Assembly (NCBI GenBank): GCA_022768785.1
Contig: JALELI010000101.1
Coordinates: forward strand, 18,637-82,636
Length of the DNA stretch: 64,000 nucleotides
Source of the DNA: Arcanobacterium sp.
GTDB lineage: Bacteria > Actinomycetota > Actinomycetes > Actinomycetales > Actinomycetaceae
Direction of reading: 5' to 3'
Below are positions 1 to 64,000 of the stretch, one piece after another; within the stretch, counting starts at the first letter, position 1, and each line of letters begins with the position of its first letter. The translations under genes and the position numbers were made by a program. Below the pieces are notes generated by a model that searched no databases, was not told where the DNA came from, and saw only the letters and a list, made by a program, of their open reading frames with translations.

Positions 1-194
1 CCGCTCGCCCCGGGCATCGCCCCGAGGCGAGCGGAAGCAGCCATAGTGTTTGATTGCTTATGAAGCGAGAGTTGTGTGCCAAGGCTCGAAACGAGCTCGT
101 CGATCACCATGTGCCCAATGTTGTGCCGAGTACGGGCGTACTTCTCCCCCGGATTGCCCAGCCCAACCACGAAAAACACTGTGTTTGCCGCCAC
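1..194 (-). CDS. pth: Peptidyl-tRNA hydrolase, N-terminal part (truncated by window edge)
   Basis: Reverse-strand translation from GTG at 194: [34 protein letters not shown]..., the Pth N-terminal signature (GLGNPG.kY..TRHNiG). Directly downstream of rplY, a common actinobacterial order. Missing from the ORF track because it is cut. Confidence 0.9.
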
Positions 195-227
195 AAAACT
201 CCCGTTCGCCTAGCGTATGCTAGCAGA

Positions 228-830
228 TCACTCTGCTGCAGCCTCTCCTTCAGCAGCGGTTTCTTCTTCAGCACCCGCTTCTGCTGCTGGCTCTTCCTTC
301 GGCACACTCACCGTCACCACGGTTTCTTCACCATCAATGACTGCCACCACATCTGCTGGCAGCTCCAGATCAGCCACTCGCAGTACAGTGCCATCTTCGA
401 GGCCCTCTACGTTCACCACAATCTGCTCTGGAATATCGGTGGCCGGAGCCTGCACCAGCAACTGCAAAATTTCGAGGGTGGCGATTGCCTGGCCAAATGG
501 TTCACCAGTGATTTCAACTGGAACTTCCACTTCCACTTTCTGATTTGCCTTCACACGCAGCAAATCGACGTGCTCGATTTCGCGGGAGAGTGGATTCACC
601 TGGATATCTTTCACGAGCGCCAGCTGCTCTTTACCAGCAATCTCCAGATTAATCACAGCGTTCGCATTGGAACGAACTTCCATGAAGATTTCGTGGGCAT
701 CAAATGTGATGTGCTGAGGATCCGCACCCAATCCATACACCACTGCCGGGGTGCGCCCCGCCGCGCGCAGTTTACGAGCTGCACCTTTTCCAAATGCTTC
801 GCGCTTTTCCACTTTAATTGCGTCTGCCAT
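228..830 (-). CDS. rplY: 50S ribosomal protein L25/general stress protein Ctc
   Basis: MADAIKVEKREAFGKGAARKLRAAGRTPAVVYGLG... is typical L25/Ctc with TL5 domain. Start set to ATG at 830 (RBS ggagg) rather than the longer ORF start at 923. Acidic Ala/Glu-rich C-terminus. Confidence 0.93.
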   Translation of the reverse strand: MADAIKVEKREAFGKGAARKLRAAGRTPAVVYGLGADPQHITFDAHEIFMEVRSNANAVINLEIAGKEQLALVKDIQVNPLSREIEHVDLLRVKANQKVEVEVPVEITGEPFGQAIATLEILQLLVQAPATDIPEQIVVNVEGLEDGTVLRVADLELPADVVAVIDGEETVVTVSVPKEEPAAEAGAEEETAAEGEAAAE

Positions 831-1195
831 TGTGGCCTCCTTCTTTCGCTTGTGCCAGCCTCTATGCGGAGGCAAGCGGAAAGAAGCACCGGCCATGAGC
901 ACTCTCAAGACGCCGAAACGCACATTCTTGCGCTAGCCGCCGCGTCGATCACGGAACACGTGCGCTCTCTTTCAAGCGCCTCGCTTGCAGCCCAGAGCCA
1001 CTTCGTAGCTCTTGCGCCATTCCCTCGCCGAGGCAACGGCTTCACTCTAGCGCGGCTGGCCGGCGGGAGCCAAGCCCGAGCGGCCAGGTGTGGGCAAAAC
1101 CGCTACGCACCGGCTCAAGCCACACCTCAGTTGGGTGCGTTGCGTCCTGTCCGATACACAGCCAGGGGCCGCCGAGCCCTTAGCTGTGGGCAGCA

Positions 1196-1226
1196 CCGGT
1201 ACACACGTGCAGTTCACGTATACCGG
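1196..1226. terminator. Stem-loop just downstream of prs (possible terminator or attenuator)
   Basis: ccggtacacacgtg-cagtt-cacgtataccgg, near-perfect inverted repeat right after the prs stop on the minus strand. No clear U-tract. Confidence 0.4.
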
Positions 1227-1248
1227 CCCACCTCACTTAGGGCACCAC

Positions 1249-2229
1249 TCAGTATGCGCCGTCAAAGAGAGACGTCACCGAGCCATCGTTGAACACTTCT
1301 TCGATGGCCTTGGCGATCACCGGAGCAATCGAGAGCACTGTGAGCTGCGGGAACCGCTTTTCTGGCTGGATTGGCAAAGTGTTGGTCACCACCACTTCGC
1401 GCACTCCCGATTCTGCGAGCAGCCGTGGAGCTGGATCAGAAAATACCCCGTGTGTGGCCGCAATAATCACGTCTTTCGCGCCAGCTTCCAGCACCACGCG
1501 CACCGCCCCTGCGATTGTGCCGCCAGTGTCGATCAAATCGTCAACGATCACAGCCGTGCGGCCAAACACCTCGCCCACCACACGGTTTGCTGTGGCTTGA
1601 TTGGGCCGCGTGATATCCCGAGTTTTATGCACAAAAGCCAGTGGAATTCCTCCGAGACGCATCGCCCATTGCTCTGCCACTTTAATGCGGCCAGCATCTG
1701 GAGAGACGAGCACTGATTCAAGTGGATCGATGCGCTCACGCACATATTCCACCAAAGTGGGCATTGCCCACAGGTGATCTACTGGGCCATCGAAGAATCC
1801 TTGAGTTTGCGAGGCGTGCAAATCTACGCTCATAATCCGATCGGCACCCGCCGTATAAAACAAATCCGCCATCAAACGGGCGGAAATAGGCTCGCGGCCT
1901 TTGTGCTTCTTATCTTGGCGAGCATAGGGATAGGTGGGGAGCACTGCAGTGATTCGCTTTGCGGAAGCGCGCTTTGCCGCGTCTACCATAATGAGGGCTT
2001 CCATGATCCATTTATTTACTGGTTCTGTGACAGACTGGATCACAAACACATCAGATCCACGAATTGATTCCTCATATCGCACGTAAATCTCTGAATTTGC
2101 GAAATCATATGCCGTCACCGGCACAAGCTCAGTAGCCAGCTCGCGCGCCACTTCCTCTGCCAATGCTGGGTGAGCACGGCCAGAGGCAATCACGAGGTGC
2201 TTGGCACCGCTTGTGTGAATTCCCGTCAT
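1249..2229 (-). CDS. prs: Ribose-phosphate pyrophosphokinase
   Basis: 326 aa with PRPP synthetase motifs (YARQDKKHKGREPISARLMADL; VIVDDLIDTGGTIAGA PRPP loop). Confidence 0.95.
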   Translation of the reverse strand: MTGIHTSGAKHLVIASGRAHPALAEEVARELATELVPVTAYDFANSEIYVRYEESIRGSDVFVIQSVTEPVNKWIMEALIMVDAAKRASAKRITAVLPTYPYARQDKKHKGREPISARLMADLFYTAGADRIMSVDLHASQTQGFFDGPVDHLWAMPTLVEYVRERIDPLESVLVSPDAGRIKVAEQWAMRLGGIPLAFVHKTRDITRPNQATANRVVGEVFGRTAVIVDDLIDTGGTIAGAVRVVLEAGAKDVIIAATHGVFSDPAPRLLAESGVREVVVTNTLPIQPEKRFPQLTVLSIAPVIAKAIEEVFNDGSVTSLFDGAY

Positions 2230-2336
2230 TATAATTTCCTATCCTTTGTGGTTGATTGCGGATGAATGACGTCTGTGCGCACCTTTCGCTGCTCATTCGC
2301 CGCAGCGGACGGCACGTGCTTCTATTATCGTGCTTT

Positions 2337-3389
2337 TCACTCCACACGCGAAGTAAAAGGCACTATTTCCGTATCCTGAGGAATTTCACCACCGGTAATC
2401 AGCGCATAGGGCACATGTGCCCCTGCCCCCACCCTCACATCAGTGAGTGTGGAGTTCGGCCCTACATGAGCATATGCGGCCACGTGCGTGGCCCCCCGTA
2501 AAATTGTGTGTGGCTCCAGCACCGCATTGGGTTCCACCGTGGCCTGCACATCGATATATGTGGTGGCAGGATCTACCATCTGCACTCCCGAGCGCATCCA
2601 GGCTTCGTTAATACGTCGGCGTTTTTCAGCAGTGAGGTGAGCTAATTGTGCGAGGTCGTTCACGCCTTCTGCCTCGAGCGAATCAGGCAAAACATACGAA
2701 CTCACGCCTGCCTCACTCTGTGCCGCTATTGCCACAAGATCGGTGAGATACATCTCTCCCTGCGCATTATCGGTGCTGAGGCTAGAGAGCGAGCTGCGCA
2801 AGAAAGCAGCGTCAAACACATACACCGACGTGTTAATCTCGCGAATCTGGCGCTGCTCATCAGAAGCATCTTTTTCTTCCACCACGCCCGCAATAGAGCC
2901 ACGCTTAGCACTGTCGCTCTCTGGCAGCTGCGCCTCTGAACGAATGATGCGCCCATATCCATGTGGATCTGGCACAAATGTGGTGAGCACCGTGACGGCG
3001 TGCTCACCGAGCGTTTGTGTGAGGGCTGCCAGGGTGCCCGCCGTCAGCAATGGAGTATCTCCCGCCGTCACCAGCACCGGCCCGGTTAAATCGGCCGGCA
3101 AAGCCTGCATTGCACACCACGCTGCACGCCCTGTGCCTTTGATCTCATCTTGATCTGCTATCACTGCTGTGGGCGCAATCTGCACGATGTGCGCTGCCAC
3201 TTTTTCACGCTCATGCCGCACCACAAACACTGTGTGATCTGGATTGAGAGCACTCACCGCCGCATTTACATGCCCCACCAGCGTACGCCCGCACATATCG
3301 AGCAGCATTTTGGGGGTGTCGGCTTTCACGCGGGTGCCTTTTCCGGCAGCGAGGATAATAGCGGCAGAAAGGTGTGGAAATTCGTTCAT
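2337..3389 (-). CDS. glmU: GlmU-type UDP-N-acetylglucosamine pyrophosphorylase, C-terminal LbH/acetyltransferase domain mostly missing
   Basis: N-terminal AIILAAGKGTRVKADTPKMLLDMCGRTLVGHV nucleotidyltransferase signature. 350 aa, ending after about three LbH coils (...VGAGAHVPYALITGGEIPQDTEIVPFTSRVE*). Confidence 0.88.
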   Translation of the reverse strand: MNEFPHLSAAIILAAGKGTRVKADTPKMLLDMCGRTLVGHVNAAVSALNPDHTVFVVRHEREKVAAHIVQIAPTAVIADQDEIKGTGRAAWCAMQALPADLTGPVLVTAGDTPLLTAGTLAALTQTLGEHAVTVLTTFVPDPHGYGRIIRSEAQLPESDSAKRGSIAGVVEEKDASDEQRQIREINTSVYVFDAAFLRSSLSSLSTDNAQGEMYLTDLVAIAAQSEAGVSSYVLPDSLEAEGVNDLAQLAHLTAEKRRRINEAWMRSGVQMVDPATTYIDVQATVEPNAVLEPHTILRGATHVAAYAHVGPNSTLTDVRVGAGAHVPYALITGGEIPQDTEIVPFTSRVE

Positions 3390-3610
3390 GGCTCCATTAC
3401 TCCCATCGCAGCTCCCTCATAAAGTGTTGCCGATGCGCTTCGCACATATCGTTGCGATCTATGCGAAGCCACAGCGCCGCGGCTTCGTGGTGAACCTGCA
3501 CGTCACGATGAACGCGCCTCCGTTTCATGTCACCAGCACCATGTGCTCTCTCAACAAAACGGCGGCGCGATTACGTGTGAGCGGAAAACTCCTACGCAAT
3601 CCGCCCAGTA

Positions 3611-3685
3611 TGGTTCCGCCACCAGGATTCGAACCTAGACTAAAGGCTTCAAAGGCCTCTGTGCTGCCATTACACCATGGCGGAA
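3611..3685 (-). tRNA. tRNA-Gln (anticodon TTG), CCA encoded
   Basis: Reverse complement TTCCGCCATGGTGTAATGGCAGCACAGAGGCCTTTGAAGCCTTTAGTCTAGGTTCGAATCCTGGTGGCGGAACCA. Anticodon stem GAGGC/GCCTT with loop CTTTGAA, GGTTCGAATCC T-arm, 7-bp acceptor stem. Confidence 0.95.
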
Positions 3686-3716
3686 TACCTAGCCCATTGT
3701 GCCAGCATGAGGCACT

Positions 3717-4532
3717 CTATTTCCAATCAGACGCCGCAGTGGAAGCGTGTTTCTTGCCACGGCTAGGCACGAGCTGGCGCAGCTGGGAATCAGCTATCAA
3801 TGCGATGAGGTAAAGCGTAAAGGCCGGAATAAACACGATATAGAAGAACACCAAGCTCGCTCCTACCTGCGGATTAAAGATTCCCAACACCACTGGAGCA
3901 CACCACAGTGCCAGCGCCACCCCGCTCACAGGGGCAAATCTCAGTGCTGCCACAGCGGAGAGGCGCAGCAGGGAGAGGAACGTTGCCGGTGGGCGAACAC
4001 TGGCAACCTGTGCGTGAGCGCTGGCAAGCGGTGTGGGCGAAATTGTGGCGGCATGCGGAGAAAACTGCTCCTGGGCACCACGCTCTTTTACAGCTGCTTC
4101 TTTCATCGCCACTTCTCCAACGATTGGGAAAAACCATGTGGCAATCATTCCGAGCAGAATGAATGCACTTATAATTCCCACGCGCAAAGCCCCTGCAATG
4201 ATTCCATTGCCGTCTCCCGCTGTGATTCCTAGCACTTCCGCATTGTTGAGGAGCCACAGTTCATAGATACCCGCCCCGATGAGCGCGAGCCACACAAGCC
4301 ACCCCACAGTGGCGCGTGTAAAACTCGCCCGGAAAGCGCGCCAAAAGGTGCGCCACGGCCGTGATCCTTCTTCGCGCACCAACTGATGCACTACAAAATT
4401 CCCCGCAGCCAATCCGGCTCCAAGAGGCACCACGGCAACAGCGGTGAGCGTGAGGCACAAGCTCACTAGCGCCACATCTGCCAGGAGTGCCAGCGCTCGG
4501 CCAAAAGCAGAATCAATCGATAATATCCGCAT
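3717..4532 (-). CDS. DUF624/YesL-family membrane protein, usually linked to sugar ABC importers
   Basis: MRILSIDSAFGRALALLADVALVSLCLTLTAVAVVPLGAGLAAGNFVVHQLVREEGSRPWRTFWRAFRASF matches the DUF624 pattern. Start ATG at 4532, after a preceding stop-free extension. Confidence 0.75.
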   Translation of the reverse strand: MRILSIDSAFGRALALLADVALVSLCLTLTAVAVVPLGAGLAAGNFVVHQLVREEGSRPWRTFWRAFRASFTRATVGWLVWLALIGAGIYELWLLNNAEVLGITAGDGNGIIAGALRVGIISAFILLGMIATWFFPIVGEVAMKEAAVKERGAQEQFSPHAATISPTPLASAHAQVASVRPPATFLSLLRLSAVAALRFAPVSGVALALWCAPVVLGIFNPQVGASLVFFYIVFIPAFTLYLIALIADSQLRQLVPSRGKKHASTAASDWK

Positions 4533-5808
4533 CTGCCGCCTTTCTCTCCCCACCGAGTTGGCACGCTGGCCCCCTAGTGGCCTCTGATTGCGCGGAGGTA
4601 GGCTCACCTTGGGCCACTGGCAACGAGCTGTGGGCAAGCACCGGAGCTGTTGGCAGCGAATCTGCTGGCACCGAAGCTACTATTCGTGAAGTGGCTGGCC
4701 GTACTGAAGTGGCTGGCCGGATTGTTGCTCCTAACGCTGGCGCCGTACTCTCTCCGATACGCAGCATTGGCGCAATCACCTCATGGCGCGGGCTTCCCAC
4801 TCCATCAATTAGCCCAAATAGAATCTCACAGGTTTTATCCACAATCTCCAACACCGGCTGCACTACCGTGGTGATTGAAGGAGAGGTGTAGCGCGAAAGA
4901 TCAATCCCATCAAAGCCCGTCACACTCACATCGGCAGGCACATCAACTCCGCTCTCAATCAGTGCTCGCTGTGCGCCAATTGCGATCACATCACTAACGT
5001 TCACTAGCGCAGTGAAATGCTTGTTTTTCGATATTAGCCGCTTTGCTAGCTCATAGCCGTAGCCAAGCGAATAGGGGCTGAGCGCCACTTCCCCATTGAG
5101 CACGAGCTCTGGATCCACATGCACCCCACGCCGTTCACAAGCTGCGAGTAGCGCTTCAAGGCGCTGAGCTCCCACTGAACGATCCGCTAAATCTGGCCCG
5201 AGCACTGCAAAATCTCGGTGACCTAAATCGATCAGATGATCCGCAATGAGCCGCATTCCCGCAGCATCATCAACCCGCACTGAAGAGCATAGATCACGAG
5301 CTGTGTCGTCCATCGAAGAGATCGTCGTCATCACAAAGGGCACGGGAATATCTTCGAGCGAATGGCGGTCGTGGCGATACCACCCTCCTAGAAAAATCAC
5401 ACCTTCTGGTTTGCTCACTGCACAGCTGCGAATCGCAAGTTGCACTTCATCTTCGCCGTGCGGCACCCGCACTAGCGTCATTGTGAAACCCCGTTCCCGA
5501 ATCGCCAGCTCTAGCGGGCGCAAGAACTCGAGAAAGAAAGGGTTATCCGGCCCTTTCATCAGCACCACAATCGAGCTCGAAGCCACTGTGCGCAAGCTCC
5601 GCGCATGTGGATTCGGAGAATAATTGAGGGCCGCTGCCACCGCCATAATTCGCTCTCGAGTGGCTGGAGACACCCCCTCAGAATTGTTGAGCGCTCGCGA
5701 AACAGTGGCGAGCCCTACTCCGCACGCCTGCGCAATATCACGGATAGTGACGGCGGCGGCTCTGCTTTCGCGCACACCGGAATGCGCTCTTCCGCGCCTA
5801 GCCAGCAT
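4513..5808 (-). CDS. LacI-family transcriptional regulator with an unusual C-terminal tail
   Basis: VTIRDIAQACGVGLATVSRALNNSEGVSPATRERIMAVAAALNYSPNPHARSLR HTH plus periplasmic-binding-like domain. Roughly 80-aa Ala/Pro/Ser-rich tail. Confidence 0.92.
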   Translation of the reverse strand: MLARRGRAHSGVRESRAAAVTIRDIAQACGVGLATVSRALNNSEGVSPATRERIMAVAAALNYSPNPHARSLRTVASSSIVVLMKGPDNPFFLEFLRPLELAIRERGFTMTLVRVPHGEDEVQLAIRSCAVSKPEGVIFLGGWYRHDRHSLEDIPVPFVMTTISSMDDTARDLCSSVRVDDAAGMRLIADHLIDLGHRDFAVLGPDLADRSVGAQRLEALLAACERRGVHVDPELVLNGEVALSPYSLGYGYELAKRLISKNKHFTALVNVSDVIAIGAQRALIESGVDVPADVSVTGFDGIDLSRYTSPSITTVVQPVLEIVDKTCEILFGLIDGVGSPRHEVIAPMLRIGESTAPALGATIRPATSVRPATSRIVASVPADSLPTAPVLAHSSLPVAQGEPTSAQSEATRGPACQLGGERKAADADIID

Positions 5809-6005
5809 AGCTGTGGCCTCCCTTTCAATCCGTTATCCGCTCTATCTCGCTTGAACTCCCAGCTCTGCTAGATCTACACGCTTCACGCACCAGGTGCAAT
5901 CGTGGCGCGGAGGGTGGGTGGCAATATGGCACTGCGCATATCGCCGCCCACCGCACTATCACGCCGGCAGCATAGCCTCGGAGTACTTCGGATTATTGCT
6001 CGGTC

Positions 6006-6851
6006 TCACCCTTTCACGGCGCCGGCCACCACCCCTTTAATGATGTACTTTTGCATCGCCACATAGAACACCACAATCGGCACAATAGCCAACACCAACA
6101 TGGCCATCATGGCACCCATATCGCGGTTGCCATTTGAGCCCACGAGCATCTGGATCACCACTGGAATCGTTTTGTAATCTGTGGAGAGGCCGATAGTGAG
6201 ATAGGGAAGCAGATAATCGTTCCACACCCACATGGCGTTCAAAATAGCCACCGTGATAGCAGTGGGTTTGAGCATGGGAAACACCACCAAGAAATAATTC
6301 TTGATTGGCCCTGCACCGTCGATCATTGCCGCTTCTTCGATCTCAAGCGGAATGGATTTCACAAAGCCGGCAAACATAAACACGCTCAGCCCAGCACCGA
6401 ATCCGAGATAGAGCACCACAATGCCCCAAGGGTTGTTCAAATGCAACATATCTGAAATTTTCACCGTAGGAAACATCACCATTTGGAATGGGATCACCAT
6501 CGAGAAAACGAAAAGATAATAGAGTGCGCTCGTCCACCAGGTTTTAATGCGCGTGATGTAGTACGCCGTCATCGCGCAGAAAAATACGATTGCCACCACG
6601 GAGAGAATCGTGATCACGAAGCTCCACACAATCGCCATGAAAAAGCCTGAGAGAGCTAAACCTGTGGCATAGTTCTCCACCCCCACCCACATATCGCCAA
6701 GTGGAAGGGCAAAAGGATTGGAAGCAATCGAGAACTTCGCCTTAAACGAATTCACCAAGATAAAGAGAATTGGCCCCACAAACACACATGTGAGAAACAC
6801 CAGCACCACATAGAGCAACGCTTTCCCCACCGGAGATTTTGGTGCGCTCAT
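6006..6851 (-). CDS. Carbohydrate ABC transporter permease (MalG-like)
   Basis: EEAAMIDGAGPIKNYFLVVFPMLKPT (EAA loop), about 6 TMs, adjacent to a MalF-like permease. Confidence 0.92.
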   Translation of the reverse strand: MSAPKSPVGKALLYVVLVFLTCVFVGPILFILVNSFKAKFSIASNPFALPLGDMWVGVENYATGLALSGFFMAIVWSFVITILSVVAIVFFCAMTAYYITRIKTWWTSALYYLFVFSMVIPFQMVMFPTVKISDMLHLNNPWGIVVLYLGFGAGLSVFMFAGFVKSIPLEIEEAAMIDGAGPIKNYFLVVFPMLKPTAITVAILNAMWVWNDYLLPYLTIGLSTDYKTIPVVIQMLVGSNGNRDMGAMMAMLVLAIVPIVVFYVAMQKYIIKGVVAGAVKG

Positions 6852-7702
6852 GCTTCCACCTCCCTGCTGCGTGTGGCCCGCAATTGCACCATCGCAATCA
6901 CCACCACAACTACCACGAAGAGCACCGCTTTTGCCTGGCCCACGCCTTCTTCACCCACGCGCGAGAACATCGTGTTCACAATATTCAACGCCACCATCTC
7001 GGTTTTGCCCTGAGGAGCACCGTTCGTGAGAGCGAGGTTTTGATCGAAGAGCTTGAACGTGCTCGACAACGTAAGGAACAGGCAGATCGTGATCGACGGC
7101 ATCACCATCGGAATCGTCACGTGCCGCAGCACAGTCCATCGCCCAGCACCATCAATCTCCGCAGCTTCGATCAATTCTGGAGGCACATTCTGCAAGCCAG
7201 CGATATAAATAATCATCATGTAACCCACCTGCTGCCAGTTGATCAGCATGATGAGGCCAAAGTATCCATATTTCCAATCGGCCACAATCGTGGTTTGATA
7301 TTGCACCAACACCGCGTTGATCATCACTTGCCAGGTGTAACCAAGCACGATGCCACCGATGAGGTTTGGCATAAAGAACACCGTACGGAAGAAGTTAGTG
7401 CCACGAAGTTTCTGAGTGAGTACCCAGGCAATCGCAAACGCGAAAATATTCACCGTAACGATTGAAACAATCACCACGAGTGCTGTGAATCCAAAGCTCT
7501 GCACAAAGCCAGACCGTTGTGCAAATGCCGCTTGATAATTAGCCAATCCCACAAAACGCGCATCGGTGATTGATGTGAAATCGCACAGCGAAAGGAATAA
7601 GCCAATCACGAACGGTACAAGAAACGAGATGAGGAATGCGAGCAGCGTGGGAATCACGAAAATTGGGAAGAATTTTTTCAATGATCTCTGCATTTTAACC
7701 AT
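6848..7702 (-). CDS. Carbohydrate ABC transporter permease (MalF-like)
   Basis: ELIEAAEIDGAGRWTVLRHVTIPMVMPS (EAA loop). 4-bp overlap with the downstream permease. Confidence 0.92.
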   Translation of the reverse strand: MVKMQRSLKKFFPIFVIPTLLAFLISFLVPFVIGLFLSLCDFTSITDARFVGLANYQAAFAQRSGFVQSFGFTALVVIVSIVTVNIFAFAIAWVLTQKLRGTNFFRTVFFMPNLIGGIVLGYTWQVMINAVLVQYQTTIVADWKYGYFGLIMLINWQQVGYMMIIYIAGLQNVPPELIEAAEIDGAGRWTVLRHVTIPMVMPSITICLFLTLSSTFKLFDQNLALTNGAPQGKTEMVALNIVNTMFSRVGEEGVGQAKAVLFVVVVVVIAMVQLRATRSREVEA

Positions 7703-7744
7703 CCATATATCTGCGGGAGCCCCGTTGCTCTAGCAGATGGTCAA

Positions 7745-7785
7745 TGACGCCGGTGGCTTTGTACACCACATCGCCACCGGCGTCA
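7745..7785. repeat. Perfect 13-bp inverted repeat (stem-loop) between binding-protein and permease genes
   Basis: tgacgccggtggc-15 nt-gccaccggcgtca. Confidence 0.8.
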
Positions 7786-7808
7786 CACTATGTTATTGGC
7801 GGTGAAAT

Positions 7809-7872
7809 TCCGGTGAGCGCCGCGCTGCGCCCAAGGCTCATACGATCCCTCGCATACGCCACGCTCACCGGA
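7809..7872. repeat. Perfect 11-bp inverted repeat with long loop in the same intergenic region
   Basis: tccggtgagcg ... cgctcaccgga. Confidence 0.6.
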
Positions 7873-7886
7873 TATATCCACTGCGA

Positions 7887-9215
7887 TCAGGCGCCTTTTT
7901 CAGCAGCCCAGCCGTCTTTCCAGATTTTCACAACGTCGTCCCAGCTCTGCTTACCCGAAGCGTACTGAGCGAGAGCCTGGCCCAGATCTTCTTTGAACTT
8001 CTGGGAGGGGAAAGTGGTGAACACCCACGACACCACATACTTATCCTTATCGGCGGTGTACTTTGCGATCTCCTTAGCCAGTGGATCATTGGGCACATCG
8101 GTGGCCGAATAATTGGTGAAAGGAGCGATAAAGCCGAGGTCGTTTATCACGTGCTTCTTGCCCTCATCAGAGAGATAAAGCCAGTTGATAAAATCAATCG
8201 TGGCCTTTTGATTGGCCTCAGAAGCTTTCGCATTCACTGCCATAAATGCCTCCGTGCCCACATTCAGGCCCTGCTTCTCTTCGCCATTCACACCGGTGTA
8301 GATCGGGAGATACTTGATTTGATCTTCCTTTACCACGTTGCCTTGCACATCTTTGATCTGGCTCCAAGCCCAGTTGCCATTTTGCACCATAGCGGCCTTA
8401 CCCAGGGCAAACTCCGCCATAGAATCGGTAACAGTCTTAGAAGGTGCCAGTGTGGGGGCTACGGTGGAATCTTTCAGGTAGAGATCGAAGATATTCTTGA
8501 AGTTGTTGGCATACTTCAGCGTCAGTTGCTTTTCATCGGTCACTTTCGCATCGCGATATTCGTAGAACACCGGAAGATCTGCTAAGTGGGTCTGCCAACG
8601 CCAATCCTCACCGGTGGCGAGTGAAGTAGATGCAAATACGCCATCGATGCCCAACTCGGCTTTCTTTGCCTGCATATCATCGGCAACTGCCTTGAGCTTG
8701 GCAAAATTGTTCACTTCAGCCATAGATTTTGCTTTAGCACCAGGCATGGCAAAATACTTGTCAAAAATAGCTTGGTTGTAAATAATGCCGTAGCCTTCTA
8801 CTGCTGCTGGCACGCCATATATCTTGCCATCTTCGCCTTTGAGCGCCAGATTCGGATCCTTGAGCGCCTTAGCGAAATCGGTGCCCGAGAGATCAGCCGC
8901 ATACTTCTGCCAGCTCTTCAAACCCACCGGGCCATTAATCTGGAAGAGGGTGGGCGCATCGCTCTTGGAGATCTCGCTCTTGAGCGTCTGCTCGTAGGTA
9001 CCAGACGCCGCCGTCACCACTTTCACCTGCACACCCTTAGCCTTGGTGTATTCGGCAGCGATCTCTTTGAACTGCTTTTCTTGCTCTGGCTTCCAGTTGA
9101 GGAAGTAAACAGAACCTTTATCGCTCGCGCCGTTAGAGCCACCTGAGCATGCCGCGAGCCCCGTGAGCGCGAAAGCTGCCACTATCGTGCCAGCTAGGAA
9201 CTTCTTCATTTTCAT
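7887..9215 (-). CDS. Extracellular sugar-binding lipoprotein of the ABC importer
   Basis: MKMKKFLAGTIVAAFALTGLAACSGGSNG lipobox; solute-binding protein family 1 body. Confidence 0.92.
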   Translation of the reverse strand: MKMKKFLAGTIVAAFALTGLAACSGGSNGASDKGSVYFLNWKPEQEKQFKEIAAEYTKAKGVQVKVVTAASGTYEQTLKSEISKSDAPTLFQINGPVGLKSWQKYAADLSGTDFAKALKDPNLALKGEDGKIYGVPAAVEGYGIIYNQAIFDKYFAMPGAKAKSMAEVNNFAKLKAVADDMQAKKAELGIDGVFASTSLATGEDWRWQTHLADLPVFYEYRDAKVTDEKQLTLKYANNFKNIFDLYLKDSTVAPTLAPSKTVTDSMAEFALGKAAMVQNGNWAWSQIKDVQGNVVKEDQIKYLPIYTGVNGEEKQGLNVGTEAFMAVNAKASEANQKATIDFINWLYLSDEGKKHVINDLGFIAPFTNYSATDVPNDPLAKEIAKYTADKDKYVVSWVFTTFPSQKFKEDLGQALAQYASGKQSWDDVVKIWKDGWAAEKGA

Positions 9216-9310
9216 ATTCTGCGTCCTCCTTTGGACGGCAACGGCGCTCCGCCGCTGCCTTTCGGAAACGCCCGCCAGCCCTCAACACTCCCGAGAACTC
9301 AGCATCACAT

Positions 9311-9322
9311 GGAATCGTTTCC
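9311..9322. promoter_or_regulatory. LacI-type operator-like site 1
   Basis: ggaatCGtttcc centred on CG, upstream of the binding-protein gene. Confidence 0.6.
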
Positions 9323-9373
9323 GAAATACTCTGCCATAGTAACAACCCGTAAAGCTTTCTACACGAATTTTCC

Positions 9374-9385
9374 GAAATCGTTTCC
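9374..9385. promoter_or_regulatory. LacI-type operator-like site 2
   Basis: gaaatCGtttcc, centre 63 bp from site 1. Confidence 0.6.
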
Positions 9386-9753
9386 AAATTGTTGCCACTG
9401 GAAATCCGCTGCGCACATCACGCTATGGCGCACCCCAAAAATGCACCCAAAGTAGCGGAAAACTGCAACGTATATACGACTGATGAGGCACTACAGCTAT
9501 GCGTTGCACATTGGGCTGCGCATAGCTCACAGCGCGCGCCAGCTTGCACAATTGCTCAAACCGCTGAACACCAGCGCTCACTATCTCCTTAGAATTATGG
9601 GGGCTGCGCGTTTTTCACGAAAGCACCTGAACCGCTTTGCTATCCTTGAACCAGCAGCTCATAGCCCTTATCTATAAGCTCATTAAATATAGCAGGAGGG
9701 CTAGTGCAGTGAGAGGCAAGCGATCAAAGCAAACAGCACACGGAAGGGCTTAC

Positions 9754-10803
9754 ATGAGTATCGACGTGGTGAACCTATACAAAAGCTTTGGAGCCACACA
9801 GGCGCTGGCAGGCATGAGTTTCACCGTACACGGTGGCAAACTCTTTGGTTTCGTAGGATCTAACGGCGCCGGAAAAACCACCACTATGCGTATCATGCTC
9901 GGCGTGCTCGATGCCGATTCTGGCGAAGTGCTAAGTGACGGCGCACCGCTCAGTTTTGAAGACCGCCGCAATTTCGGCTATATGCCCGAAGAGCGTGGCC
10001 TCTATCCCAAGATGAAAGTGGGCGAGCAGCTGATTTATCTCGCCCGTTTGCACGGGCTGAGCAGGGCAGACGCCACCGCTAAAATGGAATTTTGGACGGA
10101 GCGCCTCGGAGTGGCTGCGCGGCGCGGCGATCAAGTGCAGGCGCTCTCACTGGGCAACCAACAGCGCGTGCAGCTCGCTGCTGCCCTCATTCATGAGCCC
10201 ACGATCCTCATTCTCGATGAACCATTTTCCGGGCTCGATCCCATTGCGGTAGACGCCATGAGCTCCGTGCTCAAAGAAAAAGTGGCACAGGGAGCCACTG
10301 TGCTCTTTTCTTCACACCAACTGGATTTAGTGGAGCGGCTCTGCGATGAAGTGGGCATCTGCACTCACGGAAAAATCGTGGCAAACGGTACAATTGATCA
10401 ACTCCGCACCACGGCAGAGGTGTATTACGACGTTTCCACAGGTGAAGATTCTCGGCTGCTAGCTGGCTATCTATCCGGCTCAGCGCTGCGTGCAGATGAC
10501 GCCGCACGCACAGCTGGAGCACCGGCACTGCCGTATTTAGATACTCAGATTCTCAGCCCTCACCAAGTGCGAGTGAAGCTCCCCGCCGGAGTGAACGATC
10601 AAGATCTTTTGCGCGCCGCACTAAGCGTGGGCGCTGTGCACGGATTTGAGCGTTTCCGCCCGCATCTCAACGAGCTGTTTGCCAATGTGGTGAGCGCCGA
10701 GCCGAGCCCTGAGCCAGCCTCGGCAACACCACAGAAAAAATGGCGGTTCCTCAAAGGGAGGCACTCCGCCGCACCATCACTCCCGATCGATCAGGAGGCA
10801 TAA
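9754..10803 (+). CDS. ABC transporter ATP-binding protein (NatA-like)
   Basis: GFVGSNGAGKTTTMRIMLG Walker A, LSLGNQQRVQLAAALIHEPTILILDEPFSGLDP. Start at MSIDVVNLYKSFG. Confidence 0.93.
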   Translation: MSIDVVNLYKSFGATQALAGMSFTVHGGKLFGFVGSNGAGKTTTMRIMLGVLDADSGEVLSDGAPLSFEDRRNFGYMPEERGLYPKMKVGEQLIYLARLHGLSRADATAKMEFWTERLGVAARRGDQVQALSLGNQQRVQLAAALIHEPTILILDEPFSGLDPIAVDAMSSVLKEKVAQGATVLFSSHQLDLVERLCDEVGICTHGKIVANGTIDQLRTTAEVYYDVSTGEDSRLLAGYLSGSALRADDAARTAGAPALPYLDTQILSPHQVRVKLPAGVNDQDLLRAALSVGAVHGFERFRPHLNELFANVVSAEPSPEPASATPQKKWRFLKGRHSAAPSLPIDQEA

Positions 10804-10806
10804 TTT

Positions 10807-12042
10807 ATGGTTTCTCTCATCGCACAACGCGAATTTTCGGTGCTCATTCGTTCCAGAGCACACCAGGTGGCCATGATTCTAATTGCGGCCTTGATTCTGA
10901 TCGCTGGAGTGGTGATACGTTTTATTAACACCACGGATACCCCCGACGCTCCCAGCACTCCACCCACTGTAGCAGTGGCTGTGGAACAGCAGATGAGCGA
11001 ATACGCTGATGCCCTACCCAACGTGGTAGAAAAGAACCTCCCACAGGGAGGCAGCGAGCAGTGGGTGAAAGAGCAGACGGCAAAAGCAGATAATAGCGCA
11101 GACAAAACCGCTGCAGATACTATGTTTCTCGCACTCGGCGGAACTCCTGATAAACCACTGGTCTTCACCTCTGAGAGCACTTTCACCTCTCATTTTGGGA
11201 GTGCGGCTAACAGCATAATTTCTCAGGGGCTCGTGAACACCACTGTGGAAAAGATTCTCGGCACAGCTCTCACAGACGCCCAGAAAGCACAGCTCGGGCA
11301 AGCTCTCCATGCCACTCCGGTGGCCGTGCAAACAGAGAAAATGAGTGCCATGGAGCGCAATCCTATAGGCTACCTCGTGGGCGTGAGCACGCTAATGCTG
11401 CTGTTCTTTGCCGTAACGATCGGCACCAGCGCAATCTCGCAAGGAGTGGTGGAAGAAAAATCATCACGCGTGGTGGAGATCTTGGTGAGTTCCGTTCGCC
11501 CTCGCAAATTGCTGCTCGGAAAGGTTCTCGGCATCGGTGCGTTCGTGATGTTGGAGCTGGTGGTCTGGCTGCTCAGCGCGCTCGGCGCTGTTTTCATCAG
11601 CGGAATTCCAATTCCACAGCTACAAGTGAGCATGCTCTTCATCTGGGCATTTGTGTGGGTCGTGGTAGGCTTCTTCATCTTCGCCACACTCGTGGGCGGA
11701 ATAGCTGCAACGGTTTCTCGCCAAGAAGATCTGAGCGCCGTACAAACCCCCGTGATTTTTGGAATGCTTGTGCCCTTCTACTTGGCTATCTATCTCGTGC
11801 CTTTCCAAAGCGATGCGATCTACACCGTGGTGCTTTCGCTCATTCCTGGCTTCTCAAGCTTTATGATGCCAATGCGCCAAGGGCTAGGCCCAGTGCCTGC
11901 CTGGCAGCTCGCGCTCGCAGTCGTACTCGCAGTAGCAGCGATTCCCGCTTTCGCAGCAATCGCTGGCCGAATCTATCACAATTCGATTCTGCGTATGGGC
12001 AAGCGTGTGTCGCTCAAACAGGCTCTCGGAAAAGGAAAATGA
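10807..12042 (+). CDS. ABC-2 type permease (NatB-like)
   Basis: N-terminal TM, large extracytoplasmic domain, then SQGVVEEKSSRVVEILVSSVRPRKLLLGKVLGIG typical of NatB/YhaP-type permeases. 3 bp from the ATPase gene. Confidence 0.88.
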   Translation: MVSLIAQREFSVLIRSRAHQVAMILIAALILIAGVVIRFINTTDTPDAPSTPPTVAVAVEQQMSEYADALPNVVEKNLPQGGSEQWVKEQTAKADNSADKTAADTMFLALGGTPDKPLVFTSESTFTSHFGSAANSIISQGLVNTTVEKILGTALTDAQKAQLGQALHATPVAVQTEKMSAMERNPIGYLVGVSTLMLLFFAVTIGTSAISQGVVEEKSSRVVEILVSSVRPRKLLLGKVLGIGAFVMLELVVWLLSALGAVFISGIPIPQLQVSMLFIWAFVWVVVGFFIFATLVGGIAATVSRQEDLSAVQTPVIFGMLVPFYLAIYLVPFQSDAIYTVVLSLIPGFSSFMMPMRQGLGPVPAWQLALAVVLAVAAIPAFAAIAGRIYHNSILRMGKRVSLKQALGKGK

Positions 12043-12071
12043 GAGTTGAAGAATCGGCCATAAGCCACACA

Positions 12072-12129
12072 TGAGTGCGGAAGTGTGTTCCATCGAGTTT
12101 TCAGTGAGCGGTGTCGCTTCCCGCACTCA
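12072..12129. terminator. Probable bidirectional terminator between natB-like (+) and marR-like (-) genes
   Basis: tgagtgcgg ... ccgcactca inverted repeat in the convergent intergenic region. Confidence 0.45.
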
Positions 12130-12135
12130 CTCCAC

Positions 12136-12723
12136 TCACTCCATCTGATAAGCAGCATCGAGATCGGAGAGCATTGAACGCAAAAACACCGTGACCGTGG
12201 CGATATCCTCCGGCTCATAAGGGGCGAGCAGCTCCCGCTGCTTTTCCAGGAGCGATGCCATTGCTCTATCAGCGATTTGCACTCCTTTTTCAGTGGCTTG
12301 CACAATCACCACTCGTCCATCGTTTGGATCTCGCACCCGCTGCACGAGCCCTTGTGCTTCCAGACGATCAATGCGGTTGGTGATCGTGCCAGAAGAGACG
12401 AGAGTTTTCTGCATCAACTGCCCTGCTGTGAGCTGATGGCCATTCGTTTTTCGGCGCAGCTCAGTGAGCATTTCAAACTGCCAACTCTCTAAACCATATG
12501 CGGCAAACACCGTGCGGCGCAGGTGGTCGATATGGCGATCAAGGCGAAGTAGCCGCGAAAACACCGCGAGTGGCCGCGCGTCAAAATCCGGGCGCTGTAC
12601 CTCCCATTCGGTTACGATTGCATCCACATCGTCGCCCTGAGTGATAGCTTGAACTGTGCTGTGAAGATCGCGCTTCTCCTGCATCATTGCGGGAAGCTCT
12701 CCTGTTGAATTTACTAGTGTCAC
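12136..12723 (-). CDS. MarR-family transcriptional regulator
   Basis: LTAGQLMQKTLVSSGTITNRIDRLEAQGLVQRVRDPNDGRVVIVQATEKG winged-helix core. Confidence 0.92.
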   Translation of the reverse strand: MTLVNSTGELPAMMQEKRDLHSTVQAITQGDDVDAIVTEWEVQRPDFDARPLAVFSRLLRLDRHIDHLRRTVFAAYGLESWQFEMLTELRRKTNGHQLTAGQLMQKTLVSSGTITNRIDRLEAQGLVQRVRDPNDGRVVIVQATEKGVQIADRAMASLLEKQRELLAPYEPEDIATVTVFLRSMLSDLDAAYQME

Positions 12724-12735
12724 ACATATATATTA

Positions 12736-12747
12736 CTTGACATCAAG
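12736..12747. promoter_or_regulatory. Putative MarR operator
   Basis: cttga-ca-tcaag perfect palindrome (flanks tacttgacatcaagata), 13 bp upstream of the marR start codon. Confidence 0.6.
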
Positions 12748-13043
12748 ATACTATGCGGGAGATTGCTCGAACTGTATTTTGCTCTGTGCAGCCATTTTGC
12801 GTAGTTCAATTCTTTACAATAGCTCGAATACTTATTCGATCACCTGCTGGAATACATTTCCAAGGCATTGCTGCCTCTCCTGCTTCCGTAATATACACAT
12901 TCTTTGTGCTTCGCCCACGTATCACACCTGCCATCAGTGTGCTCGTCACCGCTATCAGCGGATTCATCAATCACTCACGTACACACTCGCCATCACACAC
13001 GCGCGATAACGCCCTAAGCGCCTAATATATCGCCGTCGCTCCC

Positions 13044-14039
13044 TCAGTCTTGTGCCGTCAGCACTCGTGCACCTGCCACCGGCCCGTGCGCTGCAACTGC
13101 ACTGAGCTCTGGAAACAGCTCAGCGAGCACCGCAGCAAGTGAATCTGTATTTTCTGGAGCGCACAACACTGCCACAGTGGGGCCAGAACCAGAGAGAATC
13201 ACACTAAAGATAGGAGGCAACTCTGCTCTAACCGCTCTGAGCTGTGGCTCTTCTCGCCAGCTTTCAGCGCCACTCCCTGAAACTGCTGCCACTGCACGCA
13301 AACGCTCGATGAGCTGAGCGATATCTGGGCGCAACCGAAACGCAGGAGGCTCCAGATCATTCACCATCAGAGCTCCCACTTCCGCCATATCTGATCTGGC
13401 CAGAGCCGCTTGCAACGCGCGTGTACTAGCAGGGGCAGTAGGGAGCACAGCACAATCAGATTCGCGCACCCGATCAAATTCTCGAAACACTTCCGGCGTG
13501 GATAACCCACGAGAATTAATGAGCATCACGAATCCGTGCTGCGCTCCTGCAGGCACACTGTGAAGCTGCTCACCGCGGTTCACCCCATGCGCCACTCCGC
13601 CTAAGAGCACAAAAGGCACATCTGAGCCAATTTCAGCTCCTATCTGGGTGAGTTCCTGATCGGTGAAGTGCAACTCCCACAGCGCATTGATAGCTACGAG
13701 TGCCGCTGCAGCATCTGCAGATCCGCCAGCCATTCCTCCCGCAATCGGAATGTGCTTGGTGATGCGCATGTGCACTCCGCGGCGCACACCAGAGCGGCAG
13801 TGCAGCGCTTGTGCTGCCCGCACCGCCAAATTGCTCGAATCTACTGGCAGTGAATCTCCTAGGCCAGGAGCAAATTCTAGTGAGATTTCCCCATCAGGAG
13901 CCTCCCACGCTTCGAGCTCTTCAAAAATATCGAGAGCCTCAAACACCGTGTCGAGCGGGTGAAATCCATCGCTGCGCGCAGCCCCCACTCGCAGCGCCAG
14001 GTTCACTTTTGCAGGAGCCACGGCCTTCACATATCGCAT
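13044..14039 (-). CDS. ispE: 4-diphosphocytidyl-2-C-methyl-D-erythritol kinase
   Basis: APAKVNLALRVGAARSDGFHPLDTVFEAL; HIPIAGGMAGGSADAAAALVA; SGSGPTVAVLC GHMP kinase motifs. Directly follows rsmA. Confidence 0.95.
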   Translation of the reverse strand: MRYVKAVAPAKVNLALRVGAARSDGFHPLDTVFEALDIFEELEAWEAPDGEISLEFAPGLGDSLPVDSSNLAVRAAQALHCRSGVRRGVHMRITKHIPIAGGMAGGSADAAAALVAINALWELHFTDQELTQIGAEIGSDVPFVLLGGVAHGVNRGEQLHSVPAGAQHGFVMLINSRGLSTPEVFREFDRVRESDCAVLPTAPASTRALQAALARSDMAEVGALMVNDLEPPAFRLRPDIAQLIERLRAVAAVSGSGAESWREEPQLRAVRAELPPIFSVILSGSGPTVAVLCAPENTDSLAAVLAELFPELSAVAAHGPVAGARVLTAQD

Positions 14040-14088
14040 GTAGCCAAGTGTATCGCGGGCACATCTTTACCAGGCCAAATCAATGGCT

Positions 14089-15321
14089 TTAAGAAGCGCC
14101 CTCCTGCAAACGCGCCCGAGCAATCGCCACAAAATCAGTGAGCGCTAGTTTTTCTCCGCGCAAGCGCGGATCCACTCCAGCTGCTCGTAGTATGTGCTCA
14201 GCTGCTCCAGTTGAGCCAGCCCACGTGGCCAGGGCACTGCGCAGCGTTTTTCGCCGCTGAGAAAAGGCAGCATCGATAACGGCAAACACTTGATCGCGCA
14301 GCCCTGCACAGAGCTCCATATACGGCGCGCCCACTAGATCTGCAGACACTCCGTGCGGATTGCCCCCAATGGCACCCCCACGCTCACCAGCCTCATCAGT
14401 GGGTTCGTGAGCTGCACCCGCATGGGCATTGGTGCCACCGTGAATACCAACACCAGATGTATGCGCCTCTGGAGCGCCTACACCAGACGCCTCTACATCA
14501 GATACGCCCGCAGCAGTGAGCTCTCGCTCCCTACTGCGGTGCAGTTCCACGTGCACCAGCGCGGAATCCACATTGGGTACTGGCCAAAACACGGTGCGTG
14601 AAATCTTTGCCCCGCGCCGCGCGTGGCCATACCACGCCAGCTTCGCGCTCGGCACTCCATACACTTTAGAGCCAGGGAGAGCAGCCAGCCGATCGGCCAC
14701 TTCTGCCTGCACCATCACGGTCACGTGCCGCAGTGATGGCAGTGCTGCCAGCAGCGTGAGCAGAATCGGCACAGCCACGTTGTACGGTAAATTTGCCACC
14801 ATATGTGTTGGCTCATAGAGCGATAGCGCTCTGTTCCCTGCCGTGGGGGCGCCCGCAGCCATATCGCCACTCACACTGTGTGTAGCCACTGCTCGCGGCA
14901 CCGCAAGCTGCTCGGGATTTTTAATGCTTAATGCATCAGCGCGTAGCACCGCAAAGCGGTTAGCTGCAGTCGGCTGATAAGTGCACACAGTGTTAGGCAG
15001 CGCCTCGGCAAGCACTGGATCAATTTCAATCGCAGAGACGACTGCTCCGGCTTCGAGTAAAGCGAGTGTAAGCGATCCGAGGCCGGGGCCTACTTCCACT
15101 ACGCGAGTGCCCGCCGTCACTCCACTATCTGCCACAATCTTTCGCACTGCAGCAGGCTCAATCACAAAGTTCTGCCCGAGAGTTTTTGTGGGGCGCACCC
15201 CGAGGCGCTCTGCCAGCTCACGGATCTGCACCGGCCCGAGCAAAGCCCCAGTTATAAGGGACTTTGGATCAGTACCACCCATTTGCAACCCAGAAGTTAT
15301 ACGCTCCAGCGTACCCACCAT
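14089..15321 (-). CDS. rsmA: 16S rRNA (adenine(1518)-N(6)/adenine(1519)-N(6))-dimethyltransferase
   Basis: RPTKTLGQNFVIEPAAVRKIV, VVEVGPGLGSLTLALLEAG, ANLPYNVAVPIL. Carries a low-complexity insert near residues 270-335. True start may be internal. Confidence 0.93.
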   Translation of the reverse strand: MVGTLERITSGLQMGGTDPKSLITGALLGPVQIRELAERLGVRPTKTLGQNFVIEPAAVRKIVADSGVTAGTRVVEVGPGLGSLTLALLEAGAVVSAIEIDPVLAEALPNTVCTYQPTAANRFAVLRADALSIKNPEQLAVPRAVATHSVSGDMAAGAPTAGNRALSLYEPTHMVANLPYNVAVPILLTLLAALPSLRHVTVMVQAEVADRLAALPGSKVYGVPSAKLAWYGHARRGAKISRTVFWPVPNVDSALVHVELHRSRERELTAAGVSDVEASGVGAPEAHTSGVGIHGGTNAHAGAAHEPTDEAGERGGAIGGNPHGVSADLVGAPYMELCAGLRDQVFAVIDAAFSQRRKTLRSALATWAGSTGAAEHILRAAGVDPRLRGEKLALTDFVAIARARLQEGAS

Positions 15322-16600
15322 AACGAGAGTTCACATAGCCATGTTGCCACTGAAGCGCCACCACTGGATCATTCCAATTCGGGCCAAGTTTCGAGCAGGG
15401 CAAAGCCTGCACCAAGCTGCATGCACCTGAAGAACCGTTGTAGGCGCTCGGATTCCAGCCAGATTCACGGCTCACAATGTAATCCACATAGCCCCAATCG
15501 GATTGCGGAATCCCAGCAGCCGCCATCCACTCCGTTTTTGTGCCAGACACCGTTCCTCGCGGAGCCGCTGATCCACCAGGAGCTGATGGCGAAGGCGCTG
15601 CAACACGAGTGCCCACTTGCACCACTTTATCTTTTGGAGCCTGAGTGATCGTTTCTAGCTGCACTTCGCGCTTAAATTCTTTCCCATCGCGATAGTAAAC
15701 GGTGGCGGTACGCATTCCAGCACCATTCACGCCTTCTTGCACAGTCTTAGTTTTTCCTTTATCAAGCTCACTCGTCTGCTCTTCACGGGTGGTGAAGGGG
15801 GCAGTGAATGGCTCGGTGACGGTTTTGGTGGTTACCCGCGCAACGGCGATTTTCATTCCATCTTTCACGGGAGCCGAGAGCGACACCGACACCTCATCGT
15901 TCGCCCCAAGATAAATACCCGCTTCGCTCAGCGCCTCACCCACAGTGTAGCCTTCACGAGCGGTGATAGTTTGCGCAGTTCCTCCCACAGTGACGGAGAT
16001 ACTCACGGTGTTTTCCACCGCAATTTTCTTATCCGCGGTCTGCGTTTGAGAAGCGGCGTTATCGGCCTGAACAGCAGCTACCTTTGATACTGGCACTGGT
16101 GAGCCGGTTGCCGCCATAGCCGCACCGGACACTCCGAGCATTGTGGTTACCAGCGCCGCAGTAGCCACGCGCGAGCGCGAGAACAAACCCGTAAATCGCC
16201 GCGGCGCTTCTACCGTAATCGAATCTACGCGCGCCGCCACAAGGCTTTCATTCATGTACTCTGCGTAATTAGTGTCTGCTCCGCACACTGAAGCTGACGG
16301 CGTCACACACAGCGCTAACGGCAGCGTGGTAGGTGCCACAGGCTCTTGATCTGCGCGCTGCTGCGCCTCACGAAGTGCACGGCGAACACCACGATACGAT
16401 GAGCTGCTCTCTTCACGATTTATTTCTTCGAGAACGCTAGCTAGCTCTGCACTATCGCCGGCTGCGCGCACACTGTGTTTTCCCACGTAATCTCCCAAAA
16501 TCTTCGCGCTGCTGCCTGCTACAAGCTGATGAGCTAGAAGCTTACGGCGGTGGCTGGCTTGCCACGGAAGCGGATCCTTTGGAGCGAACCTTCGGAGCAC
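15269..16600 (-). CDS. Secreted cell-wall hydrolase-like protein: DUF348/G5 domain plus C-terminal lysozyme-like domain (Rpf/aggregation-promoting-factor type)
   Basis: VSISVTVGGTAQTITAREGYTVGEALSEAGIYLG (DUF348), TEPFTAPFTTREEQTSELDKGKTKTVQEGVNGAG...YYRDGKE (G5), C-terminal WGYVDYIVSRESGWNPSAYNGSSGACSLVQALPCSKLG...WQHGYVNSRYGGYAGAYNFW. Precedes rsmA as in many actinobacteria. Confidence 0.88.
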   Translation of the reverse strand: MLRRFAPKDPLPWQASHRRKLLAHQLVAGSSAKILGDYVGKHSVRAAGDSAELASVLEEINREESSSSYRGVRRALREAQQRADQEPVAPTTLPLALCVTPSASVCGADTNYAEYMNESLVAARVDSITVEAPRRFTGLFSRSRVATAALVTTMLGVSGAAMAATGSPVPVSKVAAVQADNAASQTQTADKKIAVENTVSISVTVGGTAQTITAREGYTVGEALSEAGIYLGANDEVSVSLSAPVKDGMKIAVARVTTKTVTEPFTAPFTTREEQTSELDKGKTKTVQEGVNGAGMRTATVYYRDGKEFKREVQLETITQAPKDKVVQVGTRVAAPSPSAPGGSAAPRGTVSGTKTEWMAAAGIPQSDWGYVDYIVSRESGWNPSAYNGSSGACSLVQALPCSKLGPNWNDPVVALQWQHGYVNSRYGGYAGAYNFWVANGWY

Positions 16601-16755
16601 CCTTCCGCCACGCGATCGTTTCTTTTCCGCTACTGATTGTAATCAAAATGTTACAAAGCGCAAGATTTTCTACGATTCTCGTGGTTGCATTCACACGCAA
16701 GACTTTTAGCCATCTTTCACCTGAGCGCGCGATACACTATGGGTAGGAGGAAAAT

Positions 16756-18387
16756 ATGCCCGATTTATTAAACTCTCAGCCGAAAAAACGGCACCAGAGC
16801 AAAGCCCCTGCGCCTCAGCCGCACTTTTCCACTGGGCCTTTTCTTCTCCACACCCGCGATCCACAGATGCAACCGGGGAGCGCATTCTCCACCCCCAGTA
16901 GAGCTCATATCGCCCCCACTCTCTCCTCCACAGTGGCATCAGCTCGGCCACGCACGGCGCCACGCACGGCCGCTGCTAGTGCCCACCGCTCACGCACCCC
17001 GTCGCGCCCACAACGCCGACAGCTTTCATCTCGCCCCGCGCGCAGCAAGGCTCCAACAGGACCCAGCCAAAACACCCGCACAGCCCCCGCACGGCCAACC
17101 TCATCAGCTAAGAAATGGGGTGTTCTGCTGGTGGTGTTGCTCGTTCTGATCGGGCCCGGCTTCAGGGCTGCCAAAGTCTTAATGTGGCACGTGTTCGAGC
17201 CCCAATCCAGCTCTTCCAGCGCAGCTCTCAGCACTGCTAGCGACAAAAACAAAGCCTCTGATTTCAACTCAGAAGTGCGATCCGGCATCACTCCACGCGC
17301 AGCCGGTGCACCCGACCTCACCACCACACCAGTGCATGTGAATCCTAATGTGTGGCTCGATCCACGCTACGCCAATGGCGCCAAAAAAGTGGATCTCGGT
17401 GGTGAGTTTTTAGCTGCCGATTCGCAGCATCGTACTGCGCTCATTTTCAGCCCCCATGGCGGAGAACTCGTAGTGGATATCGCCACTCAAAAGCCAGCGC
17501 TCACACTTTCAGACAACGTGTTCTGTGAAGGCTTGGTGGCCTATGGAGATCGAGTGCCGTGCATCGAATCTCTCGCAAAAAGGCAATCACTTCTGCTTCT
17601 CGATCTCGCAACGCGCCAAATCCGCACTCTTGCCACCTGGGATCTCAAAGGTGACGCCAGCTACTTAACTCGCGTGGTGGCGATAGACGCGCACCGCATT
17701 TACACCACATCCGAGATCCGCAGCACCACCCTTGCAGCTTACGATATTGCCAGCGGTAAACGGCTGTGGACGCAGCGGACGCCACTTCGGTATCCGGAGT
17801 GCACGGTGCTCTCTGGACACCTCGGCTGTTGGGATAAATCGGGTAAATCTACCATTATTGAAGTGCGAGATCACAATACTGGACTCCCCACCATGAACTT
17901 ATCGCTCCCGAGCAATGCGAGATTCAACTGGCTGTGGGATGGCTTGGTGGCAGACAACGGCGCCAAGAACAACACCACGCTCTACTCCCTCAGTGGAGCT
18001 ACAGTAGGCACATTAAAAGGGGATTCTTTCCCCACCCAATTTACTAACAATAAGCTCTTTGAATCTGCGAGTGTGCATAGCAACCCATCGGTGTTGCATA
18101 CCGGCACCACCAGTGATGGCACCCTGCTTTACTGGAGCCGCTCAGGCCGTACGTATCTCTACCCCACACAACAGGAATTCCGCAGTCTGGAAGCCACCGG
18201 AAATACCGCAGATGGGGCACTGTTTTCTGCAGTGTCCCGAGATGGAAACGCTTCACGTACGCTGATTATCTCCAAGAAAGGCACCTTACTCACCACGATC
18301 AATGAGAAGCTCAAGCCCATGTGCGGTTTGCTTGTGGGAAGTGATTTCCACACTGTTTATCTCCCGATAGCCGATTCGGCCAGTTAG
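16756..18387 (+). CDS. Single-pass membrane protein with basic Pro/Ser/Arg-rich cytoplasmic N-terminus and extracytoplasmic PQQ-like beta-propeller
   Basis: RBS aggagg before ATG; about 120-aa basic disordered N-terminus, one TM (WGVLLVVLLVLIGPGF), then repeat-like sequence (AAYDIASGKRLWTQRTPL...). Confidence 0.7.
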   Translation: MPDLLNSQPKKRHQSKAPAPQPHFSTGPFLLHTRDPQMQPGSAFSTPSRAHIAPTLSSTVASARPRTAPRTAAASAHRSRTPSRPQRRQLSSRPARSKAPTGPSQNTRTAPARPTSSAKKWGVLLVVLLVLIGPGFRAAKVLMWHVFEPQSSSSSAALSTASDKNKASDFNSEVRSGITPRAAGAPDLTTTPVHVNPNVWLDPRYANGAKKVDLGGEFLAADSQHRTALIFSPHGGELVVDIATQKPALTLSDNVFCEGLVAYGDRVPCIESLAKRQSLLLLDLATRQIRTLATWDLKGDASYLTRVVAIDAHRIYTTSEIRSTTLAAYDIASGKRLWTQRTPLRYPECTVLSGHLGCWDKSGKSTIIEVRDHNTGLPTMNLSLPSNARFNWLWDGLVADNGAKNNTTLYSLSGATVGTLKGDSFPTQFTNNKLFESASVHSNPSVLHTGTTSDGTLLYWSRSGRTYLYPTQQEFRSLEATGNTADGALFSAVSRDGNASRTLIISKKGTLLTTINEKLKPMCGLLVGSDFHTVYLPIADSAS

Positions 18388-18583
18388 GCCGGCTAGATCG
18401 ATTAGGCAGTTGGCCTATCCGCAAAATTCCACACAAGATTCCATAGCTAGCTTCCACAAGTTCCGCATGCAGCTCCATAGGTGGTTCTGCATACCAGTTC
18501 CATAGGTGGCTAAGCACCACATGAGCAGGCGCTGCTTAGCTAGGGAGGCGCTGCGTGGCTAGAGAGTTTCCAGCAGCCGTAAC

Positions 18584-19606
18584 TCAAATTCCATAAACGG
18601 CCATCGTGTTGGCATTGAGTTGCCCACACCAGCGCGCAACGAGCTCTTCATCTACGGCAGCTGCCGCAGCCTGCAGCTGAGCTGCCGTGCTTCCACTCAG
18701 CATCGCTACAGCAGCCGGATCGAGCCATAACCAGGCTTGGAAACGCGCTGTATAGACAGCTCCCCACGGGGTATTTGGGTGCCCGCGGAAAGGCACTGGC
18801 GTGAGATAGGGAGCATCGGTTTCCACCAGAATGAGCTCTGGCGGTAGCGCCAGAAAAGCCTCCCGTAGATCACGGTTAGCCGGATATGTGAGCGGCCCAG
18901 CAAAACTCGCATACCAGCCGTGCTCCGCGCATATCTGCGCCAGTTCGGCGTCACCAGAAAAACAGTGAAACACCGTGCGCTCTGGTGCTCCCTCTTCGAG
19001 CAGCACGCGCACCACATCTGCATGAGCTTCACGATCGTGAATTTGCATTGGCTTATCCAGCTCTTTAGCGAGTGCAATATGCGCCCGAAAAGCCTCCTGC
19101 TGCGCAGCCTTTCCCCTCTCACCAGTACGGAAATAATCCAAGCCCGTCTCCCCAATAGCGAGCACCTCAGGATTGCGAGCTAAATCCGCCACTTGCGCCA
19201 CAGCGGCGTCAAGCGACAATTCCTCATGCCACGGCTGTGGATTCGGAGCTAAACCATCTGGCCCCACCTCCCGCACTCCGGCATGGAGCACAGCCTCATT
19301 GGGGTGGAGAGCAAGTGCTGCATACACTATGCCCACACGCCTGCGAGCGAGCTCCAGCGTGGGCACCAATTCCGGGATCTCACAACCACTCGAAATAGCA
19401 GCACGAACACCAGCTCGTTCCATTCCAGCCACCAAATTCGCTTCCAGCACCGGAAAACGCCATTTGCCCTCATCTGTGAGCAGCTGCTCTGGCTCCCCAC
19501 CGAGATGATCGGGCTCTGGATCTGGATAGATATGCGTGTGATTATCCACAATTGGCACGGCCAATTGCTGAGGGATATCGGGCACGTTTGATTTCTTAGA
19601 GCTCAT
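18584..19606 (-). CDS. tatD: TatD-family metal-dependent hydrolase
   Basis: VDNHTHIY, AIGETGLDYFR, HDREAHADVVRVL, FHCFSGDAELAQ, VETDAPYLTPVPFRG. Confidence 0.92.
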   Translation of the reverse strand: MSSKKSNVPDIPQQLAVPIVDNHTHIYPDPEPDHLGGEPEQLLTDEGKWRFPVLEANLVAGMERAGVRAAISSGCEIPELVPTLELARRRVGIVYAALALHPNEAVLHAGVREVGPDGLAPNPQPWHEELSLDAAVAQVADLARNPEVLAIGETGLDYFRTGERGKAAQQEAFRAHIALAKELDKPMQIHDREAHADVVRVLLEEGAPERTVFHCFSGDAELAQICAEHGWYASFAGPLTYPANRDLREAFLALPPELILVETDAPYLTPVPFRGHPNTPWGAVYTARFQAWLWLDPAAVAMLSGSTAAQLQAAAAAVDEELVARWCGQLNANTMAVYGI

Positions 19607-19690
19607 CAGTTCACTGCGCTTTCACAACAGCCACCGAGGAAGCCACCACAGTGGCAGCCCTCGGCTGAGTTTTGGCGGGCGCCGAGCAGA

Positions 19691-21508
19691 TCACTTTTCT
19701 ATGCTGCCCAGGCCGAGGCGTTCTAGCTCTTCAGCCACCACAGAAGCATCGAGTTTCTGGAACACCGGCTTCGGCTTCGCAATCGGGGTGCCGGGCTGCA
19801 CTTCACACGACGCCCACGGACGCACCTGCGAATAATCGCCAGTGATAATAGGGTAGGGGTGGCCGCTATCGAGATCCGCTGCCTCCACAAGTTGCGGCAT
19901 CGGAGCAATATCGCCAGCGCCACCAAACACTTGGTCAATGGCGTTCGACGAATGCGGGAGGAATACACTCATCATCGTATTCAGATCACTCACTGTCTGA
20001 GCGAGTACATTCAACACGGTGCCGAGCCGCTCACGTAGCGCCGGATCTTTCATCTTGAATGGCTCAGTGTGGCTCACATATCCATTTGCCTCACCCACAA
20101 GCCGCATAATCTCAGTGAGCGCAGCGCGCTGCTGGTGAGCTGCAATAAAATTACCCACCGTGTCAAAGCCCTTACGCACAGCGTCGAGCAGCGCGCGATC
20201 AATATCTTCGAGTTCTCCGCGAGCAGGAATCTCTCCGAAATTCTTGGCAATCATCGCAGCTGTACGATTCACGAGGTTGCCCCAACCAGCCACCAACTCA
20301 GAGTTGTTGCGCCGCACGAACTCTTCCCACGTGAAATCGGAATCACTAGTTTCCGGCCCTGCAATAGAGATGAAGTAGCGCAATGCGTCTGGCTGATAGC
20401 GAGAGAGCACATCACGCACGTAGATCACCACATTTTTAGAGGAGCTGAACTTCTTGCCTTCCATCGTGAGGAACTCAGAAGCCACCACCTGTGTGGGCAG
20501 ATTGAGCTTTCCAAAATTTCCAGGCTCACCACCGCGAGCGCCTTCGCCGTTGTATGCGAGCAGTTCTGCTGGCCAAATTTCAGAGTGGAACACGATGTTG
20601 TCTTTACCCATGAAATAATAGGTGAGCGCTTCCGGGTTGTTCCACCACTCGCGCCAATCGTCCACGCTACCCGTGCCAGCTTCAGCGCGCCGACGTGCCC
20701 ATTCAATTGAAGCGCTGAGGTAGCCAATCACAGCGTCAAACCACACGTAGAGGCGCTTGCTCGGCTGATCTTCCCAGCCAGGCACCGGAATCCCCCAGCT
20801 AATGTCACGGCTCATCGCACGTGGGCGAACATCGTCGAGCAAATGTTTCGAGAAGGCGATCACATTAGGCCGCCAACTGCCGCTCTCTTCCACTTCACCA
20901 AGCCATTCGCCAAGGCGCTGTGCCAGAGCTGGTAGATCAAGGAAGTAATGTTCTGTGCTCTTGAAGATTGGGGAGAGGCCAGAAATTTTCGAAACCGGGT
21001 CGATAAGATCCTGAGGATCAAGCTGGTTGCCGCAGGTGTCGCACTGATCGCCGCGAGCTCCGGCTGCTCCGCAGATCGGGCAGGTGCCTTCGATATAGCG
21101 ATCCGGAAGAGTGTTGCCAGTTTTAGGATCGATGGCCACTGGCGTCTCTTGCACGATCATATAGCCGTTGTTGCGGCACCCTACAAACAGCTCCTGCACC
21201 ACTTTTTCGTGGTTCACGGTGGTGGTACGGGTAAACAGATCGTAGGAGAGCCCGAGCTTCACGAGATCTTCCACGATAATGCGGTTGTTCTTATCGGCTT
21301 CTTCCTGCGGGGAAATCCCATCGGCATCGGCGGCCACCATAATGGGAGTGCCATGCTCATCAGTGCCAGAAACCATCAGCACATCATGCCCCGCCATGCG
21401 CATATAGCGAGAAAACACATCGGAAGGCACACCAAAGCCAGCTACGTGGCCGATGTGGCGCGGGCCGTTCGCATACGGCCATGCAACTGCAGAAAGAACT
21501 TTTGCCAT
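19691..21508 (-). CDS. metG: Methionyl-tRNA synthetase
   Basis: [54 protein letters not shown] (KMSKS equivalent); [18 protein letters not shown] zinc motif. Confidence 0.96.
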
Positions 21509-21736
21509 GGGTTTATCTTATCGCGCGCCTCCCACTTGGAGAGAATATAGGTTGCAACAGTTGAAAGAGCGGAACCATAGCACGCACATTGCTAGGCGAG
21601 GATACGGCTGTCAGCACGTATGCTCTGCAAATCCTGCACACATCTGCTGGAAAGGAACACGAGAGCTGCGCCTGATCATCTCACACCTGATTGCTTCATA
21701 TTCCACAAACTCCCACTCGCCGCTAGGATTATGGGC

Positions 21737-22639
21737 ATGAATGAACAGAATCGCGCCTTGATTATTGTGGACGTGCAACCCACTTTTTGTGAAGGCGGAG
21801 CACTTGGTGTGGTAGGCGGCAATGCCGTAGCAGAGAAGATTGCAGATTTCGTCACCAACAATGCGAGTGAATATGCGTTTATCGTCACCACTCAAGACTG
21901 GCACATTAAGCCTGGCAAGCATTTTTCAGACCACCCAGATTTCGTAGACACCTGGCCAGCACACGGGGTAGCCGACACTCCAGAGGCCGAGCTCCATGAG
22001 GAAATTGCTTCGCTCCCCATCGACGCTTCAGTGAAGAAAGGGCAATATGCCGCCGCATACTCCGGCTTTGAAGGCGTTGATGAAAACGGGGAATCTTTGG
22101 AACAGCTGCTGCGCGATCACGATATTGACGCTCTCGATGTGGTGGGTATTGCAGAGAGCCACTGCGTGAAAGACACCGCTATCGACGGCGTGCGCAAAGG
22201 CTGGCCAGTGCGCGTGTTTTCAGATCTCACCGTGCCGGTGAGCGAGGAATTGGGCGAAGAAGCACGGCGCGAAATGGACGAAGCGGGCGTGGATCAACTG
22301 CCCAGCACCGAGGCTTTTGGCTTTTACGATGAGCCAGAAGATCAACCCATTCCTGGGGAGAATGGTTTTGATGACGCCGACATTGACGAAGCTGAGGAAG
22401 AAGAAGAGTACGAGAATTTCGATGACGACTACGGCGATGATAGCGATCCTGAGGGATTCGACATTTTAGGAGATACAGACGATCTCAATCCCGACGATGC
22501 CGATGCTGAGCTCGATAAAGATTTCGACCTCGATCTCGATGCCGTGCTCGATGAAGCTGATGATTTTGATTTTTCCGCTGAAGTAGACGACGCAGATTTC
22601 GACTTTTCGGATATTGACCTCAATAATGAACTCAAGTGA
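21737..22639 (+). CDS. pncA: Nicotinamidase/isochorismatase-family hydrolase with extremely acidic C-terminal tail
   Basis: LIIVDVQPTFCEGGALGVVGG, TTQDWHIKPGKHFSDHPDF, ESHCVKDTAIDG (nicotinamidase Asp, metal His and Cys motifs). Start MNEQ at 21737, or MGMNEQ at 21731. Confidence 0.85.
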   Translation: MNEQNRALIIVDVQPTFCEGGALGVVGGNAVAEKIADFVTNNASEYAFIVTTQDWHIKPGKHFSDHPDFVDTWPAHGVADTPEAELHEEIASLPIDASVKKGQYAAAYSGFEGVDENGESLEQLLRDHDIDALDVVGIAESHCVKDTAIDGVRKGWPVRVFSDLTVPVSEELGEEARREMDEAGVDQLPSTEAFGFYDEPEDQPIPGENGFDDADIDEAEEEEEYENFDDDYGDDSDPEGFDILGDTDDLNPDDADAELDKDFDLDLDAVLDEADDFDFSAEVDDADFDFSDIDLNNELK

Positions 22640-22761
22640 TATGTTAGCGAACACCGACAAATAGCACATGCACAGCTCGTGTTCGAGAAACATCGGCATT
22701 CCACTGTGGCTACTACATGCACTGTGCGTGGCCATAGGTCTGCCAACACAGGGGGAAAACT

Positions 22762-24078
22762 ATGGAACCAACCGGAGCCCAGCATGAAGTAGGGGTAGAC
22801 GAACTCTTCTTCTCTACTACTGATTCTAAAGGCGTGATTGAGCGCTCTAATAGCGTATTCACTCGTCTTTCGCGCTATTCACGCGAACAGCTGGTGGGGG
22901 CACCACACAATATTATTCGTCACCCTCTGATGCCCGGTGGGGCATTCTATGCCATGTGGGAGGCGCTGAAAGCCGGCAAACCTTTCGCCGCTTATGTGCA
23001 CAATTTAGCTGCAGATGGCTCTCGCTACGACGTATTTGCCACAATCACCCCCATGCGTGACGGCGGCTTTCTCTCGGTGCGCACTCGCCCGATGGCACGC
23101 AGCCTCTTTGAGGCGGCAGACGCTATCTACGCGCGAGCTTTTGACGCGGAATTGCATGCTCGCAACAGCGGTATGAATCGGCACGATGCAGCCGTGGTGG
23201 GTGCGGGTACGATCTTAGAGCTGCTGGCCGCAGCCGGATATGGCAGCTACGAAGATTTCATGTACGTGGCGCTACCTGAGGAAGTGGCGGCCCGCGAAGC
23301 AGCCAGTTCGGGCATCGCCCGCCGAGATGAGGCGTGGGGAGAAGAAGCAAATATGCTGCGCACTGTGCACTTCATTTTCGACGAACTCAATTCGTGGATG
23401 GTGCGCATGAACGAGCTCGCAAAGCTCTCCAGCCAGCTGGAGGCCGCCAGCAACTCGCTGCAATCTGAGGCTGCTGAAAGCCCAATGCCGGATAATTTAG
23501 CTGTTATGCTCACGCGCCCCGAGCTCGCCACTGTGAAACAAACGGTAGACGTGTGGCAGCAAATGCAAACCCTCACCAATTCATATCTCGCTGAGTTGGC
23601 GCACTCCTTGCGGGAATTACGCACCACCGTGGCCCACAATCGCTTCCAAATCGCGCTGAGCCGGCTCCACACCACAATGCTGGCACAGTTCTTGGCGGAA
23701 GTGATCGACGGCGGAGAAGAGGCGCATAATCTCAACCATGAAGAAATCGACCTGCTGCACGAAGCGCTCGACGACGGCGTGGCCGCACTGGCACGTTCCC
23801 AAAATGATCTGCAGAGTCTGCTCTCCCAGGCGGCAGCAGCAATTGAGGCAGCCGTGCGTATGATCGCCATTCCCAAGCAGATGACGCCGATCATCGAGGC
23901 ACAAGCTCCTAATATGCCGCACGATGCACAGCCATTGATCCCCATGATCGTGGGCACTATTGAACAGTGGGGCGGCACGATGGAACAAATGGGCTCACTG
24001 GCAGCTGCCTGCAAGCAGTACACCACTCACGATGCCACCCACCTGTTAGAGCTCATCGGCTATTTGAGCAACAATTAA
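22762..24078 (+). CDS. Aerotaxis-receptor-type PAS domain protein with helical C-terminus, no MCP signalling domain
   Basis: DSKGVIERSNSVFTRLSRYSREQLVGAPHNIIRHPLMPGGAFYAMWEALKAGKPFAAYVHNLAADGSRYDVFATITPMRDGGFLSVRTRP closely follows the Aer PAS pattern. Remainder helical; no HAMP or MCP hairpin seen. Confidence 0.8.
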   Translation: MEPTGAQHEVGVDELFFSTTDSKGVIERSNSVFTRLSRYSREQLVGAPHNIIRHPLMPGGAFYAMWEALKAGKPFAAYVHNLAADGSRYDVFATITPMRDGGFLSVRTRPMARSLFEAADAIYARAFDAELHARNSGMNRHDAAVVGAGTILELLAAAGYGSYEDFMYVALPEEVAAREAASSGIARRDEAWGEEANMLRTVHFIFDELNSWMVRMNELAKLSSQLEAASNSLQSEAAESPMPDNLAVMLTRPELATVKQTVDVWQQMQTLTNSYLAELAHSLRELRTTVAHNRFQIALSRLHTTMLAQFLAEVIDGGEEAHNLNHEEIDLLHEALDDGVAALARSQNDLQSLLSQAAAAIEAAVRMIAIPKQMTPIIEAQAPNMPHDAQPLIPMIVGTIEQWGGTMEQMGSLAAACKQYTTHDATHLLELIGYLSNN

Positions 24079-24434
24079 ACCCCATTTCACAAAGCTGCGG
24101 TTGGCCTGCAAACCCGTAAGAAAATTGCACAGCTAACAGCACGCCGCATATACAGCTACACAACTATGCCAGTGGCAGCACAACACAGCGCATGCCTAAG
24201 TGTGGGCGTGATGGAAACTCTCTGGTGCCTATCTTTTCACAGATCGACAACCGGCACGTCTACGCATTCTTTAGGCAACTGCAAGATCCACACAGTGCCG
24301 CACAATTCTTAGCAAACACAGTGGCGGGGTTTCAGCATCTCAAGCTTAACCCCCACCACTTTTTAGAGAGCCGCTACTCAGAATGGCGCTGAGCACATAA
24401 ATTCGAGTAGTTGCCCTTCAGCACTTCGCCCACG

Positions 24435-25805
24435 TCACTTTGTCACTTCAGCGAGCAGCGAATCGAGCGCATTCACATACGCATCAATCGCTTCGTCTGT
24501 GTGTGTAACGGAGAGCGTCCACTCTTCTTCACGCCCCGGCGTCATGAAAATGCCGTGGTTCATATTCCACAGCCATGCGAGCTCAGTGATGCCCACATTC
24601 TGGTTCTTAATGTACGATTCAAAATCCACAATCTTGTGGTCTGCGAACGTCACGCAACCCTTTGAACCGATACCCACGGTATAGCCAGCCACATCGTACT
24701 TCTTCAGCACCGCATCGCAGCCTTTCACGATGCGATCGTTGAGGTGATCGAGGTGCTGATATGCCTGCGGAGTGAGCACTTTTTCGAGTGACGCACGAGC
24801 AGCAGCCATCGAGAGTGGGTTGCCGGAATACGTACCCACCTGATACACCGTGTGATCTTCCACTACTCGCATCACTTCTTCAGTGCCGCCTATAGCACCA
24901 GAGGGCAAGCCTCCACCGAGAGCTTTAGCAAGCGTCACCATATCTGGAGTGACGCCGAATTTCTCAGTTGCGCCGCCAGCAGCGATGCACAGGCCCGTTT
25001 TCACCTCATCGAAGATCAGCACAATGCCCCACTTCTTGGTGATCTCACGCACTGCCTCAAGATACCCAGGCTCCGGGAACACCACGCCTAAGTTCATCAT
25101 GGCAGCTTCCATAATCACACAGGCCGGCAAGCGATCTTCAGCATTGAGCTCTTCAATTCGGCGCTCCATTGCCTCAGCATCATTGAATGGCACCGGCACT
25201 GTGTTCCACACTGTGGTGGCTGGGATACCACCGCCGTAAGGCAACTGCCGATAGTGGAAACGCGGCCCCATATCTTGATCCGTCACCACTGCAGACACCA
25301 TCACGGTGTCGTGGTGGCCGTGGTAAGAACCAAAAATTTTCATCACGGTATCGCGCCCAGTGAAAGCGCGCGCAATGCGAATTGCGTCCATCGTGGCTTC
25401 TGAGCCAGAGTTAGTGAAACGCCACTTCGCTAAACCAAAACGCTGCGAGAGCAAATCAGATACCACGAGATCATCTTCGGTGGCTGAGCCAAAGTGCGAG
25501 CCTTTCGGCCAGCGCTCTGCAAGAGCCTCTCCAATTGCTGGGTGCCCATGGCCTTGCACCATTGCTCCATAGCCATTGTGGAAATCCCAGTATTCATTGC
25601 CATCTACGTCCCAGATCTTCGGACCTGAACCACGATCAATGTAGATCGGCCATGGATCGCGCGACTGGTAGCTAGACGCCACACCGTTGGAAAGATGCAC
25701 GGCGCTTTCAAACATTTTCTTCGATTTTTGCGTATTGGCATCGAGGATTGCCTCTTGCTCTTCAGCAAGCTTCGCAATCTTGTTTTTGTCGAGCTCAATC
25801 GTCAT
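24435..25805 (-). CDS. Class III (PLP) aminotransferase, glutamate-1-semialdehyde aminomutase-like
   Basis: IWDVDGNEYWDFHNGYGAMVQGHGHPAIGEAL, IFDEVKTGLCIAAGGATEKFGVTPDMVTLAKALGGGLPSGAIGG (PLP Lys). Confidence 0.88.
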   Translation of the reverse strand: MTIELDKNKIAKLAEEQEAILDANTQKSKKMFESAVHLSNGVASSYQSRDPWPIYIDRGSGPKIWDVDGNEYWDFHNGYGAMVQGHGHPAIGEALAERWPKGSHFGSATEDDLVVSDLLSQRFGLAKWRFTNSGSEATMDAIRIARAFTGRDTVMKIFGSYHGHHDTVMVSAVVTDQDMGPRFHYRQLPYGGGIPATTVWNTVPVPFNDAEAMERRIEELNAEDRLPACVIMEAAMMNLGVVFPEPGYLEAVREITKKWGIVLIFDEVKTGLCIAAGGATEKFGVTPDMVTLAKALGGGLPSGAIGGTEEVMRVVEDHTVYQVGTYSGNPLSMAAARASLEKVLTPQAYQHLDHLNDRIVKGCDAVLKKYDVAGYTVGIGSKGCVTFADHKIVDFESYIKNQNVGITELAWLWNMNHGIFMTPGREEEWTLSVTHTDEAIDAYVNALDSLLAEVTK

Positions 25806-26141
25806 TATTTCACATCCCTTATATTTTCTTATGTTCGGCCCACAGGCTTTCCCCTATCCGCTCATACGCGATCAGGAGGTCAAAGGAATCGCTAGCACCA
25901 TAGCCAACTAGGCCTTTTGACACAATTTACGGCCGATACACTTGTAATCCTACTCACACCCATAAAGGAGATGGAAATCGTCTCGCAATTTTTCCATAAA
26001 GCGAACACAAGCTCCGCAAAACCCTTTATATTTAGCGAAATTAAAATTAAATATCTATTGATTTTTTAACTACTTTCGTGAAAACTTGATGTCGTTGAGT
26101 TGCCTATCCCAGCTCAGCAAATGTAAAGGGCTTCAAAATCT

Positions 26142-26155
26142 GGGACTTTTGCCCC
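26142..26155. promoter_or_regulatory. DosR/DevR-box-like site upstream of the universal stress protein
   Basis: GGGACTTTTGCCCC versus GGGACTWWAGTCCC core: 12/14 match. Possible -10 TAGACT at 26175-26180. Confidence 0.5.
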
Positions 26156-26256
26156 GCTCTTTTGCCAATGGGATTAGACTCGCCTCAACGGCTTATTACC
26201 ACATCTGATAAGCCTCTACCTAGGCCACCGCAACCAGCGCAACAAAGGAGTTCCTG

Positions 26257-27126
26257 ATGGCGATTTTGCTCGCATTCACCGATACGAAAGCCGGCCGAGA
26301 CGCACTGAAACTCGGTGTCACGATGGCTCGTAGCTTACACACCACAATTGACGCCGTCACCGTGGCAGTACGCCACCCATCCGTCACGGTGCCACCCGAC
26401 GCCAACTACGACAAACTCGTAATGAAACAATCAGGAAAGTGGCTGAAGAAAGCTGTGGCCGGAATCCCCGTAGACGTTCGTACCCACGTGCGCCTTGCAA
26501 AGAGCCCCACTGCTGGCCTACTTGCTGCTATCGAAGAGTTCTCTCCCAGTTTCTTGGTGATCGCTGGCGGCCGCCATGGCGCCACTGGCAAAGTTTCGCT
26601 CGGTTCGGTGGGGCAAACACTGTTGAGCTCCTCTCCCGTACCTGTGGCACTGGCTCCCCGCGGGTATCGCAAACGTACGAACGTGCGCGACATCACCGAA
26701 GTGACGGTGGGAGCTGACAAGCGCCCTGGCAATGCTGATCTACTCAAATTGGCGATTGCCATGGCTAAAGAAGCAGCAGCCCCGCTGCGGCTGCTCTCGC
26801 TCGTCGCTGTGGATAAACGCGGTAAAGATACTGATTTGGTAAAAGAGGCACGCAGCCACATTGACGCTGTGTACTCCACAGCTGTGGCAGAACTCGGCAA
26901 CAAATATCCCATCGAGCGCTCAATAGTGAAGGGGTCTTCTGTGGAGAAAGCCACCTCCTCCGTGAAATGGGATCTCGGCGGAATTGCGCTGCTCGGATCT
27001 TCCTCGCTCGCATCTCCCAAACACGCATTTATGGGCAACGTGGCCAATCATATTTTGCGCGAACTTCCAGTGCCGCTCGTGGTGGTGCCCAAAGATGGCG
27101 ATATCGATGTAATTATCTCGGAGTAG
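26257..27126 (+). CDS. Universal stress protein, tandem UspA domains
   Basis: MAILLAFTDTKAGRDALKLGVTMARSL...; GGRHGATGKVSLGSVGQTLLSSSPVPVALAPRG; second domain ending LRELPVPLVVVPKDG. Confidence 0.9.
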   Translation: MAILLAFTDTKAGRDALKLGVTMARSLHTTIDAVTVAVRHPSVTVPPDANYDKLVMKQSGKWLKKAVAGIPVDVRTHVRLAKSPTAGLLAAIEEFSPSFLVIAGGRHGATGKVSLGSVGQTLLSSSPVPVALAPRGYRKRTNVRDITEVTVGADKRPGNADLLKLAIAMAKEAAAPLRLLSLVAVDKRGKDTDLVKEARSHIDAVYSTAVAELGNKYPIERSIVKGSSVEKATSSVKWDLGGIALLGSSSLASPKHAFMGNVANHILRELPVPLVVVPKDGDIDVIISE

Positions 27127-27130
27127 TGAT

Positions 27131-28678
27131 ATGGCTAAAACTCAAGAAGTAGCAGATACACAACAAAAATCCCAAAAGGGCCTATCAGCTGGCTCAGTTA
27201 CTTTTGTGGGTGCCGTGGTGATCGGTCTCAGTTGTATCGCACCCCCCTATACTCTCACTGGCTCTATTGGCCCCACCGTCTCTGCCGTGGGTTTACAGAC
27301 GCCTGCGATCTTTCTCATCGGCTTCATTCCGATGCTGCTCGTGGCGTTTGGATACCGTGAGCTCAACAAGGCTATGCCTGATTCTGGCACAAGTTTCACG
27401 TGGGGAGTGCGCGCCTATGGCCCCTATTTGGGCTGGATGACGGGTTGGGGCTTGGTGATTGCCACCACCGTGGTGCTCTCAAATTTAGCTGGAATTGCCG
27501 TGGATTTCTTCTATCTCGCGCTCTCACAAATCTTCCACAATCCCGCTATCGCAGGGCTCTCTAGCAACGTGTGGATCAATGTAGCCACCTGCTTAGTGTT
27601 TATGGCCGGAGCCACCTATATTTCCTACCGCGATATGCAAACCACTCAAAAGCTGCAGTATGTGATGGTGGCGCTTGAACTCATCATCTTCGTGTTTTTC
27701 GGAGCCGCGATGTTCTACCAGGCATACACCGGCAACGCACCGCACTTCACACCAATTTCAGCATCGTGGTTTAACCCACTTGAACTTGGATCAATCTCTG
27801 CTCTGAGTGCGGGAGTATCGGTGTCACTCTTCGTCTATTGGGGGTGGGACGTGGTGCTCACTATGAATGAAGAAACTGAAAATGCCTCCACCACATCTGG
27901 GAAAGCTGCCACCGCAACGATTTTGATCGTCGTGGCCATCTATATGTTCGTCACTCTCGGCGCTATGACGTATGCCGGCGTGGGAAACACTGGCCTTGGC
28001 CTCGCAAACCCAGATATTGCTGAAAATGTGTTTGTGGAACTCGCCGGCCCCGTGCTGGGCCCGCTAGCAATTTTGATTTCACTCGCAGTGCTCGTCTCCT
28101 CTATGGCTTCTTTGCAATCCACATTCGTGGGGCCCGCCCGCACACTGCTCGCAATGGGATATTACGGCGGTTTGCCTAAGAAGTTCGCATGGATTCACTC
28201 GCGTTTCTTCACCCCGAGCTTTGCCACAGTGGTAGCCGGCCTGGTAGCAGGAAGCTTCTACGCCATCATGCGCGTGCTCTCAGAGAACGTGCTGTGGGAT
28301 ACAGTCACCACTCTAGGAGCAATGATCTGCTTCTATTATGGGCTCACATCACTCGCATGTGTGGTGTATTTCCGCAAGCGGTGGTTTAAGAGCGTACGCG
28401 ATTTCTTCATGGTATTCCTCTTCCCACTGCTTGGGGCACTGAGCCTCTTTGTGCTGTTCACTATCACTGTGTGGGATTCACGCGATCCATCATTTGGATC
28501 GGGCTCGGAAATCTTTGGGGTAGGTTTGGTGTTTGTACTCACGATCGCACTGATCGTACTCGGCCTCGTCTTGATGCTAGTCTATCGGTTTGTGCAACCA
28601 GCATTCTTCAAGAGCCAATTGGATCTCACTCGTTCAGTGGCTCCCCGAGACCACGATGAAGAGTTTGTGGCAGTGTAG
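27131..28678 (+). CDS. APC-superfamily amino acid permease
   Basis: GSVTFVGAVVIGLSCIAPPYTLTGSIGPTVSAVG..., 12 TM-like pattern, 515 aa. 4 bp after the USP gene, so probably co-transcribed. Confidence 0.9.
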   Translation: MAKTQEVADTQQKSQKGLSAGSVTFVGAVVIGLSCIAPPYTLTGSIGPTVSAVGLQTPAIFLIGFIPMLLVAFGYRELNKAMPDSGTSFTWGVRAYGPYLGWMTGWGLVIATTVVLSNLAGIAVDFFYLALSQIFHNPAIAGLSSNVWINVATCLVFMAGATYISYRDMQTTQKLQYVMVALELIIFVFFGAAMFYQAYTGNAPHFTPISASWFNPLELGSISALSAGVSVSLFVYWGWDVVLTMNEETENASTTSGKAATATILIVVAIYMFVTLGAMTYAGVGNTGLGLANPDIAENVFVELAGPVLGPLAILISLAVLVSSMASLQSTFVGPARTLLAMGYYGGLPKKFAWIHSRFFTPSFATVVAGLVAGSFYAIMRVLSENVLWDTVTTLGAMICFYYGLTSLACVVYFRKRWFKSVRDFFMVFLFPLLGALSLFVLFTITVWDSRDPSFGSGSEIFGVGLVFVLTIALIVLGLVLMLVYRFVQPAFFKSQLDLTRSVAPRDHDEEFVAV

Positions 28679-28699
28679 CCCTCACTCGCAGCATTAATA

Positions 28700-28741
28700 C
28701 GGGGGTGTTAGGGAGCCTAATGTACTCCCTTAGCACCCCCG
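28700..28741 (+). terminator. Stem-loop downstream of the permease gene
   Basis: cgggggtgttagggag-cctaatgta-ctcccttagcacccccg, near-perfect 16-bp stem. No long U-tract. Confidence 0.6.
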
Positions 28742-28849
28742 TTGCACATCATAATTGCCACTCCAATGGTGGCGCGCGCAAGCTCCCCTAGCACCCCCCC
28801 GTTGCACATCGCGGTTGAGTTCACTAGCACATATAGCGAGCAAACCTGT

Positions 28850-28885
28850 GAAAAAAGTGGCGGGTTTCAGAAGAAACCCGCCACT
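28850..28885 (-). terminator. Rho-independent terminator for the gabD1 transcript (minus strand)
   Basis: agtggcgggtttc-agaa-gaaacccgccact perfect 13-bp stem. Minus strand continues into tttttcac. Confidence 0.8.
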
Positions 28886-28900
28886 GAACCCGTAAAAGGT

Positions 28901-30280
28901 TTATTCGGCATTCTCCACATAGTAGAGCTGCTTATTCACAAATTCATCCATGCCAAGCGGGCCGAGCTCCCGACCATAGCCAGAGTATTTCACCCCACCA
29001 AATGGCAGCTCAGCTCCCTCCCCTGATGGAGTATTCACATTGGCCATTCCGGCTTCAATCTGGCGAGCCACAGCTTTGGCACGCTCTGGATCTGTGGAAA
29101 ACACTGCGCTACCCAAGCCAAAGCGAGTATCGTTCGCCACTTCCACCGCTTCGGCATCAGAGTGAACCCGATAAACCTCCGCAACCGGCCCAAAGAATTC
29201 GTCGTAATAAGAATCCGAACCCCGGGCGATATCTACCACCACAGCGGGAGACACATAATAGCCTGGGCCGATTCGCTTTCCTCCGGCCAAAATCTTTCCG
29301 CCGTCTGCTGGCACTTTAGCGAGCTGTTCCATCAGATGCTCTGCCGCACTTTCCGAAGAGAGCGGAGCATACACATTGTCGGCATCAGCTTCTAGCGGAG
29401 TGCCCGGCCGCATATCATTTGCAAGCTCCACGAGCGCCGCCACAAACTCATCATAGATGTTGTCCATTACGATCAAGCGCTTGTTGGAGTTGCACACCTG
29501 GCCGGTATTAGCCATGCGGAAATCCCAGGCCTGCTTTGCACTGGCTTTCACATCCGCCGAATCCAGCACAATATAGGGATCTGTACCTCCTAGCTCCAGC
29601 ACACTCTTCTTGAGGTATTTACCTGCCAGAGAGCCGATCACGCGCCCTGCGCCTTCTGAGCCTGTGAGCGCCACACCTTGCACCCGGGGATCCGCTATGA
29701 TCGTGGCCACTTGATCATGTGTGGCGAATATGTTGGTATACACGCCTTTCGGGAAACCGGCGTCATCAAAAATTTGCTGAATCGCTAGCGCCGATTCTCC
29801 ACACACATCGGCGTCTTTCAGCAAAATTGTGTTGCCGAGCATGAGGTTTGGCGCACCGAAACGCACGATCTGATAGAACGGAAAATTCCAAGGCTCCACA
29901 CCGAGTAGCACCCCAATAGGGAGCCGACGAATGATTGCCGTGCCGTTGCTCAGAGTGGGAATTTCTTGATCTTTGGCGAGCTCCTCGCCATGCTCCGCAT
30001 AGTAGTAGAGCATGTCTTTCGCAAAATCAGCTTCATCTACCGCCTCTTGATGCGGTTTGCCCATCTCACGCCCTACAATCGCAGCGAGTTCTTCTTTGCG
30101 TTCGCTGAAAAGATCACCAGCTTTCTTTAAGAGCGCTCCACGTTCGGCCATGGGCCGAGCACTCCACTCTTTGTAGGCTGCAGCCGCCGCAGCAATCGCC
30201 GCATCAATTTGTGCATCTGTTGCATAATCAAACGTTTTTTCCAGTTCGCCAGTGGCTGGATTTTGCACTCGATAAGCCAT
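28901..30280 (-). CDS. NAD(P)-dependent aldehyde (succinate-semialdehyde) dehydrogenase
   Basis: GVLLGVEPWNFPFYQI, LELGGTDPYIVL, MANTGQVCNSNKRLIV catalytic Cys. 459-aa short SSADH/YneI-like class. Confidence 0.87.
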   Translation of the reverse strand: MAYRVQNPATGELEKTFDYATDAQIDAAIAAAAAAYKEWSARPMAERGALLKKAGDLFSERKEELAAIVGREMGKPHQEAVDEADFAKDMLYYYAEHGEELAKDQEIPTLSNGTAIIRRLPIGVLLGVEPWNFPFYQIVRFGAPNLMLGNTILLKDADVCGESALAIQQIFDDAGFPKGVYTNIFATHDQVATIIADPRVQGVALTGSEGAGRVIGSLAGKYLKKSVLELGGTDPYIVLDSADVKASAKQAWDFRMANTGQVCNSNKRLIVMDNIYDEFVAALVELANDMRPGTPLEADADNVYAPLSSESAAEHLMEQLAKVPADGGKILAGGKRIGPGYYVSPAVVVDIARGSDSYYDEFFGPVAEVYRVHSDAEAVEVANDTRFGLGSAVFSTDPERAKAVARQIEAGMANVNTPSGEGAELPFGGVKYSGYGRELGPLGMDEFVNKQLYYVENAE

Positions 30281-30459
30281 ACTAACTCCTTTGTTTGAGC
30301 GGAACGCCGTGCTTGTGTGCTCTTAACGTTCCACTATTTCTTTTATTCATTCGGGTTTACCGGGATTATTCCTGGGGAGGGAGCAGCCAATCGGGCTTCC
30401 TCAGGCGCCGCACAACGCCATCGATAGCCGAATCATTGCTGCTCCCACTTAGCTCAGAA

Positions 30460-31941
30460 TCACCACGCCACAGAGAAATACTGCGTCTCTTGGAATTCTC
30501 GAATCCCCTCACGAGCGCCTTCACGCCCAATTCCAGATTGCTTGTAGCCGCCAAATGGTGCGGCCGGATCAGATACCAAGCCCCGATTGACGCCGAGCAT
30601 TCCAGTTTCGATTCTTTCTCCCAGTTTTAGGCACCACTGCAAATCACCAAAGATATAACCAGCAAGGCCCGCTTCTGAATGGTTCACGTATGTGAGCAAC
30701 TCGGCGTCATCTTTCCATGAGAGCACCGGAGCCACCGGGCCAAATATCTCGTTAGCGAAAAGGGGCGAATCGTTGTTCGGCACTCGCACAATCTGCGGCG
30801 CCACGAAGAATCCCTCATCTCCATCAGGAAGTGCAGCTGAAGCCACCACTTCAGCACCAGCTGCCACAGCTTCTTCAACCAAACTATTAATCTTGGTGCG
30901 TGCCTTGGCATTCACCATCGGCCCGATCTCCACTCCCTCAGTGAACGCCGAGCCCACTTTCAATTCCTGCACTCGCTTGCTGAATTTTTCCATGAATTGA
31001 TCCACGAGTGATTCATGAATGTAGAAACGGTTAGCAGCGGTGCATGCCTGGCCTGCGTTGCGGAATTTGGCGGTCATCGCACCTTCCACAGCAGCGTCTA
31101 CATCAGCAGTTGGCCCCACAATGAAAGGAGCATTTCCGCCGAGTTCCATACCCGTATTCACCACTCGTTTCGCCGCTTCTTCCAGGAGCGAGACCCCCAC
31201 TCCCGTGGAACCAGTGAAACTCATCATGCGTACTCGCTCATCGGCGAGCCATGTGGACGAGATATCCGCAGAATGCCGCGATGGCAGCAGATTCACCACT
31301 CCTGCAGGTACCCCGGCTTCGGTGAGGAGCTGCACCACAGCGAGAGCACTCAGTGGAGTTTCCGACGCAGGTTTGAGCACCACAGTACACCCAGCCGCCA
31401 GGGCTGGCCCGATCTTACGAGTGGCCATAGCCTCAGGGAAGTTCCACGGCGTCACGAGTGCAGCCACACCCACTGGGTGATGAGTGACGATCGTGCGCGT
31501 GCCTCCTGTGGGAGCAACCGTATAATCGCCCTCAGAGCGCACGGTTTCTTCCGAAAACCACCGGAAGAATTCTGCTGCATAGCTTACCTCGGAGAGAGAA
31601 TCGGCGAGAGACTTGCCGTTTTCCCAGCTCATTAATGCTGCAAGCGCATCTTTACGCTCCATCATTAAGGCCCATGCAGCGCGTAAAATCTCGCCGCGCA
31701 CCCGCGGAGCGGTGTCTCTCCAGCTCTCGAACGCCGCCGCCGCCGCATCAACAGCTGCTCGCGCATCAGCTACCGAACCGCTTGCTATCTGAGTGATCTC
31801 TAGCTCAGTGGCTGGATCATACACCGCAAATGTTTCACCAGTACTCGCTGCACGCCCTTCACCGTTAATCCATACCCCGCGTGCTGGATCGATATGCTCC
31901 AGCAATTCACGCGCTATAGCTGGGATTTCAATCGTCGTCAT
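30460..31941 (-). CDS. gabD: NAD(P)-dependent succinate-semialdehyde dehydrogenase (GabD-like)
   Basis: GVAALVTPWNFPEAMATRKIGPALAAGCTVVLKPASETPLSAL; MELGGNAPFIV; FRNAGQACTAANRFYIHESL; PFGGYKQSGIGREG. Confidence 0.9.
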   Translation of the reverse strand: MTTIEIPAIARELLEHIDPARGVWINGEGRAASTGETFAVYDPATELEITQIASGSVADARAAVDAAAAAFESWRDTAPRVRGEILRAAWALMMERKDALAALMSWENGKSLADSLSEVSYAAEFFRWFSEETVRSEGDYTVAPTGGTRTIVTHHPVGVAALVTPWNFPEAMATRKIGPALAAGCTVVLKPASETPLSALAVVQLLTEAGVPAGVVNLLPSRHSADISSTWLADERVRMMSFTGSTGVGVSLLEEAAKRVVNTGMELGGNAPFIVGPTADVDAAVEGAMTAKFRNAGQACTAANRFYIHESLVDQFMEKFSKRVQELKVGSAFTEGVEIGPMVNAKARTKINSLVEEAVAAGAEVVASAALPDGDEGFFVAPQIVRVPNNDSPLFANEIFGPVAPVLSWKDDAELLTYVNHSEAGLAGYIFGDLQWCLKLGERIETGMLGVNRGLVSDPAAPFGGYKQSGIGREGAREGIREFQETQYFSVAW

Positions 31942-32050
31942 ACCCTCACCTTTCTACCATTAAGTATTCCGTTGCCAACAATGTGCTGTATAAGGCCTCT
32001 CAGCCTAGCTGTACTGAAAATTATCTTCACTCCGAAGTTTTTCTTAGCCG

Positions 32051-32111
32051 ATTGAGCGCCCGCACGGCGATGCCCACGCGGTGGGGCACCACAAACCTGC
32101 GGGCGCTCAAT
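32051..32111. terminator. Long stem-loop between gdh and gabD
   Basis: attgagcgcccgca ... tgcgggcgctcaat perfect 14-bp stem with an inner tgccc/gggca hairpin. Confidence 0.65.
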
Positions 32112-32134
32112 TAACTATTCATAACGGCCACTCA

Positions 32135-33388
32135 TCACGGATAGAGCCCACGCATCTTGTGAGCATCGAGCACTCGCTCCACAGCCATTGCCCATGCCGC
32201 TTCACGAAGCGAGACGCCGTGCTTATCTGCGAAAGCAGCAACATCGCCCCACACCGCCATCATCGATTTCTCCTGGGCCGTGCGCACTCGATCGAGATCC
32301 CAGAAGAAGTTGTCGCGGCTCTGCACCCATTCGTAATAAGACACGAGCACCCCGCCAGAATTCGCAAGGATATCGGGCACCACCATCACGCCTTTGGCTT
32401 TCAGCAGGGCATCACCCTCTGGTGTGGTGGGTCCGTTGGCTCCTTCTACCACCACTTTGGCTTTCACATCGCCAGCATTCGCACCCGTAAGCACGCTTTC
32501 CACCGCAGCTGGTACCACAGCATCTACATCAAGCAGGAGTAGTTTAGCGGCGTCTAGTGGCTCAGCACCTGGGAAATCCACCACTTTTCCGGTGGCGTCC
32601 ACGTGCTCACCGAGAGCTTTCACATTAATGCCCTCAGCGTTGTAAATAGCACCAAACACATCTGAGATGGCCACCACTTTCATGCCTGCCTCATACATAA
32701 AGAGCGCGGCATCGCGCCCCACTTTGCCGAAGCCCTGCACTGCTACAGTCGCTTTTGTGATGTCGTCAACTCCGGCGCGGTTAAGCGCGGCCCGGGTCAT
32801 CAAGAACACCCCAAGTGATGTGGATTCAGCGCGGCCAAGCGAGCCTCCGAGAGAGACAGGCTTGCCGGTTACCACTCCTGGAGCTGTGTATCCCACAGCT
32901 TGCGAATAGGTATCCATGAACCATGCCATCGTCTGCCCGTCAGTGCCCATATCAGGAGCTGGAATATCCACTTCTGGGCCAATCACTGGCAGAATTTCTG
33001 ATACATAGCGACGTGTGATGCGCTCAATTTCGCCTTTTGAATACTCTGCTGGATCAAAGGCGATACCGCCTTTAGCCCCGCCGTATGGCAGGTTGAGCAG
33101 CGCGCACTTCCAGGTCATCAGCATGGCGAGAGCGCGAACCTCATCGAGATTCACACTCTTCGCATAGCGAATACCGCCTTTTCCTGGCCCGCGGCTCCAG
33201 TTGTGCTGCACACGATAGCCTCTCAGCACTTCAACAGTACCGTTGTCGCGCTTCACCGGAATCGCAACGGCCACTTCCCGCCGCGGTGTGGCCAGCAGTT
33301 CATAATCTTCCTCGGAAAATCCGAGAATTTTCTGAGTATCCCGAAGTTGCTTCTTTGCATCTTCAAAGGGATTACTGGCTTCGCCCAT
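32135..33388 (-). CDS. Glu/Leu/Phe/Val dehydrogenase (glutamate dehydrogenase)
   Basis: GYRVQHNWSRGPGKGGIRYAKSVNLDEVRALAMLMTWKCALLNLPYGGAKGGIAFDP; VAVQGFGKVGRDAA. Confidence 0.93.
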   Translation of the reverse strand: MGEASNPFEDAKKQLRDTQKILGFSEEDYELLATPRREVAVAIPVKRDNGTVEVLRGYRVQHNWSRGPGKGGIRYAKSVNLDEVRALAMLMTWKCALLNLPYGGAKGGIAFDPAEYSKGEIERITRRYVSEILPVIGPEVDIPAPDMGTDGQTMAWFMDTYSQAVGYTAPGVVTGKPVSLGGSLGRAESTSLGVFLMTRAALNRAGVDDITKATVAVQGFGKVGRDAALFMYEAGMKVVAISDVFGAIYNAEGINVKALGEHVDATGKVVDFPGAEPLDAAKLLLLDVDAVVPAAVESVLTGANAGDVKAKVVVEGANGPTTPEGDALLKAKGVMVVPDILANSGGVLVSYYEWVQSRDNFFWDLDRVRTAQEKSMMAVWGDVAAFADKHGVSLREAAWAMAVERVLDAHKMRGLYP

Positions 33389-33391
33389 ATA

Positions 33392-34723
33392 CTATGCCTC
33401 CTTCATTATTGTTTCGATCACGCCGAGAGCCTCATCGAGGAGAGCCACCGGCATTGACAGTGGCGGCAGGAAACGGATCACATTTCCAAACGTGCCACAC
33501 GTTAAAAGAATCACGCCCTGTTCGTAGGCTTTCTTCTGCAGTGCTTTAGTGAACGCCGCATCTGGCTTCCCCTGGGCATCAACAAGCTCAATCGCCTGCA
33601 TCGCCCCACGCCCACGCACATCTCCAATACGCGGATCACTGGCCTGCAGCGCCACAAACCGATCGTGAATATGCTTGCCGAGCTCATTGGATTTCTCGAG
33701 CAAGTTATCCTCTTCAAAAGCTTTGCCCACAGCCAACGCAGCTACACAGGAGAGTGGATTCCCCCCGTAGGTGCCGCCCAAACCACCAGGCACGCTAGCG
33801 TCAAGAATCTCCGCGCGGCCAGTGATCGCCGAGAGCGGGAGCCCGCCAGCGATCCCTTTTGCAGTGCAGATGATATCGGGCTCGATGCCTTCCCATTCGC
33901 ACGCAAACATCTTGCCGGTGCGGCCATAGCCAGCTTGCACTTCATCAGCCACGAAAACGATGCCTTTTTCATGGCACCACTGCACAAGCCGCGGTAAATA
34001 TCCCTCTGCTGGCACGATAAAACCGCCCTCGCCCTGAATAGGCTCAATCACCAGCGCAGCCACATTTTCCGAGCCAACCTGAACTTCTATTTCAGAAACT
34101 GTGCGCTCGAATGCCTCTTCACCGCTGAGCCCATCGTGATGCGGATTGGACTGGCTCACTCGGTAGACATCGGAAGCGAAGGGGCCATACTGCGCTTTAT
34201 ACGGGTGAGATTTCTCAGTCATTGCGAGGGTGAAGTTGGTGCGGCCATGATAAGCCCCCTTGAACGCCACCACAGCCGGGCGCCTTGTGTATGCACGAGC
34301 GGCCTTTACGGCATTTTCCACAGATTCTGCACCGGAGTTAAACAGTGCTGACCGCTTCTCAAAGCTGCCCGGAGTGATGCGATTGAGTAACTCGCACACT
34401 TCCACATAGCCTTCGTATGGCGTCGTCATAAAACACGTGTGCGTGAAGTTTTGCACTTGATTCTGCACAGCTTCCACCACCCGCGCATTTGACGCGCCCA
34501 CAGTGGTGACAGCGATCCCAGAACCGAGATCAATGAAACTGTTTCCATCAATATCCACGAGCACACCACCACCGGCATACTGGGCATAGATCGGATTTTG
34601 GGTGGCCACACCAGCACTCACCGCTCGCTTTTTCCGTTCCGCGAGCGCAGCGGATTTCGGGCCGGGAAGCTCCGTGACGATTCTGCGAACCTGTTCAAAA
34701 GCAGGTGCTTGTGTATGCGACAT
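33392..34723 (-). CDS. gabT: 4-aminobutyrate aminotransferase
   Basis: VDIDGNSFIDLGSGIAVTTVGASNARVVEAV; FVADEVQAGYGRTGKMFACEWEGIEPDIICTAKGIAGGLPLSAITGRAE. Start MSHTQAP. Confidence 0.92.
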   Translation of the reverse strand: MSHTQAPAFEQVRRIVTELPGPKSAALAERKKRAVSAGVATQNPIYAQYAGGGVLVDIDGNSFIDLGSGIAVTTVGASNARVVEAVQNQVQNFTHTCFMTTPYEGYVEVCELLNRITPGSFEKRSALFNSGAESVENAVKAARAYTRRPAVVAFKGAYHGRTNFTLAMTEKSHPYKAQYGPFASDVYRVSQSNPHHDGLSGEEAFERTVSEIEVQVGSENVAALVIEPIQGEGGFIVPAEGYLPRLVQWCHEKGIVFVADEVQAGYGRTGKMFACEWEGIEPDIICTAKGIAGGLPLSAITGRAEILDASVPGGLGGTYGGNPLSCVAALAVGKAFEEDNLLEKSNELGKHIHDRFVALQASDPRIGDVRGRGAMQAIELVDAQGKPDAAFTKALQKKAYEQGVILLTCGTFGNVIRFLPPLSMPVALLDEALGVIETIMKEA

Positions 34724-34808
34724 CGTTGTCCTCTCTAGTGATCTCATTCATCACCGCTCAGTGACAGCCATCACTGTACGCCTTTAGTCCTAAATTCAAA
34801 TAGCAACT

Positions 34809-34838
34809 TTGCACAATTTACATAGTTAAATTGTGCAA
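34809..34838. promoter_or_regulatory. Perfect 12-bp inverted repeat, candidate operator of the divergent gabT/pucR promoters
   Basis: ttgcacaattta-catagt-taaattgtgcaa. Confidence 0.8.
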
Positions 34839-34847
34839 GAATTGAGT

Positions 34848-36440
34848 ATGGCCACTTTAGCGAATGTTTTACACAATCCAGAGCTTCATCTCGTGCCCCT
34901 GTGGAATCCACATGCAGACCTTTCAGTGCGATGGGGAGCCGTCTCCGATCTCGAAAATCCCACCCCGTTTCTCGAAGGCGGAGAGCTGTTAATGACCACC
35001 AGTGCCGGCAATCCTCGCACCCCTGCTGCGTGGAAAAATTACGTTTCCAGACTCAAAAAAGCCGGAGTGGCCGCACTCGCTTTCGCCGTGGGTGAGTGGC
35101 GCACGGAAGTGCCGAGCGAGCTCATCGCCGCTGCCCGAGAGAGCGATATGAACCTCATTGAAGTGCCCGAAGACGAACGTTTCGTACATATCTCTCAAGT
35201 GCTAGCTCGCATGTTGGAAGACGAATCCAACGCCGCAACCCAACATCTCCAACGCGCCCAGCGGTCTTTGATCGCCGCCACCAGCCGGCTTGAGCCCACC
35301 ACAGCACTACTCGGCGCGCTCGCCCGAATCATTGATGGAGCAGTGATGCTGTACGTGGGCGATGCCCGAATCCACGCTGCCGGAATCACTAGCGCCCGCC
35401 CAGTTCCAGATTTCGTGATCGCACAGCTCAAAAAGCAACACCCACGCGGAGAGCGATCTTGGGCAATAATCGAACCAGAATTCACTGCTATTGGAATGAG
35501 TGTGGGGGCTGGAGAAGTGCTTGTGGCCTACACCAAATCGCTCTCCCAGTGGCAGCGTGCGGCGCTGTCTGACGGCGCTATTTTGCTTGAGAGCGTGCGC
35601 GCGCTGGAAAATCAGCAGCGAGAAAACCGCAGAAATCTCTACGCCCGAGCATTCGAACGGCTCAACGACGGCGATGTGTTTAGCTGCCGCGCAATTCTTT
35701 CCGTGATAGACGGTGAATATACAGTGCCCGAAAAGGTGAGCGCCTTGCATGCTCGCGGGTATCACCGCGCCCTCGTGGATCTCGGCGAAGAGCTTGTGCG
35801 CCGTCTACACACTCCTTTGCCCGAGAAAATTCATTCTCCACACGCTGAGCACACCGCAGGGCATTCTGCCGCATTTTCACAGGAGACTCCTCTACTGCCG
35901 CCCACACACTCCACAACCACAGAACCTTTCAGCAGCCTAGATGTGGTGATCCCCGCGAAGAGCGTTCCGCTGGCCTGTGCCGTGGTGAACGAATCGGGAA
36001 TACTCGCGGGATTCGGCACGGTGAGCGCCGGAAAATCTGCACACACTGCAGTGATGACGGCCCGTATCGCAGCTGAAAAAGCCCACCCGGATCGCACTGT
36101 GGTGATGTGGAATGAAATCTCCGGCGAAGGGCTGCTGCCGTTGCTCAACAACGAACGCCTATCCGCCTGGGCTGAAGCCTTTCTAGCGCCGTTAGAGCAA
36201 CACCCCGAACTCGCACAAGCGCTTGCCGTATTCATCTCCACAAATGGTAACCGCGGCGCAATGGCCGCAATACTAGGGGTGCACCGCAACACCGTTACCA
36301 CTCGTATATCCCACATCGAGCGGCTTCTGCATCGCAACCTCGCAGATCCTGCTTCCCGAGTGGAAGCCTGGGTGGCCTTGCGCTCACAAGCTGGATTTGC
36401 CGATTCAATCCGCGAATTTGGCTCACTTTCCGCAATGTGA
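34848..36440 (+). CDS. PucR-family transcriptional regulator
   Basis: N-terminal PucR domain (GGELLMTTSAGNPRTPAAWKNYVSRLKKAGVAALAFAVGEW) and C-terminal HTH (ALAVFISTNGNRGAMAAILGVHRNTVTTRISHIERLLHRNLADPASRVEAWVALR). Confidence 0.9.
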   Translation: MATLANVLHNPELHLVPLWNPHADLSVRWGAVSDLENPTPFLEGGELLMTTSAGNPRTPAAWKNYVSRLKKAGVAALAFAVGEWRTEVPSELIAAARESDMNLIEVPEDERFVHISQVLARMLEDESNAATQHLQRAQRSLIAATSRLEPTTALLGALARIIDGAVMLYVGDARIHAAGITSARPVPDFVIAQLKKQHPRGERSWAIIEPEFTAIGMSVGAGEVLVAYTKSLSQWQRAALSDGAILLESVRALENQQRENRRNLYARAFERLNDGDVFSCRAILSVIDGEYTVPEKVSALHARGYHRALVDLGEELVRRLHTPLPEKIHSPHAEHTAGHSAAFSQETPLLPPTHSTTTEPFSSLDVVIPAKSVPLACAVVNESGILAGFGTVSAGKSAHTAVMTARIAAEKAHPDRTVVMWNEISGEGLLPLLNNERLSAWAEAFLAPLEQHPELAQALAVFISTNGNRGAMAAILGVHRNTVTTRISHIERLLHRNLADPASRVEAWVALRSQAGFADSIREFGSLSAM

Positions 36441-36517
36441 TCTCGGCACTTTCTTCTTCCAGCCCTCGTATTTCTTTATATATCTCACAGAGTGCCCTCT
36501 ATATATCTCGCAAAGTG

Positions 36518-36597
36518 CCCCGCGCTAGGGCATAATCCACTTTACGGAGCCGCGCATAGCCATAGCCCGTGATGCCCCCGCGCTAGGGCATAATCCA
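36518..36597. repeat. Two exact copies of a 22-nt sequence in the intergenic region
   Basis: ccccgcgctagggcataatcca at 36518-36539 and 36576-36597. Confidence 0.9.
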
Positions 36598-36687
36598 GAT
36601 CTGTGTGCGGCGATGATACGCCAATACCGCCCGCATATCGCACACACTTTTCCCTCAGCTCACGCACAATGCGATAATGGTTCAGCT

Positions 36688-37989
36688 ATGAACACTCCCT
36701 CTGCGTCCCATTCTGAACACCGCCCCACACATCGCCAATCACTCACCGTTTTTATATGCGCTCTCAGCGTGTATGTACTTGCTATAGCTGCGCGCACTTC
36801 TCTTGGCATGACCGGCGTTACAGCCCTAGAGCGTTTTCACACTGACGCCACTGGCTTAGCTTTTTTCTCTACCCTGCAGCTGTTTGTGTATGGCGGAGCT
36901 CAAATCCCCATGGGAATCGCACTAGACCGCTTTGGCCCGCGCCGAATGCTCACCATCGGAGCCGTCATGGTGGCATGCGCACAGGCGGGAATGGCGCTTG
37001 CCCCCAGCTATGGGTGGGCCCTAGCGGTGCGGGCGCTCCTAGGAGCAGGAGATGCCACTGCCTTTATCTCTGTGCTGCGGCTCCTGCCATCATGGTTTTC
37101 CCCGCGCTTCGTGCCTCTACTCACACAAATTGCTTCACTCGCAGGAATGCTCGGGCAGCTCATTTCGGCGTATCCATTTCTCGCAGCCATACAAATTTTC
37201 GGCTGGCAGCCAACTTTTCTAGCTATGGCAGCACTTGGAGTAGGCACCGCTGCTATTAGCTCTCTGGGAGTGGCCAATTTTCCACACGAACGTCAGCTGC
37301 ATTCTGCCGATACACCGCACTCTTCTAGCACCCCTTGGCATATCGGGGGCAAGCTGCGCTCTATGTGGCATAACCCCTGGGTATGGTATGGATTTTTCAC
37401 ACATTGGAGCACCTCAGGCCTCACCATGGTATTCACGTTGCTGTGGGGCGTGCCGCTGCTCACCGAGGGAATGCATCTGAGCTCTGCCACAGCATCAGCA
37501 CTCATTGCCCTCATCGTATTCGGAAACGCCATCTCGGGCCTAGCCCTTGGGAAACTCTCAGCCAGCCACCCGCATGCGCGTTTCTCCGTGATCGTAGCGG
37601 CCCACGCCGCCCTCATGGGCGCATGGGTCTTGCTGCTGAGCCACCCGCAGCCACCGCACGAAGGGTGGGCCTTACTCTTAGTAGCAGTGATTTCTGTGGT
37701 GGGCATGGTGTCTATGTATGCATTCGACCTCGTGAGGGTTGGCACTCCCGCACAACACTTAGGAGTGGCTCTCGGCGCTGTCAATATGGGTGGTTTTTTA
37801 TGTGCCCTTATCAGCGTGCTAGCAATCGGAGAGATTCTCGATCTTCTCGCGCCCAACGGCGCGTGGGATTGGGCCACTATGCGTGCGGCCTGTGCAGTGC
37901 AGGCCGCACCCTGGATAATTGGCCTCATCGGCGTACTCATCGCAGATCAAGTATGCCGCCGCACTGCGCAGTACGCGGCAATGCGCTAG
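36688..37989 (+). CDS. MFS transporter
   Basis: 12-TM MFS sequence (ALDRFGPRRMLTIGAVMVACAQAG). Start at MNTPSASHS preferred over the upstream ORF start. Confidence 0.88.
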   Translation: MNTPSASHSEHRPTHRQSLTVFICALSVYVLAIAARTSLGMTGVTALERFHTDATGLAFFSTLQLFVYGGAQIPMGIALDRFGPRRMLTIGAVMVACAQAGMALAPSYGWALAVRALLGAGDATAFISVLRLLPSWFSPRFVPLLTQIASLAGMLGQLISAYPFLAAIQIFGWQPTFLAMAALGVGTAAISSLGVANFPHERQLHSADTPHSSSTPWHIGGKLRSMWHNPWVWYGFFTHWSTSGLTMVFTLLWGVPLLTEGMHLSSATASALIALIVFGNAISGLALGKLSASHPHARFSVIVAAHAALMGAWVLLLSHPQPPHEGWALLLVAVISVVGMVSMYAFDLVRVGTPAQHLGVALGAVNMGGFLCALISVLAIGEILDLLAPNGAWDWATMRAACAVQAAPWIIGLIGVLIADQVCRRTAQYAAMR

Positions 37990-38152
37990 CTCGCACACCG
38001 CAATATGCTCAGCTAGCACAGCCAAAATATGCAGCGAATGGCTCCTGCTGCCCACTCACCTCAGCTAGTTACACCCACAGTACAGCTCACTATGCATGCA
38101 ATATTCTGCAATAGTGAGCTGCCGCCGCAGTGCCCAGCACAGGCCTGTGCGC

Positions 38153-39619
38153 TCACACAGCCAACTGCCGCTCCTGCGGCCCAATAGGGCGAGGCAATTT
38201 AGAACGGCCGGCCAAGAATTGATCCACCCCATGCGCACAAGAACGCCCTTCAGAGATGGCCCACACAATCAAACTCTGGCCTCGCCCGCAATCTCCACAT
38301 GCAAACACCCCGGGCACATTCGTGGCGTAGTGCTCATCACGCACGATATTGCCACGCCCATCGAGTTCCAGCCCGAGCTCGTCGATTACGCCGTGGCGCT
38401 CCGGCCCTAAAAAGCCCATCGCCAGCAGGCACAACTGCGCCGGAATTTCCCGTTCGGTGCCCACAACAGGGCGGAATCCGCCATCGCAGAATTCCACTTC
38501 CACGATTTCCAGGCCCGCTAGATTGCCAGCATTATCACCAATAAACCGTTGCGTATTCACTGAATAGAGCTTTTCTCCGCCCTCTTCATCAGCCGATGAG
38601 AGCTTAAAGAGCTTCGGATACGTGGGCCACGGCTGGCTAGCGGGCCGCTCCAGCGGCGGCTCAGGCATGATCTCCAAGGAGACAACTGATCGCGCCCCTT
38701 GCCGCAGCGCAGTTCCAATACAGTCGGCTCCGGTGTCTCCCCCACCGATCACCACCACATCTTTCCCTGTGGCCACAATCTGCTCGCTCACTTCTTCACC
38801 ACGGGCCGCACGATTGGCTTCAGGCAGATATTCCATCGCTTGATAGATACCGCGCAACTCCCGCCCCGGCACCTGCAAATCTCGAGGTTCTTTAGCTCCT
38901 GTGGCCACCACTACTGCTTCAAACATCTCGCTGAGCTCGCGAGCGCTAATATCCACACCGATTTCAGTGCCTGGCTTAAACTGTGTGCCCTCTAGCACCA
39001 TCTGTTTGAGGCGCCGATCGAGCACAGATTTTTCCATCTTGAATTCTGGAATCCCATAGCGTAGCAAACCGCCAATCGCATCGTCGCGTTCATACACCAC
39101 CACTGTGTGCCCTGCGCGAGTGAGCTGCTGTGCCGCTGCGAGGCCGGCCGGCCCAGAGCCAATCACCGCCACAGTTTTAGAGGTGTGCCACTCTGGCTGT
39201 TGCGGCACCACGCGCAGATCGTCCCAGCCTTTATCAATAATAGATACTTCCACATTTTTAATCGTCACTGGATCGCGGCTGATCCCCACCACGCATGCCA
39301 TTTCGCACGGTGCTGGGCACAGCCGGCCAGTAAACTCTGGAAAATTATTTGTGGCGTGTAGGCGCTCCAAAGCCGCCTGCCATTCACCGCGCCACACCAG
39401 ATCATTCCACTCTGGAATCAGATTCCCCAGCGGGCACCCATTATGGCAAAACGGAATCCCGCAATCCATGCATCGGCTCGCCTGATCCGTGATAATAGGT
39501 AACAGCGTTTTCCCCACAGCATCGGGGTAAACTTCACGCCAATCATGCACTCGTTCGGCCGGAGGCCGCTTTGTTGCCACTTCACGCGGCACCTTGATAA
39601 ATCCAGTTGGATCAGCCAC
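38153..39619 (-). CDS. gltD: Glutamate synthase, small subunit
   Basis: [98 protein letters not shown]. Confidence 0.96.
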
Positions 39620-42600
39620 GAGCCACCTCCATTATCCGTTCCGTAACTTCTACTTCACTCAAACCTGCTGCCTCAGCCTGGCGCTTGGCATCGAGAATCC
39701 GCGCATAATCACGTGGCATCACTTTGAGGAACCGCTGTGTAAATTCTGTGCCAGCTCCAAGCTGTAGCAGCTCCCGAGCGCGTTCCGATCCAGTTTCTTG
39801 CTCGTAGTCGCTCAGAATCTCCCGCAATTCCTCAGCATCGGCGTCATCTAACACCACCGCATCAACAAGCTGTGTATTGAGCTTGGTAGGATCCAAATCC
39901 AGTATGTAGGCATACCCGCCGCTCATACCTGCAGCGAGATTTCTGCCGGTGGGCCCGAGAATCACGGCGCACCCGCCAGTCATATATTCGAGGCCATGAT
40001 CCCCTACGCCTTCCACCACGGCAGTAGCGCCAGAATTACGCACCGCAAAACGTTCACCTGCCTGGCCATGCACATAGATTTTGCCGCTGGTGGCACCATA
40101 TCCCACCACATTGCCAGCGATAATTTGCTCTGCAGGCACAAAAGGAGCATCAGCAGCGGGATTAACGATCACCACTCCGCCAGAGAGCCCTTTAGCGCAG
40201 TAATCGTTAGTGTCGCCCACGAGCCTCAGGGTGATGCCGCGCGGCACAAACGCACCAAAACTCTGGCCTCCCGTGCCCACAAGTGTGAAATCAATCGTGC
40301 CATCTGCGAAGCCCGCACCCTGGGTGGCGAGAGTGACGGCGTTACCGAGCATTGCTCCCACCGAGCGATCTACGTTGCGCACGGTGAGCGTTTCCACCAC
40401 TTTGCGGCCATTCACCAGCGCTGGCTGCGCTAAATCAATCAGCTCATTATCCAGGCTTTCTTCCAGGCCGTGATCTTGCTGCGTGGCATGATGCAGCTCG
40501 GTGTTAAACTCCGGCTGCGTTTGCGTGAGCAGTGGCTCCAAATCAATTCCCCGAGTTTTCCAATTGCCCACTGCCTCATCAATGGCTAATGAATCCACAT
40601 GCCCCACAGCTTCAGCGATAGAGCGAAAACCTAACTGCGCTAGAATCTCACGCACTTCTTGCGCAATGAAGTGGAAGAAATTCACCACATATTCCGGTTT
40701 GCCCGCAAACTTCTGGCGCAGCTGCGGATTTTGAGTGGCCACCCCAACCGGGCACGTGTCTTTATGGCACACACGCATCATCACGCAACCCATCGTCACC
40801 AGCGCTGTGGTGGCAAAACCGAACTCTTCAGCACCAAGCAGCGCAGCGATCACCACATCACGGCCAGTTTTGAGCTGGCCATCACACTGCACCACAATGC
40901 GATCTCGCAGACCATTGAGCAACAACGTCTGCTGAGTCTCCGCTAAGCCAAGCTCCCAAGGCGCCCCAGCGTGTTTGATCGAATTCAACGGAGCTGCTCC
41001 GGTGCCGCCGTCATGCCCAGAAATCAGCACCACATCGGCTTTAGCTTTCGCCACTCCCGCAGCTACTGTGCCCACGCCCACTTCACTCACGAGCTTCACA
41101 TGCACTCGTGCTTTCGGATTTGCGCACTTCAAATCATGAACTAGCTGCTTAAGATCTTCAATCGAATAAATATCGTGATGTGGCGGTGGAGATATCAGGC
41201 CAATGCCAGTGGTGGAATGGCGAGTTTTAGCAATCCACGGATACACTTTACGGCCCGGCAAATGCCCACCCTCGCCAGGTTTAGCTCCCTGTGCCATTTT
41301 AATCTGCAGATCGGTGGCATAGGTGAGGTATTCACTGGTCACCCCGAAGCGCCCAGACGCCACTTGTTTAATCGCGCTGCAGCGTTCTGGATCGTGCAAA
41401 CGCTCGGGATCTTCGCCACCCTCACCCGTATTGGAGCGCGCATGAATCATATTCATGGCCTTAGCAAGCGTTTCATGAGCTTCCATCGAGATAGAACCAT
41501 AGCTCATCGCTCCGGTGGAGAAGCGCTGCACAATGCTTTCTACCGGCTCCACTTCCGCAAGCGAAATAGGCTGGCGGCCAGTGAGTGCCGCACTCTTAAA
41601 TTTCAACATAGAGCGCAGCGTCATAATCCGTGAAGAATTCGCGTTAATTAATGCAGAATACTTCTTAAATTGCTCATAGGAATTGGTGCGAGTGGCCTGC
41701 TGCAAGCGAAACACCGATGCCGGATCAAACAAGTGCTGTTCACCCTCGCGGCGCCACTGGTATTCACCACCGGTTTCCAACGTGCGGTGCGCCAACGGAA
41801 TGCCATCATCGGGATAAGCCTGTAAATGCCGCGCGTGAATGCCAGCAGCGATCTCATCGAGCCCAACGCCGCCGATACGGCTCGCCGTACCCGTGAAATA
41901 ACGCTCCACAAGCGCTTGCGAGAGGCCCACTGCTTCAAAAATCTGAGCGCCGCTGTAAGAAGCCACTGTAGACACTCCCATTTTGCTCATAATGGAGAGC
42001 ACCCCTTTTTCCAGGGCCTGAATCACATTGCGGATAGCCATTTCGGGGGCTACGTGCACATAGCTTTCACGCCGCGCCAGATCCTCTGCGCTCTCAAAGA
42101 GCAGATAGGGGTTAATCGCAGAAGCTCCATACGCTAAGAGCAATGCCACATGATGCACTTCACGCACATCACCAGCTTCTACCACCAGGCCCACTTGCGT
42201 GCGAGTTTTTTCACGCACCAGATGATGATGAATAGCTGCAGTGAGCAGCAGCGATGGAATCGGAGCGAGATCAGCTTTGCCATGGCGATCTGAGAGCACA
42301 ATCGTGCAAGCCCCACCACGCACTGCCGCGCTCACCTCTTGGCAGAGCTCATCGAGCTTATTCTCCAGAGCGCGCCGGCCTCCGTTTACTTTGTATAACC
42401 CACGAATCACGTGCGTGGAAAATCCGGGAATAGAGCCATCACGATCCATGCGCACAATCTTTGCGAGCTGTTCCGAATCCACAATTGGCCCGTTCATCAC
42501 GATCTGCCGCGCAGATTCTGGAGCGGGGTCGAGAAGATTGCGCTCTCGCCCAATTGTGCAGGTGAGTGAGGTGACCATCTGCTCACGAATCGCATCGAGC

Positions 42601-44159
42601 GGAGGATTCGTCACCTGTGCAAAAAGCTGAGTGAAATTATCGAAAAGCAAATGCGGCCGTTCCGATAGCGCCGGCAGCGGCGTATCAGACCCCATCGAGC
42701 CGATTGGTTCTTTACCAGTATTAGCCATCGGCGCGATGAGCAGCCGCAACTCTTCTTGGGTGTATCCAAAAGATTGCTGACGGCGCGTAACAGATGAGTG
42801 CGAATGCACGATATGGGCGCGACCAGGGAGCTTATCGAGCTCGATTTTGTTGGCCGCCACCCACTGTGCATACGGAGCTGCGGCGGCGAGCTGACCTTTG
42901 ACGTCGTCATCGCTCAGCACTTGGTGGCGCTCAAGATCGATGAGAAACATTCGCCCCGGTGTGAGCCGCCCCTTGGAGATCACATCTTTGGGCTCGATTG
43001 GAAGCACTCCGGCCTCCGACGCAAACACCACCAAGCCATCGGCCGTTTGCCAATATCTTCCGGGGCGTAGGCCGTTTCGATCCATCGTGGCACCGATCAA
43101 GCTACCATCGGTGAATGTGATCGCCGCTGGGCCGTCCCACGGCTCCATGATGAACGAGTGATACTCATAGAAAGCGCGGCGGGCCGGGTCCATGTGTTCG
43201 TTCGATTGCCACGCTTCAGGCACCATCATCATCACTGCGTGTGGCAGCGAACGGCCACCCAGATGCAGCAGTTCCAGCACTTCATCAAAACTGGCTGAAT
43301 CTGAGCCTCCAGGGGTGCAGATTGGGAATATCTTATCGAGAGCACCGGGGAATTGGTGAGTGGTGAGCAATGCTTCTCGAGCCCGCATCCAGTTGCGATT
43401 GCCTTTGATTGTGTTGATCTCTCCGTTGTGTGCCATCATGCGGAAAGGGTGAGCAAGCTCCCAACTCGGAAACGTGTTGGTGGAAAATCTCGAATGCACT
43501 AATGCCAGCGCTGAGGCCATATTGGGATCGTGGAGCTCTGGAAATACCTCTTCGAGTTGGCTCGTGGTGAGCATACCTTTATACACTACTGTGCGCGCCG
43601 AGAGCGATGCGAAATAGATTCCCGCTTCATTTTGGGCTCGCTTACGAAGCACAAATGTGAATCGATCCAAATCAATTCCACTTTGGTATTCACGCCCAGC
43701 CACAAAGAGAAATTCCAAATGCGGCATTGATTCGAGGCTCACCGGAGAGAGTGACGCCGTGCACACCGGTACCTCGCGCCAGCCGAGCACATCGAGTTCA
43801 CAATCCTCTGCCAGCTGCTCAATCTGGGCTTTAGCAGCGGTGCGAGCAGCGGAATCTTGCGGGAAAAAGCCCATACCAACGGCGTATTCTCCGCGCTGCG
43901 GAAGGCTAAAATGCACCGCAGTGCGCATAAATTTATCGGGGATTTGCAGCAAGATCCCAGCGCCGTCTCCCACCCGCGAATCCACGCCCGTGGCTCCGCG
44001 GTGATCGAGATTGCGCAGCACTTCCAGCGCTTGCTCCACTGTGGAATGGCGCTGCTTCCCATCGAGATGAGCCACAAATCCCACGCCGCAGGCATCATGC
44101 TCATAGCTCGGATCGTAGAGCCCAACGGCTTCATGCCGCGGAAACTCAAAAGTGGCCAT
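39612..44159 (-). CDS. gltB: Glutamate synthase, large subunit
   Basis: [40 protein letters not shown]...; [55 protein letters not shown]. Start ATG at 44159; track ORF begins at TTG 44264. Confidence 0.96.
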
Positions 44160-44369
44160 GATTCCTCCTCGCCAGATACGCAATGAATAGCACCCGCGGC
44201 GCCGCTGTACCCGGCATTCCTCGTGCGCTCCATATCTCATTATTTCGATATCAAGATAAATCAATCGTAAAGAACGAGTATCTAGGACCTCTCTGCCCTA
44301 TCCACATTGTGATATCTGTGTCGATTGCGCCACACGGCGAGTGCTGAGCACTCAGAAAGAATGGCCTAC

Positions 44370-45377
44370 TTATGCGGGCCGCTGGTGTGGAGTGCGCTCC
44401 CACGTGAGCCGTGGATCTCGAATCACCACATCTCCGAGAGCAGCATCAATCGCGGCTAACACGTCGTCTCCCAGCTCAATATCCGCAGCCTCTACGTTTT
44501 CAGCAATCTGCTCTGGGCGCGAAGCCCCAATAATCGGAGCAGCCACATTAGGGTTGTGTAGCACCCACGCCAATGCAAGCTGCGCTTGAGTGATTCCCAG
44601 CTCCAACGCAATCGGCTTCAAGTGTGCCACCGCCTGCAAAATTGGCTCAGTGAGAAATGCCCCCATCATGCCACCCACTTTGCTGGCAGCGCGCGAATCC
44701 GCAGGAGCTGCCTCGCCGGGCAGGTATTTACCGGTGAGCACTCCTTGCGCAAGCGGGCTCCATACGATCTGCGAGATTCCCAACTCGTGCGATGTGGGAA
44801 TCACCTCTGGCTCAATCACCCGCCATAGCATCGAATACTGCGGCTGATTTGAAATCACCTGAAAGCCTAGTTCTCTGCTGAAATCATAGGCATAATGCAG
44901 CTGTTCTGCCGTCCATTCAGACACCCCAATATAGAGGGCTTTGCCCGCGTGCACCACATCGGCAAACGCCTGCATCGTCTCTTCAATCGGCGTTTCCACA
45001 TCAAACCGATGCGCCTGATACACATCTACATAATCTGTGTGCAATCGCTGGAGAGAATTGTCGATACTCTCCATAATGTGTTTGCGCGAGAGCCCCACAT
45101 CATTGTGCCCACCAGGCCCCACTGGCCAATAGACTTTTGTGAGAATCTCCAAGCTTTCACGGCGTAACCCCTTGATAGCTTTACCCAGCACTTTTTCCGC
45201 TTTTCCATTCGCATACACGTCAGCCGTGTCAAAAGTGGTGATCCCCGCATCGAGAGCTGCATGCACACAGGCGATGGCAGCGTCTTTATTAATTTGCTCC
45301 CCGTGTGTGAGCCAATTCCCTAAAATTATATTCGAAATTTTTAAGCCAGAGTGGCCAAGATACACATAATCCACCAT
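44370..45377 (-). CDS. Aldo/keto reductase (voltage-gated K+ channel beta-subunit-like)
   Basis: MVDYVYLGHSGLKISNIILGNWLTHGEQINKDAAIACVHAALDAGITTFDTADVYANGKAEKVLGKAI. Confidence 0.9.
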   Translation of the reverse strand: MVDYVYLGHSGLKISNIILGNWLTHGEQINKDAAIACVHAALDAGITTFDTADVYANGKAEKVLGKAIKGLRRESLEILTKVYWPVGPGGHNDVGLSRKHIMESIDNSLQRLHTDYVDVYQAHRFDVETPIEETMQAFADVVHAGKALYIGVSEWTAEQLHYAYDFSRELGFQVISNQPQYSMLWRVIEPEVIPTSHELGISQIVWSPLAQGVLTGKYLPGEAAPADSRAASKVGGMMGAFLTEPILQAVAHLKPIALELGITQAQLALAWVLHNPNVAAPIIGASRPEQIAENVEAADIELGDDVLAAIDAALGDVVIRDPRLTWERTPHQRPA

Positions 45378-45587
45378 AAAAATCACCCTACCCGCCAACA
45401 CTGAATTTTGCAGTGCTAACTTATGTGCAAACAGGAAGCGGAAACGCCTGTGCACAATCTGCCGCTAGCAGCTTCACAGCTGCTAGCTCTCAACCACCAG
45501 CTATCCGCACTGGTTGTTCCGCATTAGTTATCCATTGCTAGCTAGTTATCTACGCTGCCCTCACTTGCAGTTCCTCTGCCTTGCACC

Positions 45588-46649
45588 CTACTCGGCCTGC
45601 ACGCCAAGCCATTCAGCCACTTTTTCTGTGAGCTTTTCATCAAATGCATCATCAGAATGATGCTCCCCAATCCATTGCTGCAAAGAGCCGCCAGCGCATT
45701 CATCGAGCTCTGCGCGGCACTGCTCCGTATCTACCACCGCGCGCCACAGCATTTTCTGCGCCTGCTCCGCATCATGGTAAAAGAATGGATAGCTTTCTGG
45801 CACGAGCGCCCGAGCCCACGGCAGGTCAGGGAATACTCCTACCACCCCTGCACCCAGCGCCTCCACATATTCGATGCCGTATGATTCCTCACGGCAAGTG
45901 GCTAGAAACGCTGTGGTGTGTGAGAGTGCATTCCAATACGATTCGCGCGTAGCGGTGAGCGGCCCCACCCACACCCAATCTTTCCGCGAGAATTTCATCG
46001 CTGCTTCACTCACTAGGTGGCTCTCGTGCAAGCGCATCTCCACTTTAATAGGGGTGCGTTTATGCACCCACTCGCACACATCGAGGAAAAGCTCTGGCTG
46101 CTTCACCGCAGAGAGATAGATAGCCGGATACAGCACCACCGGCACCTCCGGCTCGTGCCGTTCCTGCACGTGATTGAGCCTAAAACCCAGATTCACATAG
46201 CCGAGCCGCATCTTTTTATAGAGGCGAGAAACCGTCCACCGCTCAGCCAACTCCAGAATTTCCGAGGCGGTGCGCTCAGAATTAGCGAACGTAGGGAAGA
46301 GCGCCGCAGAAAGCGCGATAGATGCCAACGCCGCCTCTGCAGCAAATCTACTGGGCGAGCGCCATACAAAATTCATGATTTTCGGGTGTTCAGCCCCGGC
46401 AGCATACATTTTCTGCCACACTCGTGGAGAATCAATTACGTCCATGTTGAGCACTGCAGTTTCCTGCGGATCGAGGAACTCCAGAGGGGCCACATCAAAC
46501 CCATCACATTTTCGCACCTGTGCCCCGATCAATGTGGCTCCGGGATAGAGCCGCAGGATACGGCGTAAGAGGGTATCTCCAGCGGAGTGCCCAGCAACAC
46601 GCCCATCGGCGTTGATAACGGCTTTATCGCGCTTGATTGCTAGTTTCAT
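45588..46649 (-). CDS. Putative GT-B fold glycosyltransferase
   Basis: KMRLGYVNLGFRLNHVQERHEPEVPVVLYPAIYLSAVKQPELFLDVCEWVHKRTPIKVEMRL...CREESYGIEYVEALGAGVVGVFPDLPWARALVP, GT4-like ExxG..EAlaaG pattern. RBS gaggag favours ATG at 46649. Confidence 0.65.
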   Translation of the reverse strand: MKLAIKRDKAVINADGRVAGHSAGDTLLRRILRLYPGATLIGAQVRKCDGFDVAPLEFLDPQETAVLNMDVIDSPRVWQKMYAAGAEHPKIMNFVWRSPSRFAAEAALASIALSAALFPTFANSERTASEILELAERWTVSRLYKKMRLGYVNLGFRLNHVQERHEPEVPVVLYPAIYLSAVKQPELFLDVCEWVHKRTPIKVEMRLHESHLVSEAAMKFSRKDWVWVGPLTATRESYWNALSHTTAFLATCREESYGIEYVEALGAGVVGVFPDLPWARALVPESYPFFYHDAEQAQKMLWRAVVDTEQCRAELDECAGGSLQQWIGEHHSDDAFDEKLTEKVAEWLGVQAE

Positions 46650-46806
46650 TCTCTTCACTCCTCAATAATTGATCGCGGTGATATCACTTGATGCGGCACC
46701 GAAGTGCACACCCCGCCACCTCTCTAATGATTGGGTCTTATAAATCAAGCTTTGAGTGTGGCTTGAAGTGGGAATCTGGCATAGCTCAGTAGACATAACT
46801 CGGCCC

Positions 46807-49338
46807 TCAAAGCTTGGAAATTACTTCGGCCGAAACAGAATCAGATTCAGTTGCAGCAGCTGTTTCAGCGGCTGCAACATTTGCTTCGGTTGCGTGCTCG
46901 GGAGCGCTATCGATCTGGCTACTGATCCGCATACGGTAGAACGAACTCCACACAAAGAAGAACGACACGAGGAAAAACACACCAGCTAGCACATGCACGA
47001 GCACTCCCAGCCCTTGAGCAGTGAGCGAAACTCCGAGTTCCACCGCAAGCAATCCGAAAAGGGTGGTGAATTTGATAATTGGGTTCAGCGCCACTGAAGA
47101 GGTGTCTTTGAAAGGATCCCCCACCGTATCTCCCACAATCGAAGCATCGTGCAATTCGGTGCCTTTCATGTGCAGATCTACTTCCACTACTTTCTTTGCG
47201 TTATCCCAAGCGCCTCCGGCATTCGCCATAAAGATAGCCTGATAGAGGCCGAAAATAGCGATTGAGATCAGATACCCAATGAAGAAATACGGCTCTACAA
47301 ACGCGAAGCTCAACGTGGCGAAGAAAACCGCTAGGAAGATAAGCAGCATTCCCTGTTGCGCATACTGCGTGCAGATATCCACCACTCGGCGGCTATCTTC
47401 TGGGTTCGCTTTCTCAGTGCTGGTGTCGAGATGGATATTCTCTTTAATAAACGCCACCGCGCGGTTTGCCCCTGTTGTTACTGCCTGGATAGAAGCTCCT
47501 GAAAACCAGAAGATCATCGCGCCGCCCGTGATGAGCCCCAGCAAGAATGGGGCATGCAGCAGCGAGAGGCTCTCCACAGCAGCTCGATCGGTGAGAGAAC
47601 TAGTGAGCGAAATAATGATCGAGAAAATCATTGTGGTGGCTCCCACCACAGCTGTACCGATCAACACAGGCTTGGCTGTTGCTTTAAACGTATTACCAGC
47701 GCCGTCATTATCCTCAAGCATCAGCTTGGCCACGTCCCACTGTGGTTTGAGCGAATAGCTCTTAATGAGCTCTGTCTCCACATCAGGAATCTGCTCAATG
47801 CGGCTCAGTTCATATACGCTCTGAGCATTGTCTGTCACTGGCCCATAGGAATCCACAGCGATCGTCACCGGCCCCATGCCCAAGAACCCAAAAGCCACCA
47901 GACCGAAGGCAAACACCGCCGGCGCAATCATAAATTGCCCCAAGCCAAGCAAACTCATCACATAGGCCACTGCCATTAACCCCACAATGGCAACTCCCAG
48001 GAAATAGCCCGAGAAGTTCCCAGCCACAAGCCCACTGAGAATATTGAGCGAAGCCCCGCCCTCGCGTGAACTTTTCACCGTTTCGCGCACGAAACGTGAA
48101 TTAGTTGAGGTGAATACTTTCACCAGCTCCGGAATCAGCGCCCCCGCAAGAGTGCCGCACGTGATGATCGTGGCGAGTTTCCACCACATTCCTTGCCCGA
48201 GCTGCCCGAGCATAAATGCTGAGACGGCGTAGATCAACACGATACAGATAATTGAGGTGAGCCATACCAGCGTGGTGAGCGGTGTTTCAAAGTTCATTCT
48301 GCGAGCTGCGCCAAAGCGAGCTTTCACCCACGCTCCATTCAATGCATAGGCGCCGGCTGCGCCCACAATCATCGCAGCACGAATCACGAAAATCCACACC
48401 AGCAGCAATGCCTGAAGTGCCGGATCAGAGACGGCAAGCATCACGAAGGTGACTAGAGCAACTCCAGTGACGCCGTACGTTTCAAATCCATCGGCACTCG
48501 GGCCCACAGAATCTCCGGCGTTGTCTCCCGTGCAATCGGCAATCACACCTGGGTTGCGTGGATCATCTTCACCAATTTTGAACACAATCTTCATAAGATC
48601 AGCGCCGATATCAGCGATCTTCGTGAAGATCCCACCGGCGATCCGCAGCGCCGAAGCTCCGAGCGATTCTCCGATAGCAAACCCAATAAAGCACGCTCCC
48701 GCCACATCAGCAGGAAGCCAAACCAAAATCACTAGCATCATGAAGAGCTCAAGTGAAATGAGCACTGTGCCAATACTCATGCCGGCCTGTAGCGGAATTC
48801 TATGCACGTGATATGGGAGCCCCCGCAACGATGCGAAAGCTGTGCGAGCATTTGCAAAGGTATTCACCCTGATTCCAAACCACGCCACTGCATAGGACCC
48901 TCCCATACCGAGCAGCGAGAAGAGCACCACAATGCTCACTTTGGCCCATGAGAACCCCACCAGCACCTTGTAATACACGAGAATCACCGCAGTGATAAAC
49001 GCCCATAGGATCAGCAAAAACTTTCCCTGCCGCGTGAGATACGCCTTGCAGGTGGAATAGATCAGCTCTGCAACATCGCGCATCGAACTGTGCACAGGCA
49101 GTTTCCGCAGCTTGAGAAAAGTGAACAAGCCAAAAAGCAAGCCCACCACGCAGATCGCCATGCCGGCCACCAGCAGCACCACACCGCTCATGCCATGCAC
49201 GTGTGCCAAACTCAAATCTGGGAGCACTAAATTCGCTTCGCCTCCACCAGCTTTGCCGCCACCAGTTTCTGGGCTAACCGTTGGAATTCTTCCCAGCAGA
49301 CCGCCCCCCATAGGCCACACCGCCGTAACCCCGCTCAT
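46807..49338 (-). CDS. hppA: Membrane-bound proton/sodium-translocating pyrophosphatase
   Basis: FKIGEDDPRNPGVIADCTGDNAGDSVGPSADGFETYGVTGVA; multiple TMs; NAGGAWDNAKKVVE; GDTVGDPFKDTSSVALNPIIKF. Confidence 0.95.
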   Translation of the reverse strand: MSGVTAVWPMGGGLLGRIPTVSPETGGGKAGGGEANLVLPDLSLAHVHGMSGVVLLVAGMAICVVGLLFGLFTFLKLRKLPVHSSMRDVAELIYSTCKAYLTRQGKFLLILWAFITAVILVYYKVLVGFSWAKVSIVVLFSLLGMGGSYAVAWFGIRVNTFANARTAFASLRGLPYHVHRIPLQAGMSIGTVLISLELFMMLVILVWLPADVAGACFIGFAIGESLGASALRIAGGIFTKIADIGADLMKIVFKIGEDDPRNPGVIADCTGDNAGDSVGPSADGFETYGVTGVALVTFVMLAVSDPALQALLLVWIFVIRAAMIVGAAGAYALNGAWVKARFGAARRMNFETPLTTLVWLTSIICIVLIYAVSAFMLGQLGQGMWWKLATIITCGTLAGALIPELVKVFTSTNSRFVRETVKSSREGGASLNILSGLVAGNFSGYFLGVAIVGLMAVAYVMSLLGLGQFMIAPAVFAFGLVAFGFLGMGPVTIAVDSYGPVTDNAQSVYELSRIEQIPDVETELIKSYSLKPQWDVAKLMLEDNDGAGNTFKATAKPVLIGTAVVGATTMIFSIIISLTSSLTDRAAVESLSLLHAPFLLGLITGGAMIFWFSGASIQAVTTGANRAVAFIKENIHLDTSTEKANPEDSRRVVDICTQYAQQGMLLIFLAVFFATLSFAFVEPYFFIGYLISIAIFGLYQAIFMANAGGAWDNAKKVVEVDLHMKGTELHDASIVGDTVGDPFKDTSSVALNPIIKFTTLFGLLAVELGVSLTAQGLGVLVHVLAGVFFLVSFFFVWSSFYRMRISSQIDSAPEHATEANVAAAETAAATESDSVSAEVISKL

Positions 49339-49617
49339 TCGCTCTCCACTCCACATTGTGCCGCAGACCGCTCACGCACTCGGCCCAGACTTTGGTTCAC
49401 ATACCGCATACGCAGTATGTGCGTGGCGCACGGCGCTCCATTGCGCAGCACGCCACGCCTCTTATCGTATGATTGACATCACAAGCCAACCTCGGCCATT
49501 AGACCCAAGTTTTTGCTGTGTAAAATGTATATATTTTGCTGTTTTACGCAGGCTTCTTACGTAGCGTATTTGTGCAGCGTTATCACACAACTTGCTGCGT
49601 TTCACAAGGAGGAAAAT

Positions 49618-50454
49618 ATGCTCGCACACTATAGCGCTGGATCTCCACACGCCCCACTCGTGGTGTTGGTGCATGGAGTTACCGATGCTGCCACCAGCTG
49701 GGCAGAGCTCATCACACATCTCGCTCCCACTCGCCACGTGGTAGCCATCGATATGCTCGGCCACGGCCTATCCCCCAGATATACCGCAGCCACTTTACAA
49801 TCTCCAGGCGACGCCGGCGCAGCAGCTTTCGAGGAAACGCTCGATTATCTTGTGGCTGCTCACGGCACGGCGGTGCTCATCGGGCATTCGATGGGCGGCT
49901 CTATCGTGGCAAGCGTTGCCAGCAAACGCCCAGAACTGGTGGCCGGCCTAATCCTGGAAGATCCTGCGTGGCTCAGCAGCGAGCAAACCACCGCATACCA
50001 TACGCACACCCAGGAATATCTCTCTTATGCGCAGCGAGTATGGCGTGCAGATCCCGAGCAGACCATAGCCCAGAACGTGACGGAGCGCGGGCTGCGAGCA
50101 CCCGGGATCGAGCGCCCTGGGGCCGATGGCACCCGCGGCTGGAGCGTGCCTGACCACACCGGCTGGGCTTTCGGAAAAGGCCTGACAGATTTAGCGCTCA
50201 TCGAAAATGGCAGCGTGGCCGTTTCGCAGCCATGGCAAGAAATTGCTCGTTCTCTGGCTATTCCCACCGTGGTTATCACTTCCGACGGCCCGGATATTGT
50301 GATTGGGAAGCGCGGGGCGAAAGAGATTGCAGAGCTTGGCAACCAGCTCATCACGATAGAGTGGATTCCCGGAGTGGGGCACAATGTGCGCCGCAGCGCA
50401 CCGCAAAAATACGAGAAAATCGTAGATCGTTGCTTGGCACAGTGGCAGCCATGA
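49618..50454 (+). CDS. Alpha/beta hydrolase
   Basis: APLVVLVHGVTDAATSWAELITHL; LIGHSMGGSIVAS nucleophile elbow; GVGHNVRRSAPQKY. RBS ggagg at the chosen ATG. Confidence 0.88.
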   Translation: MLAHYSAGSPHAPLVVLVHGVTDAATSWAELITHLAPTRHVVAIDMLGHGLSPRYTAATLQSPGDAGAAAFEETLDYLVAAHGTAVLIGHSMGGSIVASVASKRPELVAGLILEDPAWLSSEQTTAYHTHTQEYLSYAQRVWRADPEQTIAQNVTERGLRAPGIERPGADGTRGWSVPDHTGWAFGKGLTDLALIENGSVAVSQPWQEIARSLAIPTVVITSDGPDIVIGKRGAKEIAELGNQLITIEWIPGVGHNVRRSAPQKYEKIVDRCLAQWQP

Positions 50455-50566
50455 GCACCGCAAAACGCAAACGCATAGCTATGTTGCTATGGCGTATCAA
50501 GCGCTTACTAACCAGCTTTTAGCCTTATTATTAACTTAGTAGGAACGAGATTATTAGCCCCGATAG

Positions 50567-50613
50567 CTTAACCCAGTAGGAGCAGGCCCTCTTAACCCAG
50601 TGGGAGCAGGCCC
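50567..50613. repeat. Short tandem repeat, two copies (plus a degenerate third)
   Basis: cttaacccagtaggagcaggccc / cttaacccagtgggagcaggccc, preceded by ttaacttagtaggaacgag. Confidence 0.75.
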
Positions 50614-50723
50614 CGCTAATCATCAGGTTAATCAGCCGGGCGCTATTAAATTGCCAAGATTTATATAGACGCTTCCATAAAAATTGTGAGACGCCTCCAC
50701 GAAGAAAGAATTAAGGAGAAGGT

Positions 50724-51575
50724 ATGGCATTCAAATCCCATGAGATTCCGAGTTTGCCACTGCTCGGTGGCGGTCGTATTCCGCAGCTCGGGTTTGGCAC
50801 ATATCCGTTGCGCGGAAAGGCAGCACAAGCTGCTGTAGAGCAAGCTCTGGAGCTTGGATATCGCCATATCGACACCGCCCAGATGTATCACAACGAAGAA
50901 GCAGTGGGAGCAGCTATAGCAGCGAGTGGGATTGCGCGCAACGAAATTTTTCTCACCACTAAATTGGATAATGGCTATCACGCCCCCGATGCAGCACGCC
51001 GCTCGCTCGATGAATCACTCACAAAATTGCGCACAGATCACGTGGATCTCTTTCTGATCCATTGGCCAATGCCCAAAGCATACGGCGGTACTTATCCAGA
51101 AACTTGGCGTGTGATGCAAGAATTCAGAGCCGATGGGAGAGCACTCGATGTGGGAGTTTCCAACTTCGAGATAGCCCACCTGGAGCGGCTGCTCTCCGAG
51201 GTGGGAGTGATGCCCGCCGTCAATCAGATAGAAGCGCACCCACTTTTCCGTAACGACGCCGTCCGCGAGTGGACGAAAGCTCACGGTGGCTTGATTGAGG
51301 CATGGAAGCCGATTATTCGCGGAAAGATTCTAGCCGATCCAGAATTGGCAGCAGCCGCGCAGCGGCTCGGGCGCACTCCAGCTCAGCTCATTTTGCGTTG
51401 GCACATCGAACGCGGAGATGTGGTGTTTCCCAAGAGCGCCCACCCAGATCGAATGCGCGAAAACCTAAATATCTTTGATTTCCAGCTCGATGCTGCCGCC
51501 ACTGCCACGCTCAATGCGATGAATCTCGGGGAAGCGGGCCGCACTGGCGCGCACCCCAACGAAATGAATGAGTGA
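50724..51575 (+). CDS. Aldo/keto reductase (2,5-diketo-D-gluconate reductase-like)
   Basis: PQLGFGTYPLRGKAAQAAVEQALELGYRHIDTAQMYHNEEAVGAAI; VDLFLIHWPMP; RDVVFPKSAHPDRMRENLNIFDFQL-type C-terminus. Confidence 0.92.
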   Translation: MAFKSHEIPSLPLLGGGRIPQLGFGTYPLRGKAAQAAVEQALELGYRHIDTAQMYHNEEAVGAAIAASGIARNEIFLTTKLDNGYHAPDAARRSLDESLTKLRTDHVDLFLIHWPMPKAYGGTYPETWRVMQEFRADGRALDVGVSNFEIAHLERLLSEVGVMPAVNQIEAHPLFRNDAVREWTKAHGGLIEAWKPIIRGKILADPELAAAAQRLGRTPAQLILRWHIERGDVVFPKSAHPDRMRENLNIFDFQLDAAATATLNAMNLGEAGRTGAHPNEMNE

Positions 51576-51847
51576 GCTGGGCAAATGAGCTGCGAATAAG
51601 GTGCACTCTTCTCTTTTCCCACAGGGGCTTGGGCATGTGCTCCTCCACTATTCCGTGTATCGCTTAACATCTCTTTTCCCGCAGGGGCTGGGCGCTCAAT
51701 GAGATGAGCTCTCACAAACCAAAGAGATTTCTAAAAACCTCTCTCAGAAAGCACGGCCACGCCTGTGGGATCAGGTGAAACCACTTTAAGGCTGTGAGCA
51801 GTTTAGGCTAAATCATTTGTGAGTATGTTTTAGCTGCTTGCTCAAAC

Positions 51848-52495
51848 ATGACGATCGCCTATCAGATCTCCTGCAGAATAAAAACTGCCCTACAGATGAA
51901 TACCACAATAAAAGCCTTCAATAAGCTGGCCGTACTTATTAATGCTATTGAAAATCACAGTACACTCCAGCACATGCAGGAGACGATGGCGGAAACTCTT
52001 GCCTAGCTATCCCGCACGCCCAGCATATTTCAGTCGGCGCTGGCCAAAGCAGCTGCGCTAACGAGCAACGGCGCTCTGAGCCAGATGAGCCAGCTAACAT
52101 CTTCTAAAACGAACGGGCTTCAAGCGAATAGCCATACTGATTCCCAGCAAACAAGTTATAACGATGAATGAGGAACTCTACTAAGCGCCAAGAGACTTGA
52201 GCTTGCAGTGAAAGAAGCGGCAAAGAAAACCATGCCGAAATTACACCTTTGAAAAATGTGCACCATCAATCACTTTCATATCTCTAATTCGTGGCGGTCA
52301 ATTCACGCGCAAACATACAGGAAGATCACCGCTGAGGCTCATCTTCCAAAAAATACTTATAACATTGCTACAGTAGAACAACTCCTAAAAAGCTACGTTG
52401 ACGACGTACCCGTTAGTGAGATCGGTGGTTTGCTTTGGTCTCCTCAAGATTTAGCTTGGAACCGATACAGACAATTACGGGCACTGCCTCGATAG
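51848..52495 (+). pseudogene. Degraded coding region(s) of unknown family
   Basis: Reading frame MTIAYQIS...AETLA*LSRTPSIFQSALAKAAALTSNGALSQMSQL...SYNDE* has an in-frame TAG at 52004; SAKRLELAVKEAAKKTMPKLHL*KMCTINHFHISNSWRSIHAQTYRKITAEAH... has an in-frame TGA. Confidence 0.4.
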
Positions 52496-52674
52496 ACCTA
52501 TGCAGGAGCATTGCAGCCAGCCAGTTAATGAGCGCTGTAAGGTTGCCTCATTAATTGCTCTGTTTTTACTTACGATTAGCACCCAGCTCTAGCGTTACAG
52601 TTTGTTGAGGAAACAGATCCTACAGATAACCGGTCAAAAGGCCACAACAAGATCTTGCCCGCGATTTTTCTTAA

Positions 52675-54273
52675 TTAGTAGATTTTATATTCCTCGATAA
52701 TGCGTTTTTTCACTGCATTTTTGTCGATCTTTCCCCCGGCCGTTAGCGGCAACTGTGGAACAATGCAGAAATAAACTGGCACTTGGTATCTCGCTAGGCG
52801 CTGATTCAGGCTCATCTTTATCGCGTCGAATGAGATGTTGCTGCCGGGCTTCGCCACAATTGCAGCAGCCCCCACTTCTCCGTACATCACATCAGGCACC
52901 CCAACAACGGCTGCGTCTGCCACAGAATCTAGGCCACGAAGTTCTTCCTCAACGTCGATACACCAGATTTTCTCGCCACCACGGTTAATCATGTCTTTCT
53001 TGCGGTCGAGAATATATACGAACGATTCATTGTTGATCGTGCCAACATCACCGGTAGCAAGCCAGCCATCTGCTCCTGGAGATTTTTCCGGAAGTTTGTC
53101 GTACCCAGGGGTGATGTTTGCCCCGCGCAGGTATATTTCTCCTACAGCCCCTACCTCAACCTCAGCGCCATCGTCATCACAAATTTTCACGTCCATTCCT
53201 GGAATGGGTTTACCGGAGCTTCCTATAAATGGCGAGGTGGCGGCGTCAGACGGGAAAACGAATCCCGGCGAGCACGATTCGGTGAGGCCATAAATCGTTC
53301 GGAATTCCATGCCGGGCATCCAGTCGTGCAGTGCGCGTATCCGAGAAACCGGCATATGCGCGGCACCGCAAGCGATTTTCTGCACGCTCGGCAACTCGGG
53401 GAAGCGTTCGCGTTCTTCGAGCATTAAAGTAAACACCGTAGGAGAGGCGTGAATGAAGCTGATGTTCGAGATAAAAACTTCTCTCACGAACGAACGGCCC
53501 ACCATGCGCTTTTGCACGTGGATTGTGCCTCCCAAATAGAGGAAGAGCCCAATAATCGCGATCATTCCCGTCACGTGGTAGATGGGGACAGCGATGATCG
53601 TTGAGTCGCTGCTCGAAAGCCCGAGAACGCGCGCATAGGAACGGACGGCGTGCACTGCATTCAAATTTGAGAGCAGCACTCCCTTGCTCTGTGACGTTGT
53701 GCCAGACGTGAAAAGCAAGATCGCATGATGCGCTAGTGAGGCCACGATGGGAGGCTCCTCGCCGTGCTGCTCGTCAATAGGGAGCCCGTATGCACACGAA
53801 TTGGAGTTGCTCACGATCACGCGACATCCACCAAACCACTGGGATTGCTCGGGGTGGCAGATCACGAGATCCAGATCGGCTCGCGCCACAAGCGCAAGTA
53901 TCTCGGCTTTTCGGAATTTTCCTGGAAGGGGCACAGCAACCGCACCCAATCTGTTGAGCGCATAGAAAGACGTGATGAAATCGATCCCGTTGTCGAGCAA
54001 GAGGCCTACACGGCTGTTTTCCGTGATGCCGTGCTCGTGATAGAGCAGCCGCGCAAAATTATCAACCAGAGCTAACACTTCTGCAAATGTGTATGAGTGA
54101 GAATCTTCGGTGACGATGGCCGGTTTAGACGCAAATTTCTGGGCGCTGTTCACGAGAGTTTCATATAGTGATGACGGCGTGGGCATGTAGGTTCGCACCT
54201 CACGCCCTGCAACAGTGATGTGCTCCATATCAGACGTCAGCTCTGTGGGCCAGCAATCTTCACCTCGTAGCAT
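52675..54273 (-). CDS. AMP-dependent acyl-CoA synthetase/ligase
   Basis: ILLFTSGTTSQSKGVLLSNLNAVH, GLTESCSPG, GWLATGDVGTINNESFVYILDRKKDMINRGGEKI, GGKIDKNAVKKRI. RBS aggagg before ATG 54273. Confidence 0.92.
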   Translation of the reverse strand: MLRGEDCWPTELTSDMEHITVAGREVRTYMPTPSSLYETLVNSAQKFASKPAIVTEDSHSYTFAEVLALVDNFARLLYHEHGITENSRVGLLLDNGIDFITSFYALNRLGAVAVPLPGKFRKAEILALVARADLDLVICHPEQSQWFGGCRVIVSNSNSCAYGLPIDEQHGEEPPIVASLAHHAILLFTSGTTSQSKGVLLSNLNAVHAVRSYARVLGLSSSDSTIIAVPIYHVTGMIAIIGLFLYLGGTIHVQKRMVGRSFVREVFISNISFIHASPTVFTLMLEERERFPELPSVQKIACGAAHMPVSRIRALHDWMPGMEFRTIYGLTESCSPGFVFPSDAATSPFIGSSGKPIPGMDVKICDDDGAEVEVGAVGEIYLRGANITPGYDKLPEKSPGADGWLATGDVGTINNESFVYILDRKKDMINRGGEKIWCIDVEEELRGLDSVADAAVVGVPDVMYGEVGAAAIVAKPGSNISFDAIKMSLNQRLARYQVPVYFCIVPQLPLTAGGKIDKNAVKKRIIEEYKIY

Positions 54274-55423
54274 TGGCAGTTCCTCCTAAGCTCATACCCG
54301 TATTAAGTAGCTGAAAAGCCGTTGTGGCCGCAGCTCGCAAGCTCGGCTGTGCTTTCTTCAATATTTGTTCGAGGGGAGCTACTTCGCGCACGGTTGAGAC
54401 GATTGCGGAGAATCCCTGCGGGTAAAGTTCTTCGCTTCCTTCTCCCACAATTCCGGCAAAGGCCACCACTGGTACTCCGTATTTCTTTGCCAGTTGAGCC
54501 ACTCCCCACGGCGTTTTTCCATGCGCCGTCTGGTGATCGATTTTCCCTTCACCCGTCACCACAAGATCAGCATCTGCCACGAGCGATTCGAGGCCAACGG
54601 AGGTGATGACGACGTCAACTCCCGGCTGTGCTTTCGCTCCAAGGAGAGCGATAAATGAGACGCCGAGCCCGCCAGCTGCCCCGGCACCTGGCATCTCAGA
54701 AAATTTTTCGCCATATGTTTCATCTAATATGTGGCCGTAGTGTGATAAGGCGGAATCAAAAACCGGAAGCTCTTCCGGCGTCACTCCTTTTTGTGGGCCA
54801 AATGTGAACGTGGCCCCCTGTGCCCCAGCAAGCGGATTATTCACATCGCACGCTAAAATCACTTCCACGTGGCGCCACGCTGCGCGGATAGCGTCACCTT
54901 CTAGGTGATGGGCTTTTTCTAAAGCTAGCGGCTCAACTGGAATCTCTGCCCCCTGCTCGTTGAATAGGCGTACCCCCAGCTCATAGGCCATACCCCAACC
55001 GCCGTCATTCGTGGCAGAACCGCCCAAACCGATAATCACTTTCTGCGGGTGGAGAGCGAGGATTTCTCGCAGTACGATACCCACACCACGAGTGCTGGAG
55101 GCTCGCGGGTTTCTCTCTTCCGGGGAAATATGCTCGATTCCAATTGCCTCAGCAACTTCGAAGATTGCAATCCGCGTATCAGCAACCCACCCGATACGGG
55201 CGGCTCTCGGCCGCCCGAGGGCATCGAGCGTTTCAATGCTGAGGAATTCTCCGCCGAGCGCGTCTACTAGCGACTGCGTAGTGCCCTCGCCGCCGTCTGC
55301 CATCGGCACTTCAGTGCACTCTGCATGCGGCCACACTGCCCGCGCTGCCTCAGCAACTGTTGCAGCAGCCGTCTTTGCAGACATCGTCTCTTTGAATGAA
55401 TCCGGCGCAATAACGATCTTCAT
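54260..55423 (-). CDS. Glycerate kinase (GarK/GlxK family)
   Basis: MKIVIAPDSFKETMSAKTAAATVAEAARAVWPHAECTEVPMADGGEGTTQSLVDALGG; IGLGGSATNDGGWGMA; VTGEGKIDHQTAHGKTPWGVA. Confidence 0.94.
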   Translation of the reverse strand: MKIVIAPDSFKETMSAKTAAATVAEAARAVWPHAECTEVPMADGGEGTTQSLVDALGGEFLSIETLDALGRPRAARIGWVADTRIAIFEVAEAIGIEHISPEERNPRASSTRGVGIVLREILALHPQKVIIGLGGSATNDGGWGMAYELGVRLFNEQGAEIPVEPLALEKAHHLEGDAIRAAWRHVEVILACDVNNPLAGAQGATFTFGPQKGVTPEELPVFDSALSHYGHILDETYGEKFSEMPGAGAAGGLGVSFIALLGAKAQPGVDVVITSVGLESLVADADLVVTGEGKIDHQTAHGKTPWGVAQLAKKYGVPVVAFAGIVGEGSEELYPQGFSAIVSTVREVAPLEQILKKAQPSLRAAATTAFQLLNTGMSLGGTANATR

Positions 55424-55519
55424 GGTCTCTTCCTCTGAGACGCCGGGAATTGAGGAAATCAGCGATTCGCCATTCCCACAATTCCCAGCGCCTACTGATT
55501 ATGAATGATGCCCAGTGGA

Positions 55520-56857
55520 TTATGCCACTGGCTCGGCGTCACTTACCTGAGATTGGTTGCGATATTTCAGGAATAGTACGAATACAGATCCAACAATCAC
55601 AGCCCCGATAATGAACCACAGACCAGCGAGCTTGTTCCCAGTTGATTCCTCCAATGCTCCCATAACAGTGGGTCCAAGGAAACCTCCGATGAGGCCACAC
55701 ATGTTCATGAAAGCAACTGCCGCAGCGGCGGTTGCCCCGGAGAATCGCTGTTGTGGGAACGTGAACAAAATCGACTGAATCACAAACAACTGCGATGCAG
55801 CGATGAAGAACCCAACCACAGCAATCCAAAGATTGCTCGATGCCACCGCAGCGATTGTAAGACCACCGGCAACAATCAAGAAGCCGATCGATGCCATCAT
55901 CTTGGAGCGGCGAAGCCCCACTGCATACTTAGGCAAGAACCATGAGCCCAGAGCAGCTGCAACCCATGGAATTGCCGTAATCAGGCCAACCGTTACTGTG
56001 CTCATCTGTGCATCGTAGGAATGGATCATCGTGGGGAGGAAGTACGACAACGAATAGACGGCAATCTGATGAGTGAAATAGGCTAAAACCACAATCCACA
56101 AGATCGCATCTTTGAGAACTGGCCCGAGCGAACGTAGATCATTGTGGCTTGATTTCTCTCCCACATCTTCGCTCTTAATGACGTCCGAGATGAGCTGCTT
56201 GTCTTCTTCGGTGAGCCACTTAGCTTCCTGAGGAGAGTTTGGAAGCATCTTCCACACTAGGAATGCTAGAAGCACAGCAGGGAGCCCCTCTAGGATAAAC
56301 ATCCATTGCCATCCGTGTAGCCCTGCAAGACCATGGAGCTGGAGAAGAATACCAGCCAAGGGGGCACCGAGAATATTTGCAATCGAAACCCCTAAAAGGA
56401 AGATACCGATAGCACGCGACCTATATTTCTGTGGAAACCAATAGGAAATATAGAGAATAATCCCTGGATACAAACCAGCCTCAGCAGCACCTAAAAGGAT
56501 CCTGATCACGTAGAAAGAGGTGTCGTTCCACACGATTGCCATCAGCATCGAGATGACGCCCCATGTGATCATGATACGCGTGATCCAGAATCTTGCTCCC
56601 ACTTTATGCATGATCAAGTTAGAGGGAACTTCTAGAATTGCGTAACACAAGAAGAATAGCCCTGCTCCAAGGCCATAGGCCGCTGCAGAAAGCCCGATAT
56701 CTGCGGCAAGAGATTCTTTTGCCATACCAATATTAGTTCTATCAATAAAACTAATGATGTACACCGTTACAAGCAGCGGCATTAACTTTTTAAAGTTCTT
56801 TTTCGTTAAAAGATCTAGCTTCGATACTTGAGAAGAATCTAGTGTTTGAGATGTCAT
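55520..56857 (-). CDS. MFS transporter, anion:cation symporter (ACS) family-like
   Basis: LVTVYIISFIDRTNIGMAKESLAADIGLSAAAYGLGAGLFFLCYAILEVPSNLIMHKVGARFWITRIMITWG, the typical ACS N-terminal pattern. Confidence 0.9.
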   Translation of the reverse strand: MTSQTLDSSQVSKLDLLTKKNFKKLMPLLVTVYIISFIDRTNIGMAKESLAADIGLSAAAYGLGAGLFFLCYAILEVPSNLIMHKVGARFWITRIMITWGVISMLMAIVWNDTSFYVIRILLGAAEAGLYPGIILYISYWFPQKYRSRAIGIFLLGVSIANILGAPLAGILLQLHGLAGLHGWQWMFILEGLPAVLLAFLVWKMLPNSPQEAKWLTEEDKQLISDVIKSEDVGEKSSHNDLRSLGPVLKDAILWIVVLAYFTHQIAVYSLSYFLPTMIHSYDAQMSTVTVGLITAIPWVAAALGSWFLPKYAVGLRRSKMMASIGFLIVAGGLTIAAVASSNLWIAVVGFFIAASQLFVIQSILFTFPQQRFSGATAAAAVAFMNMCGLIGGFLGPTVMGALEESTGNKLAGLWFIIGAVIVGSVFVLFLKYRNQSQVSDAEPVA

Positions 56858-56874
56858 CGTGTGCACCTTTCTCC

Positions 56875-58056
56875 TCACCCTGCATACGCTCTAAACACAG
56901 CGGCCACGCCTTGACCGCCACCAATACACATAGAAACCAACCCGAATTCTTTGCCGGTGCGCCGCAATCCATACAGCGTGCGCAGAGAAAGAATCGCGCC
57001 AGTAGCTCCAACCGGGTGACCGAGCGCAATTGCACCGCCGAGTGGATTAGTTTTCTCCATATCGAGATGCTGGTCTCGGATAACTGCGAGCGCCTGCGCA
57101 GCGAAAGCTTCGTTGAGCTCGATCCAGTCCACATCGTCGAGAGAGATCTGCGCTTTTTCGAGAGCACGCGGAATGGCAAGTGCTGGAGCGAAACCCATAA
57201 TTTCGGGAGCGACACCAGCTTTTGCGAAACTCACGAGCTCACCAATGGGGTTCAAGCCTTCGGCTTTTGCAACCGACTCCGTGGTGAGTACCAGCATTGC
57301 CGCAGCATCGTTAATCCCTGAAGAGTTCCCTGCCGTCACCGAGCCACCCTCACGGAAAGCCGGACGAAGTTTGGCAAGTTTCTCAACGGTTGTGCCTGGG
57401 CGCGGATGCTCATCCGCATCGAAAACGCGCTCCGTTTTCTTTTCTTTAACTGTGACGCCGAAAATTTCTGGGGCGAAGAGCCCTTCCTCTTGCGCCTTCA
57501 CCGCACGCTGTTGAGACTGTGCGGCAAACTCATCTTGATCCTCACGGGAAATTCCAAATTTGTCTGCCACATTTTCGGCCGTCATGCCCATCGGGTAGTT
57601 GCCGAAAGGATCTGTGACGAGCGAAAGTGTGCCGTCCACAAAGGTATGGTGCCCCATCTTCCAGCCGTTGCGTGCCTCAAAATCCATGAATGGCTGCCGA
57701 GACATATTTTCGGAGCCGCCCGCAACAACGAATTTCGAATCGCCCGAATGCAGCTCGAAAGCGGCTGATTGGATCGCTTGTAGGCCTGAACCGCACAACC
57801 TATTAACGGTGTATGCGTTGGAATCTTCACGAACACCTGCAGCTAGAGCAATCCGGCGAGCCAGAAATGCATCTCCTCCAACTTGGCCAACGCAGCCAAC
57901 CACAACTTCGTCTACAGCATCGGATGCGATACCCGCACGGGAGAGTGCTTCTTTCATCGCGAGCGATCCCATAATGTGATTGGGCGTGCCAGATAGCGAA
58001 CCTGCATAACTACCTACGGCAGTGCGAGCCCCCTCAATAACAACAATTTTTTCCAT
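56875..58056 (-). CDS. Thiolase (acetyl-CoA C-acetyltransferase family)
   Basis: VNRLCGSGLQAIQSAA, GGSENMSRQPFM, NPLGGAIALGHPVGATGA, SMCIGGGQGVAAVF. Confidence 0.94.
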   Translation of the reverse strand: MEKIVVIEGARTAVGSYAGSLSGTPNHIMGSLAMKEALSRAGIASDAVDEVVVGCVGQVGGDAFLARRIALAAGVREDSNAYTVNRLCGSGLQAIQSAAFELHSGDSKFVVAGGSENMSRQPFMDFEARNGWKMGHHTFVDGTLSLVTDPFGNYPMGMTAENVADKFGISREDQDEFAAQSQQRAVKAQEEGLFAPEIFGVTVKEKKTERVFDADEHPRPGTTVEKLAKLRPAFREGGSVTAGNSSGINDAAAMLVLTTESVAKAEGLNPIGELVSFAKAGVAPEIMGFAPALAIPRALEKAQISLDDVDWIELNEAFAAQALAVIRDQHLDMEKTNPLGGAIALGHPVGATGAILSLRTLYGLRRTGKEFGLVSMCIGGGQGVAAVFRAYAG

Positions 58057-58070
58057 TGTTTTCTCCTCGG

Positions 58071-59531
58071 TCACTTCTTTGTGATTACGTGTGATACTGC
58101 TTCCCGCGCAGCATCGTTGTCGTCAACTTCAAGAACTTTCCAGCCGTCTTCAGTTAGCTGAACTAGATAGTGCTCGGTGGCTAGATAGACTTCCTGCCCC
58201 TTGTTCAGTGCCGCCTGCCCATAGAAAGAAAGTTGATCCACTTCCTCCACCCACTTGGGGTGCTTGGAATCGGCCACCATGAGGAAACAGATCCGCTTCG
58301 CACCGTCTACGATGTCCATGAATCCACCGCACCCGATAGCTTTCCCTCCAAATGCGGAGACGTTCACATTGCCGTGCCCGTCTACCTGGCCGACTCCCAT
58401 AAACGTGATGTCCACACCACCGCCGTTGTAGAAATCAAACTGTTGCGGGTGCTCAATAATCGCTGCAGGATGCAGAGCACACCCGAAATCCACCACTCCC
58501 AGTGGCACGCCTCCATAAGTGCCTGATTCCACAGTGAGTGATACATTCGCGATTTGCCCACTCAGGGCTAGCGCTCTGCCGATCGAATCTCCCGGCAAAC
58601 CTGTGCCGAGATTAATCACATCGCCATCTCGCACAAGGCGTGCCCCACGCTCACCAATAGCTACCCGCTTTGGCTCTAGCTCATGAGCTAACAGAGCTTC
58701 CGATAGCTCTTCCGGAGAGGCATATCCCGTAAGTAGATCCCAGTTCACTTCGATTGAAGCGTTCGTCTGCCGGTGATACTTTGCTGGATCCGTCGTCACC
58801 ATCACGTAGTCAACGAGCACTCCCGGAACTTCAACCTGGCGCGCTGGAATATCGCCGCATTCCACAATTTCTTTCACCTGAGCGATAACGATGCCCCCGC
58901 TGTTATGTGTGGCTTGGGCAATGGCCAAGTTATCGAGTTTTGTGACGTCGTCTTCTTGCGACATATTGCCAGCGCGGTCAATACGAGTACCTCGAATAAT
59001 GGCCACATCTAGCGGGAAAGATTTGTAATACAAATACTCTTCGCCGTCAATGTTCATAACCGACACGTATTCATCGGGAGCTGTGGCTTTCCGTGCCGAG
59101 GCGTTGATCCGGCCCCCATCGAGGCGCGGATCCACAAAAGTTCCTAATCCCACGGTTGAGATTTGCCCTGGCCGATGCGCCGCAATAGTCCGATAGAGCG
59201 TGGAGATTTGCCCTTGTGGTAAACAGATGGCTTCCACCTCATCTGCCCCAAGGAGATTTGCCATCGGCGGGTTGAGCCCCCAGTGCGGGCCAACCACACG
59301 TTTCAGCAAACCCGCATGAGCCAGCCGAGCTAACCCATCAACTCGGTTGGATTGCCCCGCAGCATGAACAAATGTGAGGTTATTGGGAACCCCTTTTTCC
59401 AAGAAAGATTTCTCTATCTCGTAATAAATTTCATCGGCTACCCCCATCATGGTGAAGCCGTTGCCAACCACCGTGGACCCATTCGGAATGAGCGAAGCCA
59501 CTTCGTTTGGCAGAACTTGCTGAAAGCTCAT
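58071..59531 (-). CDS. Single-chain acyl-CoA:carboxylate CoA-transferase (YdiF/propionate CoA-transferase-like)
   Basis: GSTVVGNGFTMMGVADEIYYEIEKSFLEKGVPNNLTFVHAAGQSN; catalytic-Glu region VSLTVESGTYGGVPLG; GGGVDITFMGVGQVDGHGNVNVSAFGGKAIGCGGFMDI. Confidence 0.9.
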   Translation of the reverse strand: MSFQQVLPNEVASLIPNGSTVVGNGFTMMGVADEIYYEIEKSFLEKGVPNNLTFVHAAGQSNRVDGLARLAHAGLLKRVVGPHWGLNPPMANLLGADEVEAICLPQGQISTLYRTIAAHRPGQISTVGLGTFVDPRLDGGRINASARKATAPDEYVSVMNIDGEEYLYYKSFPLDVAIIRGTRIDRAGNMSQEDDVTKLDNLAIAQATHNSGGIVIAQVKEIVECGDIPARQVEVPGVLVDYVMVTTDPAKYHRQTNASIEVNWDLLTGYASPEELSEALLAHELEPKRVAIGERGARLVRDGDVINLGTGLPGDSIGRALALSGQIANVSLTVESGTYGGVPLGVVDFGCALHPAAIIEHPQQFDFYNGGGVDITFMGVGQVDGHGNVNVSAFGGKAIGCGGFMDIVDGAKRICFLMVADSKHPKWVEEVDQLSFYGQAALNKGQEVYLATEHYLVQLTEDGWKVLEVDDNDAAREAVSHVITKK

Positions 59532-60289
59532 AGCTTGTATCCTCCGCCAATGTTGATCACTTCTCCGGTGAGGTATGAAGCATCATCCGACACCAAGAAA
59601 GCCACGAGGTTTGCCACGTCTTCCGGCTCTCCAGCACGCCGAAGCGGAACCTTTGCAACCTGCTCTTCATAGAGGTTCTCAAATCCGGCACGAGACGGAA
59701 TATCGCGCAGCGCGCTCGTCATCGCCGTTTCAATAAAGCCCGGGCAAATTGCATTGGCTGTGATGCCTTTGAATGCCAGCTCTTTGGAGATAGAGCGGGT
59801 GAGGGAAACTACTCCACCTTTGGCGGCAGCATAGTTGGTCTGCCCGATGTTTCCCATCCACGATGCGGAGGCAACGTTGCAAATCCTGCCATACCCATTA
59901 GCTCTCATATGCGTGCCCACTTTGCGGCACAGATAAAACACTCCAGAAAGATCCACTGCGATAACGGAATCCCACATTTCATCAGTCATCTTGTGGAGCA
60001 TGCCGTCACGGTTAATCCCCGCGTTATTGACGAGAATATCGATTTTCCCTGTGGTTTCGAGAGCTTCATCAATCACTGCATCCACAGCTTCTCGATCTGC
60101 CACATTCACTTCAAAAGCCAGTGCATCGTTTCCACATAAATCAGCGGTTTCCTGAGCTAATTCGCGGTTAATATCGAGAGCAACAACGCGGGCACCGCGC
60201 TGCGCCAATTTGAGCGCAATCCCACGCCCAATTCCTTGAGAAGCACCCGTCACCACCGCAACGCGGCCTTCTAATGGACAACACGACAT
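59528..60289 (-). CDS. Short-chain dehydrogenase/reductase (FabG/3-hydroxyacyl type)
   Basis: VAVVTGASQGIGRGIALKLAQRG; NNAGINRDGMLHKM; YAAAKGGVVSLTRSISKELA; LTGEVINIGGGYKL. Start at MSCCPLEG. Confidence 0.92.
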   Translation of the reverse strand: MSCCPLEGRVAVVTGASQGIGRGIALKLAQRGARVVALDINRELAQETADLCGNDALAFEVNVADREAVDAVIDEALETTGKIDILVNNAGINRDGMLHKMTDEMWDSVIAVDLSGVFYLCRKVGTHMRANGYGRICNVASASWMGNIGQTNYAAAKGGVVSLTRSISKELAFKGITANAICPGFIETAMTSALRDIPSRAGFENLYEEQVAKVPLRRAGEPEDVANLVAFLVSDDASYLTGEVINIGGGYKL

Positions 60290-60318
60290 TGTGTAACCTC
60301 TTTCGTATAATTGGGGCA

Positions 60319-61371
60319 TTAGCAGGAATTGCCAATGCGCATTTCGTATCGACAAATAACTTCGTGCGGTGCTACACGCACGTTTCTCACCAAATCTCCT
60401 AAATAGGAAACAGCAGCCCCCGCCATCTGCGTGATTGGCTGAACGATAGTGGTAAGTTCTAATTCTTTTTCAAAGGGATCCATGACGCCGTCAAAACCAG
60501 TGAGCGCCACATCGCGGGGTATAGAGATTCCTGATAGCGAGAAATCCGAATAGACCCCGTATGCGATCGCATCAGTGCCGCAAATAATCACTTCGGGAAG
60601 CCCTCTGCTGAGCCCGCGGAAGTATCGAGCGGCTTGCAGCCCACCTTCAACTCCTAGCGGAATGCGAATGATCCATTCTTGCGGCACAGAGATCCCGTTT
60701 TCCAAGAGCCCCAAGAGATATCCCGATAGTCTCTCATTTGACGCCGATGAACGCCTCGGGCCAAGTGCCAATGCAACGTTTGTGTAGCCTTTATCGGCCA
60801 CATACACCGCCAGCTCATATGCGGCCGTTGAATTATCTATTCCCACGAAAGGCGCCTGAACTGTAGGCATCTTGCGCGACACCTGAACATATGGGATCCC
60901 ATATTTGCGCAACTCTCGCGCTATTGAGGCATCGCCATCTTGCGTGGCAGTTAAGATAATTCCATCCACGTGGTGATCGGCCATCGCTTTCACGGTAGAC
61001 AACAATTGGTGGGGATCGTCTTCTGTGTGCGACAGATACGAATCAAAACCTGCGTTGCGTGCCTCTTGAGATACGGCAACCCCGAGTTTCTGGTAAAACG
61101 GGTTTCTCAAATCAGCGAGAATTAACCCCAACAGAGGCTTGGTGCGCGCCCCCATCTCGGCTCGTGCCGGAATCTCTAGCCCAAACTTTTTGGCTGCATC
61201 GAGTACTCTCTTTCGAGTGTGATCCGAAACTCCAGATTTGCCGTTGAGAGCATAGGAGACCGCCGCCGTAGATATCCCAAGGTACTCCGCTAAACCTGCT
61301 GCAGATACACCACATGCATGATCCGAAATATCTTCTCGAGCCACTCGAACTACACCCCCTTGTGAAGCCAA
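60319..61371 (-). CDS. LacI-family transcriptional regulator of the downstream operon
   Basis: GLAEYLGISTAAVSYALNGKSGVSDHTRKRVLDAAKKFGLEIP HTH; LLGLILADLRNPFYQKLGVAVSQEARNAGFDSYLSHTEDDPHQ. Confidence 0.9.
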   Translation of the reverse strand: MASQGGVVRVAREDISDHACGVSAAGLAEYLGISTAAVSYALNGKSGVSDHTRKRVLDAAKKFGLEIPARAEMGARTKPLLGLILADLRNPFYQKLGVAVSQEARNAGFDSYLSHTEDDPHQLLSTVKAMADHHVDGIILTATQDGDASIARELRKYGIPYVQVSRKMPTVQAPFVGIDNSTAAYELAVYVADKGYTNVALALGPRRSSASNERLSGYLLGLLENGISVPQEWIIRIPLGVEGGLQAARYFRGLSRGLPEVIICGTDAIAYGVYSDFSLSGISIPRDVALTGFDGVMDPFEKELELTTIVQPITQMAGAAVSYLGDLVRNVRVAPHEVICRYEMRIGNSC

Positions 61372-61645
61372 TTGCTATTCCGCGCCGAACAGCCAATTTG
61401 CGATCTTGTGATCACTATCTCAATGTGATGTGGGTTAAGCAACGTTAAGTTGAGGACGCAAAATGTGCTCAGTATGATCCGGATCTTTCCAGTGGTTTGG
61501 AGTAATTGAGCAGCTTTTCAGCAGCTAAAACTGAATTTTGGGAAAACTAACGGAGCGCGCATAAACAGACTATGGAGAGAAAGCTAAACATTTGCGCTGT
61601 GCTACTCATGCTGCTAACGTGGCCCTCTTAATCTTTTAGCAAGCT

Positions 61646-62023
61646 GTGCGGTGTTCCCAGCAGGTGGTGGTATGGAAAGTGGATTCATCTAAATACTGCT
61701 CTGGACGCCCAGATTTACGGCGTTATCGGCAGATTGAGCCCGGCGTTTTGTTTGAGCTGCGCATGGGTTGGCGCAGAGTACTGTTGAGTGATTACGACTG
61801 GTGGCACTGCGTGCTCAACAATTCCTTGGCAAAGTGATCTAGCAAATGGCAAGGCGAGGACTGAGACGGCGTATGGGAAGCAGGCACTCCTGATAGCCCT
61901 AAGCGGCGGCAATTAGAAAGATATAAGGTGAAAAGCTGGGATCGCTGCCTGCGCGTGGATCCTAATCGCACCATGCAGACAGTCTTTTGGGAAATCAAGC
62001 CCGAAGACGTGGCACATCACTAG
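61646..62023 (+). pseudogene. DUF3841-like protein, interrupted by two in-frame TGA codons
   Basis: SGRPDLRRYRQIEPGVLFELRMGWRRVLLSDYDWWHCVLNNSLAK*SSKWQGED*DGVWEAGTPDSPKRRQLERYKVKSWDRCLRVDPNRTMQTVFWEIKPEDVAHH*. LLSDFD.WH.vLN and ..Q..FWEl..edV resemble DUF3841 from memory. Confidence 0.5.
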
Positions 62024-62643
62024 TTCTTCAAAGGATACCCACAGAGAAACACACAGTAACTGCTGGCTCCTGCTTGCTCACCAAGCGGTTTTATCTGGGC
62101 GCCACAGCTACCAAACGTTGAAGAAATCCCGCTTCAGAAATGGCGTTGATCGGGCTTCCAGCATCACGAAGGCGTTAAGCTTTTATAAGTTTTTTGGGAA
62201 TCGCTAACCCCGAATGCCCATCTACGCAGATCGAGGAACGCCAACAACAAGAAGTGTTGTTTTCCTGGTGAGAGATACATCGGCCGTTCCGCCGGTTACT
62301 GTTACAAGAGCTTGAATATCAGCACGTTTGCCATGCTACAAAGTAGCATTGACAACAACTCGTTCACCACGCAATTTATCAGTTCCACCATATCGCGCAG
62401 TTAATTCCTCTGCAGAAGCTGGATTTTGAATAGCAACGCTCTGCTGTCGGGTGCCGGTAGATGGGGCTAGATCAAGTAAAATATCGTAGCCGTAGCTCTT
62501 TTGTGCACCGTAAAAATCTTGCCGCAGGCCTCGCATTGCTAGCGCGTTATGATGCAAAACGCTCTGCACGCCGCACACCACATCATGAGCTGGCTGTGAG
62601 TTGCTCGGGCTCTGCCCATTCACACCACAGCATTTCACATATT

Positions 62644-63555
62644 TCAGTTGCGGTTTTTACCGGCTTTCACCCCATACGGCCGCGCTTGTGGAATAAACCG
62701 CAAGCACGCGAGATAAAGCACAAAGAAAATAAGTGGGAACCACGAATAATAGAAAGAGGACACCACCAACGCAGCCGGATCATTGCGCGCAAAGATCCAC
62801 ATAAAGAGGTCTGGAGCAGAATTTATCGCTGCTATTGGATTCTGAGCAAACTGCGTCTCCGCAATCGCCTGTGCCTGCGGGGTAGCACGAGCTCCAACGA
62901 TTGCCGTCACTGTAGCCATTGGCGTAGGCACCAGTAGCCGCGTCACTAGTGTATACATGAACGCCATCACGGCCGGTGGCCCAATAAATCGCACAACCGG
63001 ATTTTGAAGCCGCGCTGTGAGCACAGCAATAGCCGCCACACAGGCCAACGGATAGCCAAGCGCCGCGCCGAAAGCCGGCATTTCATACAGCAGCGAAGGG
63101 GTAACCGCCGTCACTAAGCTATCTGAGGTGGTTTTCGGCTCCACCACCACCAACAACGTGCCTAGTATTGTGCCGCCAATGCCCGCAGCCCCCACCACCG
63201 CTAACGCCACTTTAAGAGCTTCTAACCACTGCAGCTCTACGCGCAGCACGCCAAAAACTCGCAAACAGGAAACCACCAGCAAATAGGCTAGCGTAACAGC
63301 CGTAGTGAGCCCAGCCACAAACAATAAGTTGTAACCGGTGAGTAGTGTGACAACGGCTCCAACGGCGTCTTTTCCGCCCTGCAGCGACATCACCATAAGC
63401 ATAGCTAGTGCAGCCAGAGCCACTACCGCTAACCACAGGTATGCTAGCACTGCCCGCCGCGAAATAATGCGCTTCACGCTTCCTTTGCTCGGCAATGCGA
63501 GCTCATTCCACACGAGCCCTCGCCACCAGCGGGCAATACGTGAGAGTATTGGCAC
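62644..63555 (-). CDS. Polytopic membrane protein of unknown function
   Basis: 303 aa, several TM segments (AYLWLAVVALAALAMLMVMSL, LLFVAGLTTAVTLAYLLVVSCL); no recognised motif. Confidence 0.6.
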   Translation of the reverse strand: MPILSRIARWWRGLVWNELALPSKGSVKRIISRRAVLAYLWLAVVALAALAMLMVMSLQGGKDAVGAVVTLLTGYNLLFVAGLTTAVTLAYLLVVSCLRVFGVLRVELQWLEALKVALAVVGAAGIGGTILGTLLVVVEPKTTSDSLVTAVTPSLLYEMPAFGAALGYPLACVAAIAVLTARLQNPVVRFIGPPAVMAFMYTLVTRLLVPTPMATVTAIVGARATPQAQAIAETQFAQNPIAAINSAPDLFMWIFARNDPAALVVSSFYYSWFPLIFFVLYLACLRFIPQARPYGVKAGKNRN

Positions 63556-63899
63556 GGCTACCCTCCAGCTCTCTTCAAAGTGTCATAACAAACCACATTT
63601 ATTTTATCAGGGAAGAGTGTTCCTCTTTTATCAACTTTTAGTAGCTGCGAGTGCCCCCTTGAAATCCCTATATCTATCCCTGTCGATACTCTCAACCCGC
63701 CGCACAACGCCTCTGAATCCGAGAAACCAACTCCGATGCCGTGGAGCAGGAGAGGTGTACGAAAAATGCTCATAGGCTTGCCACTCACCCATAAGTTTCC
63801 ATGTAAGCTCAGCAGGGTTCGGATCAGCAAGTGCGCCGCCATATCAGTGCAAGAAGAAGCAAAGTAATACGAACGAGTAATACGAACGCTCTGCCCATC

Positions 63900-64000
63900 T
63901 CATATTAAATGAGTGCGCTTCAGAAAAGCCTCATCACTCCACGCCATAATGTCTTGGTCTTGTTCGGGAATCCGATTGAGGTGCCGCTCCGCATATCTTT
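63900..64000 (-). CDS. C-terminal end of an unidentified CDS cut by the window edge
   Basis: Minus-strand open frame to the edge: ...RYAERHLNRIPEQDQDIMAWSDEAFLKRTHLI*. Confidence 0.35.
   Translation of the reverse strand, partial: RYAERHLNRIPEQDQDIMAWSDEAFLKRTHLI

Follow-up and report, generated by a model that had tools for sequence, protein, structure and literature searches.

A predicted 2-deoxy-D-ribonate catabolic operon of the Klebsiella type in Arcanobacterium and other Actinomycetaceae

Two routes of deoxyribonate catabolism were described by Price et al. in 2019: (i) a route through BKACE; and (ii) a CoA/thiolase route that lacks BKACE, in Klebsiella michiganensis, supported by mutant fitness data (PMC6365646). 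The latter was assigned to a gene cluster of strain M5al (BWI76_RS23695-RS23730), the genes of which were found by mutant fitness to be needed on deoxyribonate, with the cleavage chemistry being proposed (PMC6365646). The substrate is a natural compound that arises from DNA damage and is present in human urine, with about 25 mg excreted per day (PMC6365646). In GapMind, the step that consumes glyceryl-CoA is listed as unknown (PMC9007349). An earlier note on the DNA analyzed here had expected a CoA/thiolase variant lacking BKACE to be new; however, such a variant was already published for K. michiganensis in 2019 (PMC6365646).

The window, a 64,000-nucleotide stretch of DNA from the host-associated actinobacterium Arcanobacterium sp., was found to carry the seven ORFs on the minus strand at the positions stated earlier (Table 1), with the families assigned earlier confirmed by Pfam and NCBIfam profiles. 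The true starts of the lacI, SDR, thiolase and MFS genes are likely internal to the longest ORFs; the GTG of lacI is preceded by AAGGGGG, and the homology of the SDR in Varibaculum relatives begins near its proposed ATG. The SDR/CoA-transferase and glycerate kinase/ligase genes overlap by 4 nt and 14 nt, respectively, and the distances are 14 nt for CoA-transferase/thiolase, 17 nt for thiolase/MFS and 96 nt for MFS/glycerate kinase. Given the internal starts, lacI and SDR probably do not overlap and have about 29 nt between them. The GC content of the operon (0.47-0.55) was like that of its surroundings and, thus, its composition did not point to recent transfer. Neither consensus promoters nor consensus terminators were commoner than in shuffled sequences, and no Rfam RNA was detected in the region. 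As a candidate LacI operator, a central-CG palindrome was sought and rejected, as none was common to the regions upstream of lacI at 15 loci.

Table 1. Genes of the predicted deoxyribonate operon, in order of transcription.
Gene product	Coordinates	Strand	Remarks
LacI-family regulator, first gene	60319..61371	-	likely start GTG 61344; Pfam LacI + Peripla_BP
SDR, candidate NAD-dependent 2-deoxyribonyl-CoA 3-dehydrogenase	59528..60355	-	likely start ATG 60289; FabG-like
YdiF-type single-chain CoA-transferase, candidate glyceryl-CoA CoA-transferase	58071..59531	-	class I, YdiF/FadX type
Thiolase (BktB-like), candidate 3-keto-2-deoxyribonyl-CoA thiolase	56875..58074	-	likely start ATG 58056
MFS importer (MFS1 type), candidate 2-deoxyribonate transporter	55520..56878	-	likely start ATG 56857
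Glycerate kinase (GarK family), candidate D-glycerate 2-kinase	54260..55423	-	TIGR00045 + PF02595 above cut-off
AMP-forming acyl-CoA ligase, candidate 2-deoxyribonyl-CoA synthetase	52675..54273	-	AMP-binding profile

The co-occurrence of these families, proposed in the earlier note as a check, was examined across 213 Actinomycetaceae genomes and the operon was found in 17. Across 8 genera of the family the same genes recur with their order almost unchanged, which argues that the arrangement is not due to chance; lacI is directly upstream of the SDR gene in 16 of the 17 loci, and 15 of 16 intact operons retain the glycerate kinase. The absence of BKACE (PF05853) noted for the window held for the whole draft genome and for all 17 operon-bearing genomes, with a positive control matched in Deinobacterium chartae. 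Sister operons in A. bovis, Varibaculum and Schaalia were found to include a lactonase and a second MFS (MFS2) related to those of the Klebsiella cluster (55-59% and 52-61%, respectively), while the A. ihumii operon has neither MFS1 nor MFS2 inside. Based on these gene contents, the uptake cassette appears to be exchangeable among operons (MFS1 versus lactonase plus MFS2), a feature that is new in this analysis. No lactonase was found in the genome of the window organism by a search run without an internal control. Lactonase matches on plasmids of Pseudonocardia and Pseudomonas oryzihabitans belong to unrelated clusters and were not considered further.

Comparison with Klebsiella suggests that the seven-gene set is very probably a 2-deoxy-D-ribonate catabolic operon of the same acyl-CoA, BKACE-less type. 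A homologous cluster was located in K. pneumoniae (L013, L014) and used as a proxy for that of K. michiganensis M5al, with its gene content in agreement with the published description. When matches were ranked against one K. pneumoniae record (5.37 Mb), this cluster provided the best match for five of the six window enzymes and transporter (SDR, thiolase, MFS, ligase and CoA-transferase). The exception was the glycerate kinase, which was 37% identical to the cluster GlyK and scored higher with Klebsiella glycerate kinases outside the cluster. The MFS protein was assigned by profiles to the ACS family (HpaX/galactonate transporter) and was 52-53% identical to the cluster MFS1 (best of 25 matches); BWI76_RS23715, which holds the corresponding position in the K. 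michiganensis cluster, has a fitness of -4.0 on deoxyribonate (PMC6365646). The thiolase was 51% identical to the cluster thiolase (best of 8 matches), retained intact catalytic Cys/His/Cys motifs (NRLCGSG, GHPVGATG and CIGGGQG), and was the sole thiolase of its genome, which argues against a general beta-oxidation role. In the thiolase tree the Klebsiella protein joined those of Ancrocorticia and A. culturomici (100/99) and not directly the window lineage; thus, at least two sub-lineages of thiolase serve these operons. The CoA-transferase had 2ahu as its best PDB match, with Glu335 aligned to the YdiF catalytic Glu333, and the cluster enzyme was its only match found in the K. pneumoniae record. 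The ligase displayed the motifs TSGTT, YGLTE and GGEKI and the C-terminal GGKID lysine, with the cluster ligase the best of its 10 matches (276 versus 119 bits). The likeness of the ligase (33%) and CoA-transferase (39-40%) to their Klebsiella counterparts is moderate and was counted against the deoxyribonate reading, as were the ranking of the glycerate kinase, the negative lactonase search, the different regulator and the A. ihumii operon with neither MFS.

The SDR was 51-52% identical to the SDR of the Klebsiella cluster, which ranked first among its 38 matches in the K. pneumoniae record, and 33-35% identical to BKACE-adjacent SDRs. A catalytic-loop signature, ASASWxGN(I/V)GQTNY, was common to the window and Klebsiella cluster SDRs; three SDRs linked to BKACE and three paralogs from Klebsiella all lacked it. 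Since phylogeny placed the Klebsiella SDR at an open fork among FabG-like proteins, the SDR argument rests on this signature and the best-match tests. The closest solved structures to the window SDR (7tzp/6t6n) are of the Klebsiella cluster protein, which in L013 is identical to PDB 7tzp; thus, the "FabG" entries 6t6n, 6t6p and 7tzp are identified here, for the first time and by sequence, as the candidate deoxyribonyl-CoA dehydrogenase of the Klebsiella pathway. D-(R)-3-hydroxyacyl thioesters are the substrates of FabG-type enzymes, and their spatial arrangement at C3 is also that of 2-deoxy-D-ribonate, where the S label results only from swapped CIP priorities; this stereochemistry was counted as support for the role of a FabG-like SDR. 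The earlier note had the SDR oxidize free 2-deoxyribonate, with CoA joined to the 3-keto acid later. This variant of the deoxyribonate reading is improbable, as the window SDR belongs with FabG-like thioester enzymes and its Klebsiella counterpart (51%), not with the BKACE-linked SDRs (33-35%), and as free 3-keto acids are prone to decarboxylation. Ligation first, followed by oxidation of deoxyribonyl-CoA, is likelier.

In the predicted Klebsiella-type pathway, the MFS would import 2-deoxyribonate, which would be converted to 2-deoxyribonyl-CoA by the AMP-forming ligase or, once running, by the CoA-transferase. The FabG-like SDR would then use NAD to oxidize C3 and yield 3-keto-2-deoxyribonyl-CoA, from which thiolase and CoA would release acetyl-CoA and D-glyceryl-CoA. 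The CoA-transferase would strip CoA from glyceryl-CoA to acetate or the next deoxyribonate, the glycerate kinase would form 2-phosphoglycerate, and LacI would keep the operon repressed as long as neither the substrate nor a derivative of it is present. We tentatively suggest that the CoA loop is closed, with CoA moved from glyceryl-CoA to the incoming deoxyribonate, the ligase serving as primer only and no ATP spent on activation, and that MFS1 imports the acid and lactonase plus MFS2 the lactone. Such a loop would supply the glyceryl-CoA-consuming step that is listed as unknown in GapMind.

Every gene was found to fit the thiolytic 2-deoxyaldonate pathway first proposed from the sequence, and the accompanying guess of 2-deoxy-D-ribonate is well supported: it is the best-supported substrate because the genes have homologues in a cluster whose mutants show fitness phenotypes on it. 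Retention of the glycerate kinase points to a C5 2-deoxyaldonate, as C5 thiolysis leaves a C3 acid. The same chemistry on another glycerate-yielding 2-deoxyaldonate (e.g., 2-deoxy-D-xylonate or an L-series isomer) is unlikely: homology of 33-52% does not fix the C3/C4 stereochemistry, and a cousin locus (L062, G447) with LacI-SDR-CoA-transferase-thiolase, an ABC importer and an enolase-superfamily gene, and with neither ligase nor glycerate kinase, suggests that the core module is used on other substrates, but the MFS and the active-site loop of the SDR agree with those of the deoxyribonate genes in Klebsiella, the lactonase and MFS2 of that cluster have counterparts in sister operons, and 2-deoxyribonate occurs naturally. 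Degradation of butyrate, 3-hydroxybutyrate or a short 3-hydroxy acid with a hitchhiking glycerate kinase is highly improbable, for although such pathways use SDR, CoA-transferase, thiolase and ligase families and the FabG and BktB profiles score well, it leaves the glycerate kinase, LacI and ACS-family MFS unexplained, as the earlier note had argued, together with the sister lactonase and MFS2, the 3-hydroxybutyrate dehydrogenase profile falls about 100 bits below FabG on the window SDR, and acyl-CoA dehydrogenase and enoyl-CoA hydratase are absent from the operon.

No earlier report of the CoA/thiolase deoxyribonate route in this bacterial group was found in the literature; what is new is the Actinomycetota host range, as predicted from gene content, and not the pathway itself. 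The route would thereby be present in Actinomycetaceae (Arcanobacterium, Varibaculum, Schaalia and Actinomyces) as well as in Klebsiella. Many of these bacteria live on animals or people. The presumed substrate is excreted in such hosts, as exemplified by human urine (PMC6365646). In addition, the CoA-transferase is a conserved candidate for the GapMind glyceryl-CoA step (PMC9007349), and the re-identified "FabG" structures make a direct substrate test of the candidate dehydrogenase possible.

Overall, the closest known system is the K. michiganensis M5al cluster, which like the window has a CoA-synthetase, CoA-transferase, hydroxyacyl-CoA dehydrogenase, thiolase, MFS and glycerate kinase, no BKACE, and identical proposed steps. 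The M5al cluster differs in having a lactonase and second MFS, the ligase first and no LacI, and SdaR-like and LysR genes lie near the Klebsiella cluster; in the window, LacI is present, a single MFS is encoded, a lactonase is lacking and the glycerate kinase is from another sub-lineage. The BKACE-route clusters of Pseudomonas simiae and Paraburkholderia, whose route is the GapMind pathway, share the substrate and end products (acetyl-CoA and glyceryl-CoA, with glycerate kinase; PMC6365646) and have related transporters and a lactonase in the wider group, but use a free-acid SDR and BKACE, the latter absent from the genome of the window organism. E. coli YdiF (PDB 2ahu/2ahv/2ahw) belongs to the same single-chain class I CoA-transferase family; the similarity is distant (262 bits) and the acyl substrate of the window enzyme is a candidate assignment. 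K. pneumoniae "FabG2 (NADH-dependent)" (PDB 6t6n, 6t6p and 7tzp) has the catalytic loop of the window SDR, yet was deposited as a 3-oxoacyl-ACP reductase and not as a catabolic dehydrogenase.

All seven minus-strand genes listed in the earlier note were found, with their families as named, and likely internal start codons were identified as follows.

The operon of the window and likely gene starts
Feature	Position	Strand	Description
Operon, seven genes	52675-61371	minus	LacI, FabG-like SDR, YdiF-type CoA-transferase, thiolase, MFS importer, GarK-type glycerate kinase, AMP-forming ligase
lacI	GTG 61344	minus	likely start, internal start codon
SDR	ATG 60289	minus	likely start, internal start codon
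thiolase	ATG 58056	minus	likely start, internal start codon
MFS	ATG 56857	minus	likely start, internal start codon

The genome containing the window is a draft of 1.93 Mb (96.5% complete), and the operon was also detected in three of nine congeners, at loci matching those known from Arcanobacterium bovis, A. pluranimalium, and A. ihumii, which makes the organism an Arcanobacterium. Within the window, the catalytic glutamate of the CoA-transferase is kept. The thiolase is the sole copy in the genome; because there is no second thiolase, a general beta-oxidation role for it was excluded. In the approximately 1.2 kb located 5′ of lacI (window:61400-62640), no gene was convincing, Rfam gave no match, and the ORFs had no Pfam match; this stretch may be the remnant of a gene or an extended regulatory region. 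When the proposed co-occurrence check was run, the operon was found to recur across Actinomycetaceae, with a close CoA-transferase in 17 of 213 genomes (8 of 36 genera) and in only one further genome of an even sample of 395 from the class; the beta-keto acid cleavage enzyme (BKACE) was absent from all 17 carriers, with the control positive. The Schaalia vaccimaxillae operon (L021/L054) is complete except for the glycerate kinase, which is missing.

Related loci were also observed. In another family of the class (genome G447), the core of LacI, SDR, CoA-transferase, and thiolase is found at L062:7185-16222 together with an ABC importer, two amidohydrolases, and a gene of the enolase superfamily (MR_MLE), but without ligase or glycerate kinase; this seems to be a related thiolytic pathway acting on a different acid, in which the CoA-transferase may be the only activator. 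In Youngiibacter fragilis (L027), a pair of CoA-transferases belonging to this family is separated by about 6 kb, and a thiolase and an SDR lie upstream.

The K. pneumoniae deoxyribonate cluster (loci L013 and L014) encodes a ligase, CoA-transferase, SDR, thiolase, MFS1, lactonase, MFS2, and glycerate kinase, equal in gene content to the description of K. michiganensis M5al. Each window protein was compared with the entire 5.37-Mb K. pneumoniae record. The cluster gene was the top match for the thiolase (398 vs 314 bits), SDR (242 vs 201), MFS (465 vs 317), and ligase (276 vs 119), and the cluster was the sole matching place for the CoA-transferase; the exception was the glycerate kinase, which was nearer to two non-cluster Klebsiella glycerate kinases. 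Pairwise identity to the cluster was 51% for the SDR, 51% for the thiolase, 52% for the MFS, 39% for the CoA-transferase, 37% for the glycerate kinase, and 33% for the ligase. In the plasmid copy of the K. pneumoniae cluster, an ISKpn1 element lies between thiolase and MFS1 (L013:8027-9390) and may split expression of the cluster.

The window SDR has ASASWMGNIGQTNY as its catalytic loop and the Klebsiella enzyme has ASASWLGNVGQTNY; closely similar sequences occur at other loci (SESWQGN in Varibaculum vaginae and SASWEGN in A. culturomici). This signature was absent from three Klebsiella paralogs and from three SDRs linked to BKACE (L028-L030). Among proteins of solved structure, the two that match the window SDR best (7tzp and 6t6n/6t6p) turned out to be the SDR of the Klebsiella cluster: the K. 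pneumoniae protein (L013:10649-11383) is identical to 7tzp over 244 residues, and 6t6n scored almost equally. All three were deposited as 3-oxoacyl-ACP reductase, with 6t6n described as the NADH-dependent FabG2 (PMC8725002). Since these structures are of the deoxyribonate-cluster SDR, they were probably misannotated as FabG. Use of NAD(H) is consistent with a catabolic dehydrogenase.

Uptake genes were compared at 16 loci where the region around the operon is intact (15 Actinomycetaceae loci and that of Corynebacterium pacaense). Klebsiella-type lactonase and MFS2 (55-59% and 52-61% identity to Klebsiella in the sister operons, respectively) were both present in nine loci, both missing from seven, and never found singly (Fisher p 9e-5; the loci are related and, except for the window's genome, only flanks were checked). 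MFS1, the type found in the window, occurred in six of the seven loci lacking the pair, the other being A. ihumii, which has neither importer. Both Varibaculum (V. vaginae vs V. cambriense) and Arcanobacterium show such cassette swaps among their members, and the remaining operon is unchanged. One Ancrocorticia MAG locus (L023/L056) combines MFS1, MFS2, and lactonase, as does the Klebsiella cluster. The strict lactonase-MFS2 pairing suggests that the lactone enters through MFS2 and the acid through MFS1. This division fits the published K. michiganensis fitness values (MFS1 counterpart, -4.0; MFS2 counterpart, -1.4; lactonase, -1.3 and -1.1), for which the authors named polar effects as another possible cause (PMC6365646).

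From gene content, homology, conservation, and intact active sites, we infer every reaction of the window pathway, as well as the step order (ligation ahead of oxidation), the compound to which the CoA-transferase passes CoA, and the LacI ligand. GapMind lists the step from glyceryl-CoA to glycerate as unknown (PMC9007349), and an obvious candidate for it is the conserved CoA-transferase. No paper on the route in Actinomycetota was found in the openly accessible literature searched. Price et al. (2019) reported two oxidative deoxyribonate routes, with BKACE used in P. simiae, Paraburkholderia, and Burkholderia (PMC6365646). The K. michiganensis set consists of a CoA-synthetase, beta-hydroxyacyl-CoA dehydrogenase, thiolase, CoA-transferase, glycerate kinase, lactonase, and two MFS transporters; the published gene requirement is for deoxyribonate and not for 92 other conditions, and the proposed intermediates proceed from deoxyribonyl-CoA through 3-ketodeoxyribonyl-CoA to glyceryl-CoA and acetyl-CoA (PMC6365646). 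Because this K. michiganensis route is on record, the BKACE-less CoA/thiolase variant, which the earlier note, describing only the BKACE route, had supposed new, is already known, and the window operon is a further case of this pathway type, in a phylum for which we found no earlier report in the papers searched.
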